Part shown: piece after piece, positions 1 through 64,000 of the stretch
Position numbering within the stretch: position 1 is the first letter of the stretch
How the letters are laid out: each line of letters opens with the position of its first letter
Assembly: GCF_025146565.1 (NCBI RefSeq)
Contig: NZ_CP102258.1
Coordinates: 3,442,001 to 3,506,000, forward strand
Source: Bacteroides eggerthii
GTDB taxonomy: Bacteria; Bacteroidota; Bacteroidia; Bacteroidales; Bacteroidaceae
Direction: 5' to 3'
DNA: 64,000 nt
Position numbers and translations under genes: made by a program
The notes under the pieces: generated by a model
The model's database searches: none
Told to the model about the DNA's origin: nothing
The model's input: only the letters and a program-made list of their open reading frames with translations

Positions 1-375
1 TCCTACATTGCCTTGTTCATTAAACGACTCCAGATTTTGGTTGGCCACAAAGTGTATAATCTTTGTAAACTTCGGAACAACAGCTTCAAATGTACCACTC
101 AACATATCCTGATTAACAGTCTGTTCGGGCGTTACGCGTGAGATAAAATCTCCTGCCTTATCAAAACAAAACATAGAGAGTTGCTGAATACCCAATCCAT
201 CAGGGTCCGCATTGCGGGTTGTCACCTGTGCCATTTCCGGTACTTGCGTCCGAAAAGTAACAAGCAGATGATCATCATCCACTTTAGTACGGTTATCTAC
301 AAACGTATCCTCTGTACAAGCCGCCATTATTCCAATGGCAGCCAGTAACCATATATATGCAATCTTTTTTATCAT
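1..375 (-). CDS. Fimbrial accessory lipoprotein, 3'-truncated by window edge
   Basis: The reverse strand reads from an ATG at 375 through 125 codons without a stop and runs off the left edge. The N-terminus has a basic start, a hydrophobic stretch and a lipobox-like IGIMAAC, so it should be a lipoprotein. The sequence then resembles the N-terminal half of Bacteroidales fimbrial subunits: an early beta-strand (HLLVTFRTQVPE), a TTR motif, a strand of the form LSMFCFDKAGDFIS, and HFVANQN. It begins 10 bp after the preceding gene's stop codon at 385, so it is the last visible gene of the fimbrial operon. I infer an accessory or tip subunit of the same fimbria. The exact family cannot be settled from the fragment. 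Confidence 0.75.
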   Translation of the reverse strand, partial: MIKKIAYIWLLAAIGIMAACTEDTFVDNRTKVDDDHLLVTFRTQVPEMAQVTTRNADPDGLGIQQLSMFCFDKAGDFISRVTPEQTVNQDMLSGTFEAVVPKFTKIIHFVANQNLESFNEQGNVG

Positions 376-384
376 AGTTCATTA

Positions 385-2625
385 TTATTTAGATTCACCG
401 TCTTTGTAAGCATCACGAATGCAACGGATAGCTTGATCTCTCGGGTTGGTAGTTCCTGGTTTTGCAACAAGCCCACTTGCACTCCAATATCGGTTACCAC
501 TTAAAACTACATCCATTGCATCAGAGTTATCCTGATATTTATAGATAATCTTGATTTCAGCCTCTGTTGGCAGACGCCAATCATGATAGGCTACTACATT
601 CTTGTTATTCGTTCCATTTCCTCTATTGGTAACCTCTACATACTGTTCACAATGACTTGCAGCCTGCTCTATGGAATTTGCAGCCTGTACCGCTCCCAAC
701 TGTGAAGCAATCATAAAGGAAGGAGACACGATTTTTTTATTATCTTCTCCTCCATCAGTTTTACCATTGGTAATACGAGGAAGCCCTAATACATAATCTG
801 CTCCTTCTGGTGTAGACGTTATCTGCACGTGATACATACGAGCGTTATCTAGATCAAGGTTAGCATTATCAGTTGTGGCACTAGAAGCCCTATTGCCCCA
901 AGTATAATATCGCACTGAACACTTTCCTGTATCATTTTGATAATTTGCTGCCACTTTAGATGTAAAAAAACAAGCGTCTCCACCAACTGTTTTTGAATTT
1001 GAATAGTTCCACCCGTTACCATTCCAATTTGCACTCACATATCTTGAACCTCTATTTAGAAAAGTAGTTGGTTCCGGATATTGAGCGCTTTTAAAATCAT
1101 CCCTATACGAATACCACCCCTGCGTATTTGTCACATACTCTAACGGATACTGCTCTATTACAAGCTTCTTTGTAATACCATCCTTATTAGTTATAGACAC
1201 CACAATATATCTCACCGACAGCGAATTTTCCGGTAATACACTGTGCACAGTCACCTTACCATTCAACTCAGGAGAAGTAGTTATGAGAACTTCAGGATCA
1301 GATACTGTTTGTTTCTGTCCGAACTTATTAATGATATATACCTCTTCTATATGAATATCACTTTGTTCTATCATTGAAGATGTAGCAAAAGCCACTGTTG
1401 AATCGTCTGTTGCATTGTTGATGCGCAATGTATCCATGCTTAATGCAAGATATTGAGGATGGTCCATGTCTCCACCAATTTCAATATCAGCAGAGACCCA
1501 CTCCTGTACCTTGAAAAAAGCCGGTTGTAAGGTAATAGGTTCATCCGGTTCTTTTGCTCCAAGCGCATCCACCTTAATGGATGTAAAATAAGAGTGATTA
1601 CGCTTCAACTGATGATTGTTATTTCCACTCAAAGGTATCTTATAATAATTATCATACTGTATTTCCGTTTGGGAAGGATCTCCGGCCTGGTAGCTGAGCG
1701 GAATCCTTACAATTAAATAACTCTCATGCGTCAAAGCTTCCTTGCCTTCCCAGTTGTTAGAATATGAATACACAGTAATTCCTACTCGCTTAAACGTTTC
1801 CTTTCCATCTGAACCCACTGCTTTATCTAAATGCTCTACACCGACAGCAGAATTACCTATGTTAGTAAACAACTCTCCCGAATCGAACTTGTCTTCGTCA
1901 TCCGGCTGCAAAATAGAAGTACTATTGGCAAAGTTCACAACCCGACGCAATACCTGTCCGCTTGTCGAAGTATTGTCGAGCGGCAGAAATGAAGCGTGTT
2001 CCCCACAAGTCAGTATGATTGTAACTTTAGCTGCCGCACGACGCAATTCAACATTCACTTCCGTATTCTGCTTAAAATTATTGTCGTTCAATATCACAGG
2101 AGTGGAATGCCCATCCATCATAAAAGTTTCCGGAACATCAGCAACACCTGCTTCCATTCCCGTAACATGTATATTGTTTGTTGTGACACGAAGAGCTTTC
2201 AAGTCGTTCAAATCAGCAAGAGACTGATCCTTAATTTGTGTTTGAATATCAGCCTCACTGAACTCTGTGCAATTTGCCACCGCATAAATTGTATAGTCAA
2301 CATTCGGATCAAAATCACGTTTCGTTTTCCCTAAAGTCACTTTGTCATCGGCTCCACCAGTTGAGATACGTTCATAATAATCAATCATATCATTTTTTAG
2401 AACAAACACATCAATATGTGTCACAGCTTTCTCCACATCTGTCGGTGTAGTATAGTCCTCTTGACTGCTTACGCGCGTCATAGAATGTCCCGCATCCGAA
2501 AAAGATAAAACAATTTTATCTTGCCCTTGTCCCATATCCACTATCAGTTCATCATTCTGACATCCGGCTAAAGTTCCCAACAGAACCAACAGAACTACAT
2601 TTCTTATAAATTGGAAATATTTCAT
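385..2625 (-). CDS. Large fimbrial accessory/tip lipoprotein with Lcl/FISUMP-like C-terminal domain
   Basis: 746 residues starting MKYFQFIRNVVLLVLLGTLAGC, a clear lipoprotein signal. The N-terminal 350 or so residues follow the Bacteroidales fimbrillin plan (short beta-strand, a TRVSS site, IDVFVLKND, YAVANC). The middle is beta-rich, probably DUF4906-like. The last ~60 residues hold DWRLPTEAEI, RYWSAS and AIRCIRD, typical of the Lcl/FISUMP (DUF1566-like) fold, related to C-type-lectin-like adhesive domains. Size and position late in the operon suggest the fimbrial tip adhesin, comparable in role to Mfa5 or FimE of Porphyromonas; this is inference. It lies 23 bp downstream of the preceding fimbrial gene. 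What it binds cannot be told from sequence. Confidence 0.8.
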   Translation of the reverse strand: MKYFQFIRNVVLLVLLGTLAGCQNDELIVDMGQGQDKIVLSFSDAGHSMTRVSSQEDYTTPTDVEKAVTHIDVFVLKNDMIDYYERISTGGADDKVTLGKTKRDFDPNVDYTIYAVANCTEFSEADIQTQIKDQSLADLNDLKALRVTTNNIHVTGMEAGVADVPETFMMDGHSTPVILNDNNFKQNTEVNVELRRAAAKVTIILTCGEHASFLPLDNTSTSGQVLRRVVNFANSTSILQPDDEDKFDSGELFTNIGNSAVGVEHLDKAVGSDGKETFKRVGITVYSYSNNWEGKEALTHESYLIVRIPLSYQAGDPSQTEIQYDNYYKIPLSGNNNHQLKRNHSYFTSIKVDALGAKEPDEPITLQPAFFKVQEWVSADIEIGGDMDHPQYLALSMDTLRINNATDDSTVAFATSSMIEQSDIHIEEVYIINKFGQKQTVSDPEVLITTSPELNGKVTVHSVLPENSLSVRYIVVSITNKDGITKKLVIEQYPLEYVTNTQGWYSYRDDFKSAQYPEPTTFLNRGSRYVSANWNGNGWNYSNSKTVGGDACFFTSKVAANYQNDTGKCSVRYYTWGNRASSATTDNANLDLDNARMYHVQITSTPEGADYVLGLPRITNGKTDGGEDNKKIVSPSFMIASQLGAVQAANSIEQAASHCEQYVEVTNRGNGTNNKNVVAYHDWRLPTEAEIKIIYKYQDNSDAMDVVLSGNRYWSASGLVAKPGTTNPRDQAIRCIRDAYKDGESK

Positions 2626-2648
2626 AGTAAACGTATTTTATTTCAGAA

Positions 2649-4202
2649 TTAATTGAGAGCATTCTGGGTTATCGTAATAAAATCACCTCCCCCAGGAAAA
2701 TCAAGATCTTGGTTAATTAATAAATTACTGTTAGCTTCTCCCCACATCACAGATTTTATGGTCAACCGAGTAACTCTTTCCTCAATAGTATTCGGATTTT
2801 TAGCCGTAACCTTCAGTATGTGGTCTTTTCCGTCCGCAGTAGTTGTATCCCCACTCTCTCCTTCACTTGCCTTTTTGCCATCAACCCAAAGAGTAAAATC
2901 TTGGGCATTGTCAATACTTGCAACCCATATCTGACCTACCGGCGCACTCATATTGAATAGGAAAGTAGCACCTTCTCCATTAACAGCATCCTCACCCGTA
3001 TGATCTATATCATAGTTTATCTTACAGTAGTCATCACCAACCTCTGACGCAGACGCAGTAAAAGAATGTGTCGGATGCCCCCATTCAACCGTATAATCGC
3101 CACCATTCTCCCAATCGGCAACATTATATACAATACTCACAATACCATCCACCCCTATCCTATTCAATACATAATAACAAGCATTACGCTCTATATCGGG
3201 CAGATAGATTAACTTTTCAGACTGGCTTCCAGCAACACTGTATGTCACTTTCAACACATACCCCTTCCCATCGGTGTCATTTGCGCCTTGCTGATTCGGA
3301 TTGTTCGAGCCATAATAATTCTCAAACATATAAGCGGAAGCAGAAAGCACATCTGTAAAAGCAGCAGATATTTTTTCCGGATTCTTCTTGTCCTCCGGAG
3401 TGTAACTGTTATATTCATCATCTGTCACAACTTTATCAATGCTGACTGCACCTCCGTTTATTAAACTAAAACCATACTGCCAACTATGCGGCACATTCTT
3501 CAAATTCTCACTCTCATGTCCGGGAGCAAACATATAGCTATAATCCTGCAATCCACTTGGCAATATCTCAACCTGCATCACCTCTAAATCGATATCAGGT
3601 TCTTTCGCCGCAAAGTACATACCCAGTTTGGCGACAGAACGTTCCAGCTCAAATTCAATCGGACCGCCAGTCCACATCCAATGCTCTGAATGTACTTCAC
3701 TTTCCTTTATGTCGTTTGGATTAATCATCACATCTTTCACCGTCACCATAGGCAATGCAGTACGAGGATTATTCAATTCACGAAAACAATAATTTTCCAA
3801 TTGCATACGAGTCATATCCGGACTCCATGCAGGGGAATTATAAACACTGACCGTTTCCTCATTAGCAACTAAATAAAAAGATATCGGCTCCTCCAAAAAA
3901 GACATGGTTGGAATATCCAAATCCATGGAAAAAGATAGTTTTCCACCATCCACTACCAAATTCTTATCATTACCATAGAAATAACCGACTTTCCTTTCTC
4001 CATAAAAGGCATATACACGTAACGTATTTATTGCACTCTCTATATCAACATTAATATCCGATCCGCCTGCACGTGTATCCACATTCATCGTCATACTTAT
4101 ATTGCGCGTCTCTGCCACTACCGGGTTATCTTCTTTAATACACCCTTCTAACGTCAGCAAGCCAACAAGAAGCAATAATCCTATATACAATACTCTTTTC
4201 AT
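2649..4202 (-). CDS. Fimbrial accessory lipoprotein
   Basis: 517 residues with a lipoprotein signal (MKRVLYIGLLLLVGLLTLEGC followed by IKEDN). The N-terminal part has the fimbrillin-type layout: SMTMNVDTRAGG, a strand LRVYAFYGERKVGYF, and FYLVANEE. The middle ends in VADWENGGDYTVEW, a Trp-rich motif often seen near the end of fimbrillin-fold repeats, and a further ~130-residue beta-rich domain follows. It is 9 bp from the anchor gene upstream on the same strand, so cotranscription is very likely. I infer a minor structural subunit (the position occupied by Mfa3/Mfa4 or FimC/FimD in Porphyromonas), but the one-to-one match is uncertain. Confidence 0.75.
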   Translation of the reverse strand: MKRVLYIGLLLLVGLLTLEGCIKEDNPVVAETRNISMTMNVDTRAGGSDINVDIESAINTLRVYAFYGERKVGYFYGNDKNLVVDGGKLSFSMDLDIPTMSFLEEPISFYLVANEETVSVYNSPAWSPDMTRMQLENYCFRELNNPRTALPMVTVKDVMINPNDIKESEVHSEHWMWTGGPIEFELERSVAKLGMYFAAKEPDIDLEVMQVEILPSGLQDYSYMFAPGHESENLKNVPHSWQYGFSLINGGAVSIDKVVTDDEYNSYTPEDKKNPEKISAAFTDVLSASAYMFENYYGSNNPNQQGANDTDGKGYVLKVTYSVAGSQSEKLIYLPDIERNACYYVLNRIGVDGIVSIVYNVADWENGGDYTVEWGHPTHSFTASASEVGDDYCKINYDIDHTGEDAVNGEGATFLFNMSAPVGQIWVASIDNAQDFTLWVDGKKASEGESGDTTTADGKDHILKVTAKNPNTIEERVTRLTIKSVMWGEANSNLLINQDLDFPGGGDFITITQNALN

Positions 4203-4211
4203 AGTCGTCCA

Positions 4212-5096
4212 TTAAAATTCGGGTTTCACATCTACTATATACCAGTCGGGAACGGTTATCACCGCACCTATGGATTTGAACTCAATACGGATAGGTATCA
4301 GCGCTTCATGTTTAGTCAGGTCTATCACAGGATTGGCAGCCAAGAAATCGGCCAAGTTTATATGAGCCATATTTTTGCCGTTGGCATCGGTGAGATCCAG
4401 ATTCACATTCTCATGGTCGGTATGTCTCATTATATTAAAGCGTGCCAGCATGGTATGCTTTTCCGCATTATTTTCAGTTTCCGGATAATAAGTAACAATG
4501 CTGCCACAGGCATTGTTGCTGAAGTTTGTCATGGAAGACAGCCCGCTCATGCTCAGTGTAGGCCATACCGGAGCACGTGTGGTAAGTTCTTCGGAAGCGA
4601 CTCCTATCACCTCTACATGGACTTTGTAATGCGAACTGGCAAAATCCATTTTTTCTTCTGTCTGTTTTGCATCACCGGGGATGCTGATTTCCTTGTAAGC
4701 ATAATATAGAGAATCATTTCCCGCAATCCGTTCGCCATGAATGCAGTCTTCATCACAAAATTGGGCAGTTGCCAGATTTTGTTCTCCGCTTACTTCTGTA
4801 TTATAAGTGTTTCCCACAGTTACAATCTGATAGTCTCCCACAGGCAAATTCAACTCTGTGGATTGTTTTTTCACATCTGCTTCGCTTATCGGATGAGAGG
4901 ACAGTAACATACCGTCACTGTCGAAAACATACATGTCCACTTTATGAATCTTATCTTGAAAAATTTGAGTCGTACCATCTCCGACATAACTGAATTTCAG
5001 CGTGCAATTGCCCGGACAGTCACTCATATCTTCTTTGATGCACCCGTTGAGCGAAGCTAAAAACATCAAGGATAGTATGTATTTTGTATATTTCAT
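4212..5096 (-). CDS. mfa2: FimB/Mfa2-family fimbrial anchor lipoprotein
   Basis: 294 residues. The signal ends in SLNGC and is followed by IKEDMSDCPGNCTLKFSY, the hallmark of the FimB/Mfa2 anchor family, including the paired cysteines just after the lipobox. VDMYVFDSDGMLL and GDYQIVTVGN match the usual strands. In Porphyromonas gingivalis, Mfa2 and FimB sit at the base of the fimbria, anchor it in the outer membrane and limit its length; the same role is expected here. It follows the major fimbrillin gene after 90 bp that contain a perfect 13-bp stem-loop, so its level may be lower than that of the shaft subunit. Confidence 0.88.
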   Translation of the reverse strand: MKYTKYILSLMFLASLNGCIKEDMSDCPGNCTLKFSYVGDGTTQIFQDKIHKVDMYVFDSDGMLLSSHPISEADVKKQSTELNLPVGDYQIVTVGNTYNTEVSGEQNLATAQFCDEDCIHGERIAGNDSLYYAYKEISIPGDAKQTEEKMDFASSHYKVHVEVIGVASEELTTRAPVWPTLSMSGLSSMTNFSNNACGSIVTYYPETENNAEKHTMLARFNIMRHTDHENVNLDLTDANGKNMAHINLADFLAANPVIDLTKHEALIPIRIEFKSIGAVITVPDWYIVDVKPEF

Positions 5097-5134
5097 ATTT
5101 TATGTATGTTTCAATATAAAATTGATAGAAGAGT

Positions 5135-5170
5135 CCAAGAAGTCGGACTTATAATAATCCGACTTCTTGG
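5135..5170 (-). terminator. 13-bp perfect stem-loop between major fimbrillin and anchor genes
   Basis: CCAAGAAGTCGGA (5135-5147) pairs perfectly with TCCGACTTCTTGG (5158-5170) across a 10-nt loop. It lies in the 90-bp gap after the major fimbrillin stop codon. On the transcribed (minus) strand it is followed by a T-rich but interrupted stretch, so it may be a leaky terminator or an mRNA-stabilising 3' hairpin rather than a full stop. Confidence 0.65.
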
Positions 5171-5186
5171 TTCATAATAAATAGAA

Positions 5187-6269
5187 TTATTCGCCGTAGC
5201 TTGGTTCAACAGCTACGATATCCCAAGGAGCTACTCTGACAGTAGCTGTAATACAGATTTTATCTTTCTCCAAAGTTGTAATATCCTCTTCAGTGAACTC
5301 CAAATCAGTAATCTGATAAATTTTACCAGATTCCATAGCAACCACATTACCATCAGCAGTCTTAAAACCTGTAATCTTCAAATAGGCAGGGTCATAAATA
5401 ATATAGCCTTCTTTGACATCGTCAACAGGTTCCGAATTAAAACGAAGCAATAATTCAGGCATCCCACAGACACTATATCCGTAAGAAGTGCCTAATGCAA
5501 CAGGCGTATTCTTATCGTTCAATACAGGAGCAGGAGTAGCAGCTGCATCGTAAAATGCAGTTGGTGTACCTGTATCAGGAGTCAAGTCGGGGAAACCGGT
5601 TAAATTGCTCGTTACAGAATGAGGCTCAGAGCCTGTACCTTTTAATGTAAATTTGGTATTTGCCCCATTTATGCCTACATACTCTAACGTAAGTGTTTTA
5701 TATGCAGACTCTGCCAGATTAGTACACTGCAAGTTACCACTTAGTTCTATACGGGACATCTTAGTTGCCAATTGTAAAGTAGCCTCATACATAGGGTAAC
5801 CGTCTTGAGTGTCTGTATTTTTATAAGTTATATCTACAGCCTCTGCATATACGGGAGCATTTTCCGCAGTCTGATAATCTGCAACATCAAATGTTTCTGC
5901 TACAACATTAGCCCATGTACCACTGGCTGTAGGTTGACAATTGGCAACAGCAGCAATCTTAGTAACTGTTCCACTAACACCATGGAATGTATCACTGGAC
6001 TTATTTTCAAGTGTCTTAGTGTCTACAATAGCACCGTCCTTATCCAATAAATAAAGCGTTACAGTATTCACTGTAATTTGAGATTGGTTGTTGGCACCAT
6101 CTGTCCAAGCTCCGTTTCCGGACGCTCTTGTGGTATATCCTCCAGTTTCAATCTTAACTGTGATCGTTTTACTATTTTGAGACAAGTCATTTCCAACCTC
6201 GTCCTCATTACTACATGCCGCGAATGCCAGTCCGGCCAATCCCAGCATAAAAAACTTGTTTAATTTCAT
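5187..6269 (-). CDS. mfa1: Major fimbrillin (Mfa1/FimA-like shaft subunit)
   Basis: 360 residues beginning MKLNKFFMLGLAGLAFAAC, a lipoprotein signal very like that of Mfa1. An acidic linker, the strand TITVKIETGGY and TTRASG follow. In type V fimbriae a strand is removed by cleavage after such an Arg, opening a groove for donor-strand exchange. The strands VTLYLLDKDGAIVDTKT, KIAAVANCQ and the C-terminal CITATVRVAPWDIV are as expected for shaft subunits. It is the first structural subunit gene in the operon and has the highest predicted copy number. Family membership is clear. Shaft role is inferred from size and order. The Arg-cleaving protease is not encoded in this window. Confidence 0.85.
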   Translation of the reverse strand: MKLNKFFMLGLAGLAFAACSNEDEVGNDLSQNSKTITVKIETGGYTTRASGNGAWTDGANNQSQITVNTVTLYLLDKDGAIVDTKTLENKSSDTFHGVSGTVTKIAAVANCQPTASGTWANVVAETFDVADYQTAENAPVYAEAVDITYKNTDTQDGYPMYEATLQLATKMSRIELSGNLQCTNLAESAYKTLTLEYVGINGANTKFTLKGTGSEPHSVTSNLTGFPDLTPDTGTPTAFYDAAATPAPVLNDKNTPVALGTSYGYSVCGMPELLLRFNSEPVDDVKEGYIIYDPAYLKITGFKTADGNVVAMESGKIYQITDLEFTEEDITTLEKDKICITATVRVAPWDIVAVEPSYGE

Positions 6270-6354
6270 GATTTAATAGATTAAATTAAAAAAACAGTAA
6301 ATAATAGTTCGCTCTCTTTTGCCTTATGTTTATAAGATTCTCTTTCCAACCCTG

Positions 6355-7833
6355 TTATAAGTCAGCAATCACCCCTTCCACATTGCGCAAGTTTTCCCTG
6401 GCTTCCGCATCACCCGTAGCGGCAGCACGCTGAAGAACCGTACGTGCCTTCTCATACTGTTTCTCATTGGCATAAGCTACGCCCAGACAGTTCAGCACAC
6501 GTACATTACCCTTCCCTTCCAAGGGCAGCAACAAATTCACAGCTTCTTTCATGTGTCCCTGTCCAAGTTCGTAACGGGCAGCGTTTACAACAGCCGGAAT
6601 ATTGTCCGGATAGGTACGGGCAGCTATCAGTAAAACCTTGCCATACTCCGGAGTATCCACTCCATAAGACTCCGCCACCTGATACATCTCCTCCACACTC
6701 AGCAAACGGGGATTGGAATATATCTGCTTCCGGGCTTCTTCTAAATTGAAATTACGCACCTTATACTCTATGCGGTACTCATTACGGCGCAGCGGAGGAT
6801 AGACTTCATTCAGCAGGCGTTGGTACACCTCGGGAGGGAACTCATCCCTGAAACGCTGCTCACAGTCATCCAAATTGCCCTTGCAAGATTCAACTACCGC
6901 AATCACCTCTTTCTGCTTCAACAGGTTGGGAAACTTATCCAGTTCCATACGGAGACCTTCCCAATCCTCACCACGCCATGCCACATGCCAAAAGCGTGTG
7001 TCCACTTCGGTTTCCCTCTGCACATATTGCGTAAAAGCTTCGGCACGACGTCGGGACAGTTTTTCGTTATAATCCGCACGCCCTTCAGGAGAAGCGTAAC
7101 CGGTAACATATATACCCGTAATCGTGAGGTCGCCGTTATCTTTTACCATAGCGATGGAGTGACGGACACTGTCAAGCTCCTGACGGTTGTTCTGGAATTT
7201 CGGGTCAATCTTATGGCTGTCCTGGCGGAAATTCAAACGTGCCACTTTCACCTCGTCGCGCATCTTTACAGCCTCTTTCAAAGGCGGGACAAAAGCCACT
7301 GTATATTTAGGCTGAAATAGCTGCAGAAAAGTACTCTTCACAGGAGTCTCTTCCGTACCCTTATCACACTCCGCACAACCGGTGGTCTGTTCACGAAGTA
7401 CCAACCGGGCAGCGCCGAGCCAAGGCTCGTAAGGTATCACCACACTGTACTCCACCTGCTGAGATTCACCGTTCTTACGACGCAGCACAGTCTTTGCGCC
7501 ATCGGTCTTGGTAAAGCCATTCAGCGCCTTTTCACGACGGTGCACCTTGTCACGAACACGACCGTCCAGCACCACAGAAGGAAGATCCAGACTTTTATCC
7601 CCCTCTTTTGCCACTACTACCGGATAGAGACGCACACTTTCCTGACGCTTCACGTGCATGTCCGTCACATCAAGTACAAAATCCACGTGAATTTCACGGC
7701 CTTTCTTTTTTATCTCATCATTGATTACGCGCACCCCCGAAAGATGTCCGGTCTGTGCACAAACAGGAACACATATTCCGAACAAAAGCAATGCACCACA
7801 TATCAATTTACTATATATATGTTCTTTTCTCAT
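6355..7833 (-). CDS. DUF3868 / OmpA-like outer-membrane-associated protein
   Basis: 492 residues with a Sec signal (about residues 1-26, ending VPVCAQ). The region after it (GVRVINDEIKKKGREIHVDFVLDVTDMHVKRQESVRLYPVV) is the DUF3868 domain. Residues around 205-285 look OmpA-like (LDSVRHSIAM, ITGYVTGYASPEG-type strand, NEKLSRRRAEAF), suggesting peptidoglycan contact. The C-terminal ~130 residues are helical and TPR-like. DUF3868 and DUF3575 genes commonly precede fimbrial structural genes in Bacteroidales, so a role in fimbrial assembly or envelope anchoring is likely but not proven. It lies 85 bp upstream of the major fimbrillin gene and 14 bp after the DUF3575 gene. Confidence 0.8.
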   Translation of the reverse strand: MRKEHIYSKLICGALLLFGICVPVCAQTGHLSGVRVINDEIKKKGREIHVDFVLDVTDMHVKRQESVRLYPVVVAKEGDKSLDLPSVVLDGRVRDKVHRREKALNGFTKTDGAKTVLRRKNGESQQVEYSVVIPYEPWLGAARLVLREQTTGCAECDKGTEETPVKSTFLQLFQPKYTVAFVPPLKEAVKMRDEVKVARLNFRQDSHKIDPKFQNNRQELDSVRHSIAMVKDNGDLTITGIYVTGYASPEGRADYNEKLSRRRAEAFTQYVQRETEVDTRFWHVAWRGEDWEGLRMELDKFPNLLKQKEVIAVVESCKGNLDDCEQRFRDEFPPEVYQRLLNEVYPPLRRNEYRIEYKVRNFNLEEARKQIYSNPRLLSVEEMYQVAESYGVDTPEYGKVLLIAARTYPDNIPAVVNAARYELGQGHMKEAVNLLLPLEGKGNVRVLNCLGVAYANEKQYEKARTVLQRAAATGDAEARENLRNVEGVIADL

Positions 7834-7847
7834 AATGCACTTCCTCC

Positions 7848-8420
7848 TTATTTAATGGTATATATCAGCGATACAGCAGCTTTGGTGACACTGAAGTATC
7901 CTTTGTCGTTCTTCTCCTTCCACTCACCGCACTTGGGGCAGTCATACTTGTCGTAATGGTTCTGAACATACCCCACGCCGATGCCGGCTTCAATACTCCA
8001 GCGTTTACCCAGCAACCATTGGTAGCCATAGGCCAGGCCGGCTCCGTAATAATATCCCTCGTAACGGTATCCCTTGGTAGAGGGGTAAATGCCCAACGGG
8101 AAGTCCACGTTGCCTACGTTGAACTGCCCGCCGAGCAGGTGCAGACCGAAGAAATGGCCGTTGAATGACTCACACAGCCAGTATCGCACCTCAGGCTGTG
8201 CCATCCAGTGCTTCCACTTCTTACTGTCCGAGAAAGTAAAAGGATTATAGTTCGCAGAAAGATCCAGCGTCCATTTAGGAGCCAGACGGAATTCGGCACC
8301 GAGGTTGATAGTCGTACTGATGTCATACAGCAGGTTTGTCTTGATGGCTATGTCCTGCGCTGACAAAGAGATGCCGATAAACAGGAAAATAATGCAAAGG
8401 CTCTTTTTCATGCTCTCCAT
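7848..8420 (-). CDS. DUF3575 outer-membrane beta-barrel-like protein
   Basis: 190 residues with a signal peptide (KKSLCIIFLFIGISLSA). The mature sequence IAIKTNLLYDISTTINLGAEFRLAPKWTLDLSANYNPF, the GYYYGAGLAYGYQW glycine/aromatic strands and the terminal AVSLIYTIK fit the DUF3575 family of small outer-membrane barrels. An internal CPKCGEW pair is present near the C-terminus. The start could be the ATG at 8420 or the one at 8411 (MKKSLC), which better fits a signal peptide. This is the first gene of the fimbrial operon and lies 48 bp from the invertible segment, so it would be the first gene switched on when the promoter flips. Confidence 0.8.
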   Translation of the reverse strand: MESMKKSLCIIFLFIGISLSAQDIAIKTNLLYDISTTINLGAEFRLAPKWTLDLSANYNPFTFSDSKKWKHWMAQPEVRYWLCESFNGHFFGLHLLGGQFNVGNVDFPLGIYPSTKGYRYEGYYYGAGLAYGYQWLLGKRWSIEAGIGVGYVQNHYDKYDCPKCGEWKEKNDKGYFSVTKAAVSLIYTIK

Positions 8421-8468
8421 TTTTATATGATATAACTTATCTGTCTATATACTTTACTGCTTTAACAT

Positions 8469-8494
8469 TTCCGTTACTTTGTAGGTAACGGGAA
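8469..8494 (+). repeat. Left 26-bp inverted repeat (recombination site)
   Basis: This 26-bp sequence is an exact reverse complement of 8778-8803; the match ends on both sides at 26 bp. Each copy has an internal dyad, CCGTTAC-N7-GTAACGG, which is the form of a tyrosine-recombinase core site: two inverted arms around a 7-bp crossover region. It lies 48 bp upstream of the first fimbrial-operon gene. Confidence 0.93.
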
Positions 8495-8731
8495 AATGAA
8501 GGAAGAACATGGTACAAGAGACATTCCTGTATCGACATGACCTACTGTTACGGATTATCGGATGGACCGGCTAAAGACGAGCAGAACTTTCCATGTTAAT
8601 TTTATATAACATGGCTGCGAGAGTATTATGCATTTTCCACCGGGGAAAAGCACTGCTGTTCAAGCCAATGCGCCCTATAATAATATAGGAGAGCGTTTTT
8701 TACTTATTTTTCAAAAAAAACTCTTTTTTTT

Positions 8732-8763
8732 CTTGCGCAATATAAATGTTTTGTTGATATTTG
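8732..8763 (+). promoter_or_regulatory. Promoter inside the invertible segment, pointing away from the fimbrial operon
   Basis: CTTG (8732-8735), 20 nt, then GATATTTG (8756-8763), one mismatch from the Bacteroides -7 element TAnnTTTG. The same CTTG-N20 arrangement is seen in front of hisL and ssb in this window. Predicted start is near 8770, just inside the right repeat. In this orientation transcription runs antisense toward the recombinase gene. Confidence 0.65.
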
Positions 8764-8777
8764 CGACAAACAAATAA

Positions 8778-8803
8778 TTCCCGTTACCTACAAAGTAACG
8801 GAA
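8778..8803 (+). repeat. Right 26-bp inverted repeat (recombination site)
   Basis: Exact reverse complement of 8469-8494, with the same internal CCGTTAC-N7-GTAACGG dyad. It lies 68 bp beyond the end of the recombinase coding region, whose stop codon is at 8872. Confidence 0.93.
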
Positions 8804-8871
8804 GAATAAACAATAGATTTAAGAACGAAGCAGCTTCGTGTTCATCTTGTAAAACAGCATATTACGAATCA

Positions 8872-9777
8872 TTACTTTGTGAATATATAAGATATTATAC
8901 CTTTATTCATCTCGTTTATTCTTTCAACTGTATGTTTCATAAAGTATGTTTCTGTTACTTTCACTGATGAATGTCCCATGGCATTGCTAATAAGTTCAGG
9001 CTGATAGTCCCTATAATTGGCAATAGTGGCCCAGCTGTGGCGGGCCGTATAACTGGTCAATCCGGTCACACCGTTTATGTGATCCTTCAACTTCTTCAAA
9101 CGGTAATTAAAACCACGCAGTGCATTCTGGTATTGCCGGTATTCATCCTTTCCCGGATTGTGAATAAGAGGGAACAGATAGGGGGAATTCTCATCAGAAT
9201 TCCTGAGGCTACGTATAATCTCCAGAGCTTTACCCTCCACACGTACGGTGAGCCATGCGCCTGTCTTCTTACGGCGATATACGATGACATTATTGTGAAA
9301 GTCACAATGTCTCAGATATGCAACATCCACAAAAGGCATTCCGCGAAGCATGAAAAGCAGTAAAAACAGGAGACGTGTCGATTCCAGTCTCTCATCTGCT
9401 AGAGGGGTGCTGAGCTTACGGAATACATCTTCATCCACCGCACGCTTCACTGTAACTTTCGTACCCGTATACACTCCCTTGAAAAGTCTGGGGCGATAAG
9501 GTGCGAGCCCGTCATCGACGGCACGAAAATAGGTAGCACGCAACATCCTCATATAAGTAGAAATAGTATTCCAATGAAGTTGGCGGCTCAACAGATACTC
9601 CTGGAAAGACCGGAGCCAAAGAGGAGTCAGGTCATTGAATTCAAGTACATCCAATCCTTCAAATTCAATAACCCGTCTTAATACACTACGGTACACATGA
9701 GCGGTACCATGACGCTGTTCCTCTTCTAAGTAGGAAACAACAGAGGCCATATAGCCAAAAAAATTTGTTTTATTCAT
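8872..9777 (-). CDS. Tyrosine site-specific recombinase (predicted fimbrial promoter invertase)
   Basis: 301 residues, the usual size for Bacteroides shufflon-type tyrosine recombinases. Residues 1-90 form the SAM-like core-binding domain. The catalytic residues are visible: Arg145 in LRGMPF, Lys170/171 in RRKKTG, Tyr243-Thr-Ala-Arg246 in place of the usual HxxR (as is common in this group), His269 in MGHSS, and nucleophile Tyr278 in TETYF. It catalyses strand exchange at short core sites, and the flanking 26-bp inverted repeats with a 7-bp centre are ideal substrates. Proximity makes it the obvious invertase for the fimbrial switch. There is no phage or transposon context, which argues against it being a remnant integrase. 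Confidence 0.9.
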   Translation of the reverse strand: MNKTNFFGYMASVVSYLEEEQRHGTAHVYRSVLRRVIEFEGLDVLEFNDLTPLWLRSFQEYLLSRQLHWNTISTYMRMLRATYFRAVDDGLAPYRPRLFKGVYTGTKVTVKRAVDEDVFRKLSTPLADERLESTRLLFLLLFMLRGMPFVDVAYLRHCDFHNNVIVYRRKKTGAWLTVRVEGKALEIIRSLRNSDENSPYLFPLIHNPGKDEYRQYQNALRGFNYRLKKLKDHINGVTGLTSYTARHSWATIANYRDYQPELISNAMGHSSVKVTETYFMKHTVERINEMNKGIISYIFTK

Positions 9778-10016
9778 ATATCTTTAATTTTAAAACACAT
9801 CATATAAATAGACTATAAGAGAAAAGGTTTAATGGATGATTATGTTAAAAAGGGTGATGGATTAATAAAATTAGCATAATAAGCTCCTAATCCGGATAAA
9901 CAGACACCAGACCGGACTACCCAAAAAACAAAACAATGTGCTATATATAAAAATTTGAGAAGTTCTGGAACGAGAAAAGAATTTATAAGGAAAGCTTTCA
10001 GATAAAAAAGAATTGC

Positions 10017-10024
10017 TATCTTTG
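10017..10024 (+). promoter_or_regulatory. -7 element of the promoter for the glycosyltransferase/pyrC genes
   Basis: TATCTTTG is an exact TAnnTTTG; the -33 element is weak. A 12-bp palindrome, CTCTAATTAGAG (10030-10041), lies at the predicted start site. The rest of 9778-10016 is AT-rich with no gene that I can recognise. Confidence 0.55.
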
Positions 10025-10155
10025 TTGCGCTCTAATTAGAGAGCATAAGTACAAATTACAAAGAATTAGTTTATAAAGCACTGATTTCTTCAGTATATAA
10101 AACAAAGACCCTAGATTTGTACCTATTAATAAGTCCCTATATATTTTCAATGAAT

Positions 10156-10902
10156 ATGCAGAAATCAGACAGCATTGTCATCATCCCCACTTACAACGAA
10201 CGGGAAAACATCGAGAATATCATCCGCGCCGTTTTTGCTCTGGAATACGGGTTTCACATACTTATTATCGAAGATGGTTCACCCGACGGAACAGCCGGTA
10301 TTGTAAAAGAATTACAACAGGAATTCCCCGACCGCCTATTTATGGTGGAACGTCAAGGAAAACTTGGGTTAGGCACAGCCTATATAGCAGGTTTCAAATG
10401 GGCGTTACAACGCGACTACGAATATATATTCGAAATGGATGCCGATTTCAGCCATAACCCCAAAGATCTTCCCCGACTCCACCGGGCCTGTGCCGAGGAA
10501 GGGGCAGATGTGGCTATCGGTTCACGTTACGTCAGCGGTGTGAATGTCGTGAACTGGCCTATGGGACGCGTTCTGATGTCTTATTTCGCTTCCAAATACG
10601 TACGGATCATAACAGGACTGCCTATCCACGATACGACTGCCGGCTTTGTTTGCTACCGTCGCAAGGTGCTGCAAACAATCAACTTAGACTGTATCCGCTT
10701 CAAGGGTTATGCTTTTCAGATTGAAATGAAGTTCACCGCCTACAAATGCGGAGCCAACGTAAAGGAAGTGCCGGTTATCTTCATCAACCGCGAACTGGGA
10801 ACATCCAAAATGAACAGTAGCATTTTCGGAGAAGCTGTCTTCGGAGTTATCCGATTGAAATGGGACAGTTGGTTTCATAAATATCCCAACTTAAAAGACT
10901 AA
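10156..10902 (+). CDS. Polyprenol (dolichyl) phosphate mannosyltransferase-like GT2
   Basis: About 248 residues of the GT2 fold. SIVIIPTYNERENI and LIIEDGSPDGT are the nucleotide-sugar binding segments. EMDADFSHNP carries the metal-binding DxD-like motif. GLGTAYIAGFKWAL and IGSRYVSG are typical of polyprenyl-phosphate mannose synthases. There are no C-terminal membrane helices, so it is the soluble, membrane-associated form. It probably moves a sugar from a nucleotide donor to a lipid phosphate at the inner face of the inner membrane, supplying envelope or protein glycosylation. I chose the ATG at 10156 (MQKSDSIV); the ATG at 10150 is equally possible, and an upstream in-frame start at 10117 adds residues that do not look conserved. 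The pyrC start follows 4 bp after the stop codon. Confidence 0.85.
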   Translation: MQKSDSIVIIPTYNERENIENIIRAVFALEYGFHILIIEDGSPDGTAGIVKELQQEFPDRLFMVERQGKLGLGTAYIAGFKWALQRDYEYIFEMDADFSHNPKDLPRLHRACAEEGADVAIGSRYVSGVNVVNWPMGRVLMSYFASKYVRIITGLPIHDTTAGFVCYRRKVLQTINLDCIRFKGYAFQIEMKFTAYKCGANVKEVPVIFINRELGTSKMNSSIFGEAVFGVIRLKWDSWFHKYPNLKD

Positions 10903-10906
10903 GGAC

Positions 10907-12268
10907 ATGAAAAGAACGCTGATACATAACGCTACGATTGTCAATGAAGGACAATCCACTCAAGGTTCAGTAGTTATAGAAAACGGACGTATTGCCGAGG
11001 TGCTTACCAACTGGAAACCGCTTTCCGCACCTTGCGAAGAAGTAATTGATGCAACCGGCTGCTACCTGCTACCCGGCATCATTGACGATCACGTGCATTT
11101 TCGTGATCCGGGGCTTACCCATAAGGCAGATATCCTGACAGAAAGCTCCGCAGCAGCTGCCGGTGGCGTAACCTCCATAATGGATATGCCGAACACCAAT
11201 CCTTTGACCGTCACTCTGGATGCCCTGAATAGTAAATTCGACTTACTGAATGAGAAATGTATTGTCAATCACTCTTGCTATTTCGGAGCGACTAATGACA
11301 ACTATACGGAATTCGACAAGCTGGACAAGAGCCGCGTATGCGGTATCAAGCTGTTTATGGGTTCCAGTACCGGTAATATGCTGGTAGACAAAATGAACAG
11401 TCTTCTGAAAATCTTCAATGGCACAGACATGCTGATAGCCGCCCATTGCGAAGACCAGGAAATCATAAAAGCCAATATCGAGATATACAAGAAAAAATAC
11501 AAGGGAACGGACGACATCCCCGTCAATGCCCACCCCGGTATACGTTCTGTTTCCGCCTGCTATGCCTCTTCCGAATTGGCCATCCGTCTGGCAAGAATTG
11601 CCGGAGCACGACTGCATATTCTGCATGTATCTACCTCCAAAGAACTGAAACTCTTCAGTAGCGAACCTTTGGAAGATAAGAATATTACATCCGAAGCATG
11701 CGTAGCGCATCTACTCTATACGCTATCCCATTATAACAGCCTGGGTGCACGCATAAAATGCAACCCTGCCATTAAGAGAAAAACTGATCGGGAAGCTCTA
11801 CGAGCAGCCGTCAATTCCGGCCTGATTGATGTGATAGCCACCGACCATGCTCCCCACTTATTGAGTGAAAAAGAAGGAGGAGCGCTGAAAGCCATGTCCG
11901 GTATGCCTATGATACAGTTTTCTCTCGTAAGCATGTTGGGACTGGTGGACGAAGGAATCTTTTCACTGGAGACTATTGTGCAGAAAATGTGCCATGCACC
12001 TGCCCAAATATACGGTATCTGCCGACGCGGATATATCCGAGAAGGTTATCAGGCAGATTTAGTGCTGGTACGCCCCAATTCTCCCTGGGAAGTTACTTCA
12101 GACAAGATCTTGAGCAAATGCGGCTGGAGCCCCTTAGAAGGACATACGTTCAACTGGAAAGTAGAAAAGACATTTGCCAACGGACATCTTATCTACAATG
12201 GCGATACGGTGGACGGGACTTATCGCGGTGAAGAGTTGAGATTCGATTACCGGTCATCCAAAGCGTAA
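10907..12268 (+). CDS. pyrC: Dihydroorotase (class I)
   Basis: 453 residues of the amidohydrolase fold. The metal-binding HVHFRDPG is at about 62-69, GIKLFMG and AAHCED follow, and ATDHAPH and SPLEGH lie toward the C-terminus. It interconverts carbamoyl-aspartate and dihydroorotate in pyrimidine synthesis. Length and the HxHFRDPG motif fit the larger class I enzymes rather than the ~350-residue E. coli type. The start is 4 bp after the glycosyltransferase stop codon, so the two are probably cotranscribed from the promoter at 10017. No other pyrimidine genes are nearby. Confidence 0.92.
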   Translation: MKRTLIHNATIVNEGQSTQGSVVIENGRIAEVLTNWKPLSAPCEEVIDATGCYLLPGIIDDHVHFRDPGLTHKADILTESSAAAAGGVTSIMDMPNTNPLTVTLDALNSKFDLLNEKCIVNHSCYFGATNDNYTEFDKLDKSRVCGIKLFMGSSTGNMLVDKMNSLLKIFNGTDMLIAAHCEDQEIIKANIEIYKKKYKGTDDIPVNAHPGIRSVSACYASSELAIRLARIAGARLHILHVSTSKELKLFSSEPLEDKNITSEACVAHLLYTLSHYNSLGARIKCNPAIKRKTDREALRAAVNSGLIDVIATDHAPHLLSEKEGGALKAMSGMPMIQFSLVSMLGLVDEGIFSLETIVQKMCHAPAQIYGICRRGYIREGYQADLVLVRPNSPWEVTSDKILSKCGWSPLEGHTFNWKVEKTFANGHLIYNGDTVDGTYRGEELRFDYRSSKA

Positions 12269-12334
12269 ATCTTTCATGGTATACAGCAAATTCAGAATGT
12301 AATTTAGTGTAAATAAATCAGAGTATACAATAAA

Positions 12335-13225
12335 TTGCCAACTATCAATTATAAAATCCACGAGGTAAGTCCCTACATCAACTGGATCTATTTTTTCCAT
12401 GCATGGGGCTTCCAACCCAGGTTTGCGGCAATTGCCAATATCCATGGCTGTGATTCCTGTCGTGCCATGTGGCTCGCATCTTTTCCTCAAGAAGACCGCG
12501 CCAAAGCAGCTGAAGCCATGCAGTTGTTTAAGGAAGCAAATAGAATTCTTAACCGATTGGATGAGGATATTACGGTTCAATGTATCTATAGATTGTGCCA
12601 TACTAATGCAGAAGATGATAACCTCATCATTGAAGGTACGTTGTTTCCCTTACTCCGCCAGCAGACCCCCAATCCGGACGGAAGCCCGTTCCTCTGCTTG
12701 AGTGACTTTATACGCCCTCTTTCATCCGGCATAGCAGATACCATAGGTCTGTTCGCATCTTCTATCAGTCCAGAGGTTGAAGAATATTATAAGGATGACC
12801 CCTATAAACATCTCCTTGTACAAACCCTATCGGACCGCCTTGCCGAAGCAGCAACGGAGAAAATGCATGAATACGTACGTAAGGTAGCTTGGGGCTATGC
12901 TCCCGATGAATCGTTTTCCATCCCAGACTTATTGGTTGAGAAATATCAGGGTATCCGTCCTGCAGTGGGCTACCCCTCCCTGCCCGACCAGTCTGTGAAT
13001 TTTATATTGAACGAACTGCTGGACATGGAACAAATAGGCATCACACTAACCGAAAATGGAGCCATGCATCCGCATGCCTCCGTCTGCGGTCTTATGCTGT
13101 CACATCCCCGGTCACGTTATTTTGCCGTAGGAAAGATTGATGAAGACCAATTGGAAGATTATGCCCGCCGACGTGGCAGACCGATTGACGAAATGCGAAA
13201 ATTTCTGGCTGCAAACCTGAGATAA
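12335..13225 (+). CDS. Stand-alone methionine synthase (MetH) reactivation-domain protein
   Basis: 296 residues matching only the C-terminal AdoMet-binding activation domain of cobalamin-dependent methionine synthase. Recognisable parts are FFHAWG near the N-terminus, RPAVGYPSLPDQS at 208-220 (family form RPAxGYPxxPDH), and the C-terminal MHPHASVCGLMLSHPRSRYFAVGKIDEDQLEDYARR. That domain binds S-adenosylmethionine and re-methylates cob(II)alamin when it has been oxidised. No homocysteine, folate or B12-binding domains are present, so it must act in trans on a separate MetH. The reading frame has no ATG until far into the domain; I use TTG at 12335, giving MPTINYKIHEV. A nearby ATC or ATT start cannot be excluded. 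Confidence 0.85.
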   Translation: MPTINYKIHEVSPYINWIYFFHAWGFQPRFAAIANIHGCDSCRAMWLASFPQEDRAKAAEAMQLFKEANRILNRLDEDITVQCIYRLCHTNAEDDNLIIEGTLFPLLRQQTPNPDGSPFLCLSDFIRPLSSGIADTIGLFASSISPEVEEYYKDDPYKHLLVQTLSDRLAEAATEKMHEYVRKVAWGYAPDESFSIPDLLVEKYQGIRPAVGYPSLPDQSVNFILNELLDMEQIGITLTENGAMHPHASVCGLMLSHPRSRYFAVGKIDEDQLEDYARRRGRPIDEMRKFLAANLR

Positions 13226-13287
13226 TGTGATTTTTCGATTTTCACTGCGACATACAAAATAAAAAGCGATTCGAGAAACAATACACA

Positions 13288-13773
13288 ATGGAAAATATAG
13301 AACAAGAGTTTCTGTCCGTTATACGGGAATATGAGCGCGTCATCTATAAGGTGTGCTACCTGTACACTACTCCGAACGCGACTCTTAGTGACCTGTATCA
13401 GGAAGTGGTGCTCAATATATGGAAAGCATTTCCAAAGTTCAGACGAGAATGTAAGATCTCTACGTGGATTTACCGTATTGCTTTAAATACCTGCATCAGT
13501 TTCATACGGAAAGAAAAAAACATCCCTGAGATTGTAACCCTCACCCAAGAAGCCGACCGCAGTGAAGAGGATGATGAAACGCAAGCCATGCTACGGCAAC
13601 TCTACCGGATGATAAACCGGTTAGGGCAATTGGAAAAATCCATTATACTGCTTTACCTGGAAGAAAAAAGCTATGAGGAAATTGCCGAAATCACCGGACT
13701 GACTATTACCAACGTCGCCACTAAACTCAACCGCATTAAAGACAAACTGAAAAAGATGAACAAGGAGGAATAA
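13288..13773 (+). CDS. ECF-type RNA polymerase sigma factor
   Basis: 161 residues with both ECF regions. Sigma-2 is at about 10-75 (DLYQEVVLNIWKAFPKF and STWIYRIALNTCISFIRK). Sigma-4 is at about 100-155 (LEKSIILLYLEEKSYEEIAEITGLTITNVATKLNRIKDKLK, a helix-turn-helix). No third domain is present. The next gene, a four-helix membrane protein, starts 4 bp later. It does not look like a FecR-type anti-sigma factor, but by position it could hold the sigma factor at the membrane. Signal and regulon cannot be inferred. Confidence 0.9.
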   Translation: MENIEQEFLSVIREYERVIYKVCYLYTTPNATLSDLYQEVVLNIWKAFPKFRRECKISTWIYRIALNTCISFIRKEKNIPEIVTLTQEADRSEEDDETQAMLRQLYRMINRLGQLEKSIILLYLEEKSYEEIAEITGLTITNVATKLNRIKDKLKKMNKEE

Positions 13774-13776
13774 TAT

Positions 13777-14403
13777 ATGGAACTGGACGAACTGAAAAAA
13801 TCATGGAATGCCTTAGATGCACAGTTGCAAAAGGAACCGATTGCCGATGAACAACAAATAAAAGAATTGATTGCAAATTATAAAACAAATACCCGGCACA
13901 GCCTGGGACGACTTGTTTTCCTACAACGCTTCTCACTGGGAATAGGTGCGGTAGGGCTGGCCATCATCCTATTGATATGGCTCTTACTGCCCACCTTCGG
14001 CTTCAATGAGCACCTGCAGAACAAAATTGCCATATTCCTGGCTTTCATCACCGTTACCATCCTTGGCGGTATGTGGTGGGACTGGAAAACCTACCTTTGG
14101 AACAAGAACACGTTAGTGGATGAAATGCCCGTAGCAGAGGTGAGCCGGCGCATGAGCACATTCCGTTACTGGACTCACTACGAGGTATGGGCGGTGGCTA
14201 TTTGGACCATAGTCTTCACTGCACTGTTCTACTGGGTAATGGACTACTATATGTTGCCTCTTGGAGTACAAGCCGTCCTATTGATATGTTACATTATCTG
14301 GGATGTCATTCTTATTTATTTCATCTACAAGAGACTCATCTATAAACATCTCGACAATATTAAAAAGAACATAGAAGAACTCAAAGATATATGCACCGAA
14401 TAA
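13777..14403 (+). CDS. Four-helix membrane protein, possible anti-sigma factor
   Basis: 208 residues. The first ~45 are soluble and charged (MELDELKKSWNALDAQLQ, then a Lys/Glu-rich segment). Four hydrophobic segments follow at about 50-70, 83-102, 135-155 and 162-185, and the C-terminal tail is charged (HLDNIKKNIEELKDI). I recognise no named family. The start is 4 bp after an ECF sigma gene and the end overlaps the next gene by 13 bp, so all three are probably one transcript. A cytoplasmic N-terminal domain in front of membrane helices is a common layout of anti-sigma factors; this is position-based inference only. Confidence 0.75.
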   Translation: MELDELKKSWNALDAQLQKEPIADEQQIKELIANYKTNTRHSLGRLVFLQRFSLGIGAVGLAIILLIWLLLPTFGFNEHLQNKIAIFLAFITVTILGGMWWDWKTYLWNKNTLVDEMPVAEVSRRMSTFRYWTHYEVWAVAIWTIVFTALFYWVMDYYMLPLGVQAVLLICYIIWDVILIYFIYKRLIYKHLDNIKKNIEELKDICTE

Positions 14404-15617
14404 CTCTTATACTTATCTTATTCCTGCTTTTACCGGACATGTACATCTACCTGGTGTACATCGTAAAGAAAACACGCAGTGTAATCCGTCGCAGTATATA
14501 CTGGCTTCCTACTGTTGTACTGGTAGCCCTATATTTGTACTATATCTATATGGCAGGAGAGAATGCTCTTTCCCGACATCCCCAAAGCATCGGCAGGCTG
14601 GCTGTAGCTGTAATGCTGTTTGCCGTTCCCAAAACCGTATTTATGCTCTGCTCGCTGCTTGGCATACTGATGCGTGGAATCAGTCGTTTTCTGTCTTTCG
14701 CCATTTTCCGTACACCGTTCAGGAATCCCCGATTCCCTTTTGTCGCCCACCGACTTCCATATACTCTTCTCGGGCTGATACTGGGTACAATCACTTTTGC
14801 CAATATCCTCTATGGAGCAATAGTCGGCATCAAACGTTTTGAAGTAAAAGATGTAGAGTACCACTCGACTAATCTTCCCAAAGGATTTGACGGTTACCGT
14901 ATTCTTCAACTATCGGACATACATATAGGCAGCTGGCAAGGAAATCCGGAAGCCATTCGGCAACTGGTCAATTTGGTGAATGAGCAGAAAGCAGACTTGA
15001 TTGTCTTTACCGGCGACTTGGTCAATCAGCAAAGTCACGAGCTGGACAGTTTCAAAGAAATCCTCTCGCAGCTCCACGCCCCCGGTGGCGTGTATTCCGT
15101 TCTCGGCAACCATGATTACGGAACTTATTACCGCTGGCATAGCAGAAAAGAAGAAGTTGCCAATTTAGAATATCTGATAGAGCAACAAAAGGATATGGGC
15201 TGGAAGATGCTGAACAACGATCATACTATTATACATCACAAAAGCGACAGCATAGCCCTGATAGGTGTTGAGAACGACGGAGAACCTCCTTTCTCCCAGT
15301 TTGCCGATTTTCCCAAAGCCATACAGGGTACGGAAGGGATGTTCCGCATCCTGCTCAGCCACAACCCTACTCATTGGCGGCGCGAAGTTTTGCCGGACTC
15401 AGACATTGAGTTGACCCTCTCCGGACATACACATGCGATGCAAATGGAAATGCTCGGACATTCACTGGCCTCCCTCATATATCCGGAGTGGTCGGGCATG
15501 TATTATGAAGGCAAGCGTGCATTGTACGTCAATGTCGGTATAGGGTATGTAGGGCTGCCTTTCCGCTTTGGTGCGTGGCCTGAAATCACCGTCATAAAAT
15601 TAGTCTGCGAGAATTAG
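14391..15617 (+). CDS. Membrane-anchored metallophosphoesterase
   Basis: 408 residues. Residues 1-145 contain about four hydrophobic segments. The rest is a calcineurin-like phosphoesterase: LSDIHIGSW (DxH), FTGDLVN (GD), LGNHDYG (GNHD), LLSHNPTHW and LSGHTHAMQ (GHTH), all metal ligands of the family. It resembles YkuE/YaeI-type enzymes that act on lipids or sugar-phosphate lipids in the envelope; the actual substrate is unknown. It overlaps the upstream membrane protein by 13 bp and so belongs to the sigma-factor operon. The plsC promoter lies 20 bp past its stop codon. Confidence 0.87.
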   Translation: MHRITLILILFLLLPDMYIYLVYIVKKTRSVIRRSIYWLPTVVLVALYLYYIYMAGENALSRHPQSIGRLAVAVMLFAVPKTVFMLCSLLGILMRGISRFLSFAIFRTPFRNPRFPFVAHRLPYTLLGLILGTITFANILYGAIVGIKRFEVKDVEYHSTNLPKGFDGYRILQLSDIHIGSWQGNPEAIRQLVNLVNEQKADLIVFTGDLVNQQSHELDSFKEILSQLHAPGGVYSVLGNHDYGTYYRWHSRKEEVANLEYLIEQQKDMGWKMLNNDHTIIHHKSDSIALIGVENDGEPPFSQFADFPKAIQGTEGMFRILLSHNPTHWRREVLPDSDIELTLSGHTHAMQMEMLGHSLASLIYPEWSGMYYEGKRALYVNVGIGYVGLPFRFGAWPEITVIKLVCEN

Positions 15618-15637
15618 TGACAAAATAAAAAAAGGTC

Positions 15638-15645
15638 TATCTTTG
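15638..15645 (+). promoter_or_regulatory. plsC: -7 element that fixes the plsC start
   Basis: TATCTTTG is an exact TAnnTTTG; a weak TTAG lies 21 nt upstream. A start of transcription near 15652 falls downstream of an in-frame TTG at 15643, so translation must begin at the ATG at 15667. Confidence 0.6.
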
Positions 15646-15666
15646 TGGCAACAAAATCCCAAACCT

Positions 15667-16425
15667 ATGAAAATACTCTATAATATTTATCAGATTTGCT
15701 TTGCATTGCCTATATTATTGGTGCTGACAATTCTCACCGCACTGGTCACTATTATCGGTTCGTTATTGGGCGGCGCCCACATCTGGGGATATTATCCGGG
15801 GAAAATATGGTCACAATTGATTTGTTATCTTCTACTTATTCCGGTAAAAATAAACGGGCGGGAGAAATTGCATAAACGCACTTCCTACGTATTTGTTCCC
15901 AATCATCAAGGCTCATTCGACATTTTCCTGATTTACGGCTTTTTAGGGCGGAACTTCAAATGGATGATGAAGAAAAGCCTTCGGAAAATTCCATTCGTGG
16001 GCAAAGCATGCGAAAGTGCCGGACACATCTTCGTAGACCGTTCCAGTCCGAAAAAAGTACTGGCAACGATGCGCCAGGCGGAAGCCTCTTTGAAAGACGG
16101 GGTATCGTTAGTGGTATTCCCCGAGGGGGCACGTACATTCACCGGGCACATGGGCTATTTCAAAAGAGGAGCCTTTCAGTTGGCAGACGAACTTCAGTTG
16201 GCAGTAGTGCCTGTTACAATCGACGGTTCGTTCGAGATACTGCCCCGGACCGGCAAGTGGATACACCGCCACCGCATGGTACTGACTATTCATGAACCGA
16301 TTGCCCCCAAAGGGCAAGGGGCAGAGAATATTAAGGCCACTATGACAGAAGCTTATGCAGCCGTAGAAAGCAGCCTCCCGGAGAAATTTAAGGGAATGGT
16401 TAAAAACGAAGATCAAGACCGTTAA
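15667..16425 (+). CDS. plsC: 1-acyl-sn-glycerol-3-phosphate acyltransferase
   Basis: 252 residues from the ATG at 15667. One or two N-terminal hydrophobic helices (about 8-40) are followed by the acyltransferase motifs: NHQGSFD (HX4D catalytic pair), the GHIFVDRS region, FPEGART (motif III, binding the glycerol phosphate) and VPVTIDGS (motif IV). It adds the second acyl chain to lysophosphatidic acid at the inner membrane, giving phosphatidic acid. It has its own promoter and is the last rightward gene before a convergent DUF4369 gene. Confidence 0.9.
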   Translation: MKILYNIYQICFALPILLVLTILTALVTIIGSLLGGAHIWGYYPGKIWSQLICYLLLIPVKINGREKLHKRTSYVFVPNHQGSFDIFLIYGFLGRNFKWMMKKSLRKIPFVGKACESAGHIFVDRSSPKKVLATMRQAEASLKDGVSLVVFPEGARTFTGHMGYFKRGAFQLADELQLAVVPVTIDGSFEILPRTGKWIHRHRMVLTIHEPIAPKGQGAENIKATMTEAYAAVESSLPEKFKGMVKNEDQDR

Positions 16426-16474
16426 GATTTCCTGTTCTTGCAACACATACTGAGTGCAATGGTCTGCTTACAGA

Positions 16475-17230
16475 TTATTTACCGGAAGTATCCGCTACTG
16501 AAGCATTTTCCCTTACACGCTGATGCTCTTCAATCAACTGCATGTTCTCTTTAGCCTTTGAAAGGAACGCCTTCACCAATTCGTTTTTCTTGAATTCCAA
16601 AGGAGCAGTTCTCATGATATCCTCTATCTGCGGAGTCATGATAGGATACGGCAACGTGCTGCACATCATCATAAAGACACTCGGTCCCAACACATTCTCA
16701 TAATTATCAATGATGAACTGTTTGACATAACCGTTCATCTCCTTTACAAGAGCCTCACCCTCTTGTTCCAGTTCTTTATGAACCTCTTCCAGATTGACTC
16801 CGTCCAGCACCATACGCGCCTCTTTACGGTCAAGTTCTTCTATCTGCAGTTCCAGTGCATTTCTCTTTTCGATGAATTCATACAACAGGTTATTGAGAGC
16901 CGTACCTTTGGCAGTCAATTGCGTGTTGGAAATGGAAACTTCAATCTTACCGTCTTCCAGCACAAGTGGCATAATACCTTCATCATTCATATAAAGAGTT
17001 GCCATTATCACAGAATCAACCCTGCCCCTCATTGAGAAAAGTCCATGAATAACTTCCGCCGAGTCAACAGTTACCCATTGGCCATCCTTCAAGGTTTTAA
17101 GGTATAACATTTTCCCGTCGAGGCTTGTTACCGAAGAACTGCCTTCCACCTTATACTTCCGGGTACAAGAAGCGAGAAACATAAGTAAAAGCAAAAGAGG
17201 CAAAATGCGGTTTACACTCATTTTAATCAT
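16475..17230 (-). CDS. DUF4369 lipoprotein
   Basis: About 251 residues. The lipoprotein signal (PLLLLLMFLASC) is followed by a ~90-residue beta domain typical of DUF4369 (KVEGSSSVTSLDGKMLYLKT, GQWVTVDSAEVIHGLFSMRGRV, PLVLEDGKIEVSI). The second half is helical and charged. In Bacteroidetes this domain usually precedes a thioredoxin/AhpC domain; here no thioredoxin domain follows, so this is the short form. The start could be the ATG at 17230 or at 17221 (MSVNRI). It is convergent with plsC. Function is unknown beyond envelope attachment. Confidence 0.78.
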   Translation of the reverse strand: MIKMSVNRILPLLLLLMFLASCTRKYKVEGSSSVTSLDGKMLYLKTLKDGQWVTVDSAEVIHGLFSMRGRVDSVIMATLYMNDEGIMPLVLEDGKIEVSISNTQLTAKGTALNNLLYEFIEKRNALELQIEELDRKEARMVLDGVNLEEVHKELEQEGEALVKEMNGYVKQFIIDNYENVLGPSVFMMMCSTLPYPIMTPQIEDIMRTAPLEFKKNELVKAFLSKAKENMQLIEEHQRVRENASVADTSGK

Positions 17231-17259
17231 GCAGGAAACGATTTATGAATTATACGCAA

Positions 17260-17267
17260 CAAAGGTA
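17260..17267 (-). promoter_or_regulatory. -7 element for the DUF4369 gene
   Basis: Reads TACCTTTG on the minus strand (CAAAGGTA on plus), an exact TAnnTTTG placed 30 bp before the start codon. The -33 element is weak. Confidence 0.5.
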
Positions 17268-17320
17268 TTAATATTCCTTATAAACCGGATAGAAAGAAAG
17301 GAATTTTCATTTGGTTTACG

Positions 17321-17328
17321 TATTTTTG
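17321..17328 (+). promoter_or_regulatory. -7 element for the sulfatase-maturase gene
   Basis: TATTTTTG, an exact TAnnTTTG, 35 bp before the start codon and divergent from the element at 17260-17267. No clear -33 element. Confidence 0.5.
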
Positions 17329-17363
17329 CACAATCATAAATAATAAAAATCGGGAAAATATAC

Positions 17364-18596
17364 ATGTCAACCTATGCTCCTTTTGCCAAACCTCTGTATG
17401 TGATGCTGAAGCCCGTAGGGGCTGTGTGCAACCTTGCATGCGATTATTGTTACTACCTGGAGAAGTCCAAATTATACGTAAACAATCCCAAACATGTAAT
17501 GAGTGATGAACTGCTTGAAAAGTTCATAGAAGAATATATCAATTCGCAGACGATGCCGCAGGTGCTGTTCACCTGGCATGGCGGAGAAACCCTGATGCGC
17601 CCGCTGGCTTTCTACAAAAAGGCCATGGAGCTGCAAAAGAAGTACGCCAACGGCCGGACCATTGACAATTGCATCCAGACAAACGGTACATTGCTCACCG
17701 ACGAATGGTGCGAATTCTTTAAAGAGAACAACTGGCTGGTAGGCGTATCCATCGACGGTCCGCAAGAGTTCCACGACGAATACCGCAAGAACAAACTTGG
17801 CAAACCGTCCTTTGTAAAAGTGATGCAAGGCATCAACCTGCTGAAAAAGCATGGAGTGGAATGGAACGCAATGGCGGTGGTGAACGACTTCAATGCCGAT
17901 TACCCTCTCGAGTTCTACAATTTTTTCAAAGAAATCGGTTCACATTACATACAGTTCGCTCCTATCGTGGAACGTATTACCCCTCATCAGGACGGACGCC
18001 ACCTTGCCTCACTGGCAGACAAGGAGAAATCTACGGAACTGGCAGACTTCTCCGTCAGTCCGGAACAATGGGGAGACTTCCTCTGCGCCCTGTTCGACGA
18101 ATGGGTGAAGCAAGATGTGGGGACTTATTACATCCAGCTCTTCGACTCCACCCTTGCCAACTGGGTAGGCGAACAGCCCGGTGTATGCTCCATGGCAAAG
18201 ACCTGCGGACATGCCGGTGTAATGGAATTCAACGGCGACGTATATGCCTGTGACCATTTTGTATTCCCTGAATATAAATTAGGAAATATCTATCAGAAGA
18301 CGCTCGTCGAGATGATGTACAGTGAACAACAGCAAAACTTCGGACTGATGAAGCAGAAATCGCTCCCCACCCAGTGCCGGGAATGCGAATGGCTGTTTGC
18401 CTGCAACGGTGAATGTCCCAAGAATCGCTTTGCGCATACAGCAAACGGTGAACCCGGACTGAACTACCTCTGCGCAGGCTACCGGAAATTCTTCAAGCAT
18501 GTAGCCCCCTACATGGACTACATGAAGCAGGAATTGATGAATCAGCGTCCGCCTGCAAACGTCATGGAAGCCGTTCGGGAAGGAAAATTCAAATAA
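17364..18596 (+). CDS. Anaerobic sulfatase-maturating enzyme (radical SAM, SPASM)
   Basis: 410 residues. CNLACDYC at 22-29 is the radical-SAM CxxxCxxC cluster. [12 protein letters not shown] and IQTNGTLL are typical of the anSME group. The SPASM half carries the extra Fe-S cysteines ([17 protein letters not shown] with the presumed catalytic Asp, [25 protein letters not shown]). The enzyme converts an active-site Cys or Ser of sulfatases to formylglycine, needed for use of sulfated mucins and glycosaminoglycans. No sulfatase gene is in this window. The stop codon is 23 bp before the S46 peptidase gene, so cotranscription is possible. Confidence 0.92.
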
Positions 18597-18619
18597 GTCA
18601 TATATTAATTAATAAAAGA

Positions 18620-20782
18620 ATGAAATTAACGAAGTATTTGATTGCGGCTATCGCCGTATTAACAACCGTCTGCTCCGTACGTGCAGACGAAGGAATGTGG
18701 TTACTGCAACTTATGAAACAGCAGAACTCCATCGACATGATGAAGAAACAAGGGTTAAAGCTCGAAGTCGATGATATATATAATCCGAACGGCGTGTCAT
18801 TGAAGGACGCCGTCGGCATCTTTGGCGGCGGTTGCACCGGCGAGATTATTTCACCGGAAGGATTAATCCTCACCAACCACCATTGCGGCTATGGCGCTAT
18901 CCAACAACACAGCTCAGTGGAGCACGATTACTTGACAGACGGTTTTTGGGCAAAAAGCCGCAGTGAGGAGTTGCCCACTCCGGGATTGAAATTCCGTTTC
19001 GTACACCGCATTGTGGACATCACCGACCTTGTCAACGCGAAAATCAAAGCCGGAGAAGTAACGGAAGTCGACGCCCTGACCGCACCATTCCTCAACAAAC
19101 TTGCCAAAGAGGAACTGGAGAAGAGCGACCTGAGAGGTAAACCGGGCATTGAAGTAAAAGCACTACCTTTCTATGCCGGAAATAAGTTCTATTTGTTCTA
19201 TTATAAGGTATACAGCGACGTCCGCATGGTAGCTGCCCCTCCTTCCTCAGTAGGAAAGTTCGGTGGTGAAACGGATAACTGGATGTGGCCGCGCCATACG
19301 GGAGATTTCTCCATGTTCCGCATCTATGCCGACAAAAACGGAGAGCCTGCCGAATATTCTCAGGACAACGTACCTTTGCAGACTCCGAAGTACCTGTCTA
19401 TCTCCATCAAGGGCTTGCAAGAGAATGACTACGCCATGATTATGGGGTTCCCCGGAAGAACCAGCCGCTACCTCACCCGATCGGAAGTGAAAGAGCGTAT
19501 GGAAGCAGACAACCAGGCCATGATTGACATGCGTGGAGTGCGCCTCGACGTGCTGCGCAAATATATGAACGCCAGCGACAAGACCCGCATACAGTATGCC
19601 AACAAATTTGCCGGAAGCAGTAACTACTGGAAAAATTCCATCGGCATGAACAAGGCAATCATCGACAATGACGTGCTGGGCACTAAAGCAGAACAAGAAA
19701 AGAAATTTGCGGAATTTGCCAAAGGCAAACCCGAATACGAGGGAGTGGTAGACAAGATTGACGGTATCATCGCCAAGAGAAAGCCTGTCAGCCGCCAACT
19801 TGAGTATTTGTACGAAGCATTGAGCGGTGCCATTGAATTCGGCAGCCCATACATGGTAATGGACAACATCAAGACTGCATTAGAAGAGAAAAACGACTCA
19901 CTGCTTACTGCCTCCAAAGCGCAACTGGAAGAAGTGTTCAACAGCATCCACAACAAAGACTACGACCACGAAGTGGATCGTGCCGTAGCCAAAGCCATTC
20001 TTCCCGCCCTTGCCCAAAAGCTGAAACCGGAAGAACTGCCCACCTTCTATCTGACCATACGGGATAAGTACAAAGGCGACTACAACGTCTTTGTAGACGA
20101 TCTGTACGACAACTCCATCCTTGCCAACCGCGCCAACTTTGACAAGTTCATGAAGAAGCCCACAGTGAAGGCCATCGAAAAAGATCCCGCCACTGCCTAC
20201 TCCCGTTCAAAGCTGGAAAAGCTGAACGCCGTTATTATGGAAAACAGGGCTTTGAGCAATGATCTCGATCTGCTGCATAAAGCGTACATCCGCGGTTTAG
20301 GAGAGATGAAACTGCCCGTACCCTCTTATCCGGATGCCAACTTCACACTCCGTCTGACCTACGGAAATGTAAAATCATACGACCCGCGTGATGCCGTACA
20401 CTACAACTACTACACCACCACAGACGGTATTCTCGAAAAAGAGAACCCTGAAGACCGGGAATTCGTAGTTCCGGCCAAGCTGAAAGAACTCATTCTCAAT
20501 AAAGATTTCGGCCGCTACGCCATGCCTGACGGCACAATGCCTGTCTGCTTCCTAACAACCAACGACATCACCGGAGGTAACTCCGGAAGCCCCGTCATCA
20601 ACGGAGAAGGGCAACTCATCGGCTGCGCATTCGACGGCAACTGGGAGTCTCTGAGTGGTGACATCAACTTCAACAACAACCTGCAACGTTGCATCGCACT
20701 GGACATCCGCTACGTACTTTTCATCCTTGAAAAACTGGGCGGATGCGGGCATTTGATAAAAGAAATGAACATTATCGAGTAA
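18620..20782 (+). CDS. dpp7: S46 dipeptidyl-peptidase, DPP7-like (Gly673)
   Basis: 720 residues with a signal peptide ending SVRA before DEGMW, the start of mature S46 enzymes. The catalytic His lies in LTNHHCGYG (about residue 88), [13 protein letters not shown] surrounds the Asp, and the nucleophile is Ser655 in GGNSGSP. Residue 673 is Gly (AFDGN); in Porphyromonas enzymes Gly673 marks DPP7, which removes dipeptides with hydrophobic P1 residues, while Arg673 marks DPP11. It acts in the periplasm, trimming imported oligopeptides. A paralogue of identical length follows immediately, with Arg at the same position. Confidence 0.9.
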
Positions 20783-20810
20783 ATCGAGAGACCTCCCCTA
20801 AAAGGATATA

Positions 20811-20853
20811 AGAGTGAATGACATTCGGTCGTATACTGAATGGCATTCACTCT
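20811..20853 (+). terminator. Stem-loop between the two S46 peptidase genes
   Basis: A 16-nt arm (20811-20826) pairs at 15 of 16 positions with 20838-20853 around an 11-nt loop. No U-run follows, so it may stabilise the upstream mRNA or only weakly terminate. Confidence 0.55.
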
Positions 20854-20879
20854 CAAAACATCTTCTAACACACATTTAC

Positions 20880-23042
20880 ATGAGACAAATCATTTTATCA
20901 TTATTCCTTACATCCGGTATCTTATCGGTCTATGCCGATGAAGGAATGTGGATGCTTACCGACCTCAAAAAACAGAATGAGGTCGCTATGACCGAACTCG
21001 GACTGCTAATCCCTGCCGAAGAGATATACAATCCCAATGGCATAGCCCTGAAAGATGCAGTCGTACATTTCGGCGGCGGTTGCACAGGTGAAGTCATCTC
21101 AGCAGAAGGACTGGTACTTACCAACCACCATTGCGGATACGGAGCCATCCAGCAACATAGCAGCGTAGAACATGACTATCTGACCGACGGTTTCTGGGCA
21201 ATGTCACGCAGCGAAGAACTCCCCTGCAAAGGGCTTACCGTCACTTACATTGACGAGATAATGGATGTGACAGACTACGTCAACAAGCAATTACAGATTG
21301 ACTCCGACCCAAACGGAACCAACTACCTGTCTCCCAAATACCTAACCAAGATAGCCGACCGCTTCCTTTCCGAACAAGGCACAACGCTCACACCCGGCCG
21401 TAAAGCGGAACTGAAAGCGTTCTACGGCGGAAACAAATACTACCTGTTTCTCAAGACCACCTACAGCGACATCCGTATGGTAGGCGCGCCCCCCTCCTCC
21501 ATAGGCAAGTTCGGCGCCGATACGGACAACTGGATGTGGCCGCGCCACACAGGCGACTTCTCCCTTTTCCGCATCTATGCTGACAAAGACGGAAAGCCGG
21601 CCGAGTATAACCGCGACAACGTCCCCTTACAGGTAAAGAAGCATCTCACCATCAGCCTTGCCGGCTATCGCGAAGGCGACTTCACATTCGTTATGGGATT
21701 TCCCGGACGTAACTGGCGCTACATGATTTCCGATGAAGTGGAAGAACGTATGCAAACCACCAACTTCATGCGCCATCACGTGCGCGACGTCCGCCAGAAA
21801 GCTCTTATGGAACAGATGCTGAAGGACGATGCCGTACGCATCCACTATGCAAGCAAGTATGCCTCTTCCGCCAACTACTGGAAGAATGCAATCGGCATGA
21901 ACGAAGGGCTTGTCCGCCTGAAAGTACTGGATACGAAACGCGCACAGCAGGAACAACTTCTGGCACGTGGGCGTGCCTTGAACGACAGTTCCTATCAAAA
22001 AGCCTTCGATCAGATACGCGACATCGTAAAACACCGCCGCGGCGCCCTCTATCATCAGCAAGCCATTCAGGAAGCGTTGATTACCGGACTTGACTTTATG
22101 AAAATTCCGAGTACCACCGCACTGGTCGCCGCTTTGAAAAGCAAAGACAAAGTCAAGATCAAAGCCGCTGCCGACAGTTTGCAGATTGCAGCCGACAAGT
22201 ATTTCTCTGCCGTCCCTTTCCCCGAAGTGGAACGGCTTGTTGGCAAAAAGATGCTGCAAACCTATATGAAATATATCCCCGCCGAACAACGCATCGGTAT
22301 CTTCAAGATTATCGACCGGCGGTTCAAGGGTGACAGTGATGCTTTCATTGACGCTTGTTTCGAATATTCCATCTTTGGCAGCAAGGAAAACTTTGCCAAG
22401 TTCATCCGCAAGCCCAGCCTGTATAAAATTGGCAATGACTGGATGACCCTGTTCAAATATTCCATTACCGACGGCCTGCTGCAAACCACCATTGCCATGA
22501 TGGATGCCAACCGCAACTACAACGCTGCCCACAAAGTATGGGTAAAGGGAATGATGGATATGAAGCGTGAAGCCGGCACTCCTATCTATCCGGATGCCAA
22601 CTCTACCCTGCGCCTGACCTACGGGCGCGTATTGCCGTACCGCCCTGCCGACGGTGTGGAGTACGGATATTACACCACACTGAAAGGAGCCATGGAAAAG
22701 GAAGACCCCAACAACTGGGAGTTTGTGGTTCCCGCCAGATTAAAGCAATTGTACCAGGCCAAAGACTTCGGACAATACGCCATGCCCGATGGTGAGATGC
22801 CCGTTTGTTTCATCGTAAATACAGACAATACAGGCGGCAACTCAGGCAGTCCGGTGTTCAATGCCAAAGGCGAGCTGATAGGTACAGCTTTCGACCGCAA
22901 CTACGAAGGGCTGACGGGTGACATCGCATTCCGTCCCTCCTCACAGCGTGCCGCTTGCGTGGACATCCGCTACACCTTGTTCATCATAGACAAGTATGCC
23001 GGTGCTTCGCACATCATCAAGGAATTGACAATCAGCGATTAG
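20880..23042 (+). CDS. dpp11: S46 dipeptidyl-peptidase, DPP11-like (Arg673)
   Basis: 720 residues from the ATG at 20880; an upstream in-frame GTG at 20814 lies in the stem-loop and is rejected because MRQIILSLFLTSGILSVYA is a clean signal peptide. The same S46 landmarks are present: [22 protein letters not shown] and Ser655 in GGNSGSP. Residue 673 is Arg (AFDRN), the determinant that in Porphyromonas DPP11 selects Asp or Glu at P1. It should therefore complement the upstream DPP7-like enzyme in the periplasm. Identical length and serine numbering point to tandem duplication and divergence. Confidence 0.9.
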   Translation: MRQIILSLFLTSGILSVYADEGMWMLTDLKKQNEVAMTELGLLIPAEEIYNPNGIALKDAVVHFGGGCTGEVISAEGLVLTNHHCGYGAIQQHSSVEHDYLTDGFWAMSRSEELPCKGLTVTYIDEIMDVTDYVNKQLQIDSDPNGTNYLSPKYLTKIADRFLSEQGTTLTPGRKAELKAFYGGNKYYLFLKTTYSDIRMVGAPPSSIGKFGADTDNWMWPRHTGDFSLFRIYADKDGKPAEYNRDNVPLQVKKHLTISLAGYREGDFTFVMGFPGRNWRYMISDEVEERMQTTNFMRHHVRDVRQKALMEQMLKDDAVRIHYASKYASSANYWKNAIGMNEGLVRLKVLDTKRAQQEQLLARGRALNDSSYQKAFDQIRDIVKHRRGALYHQQAIQEALITGLDFMKIPSTTALVAALKSKDKVKIKAAADSLQIAADKYFSAVPFPEVERLVGKKMLQTYMKYIPAEQRIGIFKIIDRRFKGDSDAFIDACFEYSIFGSKENFAKFIRKPSLYKIGNDWMTLFKYSITDGLLQTTIAMMDANRNYNAAHKVWVKGMMDMKREAGTPIYPDANSTLRLTYGRVLPYRPADGVEYGYYTTLKGAMEKEDPNNWEFVVPARLKQLYQAKDFGQYAMPDGEMPVCFIVNTDNTGGNSGSPVFNAKGELIGTAFDRNYEGLTGDIAFRPSSQRAACVDIRYTLFIIDKYAGASHIIKELTISD

Positions 23043-23099
23043 TGTTCTGCGGTGAATGATTGGCAATTGATAATGAACTTTTTCCCCGTTTATCTGTTA

Positions 23100-23107
23100 T
23101 ATATTTG
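23100..23107 (+). promoter_or_regulatory. -7 element for the thioredoxin gene
   Basis: TATATTTG, an exact TAnnTTTG, 25 bp before the ATG at 23132. It rules out the in-frame start at 23060. The -33 region is only T-rich. Confidence 0.55.
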
Positions 23108-23131
23108 ATTAATTATTATAAAATAAAGATT

Positions 23132-23428
23132 ATGGAAAAGTTTGAAGAATTAATACAATCAGAAAAGCCTGTTTTAGTAGATTTCTTTGCTACCTGGTGT
23201 GGCCCTTGCAAAGCAATGCATCCTGTGTTGGAAGCTTTGAAAGACGAAATCGGCGACAGAGCACGCATCGCAAAAATAGACGTAGACCAACATGAAGAAC
23301 TGGCTGCAAGCTACCGCATACAAATGGTTCCTACTTTCATCCTATTCAGAAAAGGGGAAGCGATATGGCGCCATTCAGGTGTAATCAGCGGTAAGGAGCT
23401 TAAAGCCATTATCGAACAAAACTCATAA
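23132..23428 (+). CDS. trxA: Thioredoxin
   Basis: 98 residues. The active site WCGPC is in LVDFFATWCGPCKAMHP, and the cis-proline loop is MVPTFILF. No signal peptide, so it is cytoplasmic and should reduce disulfides with thioredoxin reductase. The start at 23132 is supported by a promoter at 23100-23107, giving the usual thioredoxin length. It is followed 9 bp later by an exported thioredoxin-fold lipoprotein. Confidence 0.92.
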   Translation: MEKFEELIQSEKPVLVDFFATWCGPCKAMHPVLEALKDEIGDRARIAKIDVDQHEELAASYRIQMVPTFILFRKGEAIWRHSGVISGKELKAIIEQNS

Positions 23429-23436
23429 TTAGAAAA

Positions 23437-23907
23437 ATGAAGAAAATTATAGCTATGGCGGCTCTCATCTTCTCAAGCATTCTGACCTATGCTTGTACCG
23501 ACGGAGCCAGACAAAAACAAGCAGAAAAGCAAGAGACTACTCAGGAAGGTAATGTAATCGTAATGAACAAAGACATGTTTATTAAAGAAATATTCGATTA
23601 CGAAAAGTCCAAAGAGTGGAAGTACAAAGGCGATAAACCCGCTATCATTGATTTATACGCCGACTGGTGCGGCCCCTGCCGCATGACGGCTCCTATCATG
23701 AAAGAACTGGCAAAGGAATATGCCGGAAAAATCGTGATATACAAAGTCAATGTAGACAAGGAGAAAGAGCTGGCTGCTTTATTCAATGCTACGAGCATTC
23801 CCCTTTTTGTCTTCGTACCGATGCAGGGTGAACCCCAGTTGTTTCGCGGAGCCGCGGACAAGGCAACCTACAAGAAGGCGATTGACGAGTTTCTGCTGAA
23901 GAAATAA
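23437..23907 (+). CDS. Thioredoxin-fold lipoprotein
   Basis: 156 residues. MKKIIAMAALIFSSILTYAC is a lipoprotein signal with the modified Cys at 20, then a charged Gln/Glu linker. The thioredoxin fold follows with DLYADWCGPCRMTAPI and the cis-Pro loop SIPLFVFV. It should sit on the periplasmic side of a membrane and handle disulfide or heme-protein reduction. Partner proteins are not evident. It shares a transcript with trxA (9-bp gap) and ends at a strong stem-loop. Confidence 0.88.
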   Translation: MKKIIAMAALIFSSILTYACTDGARQKQAEKQETTQEGNVIVMNKDMFIKEIFDYEKSKEWKYKGDKPAIIDLYADWCGPCRMTAPIMKELAKEYAGKIVIYKVNVDKEKELAALFNATSIPLFVFVPMQGEPQLFRGAADKATYKKAIDEFLLKK

Positions 23908-23936
23908 ATAAAGATTAATACCTCAAAAGGAGGCTG

Positions 23937-23996
23937 AAAATGGAATCCCGCTACCACTCTGTTCTGAATGACAGAGTGATAGCGGGATTCCATTTT
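23937..23996. terminator. Long bidirectional terminator between convergent genes
   Basis: A 26-nt arm (23937-23962, beginning AAAA) pairs with 23971-23996 (ending TTTT) with a single C-A mismatch and an 8-nt loop. It sits between the thioredoxin-fold gene and the convergent PHP gene. Confidence 0.85.
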
Positions 23997-24041
23997 CACA
24001 CATTCCCTTTAAGCATACTATCTTCTGTCCATAAATAACCT

Positions 24042-24908
24042 TTATAAGACTATCGGCATTTCCTGCCACTTGCCATCGTATAATTCCATTACGGTCTTGT
24101 ATCCGGCTTTCACCAATGCCCGCAATGCTTCCGGACGGCCACTATTGATCCGTTCCGGATAGTGAGAGTCGCTGTTGACCTGAACCCGGATACCCAAACT
24201 GTGCAGCAGCGGGAAATAACGTTCATTGGGATAGAAAGTTCCCAAATCATGATAGGACTTGGTATTGATTTCCACCTGATAGCTACGTGCGGCAATATCT
24301 TCAAAAAACTCTTTTACAAGCGTATCATACCAAACTTCATCGAGCAGGCCGGGACGATAGCAGGCCGCATTATAGTGCATCTTGTCCGCATGCCCCACTA
24401 TATCGAAACCGCCCAACTCCAGCATACGCCTCAGCCGTCCATAATACAGACGCACCACCCTCTCCAGGTCACCTCCGAATTGCTCATCCACAATCCGCTT
24501 GAAGGCAGCGGCGGAAACATCCACATCCACAACCTCCGATTCATCATTATACAGCATGTGTACGGAACCGATGCGGTAGTCCAACGGAAGTTTCCGGAAA
24601 CAGTCAACGGACGGATTACTCTCTTCATTCAGATAATCTATTTCCAAACCAAGATAAAGTTCTATCTTCCGAGCATATTTCTTTTTCATCCGATGAAATT
24701 CCGCCAGATAGTCATCCATGCGATCCCATTCCATTGCCCACGCCGTAGAAAAAGGCAACGGGGCATGAGATGAAAAGCCATACGAAGTAAATCCTTCACT
24801 TATGGCAAATCGCACGAAGTCCTCCATACCGGCGCGTCCGTCGCAATACAGGCTGTGACTATGATAATTTGTCAGATTTCCATTTCTGCCCATTCTCTTA
24901 TACTTCAA
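24042..24908 (-). CDS. PHP-family histidinol phosphatase
   Basis: 288 residues with PHP metal motifs: NYHSHSLYCDG at the N-terminus, FSSHAPLP, LGLEIDYL, IGSVHML, DIVGHADKM, EINTKSYH and VNSDSHYP. This is the HisJ/HisK-type phosphatase that converts histidinol phosphate to histidinol. The window also encodes a bifunctional HisB with an N-terminal HAD phosphatase at 55611-56759, so this enzyme is either redundant or acts on another phosphate ester. It is 30 kb from the his operon. The start could alternatively be a few codons downstream. Confidence 0.82.
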   Translation of the reverse strand: MKYKRMGRNGNLTNYHSHSLYCDGRAGMEDFVRFAISEGFTSYGFSSHAPLPFSTAWAMEWDRMDDYLAEFHRMKKKYARKIELYLGLEIDYLNEESNPSVDCFRKLPLDYRIGSVHMLYNDESEVVDVDVSAAAFKRIVDEQFGGDLERVVRLYYGRLRRMLELGGFDIVGHADKMHYNAACYRPGLLDEVWYDTLVKEFFEDIAARSYQVEINTKSYHDLGTFYPNERYFPLLHSLGIRVQVNSDSHYPERINSGRPEALRALVKAGYKTVMELYDGKWQEMPIVL

Positions 24909-24958
24909 TTATTGTTTCCGAACTTCATAAAACAGTCGATAAAAGTCAAAATGTATTC

Positions 24959-26848
24959 TCAGTTCGATTCTATTTCGCTTAACTCCAGCCAGCGCATTGT
25001 CTTTTCATCAATCAGTTCTGCCAATTCCGGCAGGCGTTTCGACTTCTCTGTCAATTCATCGACGGACAGCGTCCCGCTGCACAATGCCTCCTCAATGGAT
25101 TGCTTTTCCGCTTCCAATGCCGCAATTTCCTGCTCAAGCATTTCAAACTCACGCTTCTCCTTGAAAGACATACGGCGCTTCTCGTTCAGACGGACTTTCG
25201 CAGTCTTTTCCTCCCGGTCTTTTGCCACTTCTTTCTCCTTCTCTTTTTCCCGGACTGCCTTCACATCTTTCCAATCGCGATATTGGGTATAGTTACCGGG
25301 AAAATCACGAATATCTCCCTGACCGTTGAACACCAGCAAATGATCCACTACCTTATCCATAAAATAGCGGTCGTGACTCACCACGATGACACAACCTTTG
25401 AAATTCTGCAAATATTCCTCCAGCACATTCAGTGTAACAATGTCAAGGTCATTGGTCGGCTCATCCAGCACCAGAAAATTAGGGTTGCGCATCAATACAG
25501 TACACAGATAGAGACGGCGGCGCTCGCCACCGCTCAACTTATAAACATAGCTGTGCTGCGTTTCGGGCGTGAAAAGAAAATGTTGCAGAAACTGCGATGC
25601 CGTCAGGCGCTTGCCATTACCCAGCTCTATCACCTCGGCAATGTCCTGCACTACATCTATAACCTTCATCTGCTCGTCAAATTGCAAGCCATCCTGCGAA
25701 TAGTAGCCGAAGCGGACGGTTTCGCCAATGTCCAGCGTTCCACTGTCCGCCTTCTCATCTCCCATCAATATCTTGATAAAAGTAGACTTTCCTGTACCAT
25801 TATTGCCCACAATACCCATTTTTTCATAACGGGCGAAGATGTAAGAGAAATCATCCAATATCTTCAAATCACCGAAGGACTTGCAAAGATGATCTGCCTC
25901 AAATATCTTACTGCCGATGTAAGACGCTTTTACATCCAGCTTCACATTGTCGTTGTTGAAACGCTGCTTGGCCACCTTCTCCAACTCATAAAAAGCATCT
26001 TCCCGGTAACGCGCTTTGTGCCCTCTGGCCTGTGGCATACGGCGCATCCACTCAAGTTCAGTGCGATACAGATTATTGGCGCGTTCTATCTCTACCGTCT
26101 TTGCTTCGATGCGTTCTTCGCGCTTTTCCAGATAATAGCTGTAATTACCTTTGTACTGGTATATCCGGCGGTTGTCTATTTCGACAATCTCCGAGCAAAC
26201 GCGGTCAAGGAAATACCGGTCGTGCGTCACCATCAGCAGAGTGAGGTTGGTACGGCGCAAATAGTCTTCCAACCATTCGGTCATATCAAGGTCAAGATGG
26301 TTGGTAGGCTCATCCAGTATCAACAAATCAGGCTCGGTGATAAGCGTATTGGCAAGCGCTACGCGCTTCAATTGTCCGCCGGAAAGCGACTTTACCTGCT
26401 GGTTGAAATCACGGATTTTCAATTGGGAAAGGATTTGCTTGGCCTTCTGTTCGTACTCCCAGGCCTTCTCCTGATCCATACGCACCAAAATTTCGTCCAA
26501 ACCGGGGTGTCCCTCCGTCTCCATGCAGCGTTCGTACTCCTTAATCAGTTCTACGGTGCTGTTGCCATGATGAAAACAAGCTTCGAGAACGGTCAGTTCC
26601 TCCGGATACTGAGGATCCTGTTCCAGATATCCGACTCTTACATCGCGTCTGAAAGAAATTGTGCCACTATCATAACCTTCCTTTCCGGAAAGAATGTTCA
26701 GCAATGTGGACTTGCCGCTGCCATTTTTAGCAATGAGGCCCACACGCTGCCCTTCGGATAAGCCCAAAAAGATATTCTCGAATAGTACCAGATCACCGAA
26801 TGACTTGGTCAAGTTTTCCACTTGAAGAATTGAATTTACTGCTGCCAA
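24959..26848 (-). CDS. ABC-F family ATPase (Uup-like)
   Basis: 629 residues with two ABC domains and no membrane segments. Domain 1 has Walker A KNGSGKST, signature LSGGQ and Walker B LLILDEPTNHLDL. Domain 2 has NNGTGKST, LSGGE and FLVLDEPTNDLDI. The linker between them is charged and helical. The C-terminal ~90 residues (VREKEKEKEVAKDREEK onward, then LEQEIAALEAEKQSIEE) form a coiled coil, as in Uup. ABC-F proteins act on ribosomes or, for Uup, on branched DNA and ribosome assembly. There is no reason to call it a drug-resistance factor. Confidence 0.88.
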   Translation of the reverse strand: MAAVNSILQVENLTKSFGDLVLFENIFLGLSEGQRVGLIAKNGSGKSTLLNILSGKEGYDSGTISFRRDVRVGYLEQDPQYPEELTVLEACFHHGNSTVELIKEYERCMETEGHPGLDEILVRMDQEKAWEYEQKAKQILSQLKIRDFNQQVKSLSGGQLKRVALANTLITEPDLLILDEPTNHLDLDMTEWLEDYLRRTNLTLLMVTHDRYFLDRVCSEIVEIDNRRIYQYKGNYSYYLEKREERIEAKTVEIERANNLYRTELEWMRRMPQARGHKARYREDAFYELEKVAKQRFNNDNVKLDVKASYIGSKIFEADHLCKSFGDLKILDDFSYIFARYEKMGIVGNNGTGKSTFIKILMGDEKADSGTLDIGETVRFGYYSQDGLQFDEQMKVIDVVQDIAEVIELGNGKRLTASQFLQHFLFTPETQHSYVYKLSGGERRRLYLCTVLMRNPNFLVLDEPTNDLDIVTLNVLEEYLQNFKGCVIVVSHDRYFMDKVVDHLLVFNGQGDIRDFPGNYTQYRDWKDVKAVREKEKEKEVAKDREEKTAKVRLNEKRRMSFKEKREFEMLEQEIAALEAEKQSIEEALCSGTLSVDELTEKSKRLPELAELIDEKTMRWLELSEIESN

Positions 26849-26927
26849 AGCTTATTAAATTAAGAATTGAGAGAATTAAAATTTGAAAGCCGTTATGCGG
26901 AACGGCAGTGATCATCAGAAAAAGCTG

Positions 26928-27737
26928 CTATGAAAGCAAGTTTTTATAAATCTCCGCAAGATAACAGGCTTCTCCGGCTTTCACCTTACTCCATACTAAT
27001 TTCATCGGGTCTATCATAGCACCGTCTGCTACGTTCACAAGAACAGGAGCTTCACGATTACCGTCAATCAACGTACGCCATTCAAAGCCCTCCACTTCAT
27101 TGGCAAGAATGGCACAAAGCGTAATGCCCAAAGCGAGCCAGGCTTCCTTTTTCTTGGCACCGATATTGCCGCTATCCATAACCTGTTGCATATTGGCAAT
27201 GTCTTCTTCCTGTCCCTGAAAGTCTTTCTTCAGGTATTCTTTCACTGTGTTACTCACCCACTCATACGCCTCATTTATCTGATAAATTTCAGACAGGCGT
27301 ACCGGGATGATCTCCGCCGGATATTTCTGATTGGCCCTGCGTACTTCCAGTGAGGCTATTATGTTTTCGGCTTCCGTCACCGGCTCTCCCTTACGCACCG
27401 TAAACGAACATTCAAACGCAACGTCGCCCATTCCCGTAACCCAAAGATGAGATGTATAGTACACCCCTTCTTCCTCGAACATTTCCTTGCTGTACGCACA
27501 CGACACAGGCCCTATCTTTACAGATGTAGCCGAGGTGTTCTCCTTCAGTTCCTGTTCAACAGCTTCCTTGCCATACGTCGCACTGCCCTTATAGGCCGAT
27601 ATACGGAAATTACCTGTCCACTCGTTAGGATTATAAAACAGGAAAGAACCTTCCCCGTCTTCAAATTCGTTCCAGTCTGCCGGATAGACCATAGAGAACC
27701 ATGCTCCCGGAGAAATAAATTTCTTACCTTGTTTCAT
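26928..27737 (-). CDS. DUF3805/DUF3806 protein
   Basis: 269 residues, no signal peptide. The N-terminal ~130 residues (FISPGAWFSMVYPADWNEFEDGEGSFLFYNPNEWTGNFRISAY) match the DUF3805 pattern, and the C-terminal part (AWLALGITLCAILANEVEGFEWRTLID) matches DUF3806. It should be cytoplasmic; the function is unknown. It has its own well-formed promoter (27767-27798). Confidence 0.8.
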   Translation of the reverse strand: MKQGKKFISPGAWFSMVYPADWNEFEDGEGSFLFYNPNEWTGNFRISAYKGSATYGKEAVEQELKENTSATSVKIGPVSCAYSKEMFEEEGVYYTSHLWVTGMGDVAFECSFTVRKGEPVTEAENIIASLEVRRANQKYPAEIIPVRLSEIYQINEAYEWVSNTVKEYLKKDFQGQEEDIANMQQVMDSGNIGAKKKEAWLALGITLCAILANEVEGFEWRTLIDGNREAPVLVNVADGAMIDPMKLVWSKVKAGEACYLAEIYKNLLS

Positions 27738-27766
27738 ATTTCATTGACTAAATAACTTCTTCCTTG

Positions 27767-27798
27767 CAAAAGTAACACTACCACTCCTGATATGCAAA
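27767..27798 (-). promoter_or_regulatory. Promoter for the DUF3805 gene
   Basis: On the minus strand TTTG (27798-27795), 20 nt, TACTTTTG (27774-27767), a full match to the Bacteroides consensus. Predicted start near 27760, 23 nt before the ATG. Confidence 0.75.
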
Positions 27799-27812
27799 CA
27801 ATCGAAACAAAA

Positions 27813-27840
27813 AACAGCCGATTCTCACGAACCGACTGTT
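27813..27840 (-). terminator. Intrinsic terminator for the transglutaminase-like gene
   Basis: AACAGCCGATTC (27813-27824) pairs with GAACCGACTGTT (27829-27840) at 10 of 12 positions (the other two as GU-type or mismatches) over a TCAC loop. On the minus strand it is followed by TTTTTTGTTT. It lies 158 bp past the gene's stop codon and overlaps no gene. Confidence 0.65.
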
Positions 27841-27997
27841 CCAATCATCATCTATGAATGAAGACTTTTAGGTCTCCAATATTTTAATCATATCTTAAAA
27901 TCCACATTCTGAGTGCAAAGATAGGAAATTTACATCATAAAATAAAATGCGATAAAAAATTAGTTTTGAGCAGTATTTCACAACTTGTCCATTTCAA

Positions 27998-29200
27998 CTA
28001 TTTTCCTATTGGCTGTATCTGCCTTCTTACTTCCTTGGATATTTCCAAAAACATATAATTCAATTTACCGGAGTGAATACCTTTTTCATTTTCCTTATAT
28101 TTCCTGTTTGCATACTCTTTAGACTTATCAAAAGTGATACGGGACATCTGATTCTGTGTTTTTCCGATCATAGTAGAGTCCAATTGTTCATCAGGAAAAA
28201 AATCATCCAAATCAACATCACCAATCATAGTCGTTTCAAGGAACTTCATGTCTTTGTGATTTGCATCAGTATAATACCCCACAAACATATGACCGGGTGT
28301 CCGCACCAATATCGGCTCCATATTAATGGCACGAAGCAAAGAAGCAAACAAGACGCTGCCATCCACACAATTTATTTGCGACGATTCCAAAGCATCATCA
28401 AACGTACGGACCCGTTGAGAGAAAACAACATTACTGGACAAACTTGTGTTGGATACGGAACTATAACGGAATTTGCGTTTCTGCAAAACATTCCATAAAG
28501 CGTAAACCTGATTATCAACAGCCTCAGGACCTCCCTGATAACCAAGGAAACGATTCACAATGCGAGTGTTCAAAGCCTCACGCAACAGTTGGTCTATCAT
28601 AGGATTTTCCTCATTTACATAAGCGGCAAAGAAGATTCCGGTATCATGAAATTTTGTACCTCCTGTCACATACCCCAATAGGCACTCATTAATGCTACGT
28701 ACAGAAAAAGTACGTACCCGTTGCCCCAACTCTTTTCCGTTCATTTCCAACGTAACGGCAACGCTAATCGGCTCCGCCTGATTATTATTTCTCAATGCTT
28801 CATAATTCCAAATAATATCAGGGTAAATAATATATTCAGTACGCGGCTTCGCCAATACGAACTCCGAAACAGAACGGGAGAAAAAAGGAGTTTCCGCCAC
28901 CTCTACCCTCACCCGGCTATATGCTTTTGCGGAACGCACCCTCACTGCAATGCATGATTTCGGGTTTCCGACAAACATCGAGTCCACCGGTATAATGACC
29001 TGAGCATCCGTTGTCGCAACACATAAAATACTGGAAGGGAAAATATTTCCACCTAATTCATCCGTTATCTCAAAACCTGAACTGAAAGGAGCAACGTTCA
29101 GCCAAATCGAACCGATGATTACAGCCACCGATACAGCACCAACCAGCGGCATGCACCATTTAGACCGCCTCCTTCTCATTATATTCAATAATTCTTTCAT
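27998..29200 (-). CDS. Membrane-anchored transglutaminase-like protein
   Basis: About 400 residues from the ATG at 29200; an in-frame start at 29227 lies inside the promoter region and is less likely. Positively charged MRRRRSKW precedes one membrane helix (about 16-36), so most of the protein is periplasmic. The C-terminal half has the transglutaminase-like triad: Cys in QINCVDGSVLFASLLRA, His in TPGHMFVGYY and an acidic residue in FLETTMIGD. Such domains act as proteases or amide transferases in the envelope. The substrate is unknown. It diverges from the response-regulator gene at 29394, with back-to-back promoters. Confidence 0.75.
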   Translation of the reverse strand: MKELLNIMRRRRSKWCMPLVGAVSVAVIIGSIWLNVAPFSSGFEITDELGGNIFPSSILCVATTDAQVIIPVDSMFVGNPKSCIAVRVRSAKAYSRVRVEVAETPFFSRSVSEFVLAKPRTEYIIYPDIIWNYEALRNNNQAEPISVAVTLEMNGKELGQRVRTFSVRSINECLLGYVTGGTKFHDTGIFFAAYVNEENPMIDQLLREALNTRIVNRFLGYQGGPEAVDNQVYALWNVLQKRKFRYSSVSNTSLSSNVVFSQRVRTFDDALESSQINCVDGSVLFASLLRAINMEPILVRTPGHMFVGYYTDANHKDMKFLETTMIGDVDLDDFFPDEQLDSTMIGKTQNQMSRITFDKSKEYANRKYKENEKGIHSGKLNYMFLEISKEVRRQIQPIGK

Positions 29201-29224
29201 ATAGCCACCAACCTTAAAACAATA

Positions 29225-29232
29225 CAAAGATA
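29225..29232 (-). promoter_or_regulatory. -7 element for the transglutaminase-like gene
   Basis: Reads TATCTTTG on the minus strand; exact TAnnTTTG, 25 bp before the ATG at 29200. The -33 element is not clear. Confidence 0.5.
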
Positions 29233-29312
29233 ATACTTAATTGGGGGAAACCGGGATTTTGTAATCGCAATGTAACACTTGTTTCACTCTATCGTAACAA
29301 AAACGCCGCAAT

Positions 29313-29345
29313 TTTGTCGATGAAAAGAAATAAAGTTTAACTTTG
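29313..29345 (+). promoter_or_regulatory. Promoter for the two-component pair
   Basis: TTTG (29313-29316), 21 nt, TAACTTTG (29338-29345): both elements exact. Predicted start near 29352, about 42 nt before the ATG. Confidence 0.78.
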
Positions 29346-29393
29346 TAATAAAGAGACGCTGTATGCCTCCCATTACATTAATTAAAAAGTACA

Positions 29394-30083
29394 ATGAACG
29401 AATACCGGATTTTAGTTGTAGACGACGAAGAAGATTTATGCGAAATCTTAAAGTTCAATCTTGAAAACGAAGGTTACGTAGTAGACACCGCCAATTCCGC
29501 AGAAGAAGCCTTGAAATTGGATATCAGTGCCTACAATTTGCTATTGTTGGATGTGATGATGGGAGAAATCTCCGGATTCAAAATGGCAAGTATGCTGAAA
29601 AAAGACAAAAAGACAGCCAAAGTTCCTATCATATTCATTACCGCTAAAGACACAGAAAATGATACGGTAACCGGATTTAATCTAGGCGCAGATGATTATA
29701 TCTCCAAACCGTTTTCTCTGCGCGAAGTAGCGGCACGCGTCAAAGCCGTACTGCGCCGTACCCAGCAAGGAGAAAGAGAACGTGCGCCAGAACAAATCGT
29801 CTATGAATCACTGGTGCTTGACATCATCAAAAAGAAAGTAAGTATAGACGGTGAAGAAGCGCCACTTACCAAAAAGGAATTCGAGATATTGCTCCTACTA
29901 CTTCAAAACAAAGGGCGCGTATTCTCACGTGAGGACATTTTAGGACGTATCTGGAGTGACGAAGTATATGTACTGGACCGCACCATAGACGTAAACATCA
30001 CTCGTCTGCGCAAAAAAATAGGAATTTACGGCAAATGCATTGTAACTCGTTTAGGATATGGATATTGTTTCGAAGCCCAATAA
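29394..30083 (+). CDS. OmpR/PhoB-family response regulator
   Basis: 229 residues. The receiver domain has the acidic pocket VVDDEED, phosphoacceptor Asp53 (LLLLDVMMG), Thr84 and Lys105 (YISKPFSLRE). A linker leads to a winged-helix DNA-binding domain (about 130-229, LTKKEFEILLLLLQNKGRVFSREDIL through TRLRKKIG and GYGYCFE). It pairs with the kinase gene that overlaps its end by 26 bp. It differs at the N-terminus from what I remember of RprY, so I give no symbol. Targets are unknown; the divergent transglutaminase-like gene is one candidate. Confidence 0.92.
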   Translation: MNEYRILVVDDEEDLCEILKFNLENEGYVVDTANSAEEALKLDISAYNLLLLDVMMGEISGFKMASMLKKDKKTAKVPIIFITAKDTENDTVTGFNLGADDYISKPFSLREVAARVKAVLRRTQQGERERAPEQIVYESLVLDIIKKKVSIDGEEAPLTKKEFEILLLLLQNKGRVFSREDILGRIWSDEVYVLDRTIDVNITRLRKKIGIYGKCIVTRLGYGYCFEAQ

Positions 30084-31854
30084 TGACAGACACGTCCTGT
30101 CATTCAGCCGGAAGTTGTTCCTTTCGGTGATTTCATTGTTTCTTGTTTTTGCTGTCTGCTTCATCGCCTATCAGTATCAGCGGGAAAAAGAGTACAAAGT
30201 AGAGCTGCTTGACACACAACTTCAGGACTACAATGAACGTCTGCAACAGGAACTGCGAAGCACTCCCGACAGCTTATGGACCTCCGTCTTGAACCAATAT
30301 ATAGTCAAAGGGTCGAACAAGGATCTCCGCGTCACTATCGTAAATCTACATGGAGACGTGCTTTATGACAGCTACAACGAAACGTCCCAAGAAGTATTCA
30401 ACAACCATATCAATCGCCAGGAAATTCAAAAGGCACTAAAAAACGGAAAAGGATATGATTTAAGACGTACTTCCGAAACAACCGGCATACCCTATTTCTA
30501 TTCGGCCACTCTCTATCCCCATTATATCATCCGTTCAGCATTGCCCTACAACGTAAATCTGATAAACAGCCTGGCTGCCGACCAGCATTATCTTTGGTTT
30601 ACGACTATCGTTACTCTATTGCTGATATTTGTATTCTACAAATTTACATCCAAACTGGGTATGGCAATCAGCCACTTACGCGAGTTTGCCAAACGTGCCG
30701 ATAGAAACGAACCAGTGGAAACCGATATACAATCTGCTTTCCCACACAATGAACTCGGCGAAATCTCCCAACATATCATACAAATATATAAACGCCTGCG
30801 TGAAACCAAAGAAGCACTATATATCGAGCGTGAAAAACTGATCACCCATTTGCAGACCTCTCGCGAAGGATTGGGAGTATTTACTAAAGACAAGAAGGAA
30901 ATTCTCGTCAACAACCTTTTTACTCAATACAGCAACTTAATTTCAGACTCTAATCTACAAACCACTGAAGAGATATTCTCTGTCTGTGAGTTTCAGAAAA
31001 TTACCGACTTCATCAGCAAGGCGCAAAGACGCCCTTCGGATAAAGAAGAAAAACGACTGTCCATCAACATTAATAAAAACGGGCGTATATTCATCGTAGA
31101 GTGCATCATCTTCCAAGACCTGAGTTTTGAAATCTCCATTAATGACATCACACAGGAGGAAGAACAGGTACGCTTGAAACGCCAACTGACACAGAACATA
31201 GCCCATGAACTGAAAACCCCCGTAAGCAGCATACAAGGCTATTTGGAAACCATTGTCAACAACGAAAACATTCCCCATGAGAAGATACAGACTTTTCTCG
31301 AACGATGCTATGCTCAAAGCAACCGCCTCAGCCGCTTATTACGGGACATTTCCGTACTGACACGCATGGACGAAGCAGCCAATATGATTGATATGGAAAA
31401 AGTGGACATCAGTATGCTCGTCTCCAGCATAGTCAATGAAGTTTCATTGGAACTGGAAGAGAAGCGTATAACTGTAGTCAACAGTCTGCAACCCAAAATA
31501 CAGCTGAAAGGTAACTATTCACTGCTCTATTCTATCTTCCGTAACCTAATGGACAATGCCATAGCCTATGCCGGAACAAATATCCATATTAATATCAACT
31601 GTTTCCGCGAAGACGAGAATTTCTATTATTTTAGTTTTGCCGATACAGGAATAGGCGTTTCACCGGAACACCTGAACCGTTTGTTCGAACGCTTTTACCG
31701 CGTAGATAAAGGACGCTCACGTAAGCTGGGCGGTACAGGTTTGGGGCTTGCTATCGTGAAAAACGCTGTCATTATTCATGGTGGAACAATTTCCGCCAAA
31801 AATAATCAAGGTGGCGGACTGGAATTTGTATTTACGCTGGCAAAGGAGAAATAA
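30058..31854 (+). CDS. Membrane sensor histidine kinase
   Basis: 598 residues. Helices near 23-42 and 178-198 bracket a ~135-residue periplasmic sensor. A HAMP-like stretch and a PAS-like region (about 265-365) follow. The HisKA domain has the phosphorylated His383 in NIAHELKTPVSSIQGYLE. The ATPase domain shows NLMDNAIAYA (N box), DTGIGVS (G1), FERFYRVDKGRSR and GGTGLGLAIVK (G2). The layout is PhoR-like. The start codon overlaps the regulator gene by 26 bp, indicating translational coupling. Confidence 0.92.
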   Translation: MDIVSKPNNDRHVLSFSRKLFLSVISLFLVFAVCFIAYQYQREKEYKVELLDTQLQDYNERLQQELRSTPDSLWTSVLNQYIVKGSNKDLRVTIVNLHGDVLYDSYNETSQEVFNNHINRQEIQKALKNGKGYDLRRTSETTGIPYFYSATLYPHYIIRSALPYNVNLINSLAADQHYLWFTTIVTLLLIFVFYKFTSKLGMAISHLREFAKRADRNEPVETDIQSAFPHNELGEISQHIIQIYKRLRETKEALYIEREKLITHLQTSREGLGVFTKDKKEILVNNLFTQYSNLISDSNLQTTEEIFSVCEFQKITDFISKAQRRPSDKEEKRLSININKNGRIFIVECIIFQDLSFEISINDITQEEEQVRLKRQLTQNIAHELKTPVSSIQGYLETIVNNENIPHEKIQTFLERCYAQSNRLSRLLRDISVLTRMDEAANMIDMEKVDISMLVSSIVNEVSLELEEKRITVVNSLQPKIQLKGNYSLLYSIFRNLMDNAIAYAGTNIHININCFREDENFYYFSFADTGIGVSPEHLNRLFERFYRVDKGRSRKLGGTGLGLAIVKNAVIIHGGTISAKNNQGGGLEFVFTLAKEK

Positions 31855-31889
31855 TTTTCCTATTCATTCCCGTTTGTTACTTTTTTCAT

Positions 31890-31897
31890 TATCTTTG
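31890..31897 (+). promoter_or_regulatory. -7 element of the riboswitch/tnaA transcript
   Basis: TATCTTTG, an exact TAnnTTTG, just upstream of the cobalamin riboswitch. A TTTG at 31873-31876 is too close to be an ideal -33 element. I see no other promoter between here and tnaA. Confidence 0.6.
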
Positions 31898-31899
31898 CA

Positions 31900-32095
31900 A
31901 TGCATTGGTTTGCTTCCTTTTTTCAAAGGAGGCAATTAAAAGGGAATCAGGTGTAAGTCCTGGACAGTCCCGCTGCTGTAAGTTTCACACAATGTTGCAG
32001 ACAATAAAACTCTCTACCCATGCCACTGGAAATATATTCCGGGAAGGCAGTCTGTAACAGAAACAAGTCAGAAGACCTGCCATGCACCATTTTAT
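31900..32095 (+). promoter_or_regulatory. Cobalamin (B12) riboswitch in the tnaA leader
   Basis: All the landmark parts of the cobalamin aptamer are present in order: GGGAATCAGGTGTAAGTCC and GGACAGTCCCGCTGCTGTAA (31942-31981), a GCCACTGG internal segment (about 32019-32026), GGGAAGGC (32041-32048), and the B12 box AAGTCAGAAGACCTGCC (32065-32081). TGCATTGG near 31901 and CCATGCA near 32081 can close the outer helix P1. An intrinsic terminator follows at 32219-32250 and tnaA at 32371. The natural reading is transcription attenuation when adenosylcobalamin binds. These elements usually govern B12 uptake or synthesis genes. Confidence 0.92.
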
Positions 32096-32218
32096 CATTG
32101 CTTTCGAGGAAAAAGCGTTGAGTCTAATGAACCGGATAAATCATCCAATCATTTCATTCATCCAAACTCTTTCAAAGAAAGTAAAAAGGAATAAACTCTG
32201 CCAAGTTTATTTAAATGA

Positions 32219-32250
32219 TGTCCGGTCGAAGTGATTCGCCCGGACATTTT
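32219..32250 (+). terminator. Intrinsic terminator of the riboswitch expression platform
   Basis: TGTCCGG (32219-32225) pairs with CCGGACA (32240-32246); inside, CGAA pairs with TTCG over a GTGA loop. TTTTCTT follows directly. It lies about 125 nt past the B12 box and 120 nt before tnaA. Confidence 0.85.
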
Positions 32251-32370
32251 CTTACAAAAAGTCACAAATCTATTGTCAGTCACCTATAAAATCACTACAT
32301 TCGGCACAAAAAGACGTTATAAACAGATTTAACCGTTAACTTATTGTCTAACTCAATAAAAAAATAAACT

Positions 32371-33744
32371 ATGGAATTACCATTTGCCGAATCATGGAAA
32401 ATAAAAATGGTGGAGCCTATCCGCAAAAGTACCCGTCAAGAACGTGAACAATGGTTGAAAGAAGCCCATTACAATGTTTTTCAACTGAAATCAGAACAAG
32501 TCTACATTGACCTCATCACCGACTCTGGAACAGGAGCCATGAGCGACCGGCAATGGGCAGGCATTATGCTTGGAGATGAAAGTTATGCAGGCGCTTCTTC
32601 TTTCTTTAACCTGAAAGAAGTTATCACCCGCCTGACCGGTTTTGAATACATAATCCCTACTCATCAAGGACGTGCAGCTGAGAATGTATTATTCTCTTAT
32701 CTGATACATGAAGGAGATATTGTGCCGGGAAATTCCCATTTTGATACTACCAAAGGACATATCGAAAGCCGAAAGGCAATCGCATTGGACTGTACAATAG
32801 ACGAAGCCAAACAAACACAATTGGAGATCCCGTTTAAAGGAAATGTAGACCCGGCCAAACTGGAAAAAGTGTTGCAGGAACATAATGACCGCATACCGTT
32901 TATCATCGTCACTATCACCAATAACACAGCCGGAGGTCAACCCGTATCCATGCAGAACTTACGTGATGTCCGGAGCATTGCCGACAAATACAACAAGCCT
33001 GTTCTATTCGACTCTGCCCGTTTTGCCGAAAATGCCTATTTCATTAAGACACGCGAAGAAGGCTACAAGGATAAAAGCATCAAGGAAATCACTAAAGAAA
33101 TGTTTGCACTCGCAGACGGTATGACAATGAGTGCCAAGAAAGACGGCATCGTAAATATGGGCGGATTTATAGCAACCCGCCGACAGGATTGGTACGAAGG
33201 AGCAAAAGGATTTTGTGTGCAGTTTGAAGGCTACCTTACCTATGGCGGTATGAATGGTCGCGACATGAATGCACTTGCTATCGGTCTGGATGAAAACACC
33301 GAATTCGATAATCTTGAAACCCGTATTCGTCAGGTAGAATATCTGGCAAGAAAATTAGACGAATATAAAATACCTTATCAACGCCCTGCCGGAGGCCATG
33401 CCATTTTTGTAGACGCCCCAAAGGTACTGACGCATGTTCCCAAAGAAGAGTTCCCGGCACAGACATTGACCATTGAGTTGTATCTGGAAGCCGGCATACG
33501 CGGATGCGAGATAGGTTACCTACTTGCCGATCGCGATCCGGTTACCCGAAAAAACCGTTTCAACGGACTGGATTTACTCCGCCTTGCCATTCCACGCCGC
33601 GTGTATACGGATAACCATATGAATGTAATAGCCGCTGCACTCAAAAATGTATATGACAAACGCGAAACAATCACAAGAGGCGTACGCATTGCCTGGGAAG
33701 CTCCATTAATGCGCCATTTTACAGTACAGTTGGAAAGATTATAA
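32371..33744 (+). CDS. tnaA: Tryptophanase
   Basis: 457 residues of the beta-eliminating lyase family. VYIDLITDSGTGAMSD, IPTHQGRAAEN, TNNTAGGQPVS, FDSARFAENAYF and the PLP lysine in MSAKKDGIVNMGG (Lys257) are all in place. It splits tryptophan into indole, pyruvate and ammonia in the cytoplasm. Tyrosine phenol-lyase has the same fold; I prefer tryptophanase because the sequence agrees closely with what I remember of the Bacteroides enzyme. It stands alone, with no permease gene, behind a cobalamin riboswitch and terminator. The tnaC-type leader peptide known from E. coli is not seen. Confidence 0.92.
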   Translation: MELPFAESWKIKMVEPIRKSTRQEREQWLKEAHYNVFQLKSEQVYIDLITDSGTGAMSDRQWAGIMLGDESYAGASSFFNLKEVITRLTGFEYIIPTHQGRAAENVLFSYLIHEGDIVPGNSHFDTTKGHIESRKAIALDCTIDEAKQTQLEIPFKGNVDPAKLEKVLQEHNDRIPFIIVTITNNTAGGQPVSMQNLRDVRSIADKYNKPVLFDSARFAENAYFIKTREEGYKDKSIKEITKEMFALADGMTMSAKKDGIVNMGGFIATRRQDWYEGAKGFCVQFEGYLTYGGMNGRDMNALAIGLDENTEFDNLETRIRQVEYLARKLDEYKIPYQRPAGGHAIFVDAPKVLTHVPKEEFPAQTLTIELYLEAGIRGCEIGYLLADRDPVTRKNRFNGLDLLRLAIPRRVYTDNHMNVIAAALKNVYDKRETITRGVRIAWEAPLMRHFTVQLERL

Positions 33745-34374
33745 TCACAGACTTAACGTCAAAACAAAATCCGGAAACAAGTAGTAGTGAATCCGAAAGT
33801 TCCGTTTCTCCGCCGTACGGTATTCGACGGCGGAGAATACTCCTTGTTCTTCAACCGTAAAAGGCAATATGTGCAGATGTTTCCGGAAATCAACATCGGA
33901 AGTATTCATACATTTAAACATTGTTTCCTTTGCAGACCAGTGGAGCAGCAACGACCAGGTTTCCGTACCTTTATACCAAGATACACTTTCATCTTCCCGC
34001 ACGAACTTATGAGCAACTTTCCGTACGCGTTCGCCATAACATTCGACATCAATACCCACTTCTTTTTCCGGCCCGCCCAACAGAACAGCTACATAGCCTT
34101 TAGTATGCGAAATACTGATAGAAGCAGAGCCGTCTGCCAAATAAGGTTTTCCACTGGACCGATAACCAATCTCCTTTTCTTCACCAAGCATTTCATACAA
34201 TAATACACGAACTGCCAACCGTTCCAATTTACGAGAATTAGCCGTAAATCCGCAAATATCAGCCTCATATTTTTCCTTATGGGGAAGCAAAGCAAGCAGC
34301 TCTTCCACTGTTTCATCTGCTTTCCAAATACCCCACCTGCAAGAACTCCCGATATATTGTTTAAAAACAGGCAT
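33745..34374 (-). CDS. 4'-phosphopantetheinyl transferase (Sfp type)
   Basis: 209 residues. Diagnostic motifs: SISISHTKGYVAVLL, GIDVECYGERV (metal-binding Asp and Glu) and LLLHWSAKETMFKC (WxxKEA type). It transfers phosphopantetheine from CoA to the serine of a carrier protein. The length fits the Sfp group, not AcpS (~120 residues). No carrier-protein or NRPS/PKS gene is nearby, so fatty-acid ACP is the likely target. The start codon overlaps the gldE stop codon by one base (TAATG), so it is translated from the gldE message. It converges with tnaA with no gap. Confidence 0.87.
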   Translation of the reverse strand: MPVFKQYIGSSCRWGIWKADETVEELLALLPHKEKYEADICGFTANSRKLERLAVRVLLYEMLGEEKEIGYRSSGKPYLADGSASISISHTKGYVAVLLGGPEKEVGIDVECYGERVRKVAHKFVREDESVSWYKGTETWSLLLHWSAKETMFKCMNTSDVDFRKHLHILPFTVEEQGVFSAVEYRTAEKRNFRIHYYLFPDFVLTLSL

Positions 34375-35726
34375 TATTTTTCTGTTTCAGAACCTTCACC
34401 AGCTGGTTCATTGACTGTGAACTTCACCTTTAGGATACGGCGATTATCCATTTCGAGAACCTCAAATTCATAGCAATCGTAAGCCACCTTTTCGTGGAGT
34501 ACCGGAAATTCTCCCTTCAGTTCAAGCAAAAGCCCGGCCAAAGTATCTGCATCACCTGCTACTTCATCAAAAGTTTCTTCATCAATTTTGGTTATCTTAT
34601 AGAAATCCGTCAACTGTGTTTTAGCTTCAAATACCCATGTATGATCATTGAGCACAGCATACGTACGCTCTTCATCATCATACTCATCACGTATTTCACC
34701 TACAATTTCTTCAATGATATCCTCCATCGTGACAATACCCGACGTTCCTCCAAACTCATCTACCACAATAGCAATATGAATTTTATTTGCCTGAAAGTCA
34801 CGAAGTAAATCATCAATCATCTTGGTTTCCGGAACAAAATAGGCAGGACGAATCAATGACTGCCAACGGAAATTATCCCCTTTGTTCAGATGAGGGAGCA
34901 AATCCTTGATATAGAGCACTCCCTTTATATTATCACGCGTCTCCGCATAAACAGGGATACGTGAGTAGGCATTCTCCACGATACACTTCAATACGTCCTT
35001 AAAAGGAGTGCGAATCTCCAGGTCCACCACATCCAAACGTGATGTCATCACCTCCTTAGCCGTCTCTCCGCCAAAACGAATGATCCCCTCCAGTATATTA
35101 TTTTCTTCCGAAAGTTCAGCCTTATCTGTCAATTCCAGTGCATGCGAGAGTTCGTCTACCGAAATATTATGATTTTTGCGTACAAAGTGCTTATTGAGAA
35201 ACGAAGTGGAACGTACCAATAACGATGACAACGGATAAAAAACAGAACGGCATGCCATAATACCGGGAGCTGCGAAACGACAAAAAGCCAACGTCTTCTG
35301 TGCAGAATAAATCTTCGGCATAATCTCGCCAAAAAGCAACAATAAGAAAGTCAGGACAACTGTCAGGATCAAAAACTCCGCAATAGCCGAATGAAACAGG
35401 AACACATTCATAAAGAAGAAATTGCAGAGCATAATAATCGTTACGTTCACAAAATTGTTCGTAATCAATATCGTAGCCAACAAGCGTTCCGTATCATCCA
35501 ACAAATTCCTGATTTTCTCATCAGAAGGGTGTTTCCCTTCTTCAATGGCACTCAAATCGGAGGGAGATAATGAGAAAAATGCTATCTCGGAAGCTGAAGC
35601 GAAACCGGAAGCAAGTAAAAGCACACCTGCCAAGACAATGGCTATAATAGCCGAAATAGAAGGAGCATGTACGGTTATACCGTTAAAAATATCTGCCAAC
35701 TGGCATAAATAAGCGTCTGGGTCCAA
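34374..35726 (-). CDS. gldE: GldE-like CNNM/CorC-family membrane protein
   Basis: 450 residues. An N-terminal DUF21/CNNM domain with about four membrane segments (residues 20-165) contains SGFASASEIAFFSLSPSDLSAIEEG. Two CBS repeats follow (about 215-335, RLDVVDLEIRTPFKDVL and DEFGGTSGIVTMEDIIEEIVGEIRDEYD), then a CorC/HlyC domain. The ssb-gldE order is conserved in Bacteroidetes, where gldE of Flavobacterium supports gliding. Gut Bacteroides do not glide, so a transport role, probably divalent metal ions, is more likely. It lies 23 bp after ssb. Confidence 0.87.
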   Translation of the reverse strand: MDPDAYLCQLADIFNGITVHAPSISAIIAIVLAGVLLLASGFASASEIAFFSLSPSDLSAIEEGKHPSDEKIRNLLDDTERLLATILITNNFVNVTIIMLCNFFFMNVFLFHSAIAEFLILTVVLTFLLLLFGEIMPKIYSAQKTLAFCRFAAPGIMACRSVFYPLSSLLVRSTSFLNKHFVRKNHNISVDELSHALELTDKAELSEENNILEGIIRFGGETAKEVMTSRLDVVDLEIRTPFKDVLKCIVENAYSRIPVYAETRDNIKGVLYIKDLLPHLNKGDNFRWQSLIRPAYFVPETKMIDDLLRDFQANKIHIAIVVDEFGGTSGIVTMEDIIEEIVGEIRDEYDDEERTYAVLNDHTWVFEAKTQLTDFYKITKIDEETFDEVAGDADTLAGLLLELKGEFPVLHEKVAYDCYEFEVLEMDNRRILKVKFTVNEPAGEGSETEK

Positions 35727-35749
35727 AGATTTTGGTTTTAGTTAAACAA

Positions 35750-36205
35750 TTAGAACGGTAAATCGTCCGTCGGATTATTTTGTGCAGGAGCAACCTGCGA
35801 TTGTGTTGACTGTACTGGAATACCCGCTTGCCCCGGCATACCTGCCTGAACCGCAGTTCCGGAGGCAGCATTTCTCGGAGAAAGCATTTCCATGTTATCT
35901 ACAAAAATTTCTGTAATATAACGTTTTGCACCGGTCTGATCATCGTACGAACGAGTCCGTATTTTACCTTCCACATAAAGCTTATCCCCTTTATGCACAT
36001 ATTGGTCAACGATTTCAGCCAGCCGGTTACGAAAGACTAAATTATGCCATTCAGTGCGATCCGGAATTTGCGTCCCATTCTGTAAAGTATACCCCTTTTC
36101 AGAGGTAGCGAAAGACACTTGCGCTACACAATTACCGCCATCGTAGTAGGTCACTTTTGGGGGTTGCCCCACATTTCCTAACAATATCACCTTATTTACC
36201 GACAT
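35750..36205 (-). CDS. ssb: Single-stranded DNA-binding protein
   Basis: 151 residues from the ATG at 36205 (MSVNKVILLGNVGQ). The OB fold covers residues 1-105 (GQPPKVTYYDGGNCVAQVSFATSE, EWHNLVFRNRLAEIVDQYVHKGDKLYVEGKI). A Gln/Gly-rich tail ends in the acidic tip PTDDLPF that recruits partner proteins. An in-frame ATG at 36262 lies upstream of a strong promoter (36232-36263) and is rejected. Confidence 0.95.
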   Translation of the reverse strand: MSVNKVILLGNVGQPPKVTYYDGGNCVAQVSFATSEKGYTLQNGTQIPDRTEWHNLVFRNRLAEIVDQYVHKGDKLYVEGKIRTRSYDDQTGAKRYITEIFVDNMEMLSPRNAASGTAVQAGMPGQAGIPVQSTQSQVAPAQNNPTDDLPF

Positions 36206-36231
36206 ACGCTTTCGTTTTTTTAATTTGCTGC

Positions 36232-36263
36232 CAAAATTAACGAGAATAACAACATCATGCAAG
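36232..36263 (-). promoter_or_regulatory. ssb: Promoter for ssb-gldE-PPTase
   Basis: On the minus strand CTTG (36263-36260), 20 nt, TAATTTTG (36239-36232). Predicted start near 36225, 20 nt before the ssb ATG. Confidence 0.72.
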
Positions 36264-36277
36264 AATACAACAAACTT

Positions 36278-37330
36278 TTATATATATTTCTCCAAGAATG
36301 CATGCACTAAACGCGATACCGGGTATTGTTCCAAATCTTCTACCCTGATGCACTGATAGTCCGAAAACGAACGGGAGTTTTCCGGAAGAACCACTTCATA
36401 AAAGTTGGCATAAATCACCCTATGCGATAAAACATGCTTCACATTCCGGAGCACAGAACGCACTTCCGGACACTCTCCTTCTGCCAGCAACAAACGAAAA
36501 GAAGCCGATGACAAAAATTCTTCCTCCGACAAAGCCTTATCCGCTTCAATCAGCGGCAACTCAAACAGATTTTTCCAAATATCATCAGCCGTCCGCTTAT
36601 GTATAAAGGTACACGCGCCCATGCGTACATATATATAATTAAAATAACGGTTGGATGTTTTTGTCTTATGCCGCTTCACCGGAAGCTGCATCACCAAGCC
36701 TTTCGATAAAGCTGTGCAGCTATCGGCCAAAGGGCAAAACATACAATTAGGAGCCTGCGGTGTACACTGAACAGCTCCAAAATCCATAATAGCTTGGTTA
36801 TAAATCGCAGGTCGGGATTTATCAAGCATCTCATCGGCCAAAACTGCAAAAAGCCTCTTTCCTTCCGTTGAATCAATGGGAGTATCAACGCCCCAATAGC
36901 GGGAAAGTACGCGATAAACATTTCCGTCCACCACCGCATACGGCATATTATAGGCAATGGAACAAATGGCAGCAGCCGTATAATCGCCCACACCTTTCAA
37001 AGCACGCACTTCCTGATAACTTGCCGGAAACTTACCGTTCATACTCTTGGCTGCCGCATGCAAATTACGGGCACGAGAATAATATCCCAACCCTTGCCAG
37101 TACTTCAGAACCTCATCTTCTGAAGCCGCAGCCAAAGTTTCCACATCAGGAAAACGACGAATAAAGCGAAGGAAATACTCATATCCCTGCACAACTCTCG
37201 TCTGCTGCAAAATAATCTCGGAAATCCATATCCGATAAGGATCAGCAGTATCTCTCCAAGGCAAATCACGTTTGTTATCCGCATACCAATCCAGCAAAGT
37301 TTCAGTCAATATATTCATCTCAAAGTCCAT
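36278..37330 (-). CDS. mutY: A/G-specific adenine glycosylase
   Basis: About 350 residues. SEIILQQTRV carries the catalytic Glu, LKGVGDYTAAAI the helix-hairpin-helix, AVVDGNVYRVL the catalytic Asp, and CTPQAPNCMFCPLADSC the C-X6-C-X2-C-X5-C Fe-S cluster. The C-terminal ~130 residues form the MutT-like 8-oxoG recognition domain. It removes A mispaired with 8-oxoG. The start is at 37330 (MDFEMNIL) or 37318 (MNILTETL); the in-frame ATG at 37384 lies upstream of the promoter element at 37366 and is rejected. ssb follows after 72 bp containing its own promoter. Confidence 0.93.
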   Translation of the reverse strand: MDFEMNILTETLLDWYADNKRDLPWRDTADPYRIWISEIILQQTRVVQGYEYFLRFIRRFPDVETLAAASEDEVLKYWQGLGYYSRARNLHAAAKSMNGKFPASYQEVRALKGVGDYTAAAICSIAYNMPYAVVDGNVYRVLSRYWGVDTPIDSTEGKRLFAVLADEMLDKSRPAIYNQAIMDFGAVQCTPQAPNCMFCPLADSCTALSKGLVMQLPVKRHKTKTSNRYFNYIYVRMGACTFIHKRTADDIWKNLFELPLIEADKALSEEEFLSSASFRLLLAEGECPEVRSVLRNVKHVLSHRVIYANFYEVVLPENSRSFSDYQCIRVEDLEQYPVSRLVHAFLEKYI

Positions 37331-37365
37331 ATTTACAAAAGAGTGCACCTTATTTTTCGGAAGAA

Positions 37366-37373
37366 CAAAAATA
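37366..37373 (-). promoter_or_regulatory. mutY: -7 element for mutY
   Basis: Reads TATTTTTG on the minus strand; TTTG at 37393-37390 is a -33 candidate with a short 16-nt spacer. Confidence 0.5.
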
Positions 37374-37458
37374 CAGATTTTCAATCTAACAAAACTTAAT
37401 GCTTGGACTTTTTTAGAAAATTGTCCGAAATATATTTTTTAGAGCCGCCAAAAAGCTA

Positions 37459-37466
37459 TATATTTG
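37459..37466 (+). promoter_or_regulatory. -7 element for the HU gene
   Basis: TATATTTG, an exact TAnnTTTG, with a T-run in the -33 region. Predicted start near 37473, about 44 nt before the ATG. Confidence 0.58.
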
Positions 37467-37516
37467 CAGTCCAAAAAATTAGAAAACAATAGTAATAATA
37501 TTTTTTTTTAGGAAAA

Positions 37517-37792
37517 ATGACTAAAGCTGATATTGTAAACGAAATTACAAAGAACACCGGAATTGACAAAGTCACAGTACTGACAACCGTTGAAGCGTTC
37601 ATGGACGCAGTGAAGGCATCTTTATCAAAAGATGAAAATGTTTATCTCCGCGGGTTTGGTAGTTTTGTAGTGAAGAAAAGAGCTCAGAAAACAGCTCGCA
37701 ACATCTCAAAGAACACTACTATCATTATTCCGGAACACAACATTCCGGCTTTTAAACCTGCTAAGACATTCACCATTGCTGTGAAAAAATAA
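37517..37792 (+). CDS. HU-family DNA-binding protein
   Basis: 91 residues, standard HU length. MTKADIVNEITKNTGIDKVTVLTTVEAFMDAV is the N-terminal helical part, YLRGFGSFVVKKRAQKTARNISKNTTIIIPEHNIPAFKPAKTF the beta-arm that bends DNA (with PEHNIPAF at the tip-to-arm return), and the tail is basic. It is a nucleoid-packing protein. It is followed 35 bp later by a tiny basic gene. Confidence 0.95.
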   Translation: MTKADIVNEITKNTGIDKVTVLTTVEAFMDAVKASLSKDENVYLRGFGSFVVKKRAQKTARNISKNTTIIIPEHNIPAFKPAKTFTIAVKK

Positions 37793-37827
37793 TAAACAAT
37801 AGTATTAACCCGTAAAATTTTGAAGCT

Positions 37828-37920
37828 ATGCCAAGCGGAAAGAAGAAAAAAAGACATAAAATGTCTACGCACAAGCGTAAAAAAAGACTAAGAAAGAACA
37901 GACATAAAAGCAAAAAGTAA
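37828..37920 (+). CDS. 30-residue COX24/AURKAIP1-domain protein
   Basis: A 31-codon frame, ATG at 37828 and TAA at 37918-37920, encodes 30 residues of which about two-thirds are Lys, Arg or His (MPSGKKKKRHKM, then THKRKKRLRKNRHK). This composition and the MxTHKRKKRLRKNRHK core match the small Bacteroidetes proteins annotated as AURKAIP1/COX24-domain proteins, related to the C-terminus of mitochondrial ribosomal protein mS38. A ribosomal role is therefore likely. It lies 35 bp after the HU gene with no promoter visible in between, and a stem-loop follows at 37943. It is too short for most gene callers. Confidence 0.85.
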   Translation: MPSGKKKKRHKMSTHKRKKRLRKNRHKSKK

Positions 37921-37942
37921 TTTTTAGTCTGAAGGACAAAAT

Positions 37943-37987
37943 AAAGAACAAACTTGTGAAGGTAATTGTCTCGCGGGTTTGTTCTTT
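37943..37987 (+). terminator. Stem-loop after the HU/COX24-like genes
   Basis: AAAGAACAAAC (37943-37953) pairs perfectly with GTTTGTTCTTT (37977-37987) around a 23-nt loop, then GTTTAAG. AT-rich; a weak terminator or 3' stabiliser. Confidence 0.55.
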
Positions 37988-38084
37988 GTTTAAGTATTAA
38001 GCCGATCACCAATATACAAAAGATTGATGCATCGGTCAATCCAAACAGAAAATTTCTGTATAATAAATGTAAAAGCAAATAATT

Positions 38085-39659
38085 GTGACAAGCGAACTCG
38101 TTGTAGACGTACAGCCCAAAGAGGTCTCCATCGCTCTGCTCGAAGACAAAAGCCTGGTAGAACTCCAAAGCGAAGGAAGAAATATTTCCTTCTCTGTGGG
38201 CAATATGTATTTGGGACGCGTCAAGAAATTGATGCCAGGCCTGAATGCCTGCTTCGTGGACGTGGGTTACGAGAAAGATGCTTTTCTTCATTATTTGGAC
38301 TTAGGTCCTCAATTTAACTCATTAGAGAAATACGTAAAGCAAACTTTAAGCGATAAAAAAAAGCTTAATCCAATCACTAAAGCAACCATACTTCCCGATC
38401 TTGAAAAAGACGGAACAGTTTCCAACACACTCAAGGTAGGACAAGAAGTAGTGGTGCAAATCGTAAAGGAACCTATCTCAACTAAAGGACCGCGCCTGAC
38501 CTCCGAACTCTCTTTTGCCGGAAGATATCTTGTGCTAATTCCTTTCAATGATAAAGTTTCCGTATCACAAAAAATTAAATCAAGCGAAGAACGCGCCCGC
38601 CTCAAACAACTACTAATGAGCATCAAGCCCAAGAACTTTGGGGTTATCGTGCGTACTGTTGCCGAAGGAAAACGCGTAGCAGAGCTTGACGGAGAGCTTA
38701 AAGTATTACTGAAACACTGGGAAGAAGCTATTACGAAAGTACAAAAAGCGACCAAGTTTCCGACACTGATTTACGAAGAAACCAGCCGCGCCGTAGGCTT
38801 ATTACGCGACTTGTTTAATCCTTCTTTCGAAAACATCTACGTGAACAACGAAGCTGTATTCAACGAAATAAGGGATTACGTAACACTCATTGCCCCTGAA
38901 CGGGCAGGAATTGTAAAGCTGTACAAAGGACAACTTCCCATTTACGACAATTTCGGTATCACCAAACAGATTAAGTCGTCATTTGGCAAAACTGTTTCGT
39001 ACAAAAGTGGGGCCTACCTGATTATTGAGCACACTGAGGCGCTTCACGTAGTAGATGTGAACAGCGGTAATCGCACCAAGAATGCCAACGGACAGGAAGC
39101 TAACGCACTGGAAGTGAATCTGGGAGCAGCCGATGAGCTTGCACGCCAATTACGGTTAAGAGATATGGGTGGTATCATCGTGGTGGATTTCATCGATATG
39201 AATGAAGCCGAAAACAGGCAAAAGCTTTACGAACGTATGTGTGCCAACATGCAGAAAGACAGAGCGCGCCATAATATCCTGCCACTTAGCAAATTCGGAT
39301 TGATGCAGATAACGCGTCAGCGAGTGCGTCCGGCAATGGATGTAAACACAACGGAGACCTGTCCTACTTGCTTCGGCAAAGGCACTATCAAATCGTCCAT
39401 TCTCTTTACAGACACATTAGAGAGTAAAATTGACTACCTTGTCAACAAATTGAAGATAAAGAAATTCTCGTTACACATCCACCCGTATATCGCTGCCTAT
39501 ATCAATCAGGGAGTTCTCTCACTGAAACGGAAGTGGCAAATGAAATACGGATTCGGTATCAAGATTATTCCAAGCCAGAAATTAGCGTTTCTGGAATATA
39601 TCTTCTACGATCCGCAAGGAGAAGAGATTGATATGAAAGAAGAAATCGAAATCAAATAA
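38085..39659 (+). CDS. rng: Ribonuclease G/E
   Basis: 524 residues. The S1 RNA-binding domain lies near the N-terminus (GNMYLGRVKKLMPGLNACFVDVGYEKDAFLHYLDL). The catalytic region has HVVDVNSGNRTK and IIVVDFIDM (metal-binding Asp residues), and CPTCFGKG is the zinc-link. There is no long degradosome tail, so it is RNase G-sized. It processes rRNA and mRNA. The start is a GTG at 38085 (MTSELVVDVQ); the only nearby ATG (38067) runs into an immediate stop codon, so the non-ATG start is well supported. Confidence 0.93.
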   Translation: MTSELVVDVQPKEVSIALLEDKSLVELQSEGRNISFSVGNMYLGRVKKLMPGLNACFVDVGYEKDAFLHYLDLGPQFNSLEKYVKQTLSDKKKLNPITKATILPDLEKDGTVSNTLKVGQEVVVQIVKEPISTKGPRLTSELSFAGRYLVLIPFNDKVSVSQKIKSSEERARLKQLLMSIKPKNFGVIVRTVAEGKRVAELDGELKVLLKHWEEAITKVQKATKFPTLIYEETSRAVGLLRDLFNPSFENIYVNNEAVFNEIRDYVTLIAPERAGIVKLYKGQLPIYDNFGITKQIKSSFGKTVSYKSGAYLIIEHTEALHVVDVNSGNRTKNANGQEANALEVNLGAADELARQLRLRDMGGIIVVDFIDMNEAENRQKLYERMCANMQKDRARHNILPLSKFGLMQITRQRVRPAMDVNTTETCPTCFGKGTIKSSILFTDTLESKIDYLVNKLKIKKFSLHIHPYIAAYINQGVLSLKRKWQMKYGFGIKIIPSQKLAFLEYIFYDPQGEEIDMKEEIEIK

Positions 39660-39660
39660 A

Positions 39661-39700
39661 AAAAGACGGCGAAGTAAAAGCAAATACTTCGCCGTCTTTT
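39661..39700. terminator. Bidirectional intrinsic terminator
   Basis: AAAAGACGGCGAAGTA (39661-39676) pairs perfectly with TACTTCGCCGTCTTTT (39685-39700) over an 8-nt loop; T-runs follow on both strands. It serves the convergent rng and PI-PLC genes. Confidence 0.93.
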
Positions 39701-39721
39701 TTTATTGGTTTCGCTGAAAAA

Positions 39722-40792
39722 TCACCGGAAATTAAGTTCTAGGACATAGGAAGAAGCTTTTTCATTAAATCCCAGAAAGTCGAACACCATAATACCTGCC
39801 GTCCGCTTTATGTTTTCCTCAAGCATTTTCCTCACTTCAGGATTATTCAACTGGGCACATGCCTGAGGAAGCGGGATAGGTATCGTTATTTTACCCAGCT
39901 TAAAACTGTCAATACTACTGACAAAATTGATAAAGTAAATAGGATCAGTAGCCTTATCGGCAGCCAAAGCGTTTTCCTTGACATAAGCAATCTTTTCTTC
40001 CTGTGAACCCGGCTGAAACACATCCTGCAAATGCTGGCAGGTAAACGGAAACACCTCAGTATCACTTTTCGGTTCATAGAAGCAAAGCCGGTAGCCAATA
40101 TAGCTTTCCGCTTTAGAAAGCTGATATGAATTGAACAAGACAATCTTCCCCCTCGTTTCGCCCAAAGTCGGGATAACCGTACCATGCTCATCCTTCACAC
40201 CGGGACCTGTATAGCCCGAATTCCAAGTCCAGAATCGCGAACTATACTTATTGACAACCTCTTCCTCAAGCCTCTCCCGGTATACTGTTTCCTCGATAGT
40301 ATTCTCCGATTTGACACGCAGTAATATCGTTTCACCCGGATGTTCTTCCAAGAATTTATCGAGTACAGGCATGGCATCTGTCTGCACATCCAATCCCAAA
40401 GGAGTAATGCCATGATAGAACTTCAATTCATGATTTAACCGGAGATCGAAGAAACGGGCGCCCAACTGTAACTGCTCCGTCAAGGTCTTAGACTGACAGG
40501 CAGCTGTACAGTTCAATATAGGATGTAGTTCCTCTGGAAGTACGTCTCCCAACTTGGACAATTCGGAGTTCTTCTTGAGTTCTACGATTTGACTAACCAA
40601 TTCTGCGAGTCGGTCTTTTCCCAGTTTAGAAAGGCCGGAAATAATCTTCAATATAATATTTGCTTCATAGCATGTATAACTCATAGAGTTATGCGTACCC
40701 GGAATAGAAAGTTTTGATAACAGTACGTCATCCGGCAGCTCAGACATCCAGCCCTCACATCCGACGCCATTCGTCAAAGTCGATTTCATCAA
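39722..40792 (-). CDS. Phosphatidylinositol-specific phospholipase C-like protein
   Basis: 356 residues of the bacterial PI-PLC X-domain family. LSIPGTHNSMSY carries the first catalytic His, GARFFDLRLNHELKFYHG the conserved Arg and second His, and ETILLRVKSEN and YFINFVSS later strands. There is no signal peptide or lipobox, so it appears cytoplasmic, unlike secreted PI-PLCs. It is the last gene of the inositol-lipid cluster (8 bp after the PAP2-family gene), which suggests a role in turnover or remodelling of the cell's own inositol lipids. Activity on inositol phosphosphingolipid rather than PI is possible. The start may be either of the two leading Met codons. Confidence 0.85.
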   Translation of the reverse strand: MMKSTLTNGVGCEGWMSELPDDVLLSKLSIPGTHNSMSYTCYEANIILKIISGLSKLGKDRLAELVSQIVELKKNSELSKLGDVLPEELHPILNCTAACQSKTLTEQLQLGARFFDLRLNHELKFYHGITPLGLDVQTDAMPVLDKFLEEHPGETILLRVKSENTIEETVYRERLEEEVVNKYSSRFWTWNSGYTGPGVKDEHGTVIPTLGETRGKIVLFNSYQLSKAESYIGYRLCFYEPKSDTEVFPFTCQHLQDVFQPGSQEEKIAYVKENALAADKATDPIYFINFVSSIDSFKLGKITIPIPLPQACAQLNNPEVRKMLEENIKRTAGIMVFDFLGFNEKASSYVLELNFR

Positions 40793-40800
40793 TTACCTCC

Positions 40801-41733
40801 TTATTTTATATAGCAGTTGTATCTCTCAAAGAAACGCTTAAATGCCCCCCACTTCATCAGTCCTTTCTCAAATATCAGCACTCCGGACAAGGCACAAGCG
40901 ACGCCCAGCATGACATCAATCAGATAATGATGGCCGGAGTAGACAGCTGTCCACCAGATACCCACCATAATTACGGAGAACAAAGCTATCAGCCACTTCT
41001 TGCAATGTCCCATAACGGCATACGCCAATGCGACAACCATATACGCCGCATGTAACGAAGGAACAGCCGCAAAGACATTGGCATTCCGTCCATAGATAGA
41101 ATGGAAAACGGAACATCCCAACAATTCGTCAAAACGCCCCAATCCCGCCACATTGCCCGGAGTATCAAGAATAGGCTCGAAGCCATAGTTCATGGCGTAC
41201 CAAGGCGGAGCTGCCGGATAAATATAATATCCGGCAAACCCGATAAGATTTACCAACAGAAAAACCATGGAGAAACGGAGATACACTGTACGTTCTCCTT
41301 TCAAATAAAGCCACAAACCGAATACGATAGGAACAGGCACCCAGCAAAGATAGAATATGCCCGCAAAGAAATCGGCTATCGAACAGTGATTCTGTGCAAA
41401 ATATTCACAAGGAATCAGCGTTGTTCCGCCAAGCGAGATCCCGAACAATGACTTCTCCGCCTCATACAACCCCTGCACATCAATAGGATTCACCTGATAA
41501 TTCGGATATACCCGCATCCAGTCGTAAGAAATGCCGAAAATGATAAAAGGAAGCAACGCTACCGCCAGTTTACGAGTCGTTTTTCCTGCAAAAAACAGCA
41601 CGACAAACAAGCCCGTCATCAGGAAATGTTCTGCCCGCAAACCTATGCAAGCTGCCGTCAGCAACAAGAACAGCACCGTAATGACAATGACAGGCAACGC
41701 CTCTTTGGCGGAAGGAAAAATAGATTTTCTCAT
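40801..41733 (-). CDS. PAP2/AUR1-like inositol phosphosphingolipid synthase candidate
   Basis: 310 residues with about six to eight membrane helices. FAAVPSLHAAYMVVAL and AVYSGHHYLIDVMLG are the PAP2 catalytic motifs with the two active-site His residues, in the same arrangement as the fungal AUR1 inositol phosphorylceramide synthases. In B. thetaiotaomicron the corresponding gene next to the PI-phosphate synthase was linked to making inositol-headgroup sphingolipids. I infer transfer of phosphoinositol from PI to (dihydro)ceramide. It overlaps the CDP-alcohol transferase stop codon by one base (TAATG). Confidence 0.85.
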   Translation of the reverse strand: MRKSIFPSAKEALPVIVITVLFLLLTAACIGLRAEHFLMTGLFVVLFFAGKTTRKLAVALLPFIIFGISYDWMRVYPNYQVNPIDVQGLYEAEKSLFGISLGGTTLIPCEYFAQNHCSIADFFAGIFYLCWVPVPIVFGLWLYLKGERTVYLRFSMVFLLVNLIGFAGYYIYPAAPPWYAMNYGFEPILDTPGNVAGLGRFDELLGCSVFHSIYGRNANVFAAVPSLHAAYMVVALAYAVMGHCKKWLIALFSVIMVGIWWTAVYSGHHYLIDVMLGVACALSGVLIFEKGLMKWGAFKRFFERYNCYIK

Positions 41734-42383
41734 TATTGCTTCTTTAATAGTTTATAGCAATGCGCAATACGCGCAAATGCCGTCAAATTGGCAAGAACTG
41801 CTATCACAACCATGGGGACAATCAATATCAACATAGGGTCGAATGCTTCGCAATCACTAAAAATGCCACAAAACAAAGCCCCGAGGCTAGTCAGTACCAC
41901 ACGTTCCGGACGCTGCATAAAGCCTACTTTGCATTCCAGTCCCAGCCCTTCGGCACGTGCACGCACGTAACTCACCATAAGCGAACCGACCAGCGCAACA
42001 AAAGTTATCATCGACCCCCACAAATAACCCTGCAGAATCAGATAATAAAAAATACCAAATAACGTTACCATTTCACTGTAACGGTCGAGCACCGAATCAT
42101 ACAATGCTCCAAAAGTAGAAGACATATTGCCGACGCGTGCCACACGTCCGTCCATCATGTCGAACAAACCGGCAAAGAGAACAATTCCTCCTCCCCAACC
42201 CACATAGACCAGTTCACCCGGCTTATACATGCCCGCATACACAAATACGCACGCAGCCACGATATTCATCACCAGTCCGGTGGTAGTAATAAAATTGGGC
42301 GTAATGCCCACCTTAATCATGCCATGTACAACCGGATTTATGATCTTATAAATCAACTGTTGCAACCAATCTCTATAATTCAT
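41733..42383 (-). CDS. CDP-alcohol phosphatidyltransferase (PI-phosphate synthase candidate)
   Basis: 216 residues with about six membrane segments. The family motif DGx2ARx8Gx3Dx3D is complete: it starts at DGRVAR and ends at DSVLD. It would join CDP-diacylglycerol and inositol 1-phosphate to give phosphatidylinositol phosphate. Substrate assignment comes from context: the inositol-phosphate synthase and a PgpA-like phosphatase are in the same gene string, and a PAP2-family IPC synthase-like gene follows. By sequence alone it could be a PgsA-type enzyme. Confidence 0.87.
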
Positions 42384-42394
42384 ATCAGTTCTAT

Positions 42395-42901
42395 TTAGTC
42401 TCTAAAATATTGTCGTATAAATTTCCTGAAATTATGATTACGGTATACGAATATCCGTTGCAGATGATAATTCCAGAAGAATGCAACCAAAACAGCTACA
42501 ATGATCTTGGACAGTATAAACACATCGTTTATATAATGCCCCAACAAGCCGTCCACCCAGCGCATACCAGTCAACCACTCAGTCAGAGCAAACGTACCCC
42601 ATGTGTTCAATAGAATACTACCTCCCCAAACAAAAAGATATTTCAGCGCCACATGCGTCTTTTTGCAATCGTCCGCATGAAATACCCAACCGTAGTTAAT
42701 GGCACAGTTCACCATACCGCCAACCACAGAACCCAAGAAAGTAGCATACAGATAAAAAAGTCCGGATAGTTTAACCAGCAGAATAGTTACAAGAAAATCC
42801 ACAAGACTTGCCACATACGACGAAAGCTGAGCCTTGATGAAGACCCAAACCGCATAACGCCAGCCTGCAAATCTCGATGTTTCTTTCAGCCTATCAGCCA
42901 T
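42395..42901 (-). CDS. GtrA-family membrane protein
   Basis: 168 residues, four membrane helices (about 26-48, 52-72, 88-110 and 118-140), with [30 protein letters not shown] and NYGWVFH typical of GtrA. GtrA proteins are thought to flip polyprenyl-linked sugars. Its place within the inositol-lipid cluster, overlapping the PgpA-like gene by 16 bp, suggests it moves a lipid intermediate or lipid product across the inner membrane; this is inference. Confidence 0.82.
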
Positions 42902-43359
42902 CTTACTCCTATTAAGACTACAAAGCTATAAATTCCTGCCAAGATATCATCCATCATCACCCCAAATCCACCCGGAAAACTTTCCATACGGCGAATTCCC
43001 AACGGTTTAAAAATGTCAAACAGGCGAAAAAGAGAAAAAGCCCCCAATCCATACCAAACACTGCCCGAAGGTGCAGCCAGCAGAGCAATCCACACTCCTA
43101 CCATTTCGTCCACCACTACACGCGAAGGGTCTTCTCCCCAATAAGGTTCAAGACGATTGACAGCCCATATTCCCAGTATCGTAAAAAAAAGGATAAAAGC
43201 CACCGTCAGCCATATCAGACATGCTTCCGAAACAATAAAAGATAATCCAAGCCAGATAAGTGTAGCCAGTAAAGCACCTGCCGTACCCGGAGCAAAAGGA
43301 GAAAAGCCCGAACCGAAACCTGTACCGACAAGGACTGGAAAAAAGGAGGGTTTCTTCAT
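42886..43359 (-). CDS. PgpA-like lipid phosphatase (PI-phosphate phosphatase candidate)
   Basis: 157 residues with the PgpA signature regions: GTGFGSGFSPFAPGTAGALL, VVVDEMVGVW, FSLFRLFDIFKPLGI and GGFGVMMDDILAGIYS, plus about four hydrophobic segments. PgpA dephosphorylates phosphatidylglycerophosphate. In this cluster the natural substrate would be phosphatidylinositol phosphate, yielding PI. It overlaps the GtrA gene by 16 bp. The upstream gap to the inositol-phosphate synthase gene contains a long imperfect hairpin (43399-43494). Confidence 0.87.
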   Translation of the reverse strand: MKKPSFFPVLVGTGFGSGFSPFAPGTAGALLATLIWLGLSFIVSEACLIWLTVAFILFFTILGIWAVNRLEPYWGEDPSRVVVDEMVGVWIALLAAPSGSVWYGLGAFSLFRLFDIFKPLGIRRMESFPGGFGVMMDDILAGIYSFVVLIGVRWLIG

Positions 43360-43398
43360 GAATTAAAAGAAGTGATAGGGTGATAAAAATGAAAAGGT

Positions 43399-43494
43399 GA
43401 TAAAGTTATAAAAGTGGTAAGGTAGTAGAGTGACGAAATCTCAAAACGAAACTTGCTTATCACTCTATCACCTTATCACTTTTACAACTTTATC
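43399..43494. repeat. Long imperfect inverted repeat in the inositol operon
   Basis: A 35-nt arm (43399-43433) pairs with 43460-43494 with about four mismatches around a 26-nt loop. The flanks carry further copies of a GTGATA/GGTGATAAA unit. It fills the gap between the inositol-phosphate synthase and PgpA-like genes, where it could act as a partial terminator or mRNA-processing site. Confidence 0.75.
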
Positions 43495-43505
43495 AGTATC
43501 TTATT

Positions 43506-44801
43506 TTAGTCCAAATAGCTCGGTGCAGTTTCACCTACCATATTACGGAGAGTTTCTTTCACCATTCTCCACTGTTGGAACAAGTCGTGTACCGGTTCAT
43601 GTTCAAAGTCATGCATCGGGCTCTTGCAGAAGAATGACAACCAAGTCTGAATACCGCACATACCCGCACGCAAAGCAAGATCACTGAAAATAACCAGGTC
43701 GAGTGCAATAGGAGCAGCCAAGATAGAGTCGCGACAGAGGAAGTTAACCTTGATTTCCATCGGATAACCCATCCAGCCGAAGATATCGATATTATCCCAT
43801 GCTTCCTTATTGTCCTTACGAGGCGGATAATAGTTGATACGTACTTTGTGATATACATCACCGTACAGATCAGGGAATTTTTCAGGTTCAAAGATATTGT
43901 CAATAACAGACAATTTGCTGACTTCTTTTGTCTTGAAGTTTTCCGGTTGGTCAAGAACTTCACCGTCGCGGTTACCCAAGATATTGGTAGAGAACCAACC
44001 GCTTACACCCAGCATACGAGTCTTGAACATCGGAGCAAGTACAGTCTTCATCAAAGTCTGTCCACTCTTGAAGTCCTTACCTGCAATGGGCACATTCATC
44101 TTCTTAGAGAATTCCCACATAGCCGGAGTATCCACACACAGGTTAGGAGCACCCATAATGAACGGAGCACCTTCTGCTATTGCGGCATAAGCGTAGCACA
44201 TACTCGGAGAAACAACTTCTGTATTGTTTTCCTTCATAGCCTTTTCCAAAGCGGCAAGCGACTTGTGCTCTTCAGACAGAGGAACATAAATTTCGGTACT
44301 TGCAGCCCACAATACAGCGATACGGTCGCAATTATTGGCAGCCTTGAAATTACGGATATCCTCACGCAATTGTTCTACCATGTCCCAGCGTGTAGCGGCA
44401 TTTTTGATGTGCGTACCATTCAGACGTTTTGCAAAATTATGGTCAAAAGCGGCAGGCATAGGCTTGATGGCTTTTAACTCATCTTTCACGAGGTTCAAGT
44501 CTTTTTCTTTCAGAACTTCCGCATACATTGCAGCTTCATACGCATCATCAGCGAAAATGTCCCAACCGCCAAAAACGATATCGTTCAAGTCAACCAAAGG
44601 CACTACGTCTTTAATAAGATGTTCTTTGCCATCCTGCATGCGCATAGTAGCCATTTGTGCGATTGAACCTATAGCTTTTGCTAAACCCTTACGGGCAGCC
44701 AATGTACCTGTAATCATAGTGGTTGCAACCGCACCACCTACTCCGACTACCAACACGCCTAAACGACCGGTTGCCGGCTTAATGTTTTCTTTCATTGCCA
44801 T
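43506..44801 (-). CDS. Inositol-3-phosphate synthase (MIPS)
   Basis: 431 residues. The NAD-binding VVGVGGAVATT lies near the N-terminus, and AVLWAASTEIYVP, GKDFKSGQTLMKT (catalytic Lys region) and GWFSTNILGNRDGEVL are hallmark segments of myo-inositol-1-phosphate synthase. It converts glucose 6-phosphate to inositol phosphate, supplying the headgroup for the downstream lipid enzymes. It is the first gene of the inositol-lipid string. MIPS is uncommon in Gram-negative bacteria outside the Bacteroidetes, which strengthens the cluster assignment. Confidence 0.93.
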   Translation of the reverse strand: MAMKENIKPATGRLGVLVVGVGGAVATTMITGTLAARKGLAKAIGSIAQMATMRMQDGKEHLIKDVVPLVDLNDIVFGGWDIFADDAYEAAMYAEVLKEKDLNLVKDELKAIKPMPAAFDHNFAKRLNGTHIKNAATRWDMVEQLREDIRNFKAANNCDRIAVLWAASTEIYVPLSEEHKSLAALEKAMKENNTEVVSPSMCYAYAAIAEGAPFIMGAPNLCVDTPAMWEFSKKMNVPIAGKDFKSGQTLMKTVLAPMFKTRMLGVSGWFSTNILGNRDGEVLDQPENFKTKEVSKLSVIDNIFEPEKFPDLYGDVYHKVRINYYPPRKDNKEAWDNIDIFGWMGYPMEIKVNFLCRDSILAAPIALDLVIFSDLALRAGMCGIQTWLSFFCKSPMHDFEHEPVHDLFQQWRMVKETLRNMVGETAPSYLD

Positions 44802-44829
44802 TGAATTATTTTATAGTTTAAAAAATTGC

Positions 44830-44837
44830 TCAAATTT
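44830..44837 (-). promoter_or_regulatory. -7 element for the inositol-lipid operon
   Basis: Reads TAAATTTG on the minus strand, exact TAnnTTTG, 29 bp before the ATG. Palindromes GGGTATTTTACCC (44838-44850) and CCCAATTGGG (44848-44857) lie directly upstream in the -10 to -35 region and could be an operator. Confidence 0.5.
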
Positions 44838-44903
44838 AGGGTATTTTACCCAATTGGGATTAGTCTTTTTGTCCGATTTAATACTCTATTAGTAAGATTT
44901 AAG

Positions 44904-47441
44904 TTAAAATGTCATGTGCAAGCTGATTCTAAGACCGGATTTATCAATATTCGGTAAATTCCGGTACGTTAAACGCCACACATAATCCACCCGAAGCACT
45001 TTCAATATATTCTCAATTCCCACCCCGGCTTCCACATACGGAGTACGCTCCATAGTGGTGCTTCCTGCTGGAAAAGCGAATAATCCTTCGCTGAATTCCG
45101 GATTATTTTTGTCATTCAAACTTCCATAGATTCCCCGACAGGACAAGACCTCACGCCACTTCAGTTTTTTCAACAACGGAATACGGTTAAAGAGAAAGCC
45201 ATTCAAAAAATAAGTCACGTCCCACGAAGCATATTCATCATTCATAAATTCCATCGCATTCATCAGCGAATAAGACTCCGGCTGGATTGTGTAAGACAAG
45301 TTGGCGTTGGGAATGATAAGCAGAGGAAAAGGAACTTTGTTCCACACTTTACCGGCCTTCAGTATCACATCCGTATAGCCAAAGGCCGAGAACCAAAAGC
45401 GCTTCTGAAAACCGGCTTCCGTATAATGATAGGTATAATCTCCTCCTAGAACTCCTTTGGCCGCCATTGTATGTGTCAATGTAAAAACCGGAGCGTCCAA
45501 AGACACCGGAAAACGGTTCCATTGAGTCTGAAAAAACTTTTCATTCGGGGCATAACGCAGTTTCAGCTCCAGCTCGCTGGTAGAAATACTTTTGACAAAC
45601 GACTTGTCATCATCTTGCTTGACGAAAGGAATGAGATGTGAAGATTCATCTTTTCGCAAACGTGTGGTCAGCTGAAAGGAGAAACCCGAATGAAACTCAT
45701 TCGTATACGTCAATTCAGCTTTACGCTGATAGCCTATACGGTCGTCTTTTTGACGCTTCAAAGCAAGGAAAACATTATCCTGACTGGTATAAAGATAATG
45801 TTGTCCGTACTGATTAACGTCGGACAGGTAACGCAGTTTCAAAGAATGAATCGGGAACTCGTTGGCATACTCCTTTTTCCGGTGGAAAGAGTATTCCAGT
45901 TCCGCCAGCCCTTTCACACGTTCATCACGAAAGCCGTATGCCACATACCCCCTTCCAAACAGATGGGGATTAAGCCAAGCCGTTGTCATACCCCCAGCAC
46001 GCACACGCACACCTTCCAGCGCATTACCGCTAATCGTGGTGTTCATCATACCTATATAGAATAAAGGCGCTTTCTCTTTGGGAGCGGGAATATACCCTGT
46101 AAACAACACTTTCAGCACCTTCTCTGTCCAATAGTATACCGGGTAACTGCGCAGCTGCGCCATCATCTTATCTACGGATGTCTCCTTTTTGCTCACCTCT
46201 GCAAGCCGATTGGCATCCCAATAAGCATCGGAATGGGTGGAAGAATCCATACCCTCAATTACTTTCTCCGGCCTACGAAACGCCTGCAAAGCATCATCAT
46301 CAGGTTCGTAAATATAATTCCGGTAATAGACATCACGCTTCGCATAAATGCCATCGCTGTTATCCACCAGTTTAAATTCCGTAGTGATACTCTCATTTAT
46401 GAGCTGCCTTGTGCCGTCTTCCGCACGATCGAAATTCTGTTCAATCTTCATGTAGTCCACAAAGTTCAGATTGATTTTCTGAGGAAAATTCATCACCACG
46501 CGGCGCACGAAATATGTGCTGTCCAACATGACGTACAGATGTCCTGTAAAACCAAACGATTCGGAATTGAAAGGCACGAAAGTCAAGTCCACACAAGACT
46601 TCCCGGCAACAGTCAGAGTGTCCATAAGATAATACTTATAGAATGAAGGTCCCAAGGAAGAAAGCGGACTGACAAACTTATTGGTGAATAACGTTATGTT
46701 ATTTTGGTAAATATCCACGTCCGTCATAGTGACACTAATAGCCTGCTCCATGCCCTGTTGGGACAACATCTCGTCTACACCTGCCTGGCGACGCGCCTTC
46801 ACCCGTTGCTTTTCGCTATGGGGCGATTTACGGTAATAATCCGTAGCCAGCAACTCGCGGTTGGACACAGCCAATACCGGTTTACCCGTAACAGCGGAAG
46901 TGTCCACGTAGTCGGTCAAGAACTTGAACTTGCGATACAGCCATTTCTGCTGCTTCAGGCTATCGAAATTATTAATGGCAAACGTCATTTTCTCATAACG
47001 TTCCCGTTGCCAAAAATCACGTTCATCCGGCGAATAATCATCCCGATGTTCTATCATTTTCCGCACGAACTCCACTGCCGGATTATCCTTCTTCCTGTAA
47101 CGCTCGCGCTTGGGCTTAACCACCACCTCGTCCAACGCATAAGTAGTAGGAGCAAGCGTAACCATTATACGTCCTCCGCGTGCCGGGTGAATCAACCGGG
47201 TGTATTCTTGATAGCCCACAGCCGAAATCACCAGCCGGGCCTCAGGACGATAGGTTTTAAACAAAAAAACACCCTTGTCATCGGTCATTCCTCCCTCTGT
47301 GGTTCCCTTTAGATAGACCGAGGTATATGGCAATGGTTCCCTTGTCAACGAATCAGTGACAACACCTTGCACTATGTATTGCGCTTTCAAAGGAGCAACA
47401 ATTATCTGCATCAGCAGAAACAGCCTTATAAACAACCTCAT
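44904..47441 (-). CDS. DUF5686 outer-membrane protein with carboxypeptidase-like domain
   Basis: About 845 residues from the ATG at 47441 ([21 protein letters not shown], a signal peptide). Residues ~25-110 form a carboxypeptidase-regulatory-like beta domain ([38 protein letters not shown]), as in many TonB-linked proteins. The rest fits DUF5686: [14 protein letters not shown], then alternating aromatic strands and a C-terminal phenylalanine (LHMTF), indicating an outer-membrane beta-barrel. No plug-domain or SusC motifs are seen. Function unknown. It diverges from aspT. Confidence 0.83.
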
Positions 47442-47467
47442 ACCTAACCTATCTATCATTCAGTGCG

Positions 47468-47475
47468 CAAAGGTA
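47468..47475 (-). promoter_or_regulatory. -7 element for the DUF5686 gene
   Basis: Reads TACCTTTG on the minus strand, exact TAnnTTTG, 27 bp before the ATG at 47441; this is why the in-frame ATG at 47459 is less likely. Confidence 0.52.
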
Positions 47476-47619
47476 CGGAAGAAAACTTTCCCTAAAAGTT
47501 CGGTTTCGCGGAATAAATGTTCTAAAAAACCACTTTTATTCCAAACACTTCCCGTTAAAACCCGTTGTATAGCGAGAACGACTTACAAAAGACGTACAAA
47601 CCGACCTAAAAACTTAATT

Positions 47620-49314
47620 ATGGAATGGATTTTCAATCAACTCAGGGAACGTCCCGAATTAGCCATTTTCCTCACTATTTTCCTGGGGTTCTGGCTGGGT
47701 AAGCTGCGCATCGGCAAGTTTTCTTTAGGAACAGTTACCAGCGTACTATTGGTGGGCGTAATGGTAGGACAACTGAATATTGCCGTACCCGGTCCTATCA
47801 AGTCAGTATTTTTCCTACTGTTCCTATTTGCCGTAGGCTATAAAGTGGGTCCGCAATTTTTCCGCGGACTGAAAAAAGACGGATTACCACAAGTAGCCTT
47901 CGCTGTGCTGATGTGCATATCTGTCTTGGGAGTGACCTGGTTACTTGCCTTGCTCATGGGATACAATATGGGAGAAGCGGCAGGGCTGCTTGCCGGCTCG
48001 CAGACCATATCCGCCGTCATCGGAGTGGCAGAAGATACAATGGCAAATATGGGTCTGGACGAAGCGCAGCGGCAAAGCTACACCAATATCATCCCGGTGT
48101 CTTATGCCGTAACCTACATCTTCGGAACAGCCGGATCCGCGTGGGTATTGTCGTCCATAGGTCCGAAAATGCTGGGCGGACTGGATAAGGTAAAAGCCGC
48201 ATGCAAAGACATGGAAGCCCGGATGGGCAATTCGCAGGCAGATGAACCGGGCTTCATACATGCCGCACGCCCCGTCACATTCCGCGCTTACCGCATTGAA
48301 AACGAATGGTTCAAGAATGGGAAAAGAGTAATAGACCTTGAAGTATATTTCCAGCAACAGGACAAACGCCTATTCGTAGAACGGATACGCAAGGCAGGGA
48401 CAATCCGGGAAGTCAGCCCGAATGTCCAACTGGAAATCGGAGACGAAGTCGTACTAAGCGGACGCCGGGAATACGTCATCGGTGAAGAAGACTGGATAGG
48501 GCCTGAGATTCTGGACCAGCAATTACTCGACTTTCCGGCAGAGAAACTTCCGGTTATGATAACCAAAAAGACTTTTGCAGGAAAGACAGTATCTGCAATC
48601 CGCAACGAAAAATTCATGCATGGTGTCAGCATCCGCAACATCAAACGTGCAGGAATTGACATTCCGGTCATGGCGCAAACCATAGTAGATGCCGGTGATG
48701 TAGTGGAAATAGTAGGAACCAAACAGGAAGTGGAGGCAGCCGCCCGACGCCTGGGTTACATAGACCGTCCCACCAACCAGACAGATATGATCTTCGTAGG
48801 ACTCGGCATACTTGCAGGCGGGCTGTTCGGAGCATTGTCCGTCCACATCGGCGGCGTACCAATCAGCTTGAGTACCAGTGGCGGTGCATTGATAGCAGGA
48901 TTGGTATTCGGCTGGTTGCGCAGCAAGCATCCCACATTCGGTCGTATTCCCGAACCATCACAATGGGTACTGAATAATGTCGGACTGAATATGTTTATTG
49001 CCGTAGTAGGTATCTCGGCGGGCCCCAGTTTCGTACAAGGCTTCCATGATGTCGGTGTCAGCCTATTTCTGATAGGTGCGATTGCCACCACCCTCCCGTT
49101 AATTATCGGACTGCTGCTAGCAAGATATCTGTTCAAGTTTCATCCTGCCATTGCGCTGGGATGCTGTGCGGGTGCAAGAACAACAACAGCAGCCCTCGGA
49201 GCCATACAAGATGCCGTAGAGAGTGAAACACCCGCACTGGGCTATACAGTGACGTATGCCATAGGCAATACCCTGCTGATTATATGGGGAGTGGTGATTG
49301 TTCTGCTGATTTAA
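47620..49314 (+). CDS. aspT: Aspartate:alanine antiporter (AspT/YidE family)
   Basis: 564 residues starting [14 protein letters not shown]; further upstream in-frame codons overlap the divergent gene and are rejected. Two halves of about five helices each flank a cytoplasmic region with two TrkA_C-like domains (about 205-375), the AspT layout. [15 protein letters not shown] in half 1 and [19 protein letters not shown] in half 2 are the conserved repeat motifs. It exchanges external aspartate for internal alanine. The aspartate decarboxylase gene follows after 145 bp, so the two make a decarboxylation-driven proton-motive cycle. Confidence 0.88.
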
Positions 49315-49459
49315 CAGCCTAAAGGCTCTGAAAAAACAACCGATAAGTAACAAACTATTTCAGTATGTACGAAATCGGTTTATACAGTCTGCCATTCAAA
49401 ATATGCCGAAGCATCCGCCAAAATCATAACGCTTATTAAAAAACTAAACATCAGATTAT

Positions 49460-51079
49460 ATGGATACAAAACTTTTAGAAAAGAAAATGGAGAACATCAG
49501 CCCTTTCGAGCTGAAAAACCGTCTCATTGATATGGCAGACGAAAGTCTGAAAAAAACAGCCCGTACCATGTTGAACGCCGGGCGCGGTAATCCCAACTGG
49601 ATTGCAACCACCCCACGCGAAGCATTCTTCCTTTTGGGAAAATTCGGACTGGAAGAATGTCGTCACGTCATGTTCCTTCCCGAAGGAATTGCCGGAATAC
49701 CCGAAAAGCAAGGCATTGCCTCCCGCTTTGAACAATTTCTCAAGAGCAACACCTACCAGCCCGGAGCCAAATTACTGGAACAAACCTATAACTATATGTT
49801 GATGCAGCATGCCGTCGATCCCGACAGCCTTGTGCACGAATGGGTAGAAAGCGTCATCGGAGACCAATATCCTGTGCCCGACCGTATTCTACAATTCACA
49901 GAAATGCTGGTACGCGACTATCTCCATCAGGAAATGTGCGACAATCGTCCGCCTCGCGGAGCTTTCGATTTGTTTGCCACCGAGGGTGGGACAGCAGCTA
50001 TGTGCTACATCTTCGACTCTTTGCAGGAAAATTTCCTACTGAACAAAGGTGACAGCATAGTCCTCATGGTTCCTGCTTTCACTCCCTACATAGAGATACC
50101 CCGGCTAAACCGTTACCGGTTCAAGGTCACCGAACTGCATGCCAACCGCATGAGTAAAGACGGTCTGCATCTTTGGCAATACAGTGACGAAGATATCAAC
50201 AGATTGAAAAACCCGGCGATAAAGGCTCTATTCGTCACCAATCCCAGCAATCCTCCCAGTTATACGCTAAGTCCTGAAACGATGGAGCGCATCGTAACTA
50301 TCGTCAAGGAAGATAACCCCAATCTGATGATCATCACAGATGATGTGTACGGCACTTTCAGCCCGCACTTCCGTTCGTTCATGGCAGAAATTCCATATAA
50401 CACGCTATGCGTATATTCTTTCTCCAAATATTTCGGAGCTACCGGCTGGCGCAACGCCGTCATTGCCTTGCATGAATACAACGTATTCGACAGGCAAATA
50501 TCCCGCTTGCCAAAAGAGAAACGCGAAATCCTCAACCGTCGCTATGCTACGTTGACCCTGCATCCTGAGAAATTGAAGTTCATAGACCGAATGGTAGCGG
50601 ACAGTCGCCAAGTAGCATTGAACCACACCGCCGGACTATCATTACCTCAACAGATGCAAATGAGCCTATTCGCCGCTTTTTCCCTGTTGGACAAGGAAAA
50701 CAGCTACAAACAGAAAATGCAGGAAATCATCCGACGCCGCCTGAAAACTCTTTGGGATAATACCGGATTTACATTAGTGGAAGACCCTTTAAGGGTAGGA
50801 TATTATACGGAAATTGATATGCTGGTCTGGGCTGAAAAGTTCTATGGAGACAAGTTTGTGGAATACCTCAAAAAGACGTACAGTCCGCTGGATGTAGTGT
50901 TCCGCCTTGCCAAAGAAACCTCCTTAGTGCTTCTGAACGGCGGCGGCTTTGACGGACCGGAATGGAGCGTACGTGCTTCTCTTGCCAACCTGAATGAAAA
51001 TGATTATGCTACAATCGGTCAGGGGCTCAAACGGATATTGGATGAGTATGCAGAAGAATGGAAAAAAATCAAGAATTAA
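49460..51079 (+). CDS. aspD: Aspartate 4-decarboxylase / aspartate aminotransferase
   Basis: 539 residues, the length typical of the AsdA/AspD family rather than the ~400 of ordinary aminotransferases. NAGRGNPNWIATTPREAF, TEGGTAAMCYIFDSL, VTNPSNPPSYTLS, DDVYGTFS and the PLP lysine in YSFSKYFGATGWR are visible. It removes the beta-carboxyl of aspartate, giving alanine and CO2 and consuming a cytoplasmic proton. With AspT upstream it can generate proton-motive force and acid tolerance. The 3' end overlaps the convergent kinase gene by 11 bp. Confidence 0.9.
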   Translation: MDTKLLEKKMENISPFELKNRLIDMADESLKKTARTMLNAGRGNPNWIATTPREAFFLLGKFGLEECRHVMFLPEGIAGIPEKQGIASRFEQFLKSNTYQPGAKLLEQTYNYMLMQHAVDPDSLVHEWVESVIGDQYPVPDRILQFTEMLVRDYLHQEMCDNRPPRGAFDLFATEGGTAAMCYIFDSLQENFLLNKGDSIVLMVPAFTPYIEIPRLNRYRFKVTELHANRMSKDGLHLWQYSDEDINRLKNPAIKALFVTNPSNPPSYTLSPETMERIVTIVKEDNPNLMIITDDVYGTFSPHFRSFMAEIPYNTLCVYSFSKYFGATGWRNAVIALHEYNVFDRQISRLPKEKREILNRRYATLTLHPEKLKFIDRMVADSRQVALNHTAGLSLPQQMQMSLFAAFSLLDKENSYKQKMQEIIRRRLKTLWDNTGFTLVEDPLRVGYYTEIDMLVWAEKFYGDKFVEYLKKTYSPLDVVFRLAKETSLVLLNGGGFDGPEWSVRASLANLNENDYATIGQGLKRILDEYAEEWKKIKN

Positions 51080-52385
51080 ACAAGATCCGGAAGCGGGTCA
51101 GTCCATCATTGTATGTACGCAGAGAAAAGGTACAACCATGACGGCTTAGCACTTCCCTGATAAATACCAAACCGATTCCCTGCCCGTTCGGCTTGGTGGA
51201 GAAGAAGGGACTGAAGAGTTTAGCTTCAGTCTCTTTGCTGATTCCGGGACCATTGTCAACGATTTCTATGGAAGCGGGGGCAATGGTCCTCACCGTTATT
51301 TCGCCTTGTCTATCTGCCGCTTCACCGGATTCCTCTATGCTCTCGGCAGCATTCTTTATGATATTCACCAGAACTTGTTCGAATAATGAAGCATCCAGCC
51401 TAACCTGTCCCACTTCCGGATCACACTCCAAACGGAGAATGATGTTACGGTCATTGCACATACCCTCCATGAACCGTTTGCACATGCACACCAGTTCATT
51501 CAACCGGACAGCAGCCACCGTAGGCTCAGGAATCTTCACCACATCCGCAAAACGGGTAATGAAACGGCTCATGGAGAAACAACGTTCCATACAGACACGC
51601 ATCACATCGCAAATATCTTCCATGCCCTCTTCGGTGGAAAGAGCCTGTTCCACCGTATCCAATGTAGACGTAATTCCGGCAGTGGTATTGTTCACTTCGT
51701 GGGCTATCATGCGGATTACCTTTTCATAAGCACGCTTTTCAGCTTTCATCACCTCGTCCGTCATACGCTCTATCAGAAAGAAAGGATGTTTGAACCCTCT
51801 GTCTACAAACGAAGAATGGGTACACTTATAAATATTCGCATCATTCAGCCGCACCACCGAAGTTACGTCTTTCGGAATGGATGCCAGTTCTTCCGCCAAA
51901 AGAGAGTCAATATCCGCAAGTTTCTTATTCAGGGCTTCTTCCCTACGGACTCCCAGCATCTTCACAGCCATAGGATTTAGTTGTGACACCTCGCCGTCCA
52001 ATGTCATAATAACAACTCCCATAGGCGATGCCTGAATCAACAAATCAAGAAAATGGTTTTGCTCACGCATGTGCAGACGCTCGTTCTTGAGCTGCTCCAT
52101 CATACGATTAAAGATGTTCACAATGCGGTCTGCTTCGTACTGTCCTACCCTACTGAGCCTACTGCTGAAATCCTGCTCGCGCAATAACTCCATACCGCTT
52201 CCAATCGTACTCATCGGCTTGACAATCTTGCGATAGAATACCCCCAGGTAAATTAGTATAAATGCAATAATAGCTTCTGCAATATATAAATGCATAGCTT
52301 GCATTTTGCCAACCAGATATACCAATGCTATACCCAGTCCGAACAAAAACAATACAAGGATAAAAAAGTAAAACTTAATACGCAC
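51069..52385 (-). CDS. Sensor histidine kinase paired with a sigma-54 regulator
   Basis: 438 residues. Two N-terminal hydrophobic helices (about 5-25 and 30-48) leave almost no periplasmic loop, so sensing is likely within the membrane or cytoplasm. A HAMP-like stretch and PAS domain (about 105-200, LIQASPMGVVIMTLDGEVSQLNPMAVKMLG) follow. HisKA has MIAHEVNNTTAGITSTLD. The ATPase domain has NIIKNAAESI, DNGPGIS and GQGIGLVFIREVL. This is NtrB-type architecture, matching the NtrC-type regulator gene just upstream. Confidence 0.9.
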   Translation of the reverse strand: MRIKFYFFILVLFLFGLGIALVYLVGKMQAMHLYIAEAIIAFILIYLGVFYRKIVKPMSTIGSGMELLREQDFSSRLSRVGQYEADRIVNIFNRMMEQLKNERLHMREQNHFLDLLIQASPMGVVIMTLDGEVSQLNPMAVKMLGVRREEALNKKLADIDSLLAEELASIPKDVTSVVRLNDANIYKCTHSSFVDRGFKHPFFLIERMTDEVMKAEKRAYEKVIRMIAHEVNNTTAGITSTLDTVEQALSTEEGMEDICDVMRVCMERCFSMSRFITRFADVVKIPEPTVAAVRLNELVCMCKRFMEGMCNDRNIILRLECDPEVGQVRLDASLFEQVLVNIIKNAAESIEESGEAADRQGEITVRTIAPASIEIVDNGPGISKETEAKLFSPFFSTKPNGQGIGLVFIREVLSRHGCTFSLRTYNDGLTRFRILFNS

Positions 52386-52398
52386 GTAAGTTAGTGAT

Positions 52399-52485
52399 TA
52401 GGGATTAGCAATTAGGGATTAGGGGTTAGCAGTCAACGATTAACTGTTAGGATTTAAACGGATAAATACTAATCGCTAATCCCTA
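52399..52485. repeat. TTAG/GATTAG repeats forming a stem-loop
   Basis: Units of the form GGGATTAG and AATTAG recur between 52391 and 52430. TAGGGATTAGCAATTAG (52399-52415) pairs with 52469-52485 with one mismatch. The right arm covers the regulator's stop codon. Confidence 0.7.
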
Positions 52486-53827
52486 TTTTATATTTTTCCA
52501 ACCGTCTGTACAGAGCCGCCCTGCTGATGCCCAGCGCCAGCGCAACCTGACTAAGGTTACCTTTATGCTGCTCCAATGTTTGCAGAATTGTCTGCCGTTC
52601 TATCTCATCAAGCGTCATGCCGGCAAAGGAGGTGCCTTCGGCTGCTTTGGCCGGTTCATCATGACGCTGATATTGCGATTCAAAGTCAGCAGCGTCCAAT
52701 GTTTGTTTTCCACTGACGAGTATGGTACGTTCCACCAGATTCTTCAGTTCGCGAATATTACCCGAATAAGGCAAACGAGAAAGGAAATTCAGTGCATCCG
52801 CCGAAAACTCCGTACGGGGCAAACCGTTTGCGGAAGCCTGACGATCAGCAAAATGACGTGCCAACAAAGGTATATCCTCACGACGCTCACGCAAGGCGGG
52901 CAACTTTACGGTTATCAGATTGATACGATAAAAAAGATCTTCACGAAATGTATGCTCGGAAACCATCTTGCGTAGGTCGGCATTGGTAGCAGAGACAACA
53001 CGCACATCCACCTTGCGCGGACGGCTGTCGCCCAATACTTCAAAAGTCTGGTCTTGAAGCACACGCAACAGTTTCACCTGGCAGGATAAATCCAAATCGC
53101 CTATTTCGTCCAAGAAGATAGTGCCTTTATTGGCCAGCTCAAAACGACCTATACGGTCGGCACTCGCATCGGTAAAAGCACCTTTTTTATGACCGAACAT
53201 CTCACTTTCGAACAAACTCTGTGAAATACCACCGAGATTGACTTTCACAAAAGGCTGATTGATGCGCTGACTGTTGATGTGAACAGCTTCAGCAATCAGC
53301 TCCTTGCCCGTCCCGCTCTCACCGGTGATCAGTACGGAAGCATTGGTACGTGCAATGCGCGCTACAGTATTCAACACTTCCAACAATCCCTGCGATTTTC
53401 CTATGATATGGCTACGGTTCAAGCCTTCCGCCTGCTCCTGAGACGTTTCTTTCGGGGCAGCACTCAACTCCAAAGCAGTTTCGATGCGCCGCAAAAGAGC
53501 CGCATTATTCCAAGGCTTGGTGATGAAATCGAAAGCACCTGCCTGCATACCCTGTACAGCCAGTTGGATACTTCCCCATGCTGTCATCAATATGACGGGA
53601 ACATCGGGACGGAACACTTTTACCTGCTTCAACAAAGTGAGCCCCTCCTCTCCGGTGGTGGAGAGCGTAAAGTTCATGTCCATTAATATCAGTGCGGGAG
53701 ATTCTGCACGAACTACGTCCATTGCTTCACGAGGTCCCGAAGCTGTTTTTACTTCATAACCGGCACGCTTCAGCATAAAGCTAAGCGAAGAACGTACGGC
53801 GCTATCATCATCGACTATCAGTATCAT
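52469..53827 (-). CDS. Sigma-54-dependent response regulator (NtrC family)
   Basis: 452 residues from the ATG at 53827 (MILIVDDDS); a longer in-frame extension to 53935 has no receiver-like sequence. The receiver domain has Asp50 as phosphoacceptor (LILMDMNF). The AAA+ domain has Walker A GESGTGKE, the sigma-54 contact loop GAFTDA, and the DEIGDLDLS Walker B region. The C-terminal Fis-type helix-turn-helix is LSQVALALGISRAALYRRLEKYKIG. It would activate RpoN promoters by binding upstream palindromes. A sigma-54-like promoter and such a palindrome lie before tolC, the first gene of its own operon. Confidence 0.92.
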   Translation of the reverse strand: MILIVDDDSAVRSSLSFMLKRAGYEVKTASGPREAMDVVRAESPALILMDMNFTLSTTGEEGLTLLKQVKVFRPDVPVILMTAWGSIQLAVQGMQAGAFDFITKPWNNAALLRRIETALELSAAPKETSQEQAEGLNRSHIIGKSQGLLEVLNTVARIARTNASVLITGESGTGKELIAEAVHINSQRINQPFVKVNLGGISQSLFESEMFGHKKGAFTDASADRIGRFELANKGTIFLDEIGDLDLSCQVKLLRVLQDQTFEVLGDSRPRKVDVRVVSATNADLRKMVSEHTFREDLFYRINLITVKLPALRERREDIPLLARHFADRQASANGLPRTEFSADALNFLSRLPYSGNIRELKNLVERTILVSGKQTLDAADFESQYQRHDEPAKAAEGTSFAGMTLDEIERQTILQTLEQHKGNLSQVALALGISRAALYRRLEKYKIGISD

Positions 53828-53867
53828 AGGAATTGGTAGTTTATTGTTTGCAAAAATAACAAATTCA

Positions 53868-53894
53868 CCACAGAGGACACAGAGTCTCACAGAG
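53868..53894. repeat. CACAGAG direct-repeat tract upstream of the regulator
   Basis: Three spaced copies of CACAGAG occur within 27 bp, 41 bp before the regulator ATG, in the 161-bp gap after tolC. It may be a copy of a dispersed intergenic repeat. Confidence 0.4.
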
Positions 53895-53988
53895 TTTTTT
53901 GCATTACAGCCACAAATTAAAAGGTATTTCTTCAACAGAAGCTTTTCGGCAAGAGCCCGGTGAGACTTTGCGCATCCTGCGGTGCAGT

Positions 53989-55482
53989 CTATCCTTTAAT
54001 TATATCTTCAAAATCGGCTTCCAACTCCATATTCCGTTCAAAATCCCAAAGAGTCAGACTACGAAGCTGATAGAAATAGTACCAATAATAATAAAGTTCG
54101 GAGATATGTTTTTGCCGGGCTTCGTCTTTGGACTTCTGTGCGTCGTTCAGGTCGAGAGTGCTGATTTTACCAATCATAAAAGTCTCCACACTTGTCTTGT
54201 AACGTTTTTCAGCTATCAGGTCAGCTTCTTCTGCAATGTCCAGCTGCTGTGCCTGATTATTGAAGTTTGCCACCAGCAAGAAGATGTCCTGATTGAAATC
54301 CATTTGTTCCTGACGGATTTTGGAGAGCACCACTTCACGATTGCTCTTGGCTACCTTCACTTTGCCGCGACGCTTTCCCCAGTCGAGAATGGGGATTTTC
54401 ACGCCTACCTTGACAATCTGGTTGTCCAGCAAATCCTGATAGGCAGAGGAGAACTCATGATTTTGTCCGGTATAGCCCACACTGGCAAACAGGTCGATGC
54501 TCCTCAAGTTTCCACGTGCAGCCGCCACTTCATAATCAGCTTCCAACTGGCGGCGGCGTATATTCTGTGCAAATGAATTACGCTCCAAAGCCTTGTTCAG
54601 AACGCGGTCGTAGTCCATCTTAATGCCGGAAACAGAAGCGGGTATAACAGGATTCAGCCCCTCACTTTCCGATACGCCGAGAAAAGAACGCAGCTGAAAC
54701 ATTTTGGCATTCAAAGTACTTTCAGCTTCAGTCACATCCGCTTTGCCTTGCAGGGAATTCAGTTTGAGCTGCAACAGGTCATTCTCTGAAATCTGTCCCA
54801 TTTTACGTTTGGCAATAGCCACTTCATAAAGGCGGTCTGAATTCGCTTTGTTCTGTTGTGCTGTGGCAAGCGCTTCCCTGGCAAGCAATAGTTCAAAAAA
54901 ATAGGTGATGGTTTTCATCGTCACTTCTTCCGTAGCCGAGATAAAGGCCGCTTTTGCTTCTGCATACCGGACAGGCTCAATACGGCGGTTCCACTTCAAA
55001 CTGTTTACGCCGAATATCGGTTGTGTCAGCTCAAGGCTTACGGGTACGGACATGAACTGCTTGTCGCCTCCGGAGCCCAACTGCTTGATATAGTCAAGAG
55101 AAGAGGCCAGTGACAATTTACCACCTGTGAACCATATATTCTGGTCGATAGAAAGCGCACCTGACAATCCCAATGTATTATTGCGGACAAAACTATAAGA
55201 ACCGTCTGAATTTTGGTAGGTACTGTACGACTTATTATAATTGGGCAGGGTTCCCGTAAAGTTTACTTCAGGCAACAAGTCCGCGCGGAAAGTACGATAT
55301 TCCCAATAAGCTGTTTTCAACTCATTCAATGCCACCGCAGCATCTACAGACTGTGTACGGGCCAATGCAATAGCTTCCGCCAATGTGATGTCGCGTTCGT
55401 TAGCCAATGTATCATTCTGCGCAGCAACAGTCAGTGTCATCAAAAAACAAGCTGCAAGTAAAATACTCTTTTTCATGTTCAA
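53989..55482 (-). CDS. TolC-family outer-membrane efflux protein
   Basis: 497 residues. MNMKKSILLAACFLMTLTVAAQ is a signal peptide. The remainder is two repeats of long amphipathic helices with short strands, as in the TolC/OEP family (ITLAEAIALARTQSVDAAVALNELKTAYWEYRTFRADLLPEV, then AEADLIAEKRYKTSVETFMIGKISTLDLNDAQKSKDEAR). It should form the trimeric exit duct of an efflux pump. No membrane-fusion or inner-membrane pump gene is in the window, so partners must lie elsewhere. The two downstream genes encode a sigma-54 regulator and kinase, implying inducible expression. Confidence 0.9.
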   Translation of the reverse strand: MNMKKSILLAACFLMTLTVAAQNDTLANERDITLAEAIALARTQSVDAAVALNELKTAYWEYRTFRADLLPEVNFTGTLPNYNKSYSTYQNSDGSYSFVRNNTLGLSGALSIDQNIWFTGGKLSLASSLDYIKQLGSGGDKQFMSVPVSLELTQPIFGVNSLKWNRRIEPVRYAEAKAAFISATEEVTMKTITYFFELLLAREALATAQQNKANSDRLYEVAIAKRKMGQISENDLLQLKLNSLQGKADVTEAESTLNAKMFQLRSFLGVSESEGLNPVIPASVSGIKMDYDRVLNKALERNSFAQNIRRRQLEADYEVAAARGNLRSIDLFASVGYTGQNHEFSSAYQDLLDNQIVKVGVKIPILDWGKRRGKVKVAKSNREVVLSKIRQEQMDFNQDIFLLVANFNNQAQQLDIAEEADLIAEKRYKTSVETFMIGKISTLDLNDAQKSKDEARQKHISELYYYWYYFYQLRSLTLWDFERNMELEADFEDIIKG

Positions 55483-55508
55483 TCTTTAAAATTATCGCTG
55501 ATAGAAAG

Positions 55509-55524
55509 ACAAAGAGTGTGCCAA
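55509..55524 (-). promoter_or_regulatory. Sigma-54 (RpoN) promoter for tolC
   Basis: On the minus strand TTGGCACACTCTTTGT matches the -24/-12 form TGGCAC-N5-TTGC with one deviation (TTGT). The start would be near 55498, about 16 nt before the tolC ATG. No TAnnTTTG element is seen in this gap. Confidence 0.72.
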
Positions 55525-55547
55525 GCGGTCAGGAGGGCATTACACAA

Positions 55548-55577
55548 GGGGGAGTGTCCGAAATCGGACACTCCCCC
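55548..55577. promoter_or_regulatory. Palindromic upstream activator site for the sigma-54 regulator
   Basis: GGGGGAGTGTCCGA (55548-55561) and TCGGACACTCCCCC (55564-55577) are perfect inverted arms separated by two bases. It sits about 25 bp upstream of the -24 element and 50-80 bp upstream of the predicted start, the usual place for NtrC-family binding. On the strand that hisB is read from no T-run follows, so it does not look like a his terminator. Confidence 0.7.
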
Positions 55578-55610
55578 TGTTCATTTGCGGACGATAAATG
55601 AATGTGATAA

Positions 55611-56759
55611 TTACAATACCCCCTTTGAGCTTGGCAATTCATAATGATAGATATCCCGCTTTACAGCCATCTTCAAGGCTCTCGCCAGCGCTTTAAAGAT
55701 TCCCTCTATCTTATGATGCTCATTCTGCCCTTCCGCCTTAATATTAAGATTCATTTTGGCTGCATCGCTTAATGATTTAAAGAAATGCAAGAACATTTCC
55801 GTAGGCATCTCCCCTATTTTTTCACGTTTAAACTCAGCATCCCATACCAACCAGGGGCGCCCGCCAAAATCAAGGCATACTTGACACAAACAATCATCCA
55901 TAGGCAAAGCATAACCATAGCGCTCTATGCCTCGTTTATTCCCCAACGCCCGATAAAGGCAATCACCTAAAGCAAGGGCAGTATCTTCTATCGTATGATG
56001 CTCATCCACTTCCAAATCACCTTTTACATGAATGGTCAGATCCATGCCGCCATGTTTTCCTATCTGTTCCAGCATATGGTCGAAAAAGCCCAGTCCGGTA
56101 TGAATATCACAACGACCGTTACCGTCCAGATTTACGGCTACATAAATATTCGTCTCTTTCGTGATACGGCGCACCTCTGCCTTTCTCTCACCGGCAAAAA
56201 GGAACTCTGCCACCTTATCCCAGTCTTTGGTAGCCAATGCACAGGCATCTTCCAAGCCTTCACAGGCGGCTTCACCACCGGCAGACTTCGGTTTCAGCAT
56301 GTTCGTATCCTCCTGCAAGAAAATAGCGCGACAACCCAGATTCTTCGCCAGTTCCACATCCGTAGTGCGATCGCCTATCACAAAACTATTCACCAAGTCG
56401 TAATCGGGATTTCCAAGATACTTCGTCAGCATACCTGTGCGCGGCTTACGGGTTGGCGCATTGTCTTCGGGCATACTACGGTCTATACATATATCATCGA
56501 ACGTAACTCCTTCGCCTTCCAAGGTTTTCATCATCAGGTTATGTGCCGGCCAAAAAGTTTCTTCCGGAAAAGATGCTGTACCCAACCCATCCTGATTGGT
56601 AACCATTACAAACTCAAAATCCAGTTTGCTGCGTACAAAGCCAAGATTACGCATTACTTTCGGATAAAACTCCAGTTTTTCCAACGAATCCAACTGATAA
56701 TCCACAGGTGGTTCAATAACCAACGTTCCGTCACGATCTATAAAAAGTACTTTCTTCAT
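55611..56759 (-). CDS. hisB: Bifunctional histidinol-phosphatase / imidazoleglycerol-phosphate dehydratase
   Basis: 382 residues. Residues 1-165 form a HAD phosphatase ([30 protein letters not shown]). Residues ~195-382 are the dehydratase with metal-binding [12 protein letters not shown] and [13 protein letters not shown]. The protein catalyses two steps of histidine synthesis, as in enterobacteria. The start overlaps the hisC stop codon by 4 bp. It is the last visible gene of the his operon. A separate PHP histidinol phosphatase at 24042-24908 appears to duplicate the first activity. Confidence 0.94.
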
Positions 56760-57790
56760 ATTTTTCTTAACGCCTCAAGCAGTTTTTCATTTTCCAATCT
56801 CGTCCCCACCGTTACCCTCAAACAGTTTCCACAAAGTGACACTGAGTTACGATTACGGACAATGATACCTTCACCTACCAGATAATTATAAATCCTCACC
56901 GCATCCGTCACCCGCACCAAGAAGAAGTTCGCATCGGAAGGGAATATTTTCACCGTACAAGGCAATTTTGCAAACTCCTCTTCCAGATTTTCACGTTCTT
57001 CTTTCAGTGTCTTCACCCAACGTTCTATTTCATAGTAACGGTGCAACATCTCCAACGCTTGTTTCTGAGTCAGTTGATTCACGTTATAGGGATACTTTAT
57101 TTTGTTGAGAATCGAAATAACCTCCTGCGAAGCAAAAGCCATGCCTAAACGTATGGCAGCACACCCCCATGCTTTGGAGAAAGTCTGAAGTACAATCAGA
57201 TTGGGATATTTATCCAGCTCACTCAGGAAAGAAGGTGCTTCCGAAAAGTCATTATAGGCCTCATCCAATATCACCAATCCACTAAAACCGAGGATAATTT
57301 TCTCTATTTCATTACGGAGCAAATCATTTCCCGTAGGGTTATTGGGAGAACAAAGAAAAATCAACTTTGTGTGCTCATCCGCAGCCGCCAGCAGCTTGTC
57401 TGCTGAAAACTGAAAATTTTCATCCAACAATACTTTGCGGTACTCCACATCGTTGACCTCTGCACACACTTGATACATACCGTACGTAGGATCTATGGCC
57501 ACCACATTATCTATGCGCGGTTCACAAAAAGCACGGAAAACAAGATCTATTGCCTCATCGCTGCCATTACCCAAAAAGATATGTTCGGGACTTATCTTCT
57601 TTATTCTGGACAGTTCATGTTTCAACTCCCGTTGCATCGGATCCGGATAGCGGTTGTGCGGCATGTTATACGGATTTTCATTCGCATCAAGAAAAACAGA
57701 TGCGGCAGCTCCATTATATTCATCACGTGCCGAAGAATAAGGTTTCAAACGCCAGATATTCGGCCGGGTAAGTTCTTCTAAGGTTCTCAT
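56756..57790 (-). CDS. hisC: Histidinol-phosphate aminotransferase
   Basis: 344 residues, fold-type I PLP enzyme. [15 protein letters not shown] at the N-terminus, [38 protein letters not shown] and the PLP lysine in [16 protein letters not shown] are characteristic. It makes histidinol phosphate from imidazole-acetol phosphate and glutamate. It overlaps hisB by 4 bp and follows hisD after 20 bp. Confidence 0.94.
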
Positions 57791-57810
57791 GCAGATTTCT
57801 GATTTATAAT

Positions 57811-59112
57811 TTAGAGAATATCATTTTTCAATTTTAATTCCGCAAGCCGGACAGTCACAGCATTCTTATGGGCATTCAAAAACTCATTAGCAGCCATTTC
57901 CTCAATAGCCGGGCCAATGGTACGTATTCCTTCCGGCTTAATCTCCTGGAAAGTTATCTTACGTATAAAACTGTCAAGGCTGACGCCACTGTACGCTTTG
58001 GCATAACCATTCGTAGGAAGCGTGTGGTTAGTGCCCGAAGCATAGTCTCCGGCGCTTTCCGGAGTGAGAGAGCCCAAAAAGACCGAACCGGCATTAACTA
58101 TACGTTCTGCAACAGACATATATTCTGCCGTTTCGATAATGAGATGCTCCGGCGCATAGGAATTGGTCAACTCAATAGCCTCGTCCATATTACGCACCAC
58201 AATCAGCTTACTGTTGGCAAGAGACTTTTCCGCAATCTCTTTACGGGGCAACAAAGCCAACTGGCGCTCCACTTCTTCTTTCACCGCCTGTTGCAATGCC
58301 GAAGAGGTGGTAATCAACATCGCCTGACTGTCTACGCCATGTTCAGCCTGGCTCAGCAAGTCAGCCGCTACAAAAGCAGGATTAGCCGTCTCATCCGCCA
58401 GTACCTCCACCTCTGAAGGCCCGGCAGGCATATCAATCGCTACATCACGCAAGCTGACCAATTGCTTGGCAGCTGTGACATACTGATTGCCCGGACCAAA
58501 AATCTTATACACTTTCGGTATGCTCTCCGTACCATAAGCCATCGCTGCAATGGCTTGCACACCTCCCGCCTTAAAAATACGGTTTACTCCCGCCACCTTA
58601 GCCGCAAACAAAACGGCCGGATGTACTTTTCCATCCTTGCCCGGAGGAGTACAGAGCACAATCTCCTTACATCCTGCAATCTTTGCCGGAACAGCCAGCA
58701 TCAATACAGTGGAAAAGAGTGGAGCCGTTCCACCGGGGATATACAACCCCACTTTCTCTATGGCAACAGCTTTCTGCCAACAAGTAACTCCCGGCTGAGT
58801 CTCTATCCGTTTGCCTTCAAAGCATTGCGCCGCATGGAATATCTCTATATTCTGCTTTGCCAACCTGATGGCCTTTTTCAGTTCCTCGCTTACCAACGCT
58901 TCCGCTTCTTTCTGCTCTTCTTCCGTTACGGTCAATGCACCCAGCGCTACTTTGTCAAACTGTTCTTCATACCTCAACACTGCACAATCACCTTCCGCTT
59001 TTACACAGTCTATAATACCCCGTACCGTATCGAAGAGGTTCTCCGTATTCATAACCGGACGTTTTAACAATTCCGTCCATTGAGTTCTATCAGGATTGGT
59101 TATCAGTATCAT
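57811..59112 (-). CDS. hisD: Histidinol dehydrogenase
   Basis: 433 residues. [25 protein letters not shown] and [15 protein letters not shown] line the NAD site; [30 protein letters not shown] and APEHLI carry the catalytic and zinc-binding residues. It oxidises histidinol to histidine in two NAD-dependent steps. It lies 63 bp after hisG and 20 bp before hisC in the same operon. Confidence 0.95.
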
Positions 59113-59175
59113 ATCAGTTTTTTATTTGTATTTAAAAGAAATTCACCTCATCACAGAAAGTCTCCGCGGTGAAAA

Positions 59176-60027
59176 CTAAATTATCATTTTCTCAATCGGC
59201 AGCACCAGAATACCTTCCGCCCCCAATGCTTTCAATTTACCGATAATCTCCCAAAAACATTTTTCGTCCAGCACAGTGTGTACGGAACACCAACCCTCTT
59301 GCGCCAACGGCATCACCGTAGGGCTTTTCATGCCCGGAAGTACGGCTACTATCTCATCCAACTTATCTTTCGGAGCATTCATCAGCACATATTTCTTGTC
59401 TTCCGCTGTCTTCACCGCATCCATGCGGAACAACAGTTCTTTCAGAATCTCTTTTTTATCCTCACTCATGTCCTTATTACCAATCAGAAGAGCTTCGGAC
59501 TTCATCACTACTTCCACTTCTTTCAAGCGATTGCTCACCAAAGTGGAACCGGAGCTTACAATATCAAAAATTGCATCAGCCAGGCCAATACCCGGAGAAA
59601 CCTCCACCGAACCGGTAATCACGTGTATTTCCGCTTTCACTCCCTGTTTCTTGAGATATCGGGAAAGAATACCGGGATATGAAGTGGCAATCTTCTTACC
59701 CTCAAACCATTGCGGTCCCGGATATTCGATATCCTTAGGCAATGCCAGTGACAGACGGCATTTGCTGAACCCCAAACGCTTTATGATTTCAGCATCCTCA
59801 GCCTTTTCCATGAACTCGTTTTCGCCTACGATACCCAAATCGGCCACTCCCGTAGCCACTGTTTGTGGAATATCATCATCCCGCAAAAACAATACTTCCA
59901 AAGGAAAATTAGAAGACTGTACCAACAACGTACGTTTAGTCGCGCTTAGTTTTATATCCGATTCTTCGAGGAATGACATCGTCTCGTCAAAAAGACGGCC
60001 CTTAGCTTGTACTGCAATTCTTAACAT
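59176..60027 (-). CDS. hisG: ATP phosphoribosyltransferase (long form)
   Basis: 283 residues, the long HisG form. Residues 1-205 are the catalytic part (IAVQAKGRLFDE, DDDIPQTVATGVADLGIVGENEF, GIGLADAIFDIVSSGSTLVSNRL). The C-terminal ~75 residues are the ACT-like domain (KYVLMNAPKDKLDEIVAVLPGMKSPTVMPL) that binds histidine for feedback inhibition, so no HisZ is needed. It is the first structural gene of the operon, 68 nt after the attenuator terminator. Confidence 0.95.
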   Translation of the reverse strand: MLRIAVQAKGRLFDETMSFLEESDIKLSATKRTLLVQSSNFPLEVLFLRDDDIPQTVATGVADLGIVGENEFMEKAEDAEIIKRLGFSKCRLSLALPKDIEYPGPQWFEGKKIATSYPGILSRYLKKQGVKAEIHVITGSVEVSPGIGLADAIFDIVSSGSTLVSNRLKEVEVVMKSEALLIGNKDMSEDKKEILKELLFRMDAVKTAEDKKYVLMNAPKDKLDEIVAVLPGMKSPTVMPLAQEGWCSVHTVLDEKCFWEIIGKLKALGAEGILVLPIEKMII

Positions 60028-60094
60028 GATTCGATTTACTATTTAACAATTTATTATTTTCGCTTTGTTGTCCAGCATTAAATGCCGAACGGGA

Positions 60095-60135
60095 GAAACA
60101 AAAAACGAGGTTTACCAATATTCGGTAAGCCTCGT
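60095..60135 (-). terminator. his operon attenuator (transcription terminator)
   Basis: On the minus strand ACGAGGCTTACC (60135-60124) pairs with GGTAAACCTCGT (60116-60105), one mismatch, 7-nt loop, followed by TTTTTG. It lies 48 nt after the hisL stop codon and 68 nt before hisG, the place of a ribosome-controlled attenuator. Confidence 0.88.
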
Positions 60136-60182
60136 CCTCTATATGCTCTTCGTTATACACATACAACCATACGCCCACCGAA

Positions 60183-60230
60183 TTATTCGTCAGGATGATA
60201 ATGGTGATGATGTGCAACGATATTCTTCAT
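60183..60230 (-). CDS. hisL: his operon leader peptide
   Basis: A 16-codon frame, ATG at 60230-60228 and TAA at 60185-60183, encodes MKNIVAHHHHYHPDE. Five of 15 residues are histidine, four in a row, closely resembling the E. coli HisL (which has seven consecutive His followed by PD). The start lies about 16 nt after the predicted transcription start and the peptide is followed by an intrinsic terminator and then hisG. When charged His-tRNA is scarce the ribosome would stall on the His codons and the terminator would be avoided. It is too short for normal gene calling. Confidence 0.9.
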   Translation of the reverse strand: MKNIVAHHHHYHPDE

Positions 60231-60252
60231 ACTTTTTCCATTTTCAATGCGA

Positions 60253-60284
60253 CAAATGTAAACGATTTGTTTTAAACCACCAAG
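60253..60284 (-). promoter_or_regulatory. his operon promoter
   Basis: On the minus strand CTTG (60284-60281), 20 nt, TACATTTG (60260-60253). Predicted start near 60246, about 16 nt before the hisL ATG. Confidence 0.78.
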
Positions 60285-60321
60285 AATTTATCACAAAAAG
60301 TTCATTTTTTCTTTCATTTCA

Positions 60322-60813
60322 TTAAATCAAGGGCAATATCTCATCCGGTTCTACATCACAATGATGAAAAAACATTTCTTTTTCCGCCTTCTCCTGCGGG
60401 AAAGTAAAATAGGTGCAGGTAGCTTCCGTACAGAGTTCACCCATACTGTTATACAGTCTCGCTTCTATAATGGCAATATTACGTTTCTGTTCACGCAACG
60501 AAGCACGCAACACCACATGTGTGTCGTTCGTCGATATGGATTTCCGGAAACGGGTCTCCATCTTTGATGTCACCCCTCCGGTCTGTAATTTACGGAATAC
60601 CACCCAGCCGCAAATCTCATCCAGCAATACGGACTGAATACCTCCATGCAATGTGTTCAACCATCCCTGATACTCAGGACGTGGCTTCCAGATGCTCACT
60701 ACTTCATCGCCATCTTCGTAAAACTCCATTCGTACGCCTGCCTCATTGTCGGGTGAACAACCAAAGCAATTATAGCCTTCCATGTCTTTCCATGGGTTGA
60801 TAATCTTCTTCAT
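60322..60813 (-). CDS. PaaI-type hotdog thioesterase
   Basis: 163 residues with a hotdog fold. LNTLHGGIQSVLLDEICGWVVF has the conserved HGG and the acidic residue on the long central helix, typical of PaaI/acyl-CoA thioesterases. CFGCSPDNEAG near the N-terminus may bind a metal or be structural. It hydrolyses an acyl-CoA; which one cannot be told. It has its own promoter (60838-60870) and ends 38 bp before the his promoter region. Confidence 0.85.
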   Translation of the reverse strand: MKKIINPWKDMEGYNCFGCSPDNEAGVRMEFYEDGDEVVSIWKPRPEYQGWLNTLHGGIQSVLLDEICGWVVFRKLQTGGVTSKMETRFRKSISTNDTHVVLRASLREQKRNIAIIEARLYNSMGELCTEATCTYFTFPQEKAEKEMFFHHCDVEPDEILPLI

Positions 60814-60837
60814 ACAATACTCCTTTTATTCCTCTCA

Positions 60838-60870
60838 CAAAGATAATGATTCTTTATTATACAAGGCAAA
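60838..60870 (-). promoter_or_regulatory. Promoter for the thioesterase gene
   Basis: On the minus strand TTTG (60870-60867), 21 nt, TATCTTTG (60845-60838): both elements exact. It lies in the 73-bp gap after the GDPD-fusion gene. Confidence 0.72.
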
Positions 60871-60886
60871 AGGAGCACAAAGAAAC

Positions 60887-62689
60887 TCATCTGTTTATCC
60901 GTATTTTCAAATAAGCACGATCATCAAACGAACAATTCCCTTCTTGTATTCCTTTCGTACTCTTATACAATCGGATACATAAAGGATCTTTTTCCAGAAT
61001 ATCCGCTAAGTAACATTCCGACGCATACAAAGTAGAGTATAAATGAGGATAACCGTCAGAAGCCAATACTACTTCTTTCGCATCGCCCACCGAAAAAACT
61101 TTCACCCGCTCCATCTGTACAGGGAATCCATCAAACACAGAAAAAGAGAACGGCTGTCCTTGTATCGGACAATTCTGCAAAAGCGCTTGTTTTTGCAGAA
61201 AAGGATAAATAAATTCCCGCCCCGGGTCATGAGATTCCAAATCTTTCATCGTAGCCCCACCCAGCAAAGCAACCTCATTTACTACTGCACGAACATCCGC
61301 CATAATAGCATCAATCTCTTTCTCATTGGACGAATACAGATTATCAATGATACACTGACAATCACCCACCTGCCATACTTCATTCCGGGCATAGCTGTAA
61401 ATCACCCCATTAGCCGTAAAGCGTTTACCCGGTTCAGCCTTCAGTTCATCAAGCAAATTGTGCTGCACATAGAAATCATATATTCTTTCTGTTATCCGAC
61501 GGATGGCATCGGCAGCATCAATATCCTTCGGAAAATTACGTATAGCCTCCAAAGCAAGTTCCATAGCCAACCGGCCGGTTTTCTTACCTTCATAAGTGAA
61601 AGTAGATTTGGCCGTAGCTCCGTCAATCACCGCAGCAAAATAAGGAGTGACAATCATGCCATCCTCATTGGTCTGCGGATTCTTCTTACCCTTCAAAAAG
61701 CACTCCTCAACCTGCAAATGAGGCACGAAGGGAGCCTGAAACTCATTTTCTGATTGCAAGTATGTCCAATCGCGTTCACAATCCATTACTTTCGATTTAT
61801 GTTTCAAATAATCAATCAGGTATGCCGGACGGTCCGTTTGCAAAATAGTCGCACCTAAATTTTCTATCAGATAACCATACCCTTTATCCGGATTCACTAA
61901 TGAGCAATCGTCATCATGCCCGCCAGCATGTGTATCCCACAAAGTATTATACCAAATACGTGATTTCCCGGCCATGATCCTTTTCACTTCGTAGGGTAAC
62001 GGATTCGTATCATGAGCGAATTTAAACTCGATAGCCACCGGTTTCAATATCCGAAGATAATCATTTAACTTGCGGATAGCGTCTTCATCATCCAAATTAA
62101 CTTTGGGCATAAAGATCACTTTATCCAGATATTTTCCGTAATCACGTTGCACATCTTCTGCCGGTGCATTGCTTTTCATTATCACCAGATCGGCAGTTCC
62201 TGTTTTCTCCAATAATTCATAGACCTGGTGAAAATAGTCAAAAGCCTTATCCAGATTCAGCATCACCTTCCCCTTGGCTTCCAACAGTACCTCTTCCAAA
62301 GTAGGGACTTTGTAGATAGTCTTGATATTGCATCCGTTCCGCAGCCGTAATTGCTTGATTTCCGCCAGTGTCAAGTCCTTGACATATCCTTTTCCGGTGG
62401 TTGTACGATCCACCTTGTCATCGTGCATTACTATCAGTTCGCCATCCTTTGTCCGTCCCAAATCTATTTCAACAATATCCACTCCCATCCGGCTGGCATT
62501 CCTCACTGCCTCAACAGAATTTTCACAGGCATTTCTCCAGTCTCCCCGATGAGAGACAACCAGCACATCCTTACTATCAGGGTTAAACAGTTTTTCACGA
62601 ATAGCTGCCACTCTATCCGTTCCCTGCGCCCACACAACAGTCTGGCAGAGCAACAAAAGCAGCAAGATATAATTCTTTCTTTTTTTCAT
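60887..62689 (-). CDS. Glycerophosphodiester phosphodiesterase fused to a PP2C-like domain
   Basis: 600 residues with a signal peptide (LLLLLCQTVVWAQ, residues 1-22), so exported. Residues ~40-290 are a GDPD barrel: SHRGDW at 46-51 and EIDLGRTKDGELIVMHD at 74-90 carry the metal and catalytic residues. Residues ~325-600 show, in order, the PP2C phosphatase motifs: NED (341-343), VIDG (354-357), VGDCQ (441-445), LASDG (542-546) and DDRA (589-592). GDPDs split glycerophosphodiesters to glycerol 3-phosphate and an alcohol. PP2C domains are metal-dependent phosphatases, so the fusion could release free phosphate or alcohol sequentially. Divergent spacing between motifs leaves the PP2C assignment less certain than the GDPD one. 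It lies 62 bp after a SusD gene. Confidence 0.82.
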   Translation of the reverse strand: MKKRKNYILLLLLLCQTVVWAQGTDRVAAIREKLFNPDSKDVLVVSHRGDWRNACENSVEAVRNASRMGVDIVEIDLGRTKDGELIVMHDDKVDRTTTGKGYVKDLTLAEIKQLRLRNGCNIKTIYKVPTLEEVLLEAKGKVMLNLDKAFDYFHQVYELLEKTGTADLVIMKSNAPAEDVQRDYGKYLDKVIFMPKVNLDDEDAIRKLNDYLRILKPVAIEFKFAHDTNPLPYEVKRIMAGKSRIWYNTLWDTHAGGHDDDCSLVNPDKGYGYLIENLGATILQTDRPAYLIDYLKHKSKVMDCERDWTYLQSENEFQAPFVPHLQVEECFLKGKKNPQTNEDGMIVTPYFAAVIDGATAKSTFTYEGKKTGRLAMELALEAIRNFPKDIDAADAIRRITERIYDFYVQHNLLDELKAEPGKRFTANGVIYSYARNEVWQVGDCQCIIDNLYSSNEKEIDAIMADVRAVVNEVALLGGATMKDLESHDPGREFIYPFLQKQALLQNCPIQGQPFSFSVFDGFPVQMERVKVFSVGDAKEVVLASDGYPHLYSTLYASECYLADILEKDPLCIRLYKSTKGIQEGNCSFDDRAYLKIRINR

Positions 62690-62751
62690 AACTCAGATGT
62701 ATCCTTATTTTATATTATTCGTATCTGTCATACTGAACGTAGTGGAAAGTC

Positions 62752-64000
62752 CTAATAGTATCCTTCATTCTGCTCCTCGGTAATCACACCGGCAGGACTC
62801 AATCGGTCAATATGCGTCTGAGGTATCGGGCGCAACTTATGGAACTCTTTCAAACCGGTGGCATCCGGATTAAATGTTTTCACCCATTCATAGAACTTCT
62901 CGGTACGCACCAAATCTTCCCAACGACAAGTCTCACCAAGCAACTCCCGTCCCCGTTCGTCCAACATAAATTCCACAAAATCCGTATTACGCAGTTGAGC
63001 CTCAGTGACCTTAATCGCATCGTATGTACTATGCGTATCATTTACTCCTCCCTCAATGGTATAAAATTGCGGAGCCTTCACTTCCCCCTCATGCCATGCA
63101 GCACGTTCGCGCACCTTATTCACATAAGTGGCAGCCAAGTCATAATCGCCTTTTCTCCCCGCAGCCTCGGCAGCAATCAGGTAAGTTTCTCCCAAACGCA
63201 TCCGTACCCATTCACGAGAAGACGCCTTCTCGGCAACCGACGGACGATTAGGTGCCATATGCTTTATCAGATTGGGATAATGCTTCAGATCCTGCACTTC
63301 ATACGGATAATAGACATACTTTTTACTGGCACGCAGTTTCTTCATTTCCAGACTTTGCGCTTTAAATCCTGTTTTTTCGACAGTATAATAAACAGCTGTA
63401 TCTCCTAATGCAAACTTTTCTTTCCCTTCCACTTGTCCTTTGGCAGGATCGGGGGTAAAATACACGCTTCCGCCATCTTCCAACTTCTTCCACACAGGAA
63501 TTGTTTTCTCGTTGTTGGAAAGAAATGCCCAACGGAAACTCTTATAGAAACGAGAGTCATTTTTACGGTCGAATAAACCGAACAACGTTTTTTCACTTGG
63601 CCGGAACCGTTTATATGGACGTCCGTAATTGATGTCACGCTGCATGCCCGGTTCATCGTCGTACACCGGCAACCAATACAAATGGAAAGTATTGCCATCA
63701 TCATTAAAGATAGAATTGTTGGTAAACTGAACAGCAAAAATCACCTCCGAATTTCCCATATTGTTGATGTCCCATAAATCCGCAAAGTCTTTGACCAGCT
63801 GATACTCTTTACCCTCCTTAATAACCATTTCCGAATAATACAAAGCACTATCCATATCAGTAGGTTTCTGTCCCCGCTTATCAGCGACCGCACTACCCCG
63901 GGTGAGATAGACCTTCGCCAACAGATGAGCCGCTGCATAGCTGGTGGCACGTCCTTTTTCCTTGGTCGTAGGAGCTAAGTTAGCGGTACACTCCCGCAAA
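62752..64000 (-). CDS. RagB/SusD outer-membrane lipoprotein, 5'-truncated by window edge
   Basis: At least 415 C-terminal residues; the N-terminus with its lipobox lies beyond the right edge. ATSYAAAHLLAKVYLTRG is the TPR-like region, EWVRMRLGETYLIAAEAAGRKGDYDLAATYVNKVRERA a hallmark SusD stretch, and FMLDERGRELLGETCRWEDLVRT with HKLRPIPQTHIDRL the C-terminal SusD signature. It is a cell-surface ligand-binding lid for a SusC transporter, expected just upstream outside the window. The downstream exported GDPD suggests a phosphodiester-containing nutrient rather than a plain glycan; this is inference. Confidence 0.93.
   Translation of the reverse strand, partial: LRECTANLAPTTKEKGRATSYAAAHLLAKVYLTRGSAVADKRGQKPTDMDSALYYSEMVIKEGKEYQLVKDFADLWDINNMGNSEVIFAVQFTNNSIFNDDGNTFHLYWLPVYDDEPGMQRDINYGRPYKRFRPSEKTLFGLFDRKNDSRFYKSFRWAFLSNNEKTIPVWKKLEDGGSVYFTPDPAKGQVEGKEKFALGDTAVYYTVEKTGFKAQSLEMKKLRASKKYVYYPYEVQDLKHYPNLIKHMAPNRPSVAEKASSREWVRMRLGETYLIAAEAAGRKGDYDLAATYVNKVRERAAWHEGEVKAPQFYTIEGGVNDTHSTYDAIKVTEAQLRNTDFVEFMLDERGRELLGETCRWEDLVRTEKFYEWVKTFNPDATGLKEFHKLRPIPQTHIDRLSPAGVITEEQNEGYY

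Follow-up and report, generated by a model that had tools for sequence, protein, structure and literature searches.

A cobalamin riboswitch directly upstream of tnaA

The 64 kb stretch of DNA analysed here (the window) carries a cobalamin riboswitch, an intrinsic terminator and a tryptophanase gene, tnaA, in direct succession behind a phoB-phoR pair (Table 1). The aptamer aligns to RF00174 over its full length (model positions 1-189 of 189; 105.7 bits against a gathering score of 31.5; E = 1.9e-25) and is the sole Rfam match at the gathering threshold within the window. Two further cobalamin riboswitches bring the total for the 4.2 Mb genome to three, and these precede a gene for a DUF4465 protein and a gene with a TonB-receptor plug domain, which are the kinds of genes that compose the btu locus. 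On its 3' side the aptamer carries an element that we take to be the B12 box, whose AGTCAGAAGACCT is unchanged across 15 aligned riboswitches. A first-pass annotation of this DNA had proposed that a complete B12 aptamer, B12 box included, is followed by an intrinsic terminator and then by tnaA with no other gene in between, and all of these parts of its description are borne out. Judging from its match to the family, the aptamer is predicted to bind cobalamin or a related cobamide.

Bacteroides promoters follow the consensus TAnnTTTG at -7 and TTTG at about -33, as given in excerpts of PMC7366714. The -7 element of promoter P1 matches this consensus perfectly and would place the transcription start at about 31903; a TTTG at the usual -33 spacing was not seen when P1 was inspected by eye. 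Among the 13 genomes that share the direct riboswitch-tnaA arrangement (see below), the element reads TATCTTTG in 12 and TAACTTTG in one.

Behind the aptamer lies a structured expression platform that also occurs in the btuB-linked copies of the riboswitch at this locus. Aligning 19 of 24 riboswitch loci, we found that the platform and terminator together form 37 pairs, with 99.4% of 703 cells paired and six pairs changed on both sides, against 33-54% of cells paired when the pairing was slid out of place. The five loci left out of the alignment and pair counts are two near copies of L116 (L136 and L138), one with a B12 box that is off pattern (L114), and L128 and L100, which cover a single site of one genome and in which this terminator was not found. 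Unpaired platform stretches (CGAGGAA, TTGAGTCT and CTCTGCCAAG) are almost invariant in the 19 sequences, and this near-invariance seems to exceed what a plain terminator needs.

The terminator hairpin has a folding energy of -18.9 kcal/mol (z = -4.4), which none of 200 shuffles equalled in stability, and it is included in a plain fold of the whole leader. Its stem occurs in all 13 direct genomes (-17.2 to -20.4 kcal/mol). A simple pattern scan did not list a terminator at this site, probably owing to a mismatch inside the stem. The GTCCGG of its 5' arm is complementary to CCGGAT in the platform, which could act as an antiterminator strand mutually exclusive with the terminator; the CCGGAY x GTCCGG pairing fits 97.4% of 114 cells in the 19 sequences, and since it shows no covariation we put the antiterminator forward as a proposal.

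The TnaA of the window passes the NCBIfam TnaA equivalog NF053783 (934.4 bits, cut-off 750) and is 95% identical to B. fluxus TnaA, while it falls below the cut-offs of the tyrosine phenol-lyase model (554.2 vs 720.7) and of an older tryptophanase equivalog, TIGR02617 (516.2 vs 825.8). Excerpts of PMC10746243 describe BT1492 of B. thetaiotaomicron as a tryptophanase that produces indole, and the window enzyme, which appears to correspond to it, is by analogy predicted to make indole. Elsewhere in the window, a 409-aa protein (27998-29227, minus strand) gives a weak partial match to the NCBIfam anti-phage ProA model (82.9 bits, cut-off 1500).

Table 1. Features of the riboswitch-tnaA locus, in window coordinates.
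Feature	Position	Strand	Basis or remark
phoB-phoR pair, conserved landmark of the locus	29394..31854	+	Profile models; gene order in relatives
Cobalamin riboswitch aptamer (RF00174)	31888..32098	+	Rfam covariance-model match, 105.7 bits
Promoter P1, -7 element TATCTTTG (Bacteroides sigma-ABfr type)	31890..31897	+	Read from sequence
Presumed B12 box, 3' side of aptamer	32065..32081	+	AAGTCAGAAGACCTGCC, read from sequence
Structured expression platform, common to btuB-linked riboswitches of this locus	32099..32215	+	19-sequence alignment
CCGGAT, candidate antiterminator strand	32132..32137	+	Inferred; complementary to GTCCGG (32220-32225) in the terminator 5' arm
Intrinsic terminator, stem GATGTCCGG / CCGGACATT and T-rich tail	32217..32253	+	Folding, shuffle control
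Predicted promoter P2 of tnaA: TTG (32273-32275), 20 nt, TACATTCG (32296-32303)	32273..32303	+	Conserved motif
tnaA, tryptophanase, 457 aa	32371..33744	+	Sole same-strand gene between the riboswitch and the next, convergent gene
4'-phosphopantetheinyl transferase-like gene, convergent with tnaA	33745..34374	-	AcpT model 29.2 bits, below cut-off of 174

A second promoter motif beyond the terminator

The first-pass annotation had also seen no promoter between the terminator and tnaA, and this part of it does not hold. A conserved Bacteroides-type motif, P2, ends 67 nt 5' of the tnaA ATG and is present in all 13 genomes with the direct arrangement. In an alignment of eight species, the invariant columns of the 31-base P2 stretch are exactly the eight motif bases TTG, TA, TT and G; such a coincidence arises in 1 in 7.9 million placements, a figure that is descriptive as the motif was spotted by eye on the same alignment. 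Several relatives also carry a similar AAAAGTCAC stretch 5' of P2, at about 32257-32266. Nearer the gene, a second stretch conserved in the eight aligned species, about TATTGTCAAA (32337-32351), lies some 20-30 nt 5' of the tnaA start.

We scanned distinct upstream regions for TTG-N20-TAnnTTnG within 130 nt of the tnaA start, using shuffled controls. The motif was present in 27 of 33 regions from genes whose TnaA is at least 89% identical (shuffled mean 0.05, maximum 1), in 7 of 28 at 85-89% identity (shuffled mean 0.11, maximum 1) and in 4 of 32 below 85% (shuffled mean 0.09, maximum 2). The 33 close regions comprise nine direct species, all with the motif, and 24 others, some Prevotella among these, of which 18 have it; B. 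neonati is one of the six that lack it. With several spacings allowed, a looser scan gave weak separation from shuffles for many single sequences.

The motif is also found where the riboswitch no longer precedes tnaA. At locus L126 the riboswitch is gone and tnaA is kept, with a phoR-tnaA gap of only about 150 nt that includes P2, and in the B. cellulosilyticus group tnaA has been turned round yet the P2 motif is kept (L094, L095, L098 and L103). This conservation suggests that tnaA has its own promoter downstream of the terminator. P2 may carry most tnaA transcription, which would leave the riboswitch of little weight.

Two other modes of control were considered for the leader. Translational control by hiding of the tnaA start was set aside in view of the strong terminator and of a P2 that starts beyond it. 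A leader-encoded small protein was rejected because the short ORFs between riboswitch and tnaA vary across the eight species, those of the window being broken or replaced in the others.

Gene orders in relatives and origin of the arrangement

We searched 158 genomes of the genus with a 32-base platform motif, allowing up to two mismatches, and found it in 69; tnaA is present in 54 of the 158. In 13 of the 54 tnaA-bearing genomes the platform lies about 240-565 nt 5' of tnaA on the same strand, which we term the direct arrangement. We examined gene order in each of the 13, counting ORFs of at least 80 aa, and P1, the aptamer core, the terminator and P2 are kept in every one. On the riboswitch strand tnaA is the only gene that follows, except in L122 and L124, where a small acetyltransferase gene comes after tnaA. 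B. heparinolyticus has about 350 nt of extra, partly repetitive sequence between terminator and P2. In two direct genomes, G056 (L124) and G169 (L188), tnaA is interrupted and the riboswitch is intact; the interruptions could be due to mutation or assembly error.

A riboswitch model, R1, was run on 80 named tnaA loci that extend at most 6 kb to each side, some on contigs that end within 1 kb upstream. The 11 loci with a match include four direct ones (B. fluxus, B. cutis, Mediterranea massiliensis and B. heparinolyticus), four with btu genes between riboswitch and tnaA, two with tnaA turned round (B. timonensis and B. cellulosilyticus) and one with a convergent gene pair between (B. neonati). 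Run on 16 cobalamin riboswitches of other genera in the order, R1 recovered all 16, and it found no B12 switch before tnaA in the non-Bacteroides loci among the 80. A candidate from a regex match in L042 was dropped as unsupported by R1. To the question raised by the first-pass annotation, whether related genomes keep the riboswitch next to tnaA or next to btuB, the answer is both, depending on lineage.

Other neighbours of the riboswitch were observed as well. In B. neonati (L018:1850-2270) the cobalamin riboswitch is intact, promoter motif and terminator included, but is an orphan: the next genes, for an amino acid permease and a decarboxylase, are on the opposite strand. In the B. cellulosilyticus group (L116, L136, L127 and L189) the riboswitch lies directly 5' of a small acetyltransferase gene (Acetyltransf_CG) with the turned-round tnaA beside it; in L138 this acetyltransferase gene is a recent remnant. 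G166, from the same group, was given up as an orphan case when an acetyltransferase gene was found behind its riboswitch, and in G057 the riboswitch stands beside a turned-round tnaA and the shared terminator was not found.

The btu-linked loci suggest where the direct arrangement came from. In B. xylanisolvens-like genomes the order runs phoB-phoR, thioredoxin-like gene, riboswitch, TonB receptor, DUF5074, DUF4465, tnaA and acetyltransferase. Three Bacteroides loci (L191, L192 and L193; TnaA 84-87% identical) have riboswitch-btuB-btuG-DUF4465-like genes before tnaA, with further ORFs between these and tnaA in L192, and L195 and L196 keep the btu genes in genomes from which tnaA is absent. In a midpoint-rooted tree built by quick search from seven neighbouring proteins of 25 loci, with one long branch and some rows under half filled, the nine sampled direct species group with the riboswitch-less L126 (SH-aLRT 94). 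The riboswitch probably once served B12-uptake (btu) genes, and the simplest account of the direct arrangement is a single loss of btu genes between riboswitch and tnaA. The btu genes may instead have been lost several times independently, in which case the inferred selection would have acted over a shorter time. In six of six btu-linked loci examined, the last btu gene and tnaA are separated by a strong hairpin with a T-rich tail (-18 to -21 kcal/mol, with no shuffle control), so that tnaA was probably a separate unit, not under B12 control, before the loss. Tryptophanase had been flagged in the first-pass annotation as an unexpected target for a B12 riboswitch; the arrangement is real and conserved in 13 direct genomes, and its position becomes less puzzling because the loss of btu genes explains it most simply.

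Selection on the riboswitch and control of tnaA

Conservation was measured in eight of the 13 direct genomes, G056 being represented by its longest tnaA piece only. The aptamer has a mean pairwise identity of 0.78, the platform of 0.84 and the terminator of 0.90, whereas four-fold sites reach 0.44 in tnaA, 0.46 in phoR and 0.48 in gldE; the P1 and P2 stretches stand at 0.63 and 0.61, and the spacers beside P2 at 0.58-0.62. Since the three riboswitch parts are 78-90% identical against 44-48% at silent sites, the riboswitch is, by this comparison, under purifying selection in the direct clade. An intact switch does not prove a target in cis, because the B. neonati copy has no adjacent same-strand gene. 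The two direct genomes in which an intact switch precedes an interrupted tnaA also weigh against the reading that follows.

We consider it reasonably probable that a B12-off termination riboswitch, inherited from the btu locus, gates a share of tnaA expression beside a B12-independent P2. The DNA itself displays the aptamer, the terminator and two promoter motifs, all of them conserved, together with gene orders that suggest btu loss; from these we infer the direction of control, the activity of the promoters, and the existence and size of read-through as follows. Transcription from P1 would begin just 5' of the aptamer. With cobamide bound, the terminator would form and the P1 transcript would end there; with cobamide absent, transcription would continue through the P2 region into tnaA. 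P2 would transcribe tnaA at any B12 level, and B12 shortage would add tryptophanase and indole on top of this B12-independent level. Because P2 lies beyond the terminator, B12 could remove only the read-through share of tnaA transcription, and B12 shortage therefore probably raises indole production only in part. The first-pass annotation had B12 repressing indole production outright: the anatomy of a B12-off switch agrees with repression, but P2 would escape it, which leaves the claim standing for the read-through share alone.

It is unlikely, though deserving of some weight, that the riboswitch is a left-over of the btu locus whose terminator mostly insulates a tnaA driven by P2, with no meaningful effect of B12 on indole. 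The relatives with btu genes between riboswitch and tnaA would fit such a history, as would the hairpins with T-rich tails before tnaA in btu-linked loci, the conserved P2, the loss of the riboswitch with retention of tnaA in L126 and the persistence of an orphan riboswitch in B. neonati. However, a useless aptamer should decay, and aptamer and platform are instead far better conserved than four-fold sites. Nor would an insulator require an aptamer or its own promoter, and yet all 13 direct genomes retain the P1 -7 element.

At the other extreme, the riboswitch could be the sole control of tnaA, with all transcription starting 5' of the aptamer and B12 shutting off indole. That no gene intervenes, that the terminator is intact and that the riboswitch is conserved would all suit this reading, but whole control by the riboswitch calls for a promoter-free stretch after the terminator, where we instead predict P2. 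This motif lies beyond the terminator in every direct genome and in 27 of the 33 close upstream regions, it accompanies tnaA without the riboswitch in L126, and it is kept with the turned-round tnaA of the B. cellulosilyticus group; we therefore regard sole control as improbable. Slimmer still is the chance that the riboswitch RNA ending at the terminator (about 350 nt) works in trans as a B12-dependent small RNA with tnaA as a bystander, for which there are precedents elsewhere: several unpaired platform stretches are near-invariant across btu-, tnaA- and acetyltransferase-linked and orphan copies (n = 19), but among loci with gene order examined only B. neonati and B. timonensis have no same-strand gene behind the switch, and B. 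timonensis lost its gene recently, its riboswitch being 99% identical to those of gene-keeping relatives.

Comparison with known systems

One of the described systems closest to the window locus is the cobalamin riboswitch before btuB1 in the btu locus of B. thetaiotaomicron. According to excerpts of PMC12751083, a btuB1 promoter-riboswitch reporter shows activity with methionine that B12 and pseudo-B12 nearly eliminate, and btuB1 is BT_1489, followed by BT_1490 and BT_1491. BT_1492, the tryptophanase described in excerpts of PMC10746243, comes next after BT_1491 by locus-tag number, and BT_1492 has no occurrence in PMC12751083. By gene order, the window riboswitch would be the counterpart of the btuB1 riboswitch and would work likewise. 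Relatives share the same phoBR-switch locus and the same aptamer class, and sampled btuB-linked copies have the same platform with CCGGAC/T and GTCCGG...CCGGAC. The btu locus, however, has btuB, DUF5074 and then DUF4465 or a second DUF5074, all gone in the window, and a hairpin with a T-rich tail precedes its tnaA, whereas tnaA of the window directly follows the riboswitch.

The tna operon of E. coli is controlled by attenuation through TnaC and tryptophan. It resembles the window locus in that transcription terminates in the tnaA leader, but the ligand and sensor differ and no conserved leader ORF was seen in the window locus. Tryptophanase is a PLP-dependent enzyme, and metE is an example of an isozyme gene under a cobalamin riboswitch. 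Cobalamin riboswitches on isozymes of B12-dependent enzymes form a named class in excerpts of PMC3766115; the window locus is like this class in placing a B12 switch on a metabolic enzyme and not on uptake or synthesis, but its tryptophanase replaces no B12 enzyme. A link between a B12 riboswitch and tnaA is absent from titles and abstracts among the literature matches listed, and supplementary tables or subscription papers could hold one. The excerpted texts of PMC11170127, PMC7858274 and PMC10367592 make no such link, nor does 'tna' occur in the excerpted main text of PMC3766115, which covers Bacteroidaceae regulons, supplements aside.

Implications

The models used find metH, in two pieces, but not metE in this genome, and B12 shortage should therefore mean methionine shortage in this organism. 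The larger MetH gene (C1:3520860-3523595, minus strand) covers model positions 2-899, and the C-terminal part (923-1182) is encoded as a protein of its own about 66 kb away (window 12347-13129, plus strand). More tentatively than for partial control itself, the loss of btu genes may have changed the target of the riboswitch and selection may then have kept the new link, with cobamide shortage directly raising tryptophanase in one Bacteroides clade and indole reporting B12 limitation or helping to relieve it.

If true, the locus would illustrate clearly how a riboswitch can change its target by deletion of the intervening genes. The gene orders among relatives (btu genes between, tnaA direct, tnaA turned round, switch lost) provide natural controls that make the link directly testable. 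Indole is a signal to host and microbiota, and through this locus a vitamin contested among gut microbes would partly govern the production of a major microbial signal that is also a uremic-toxin precursor.
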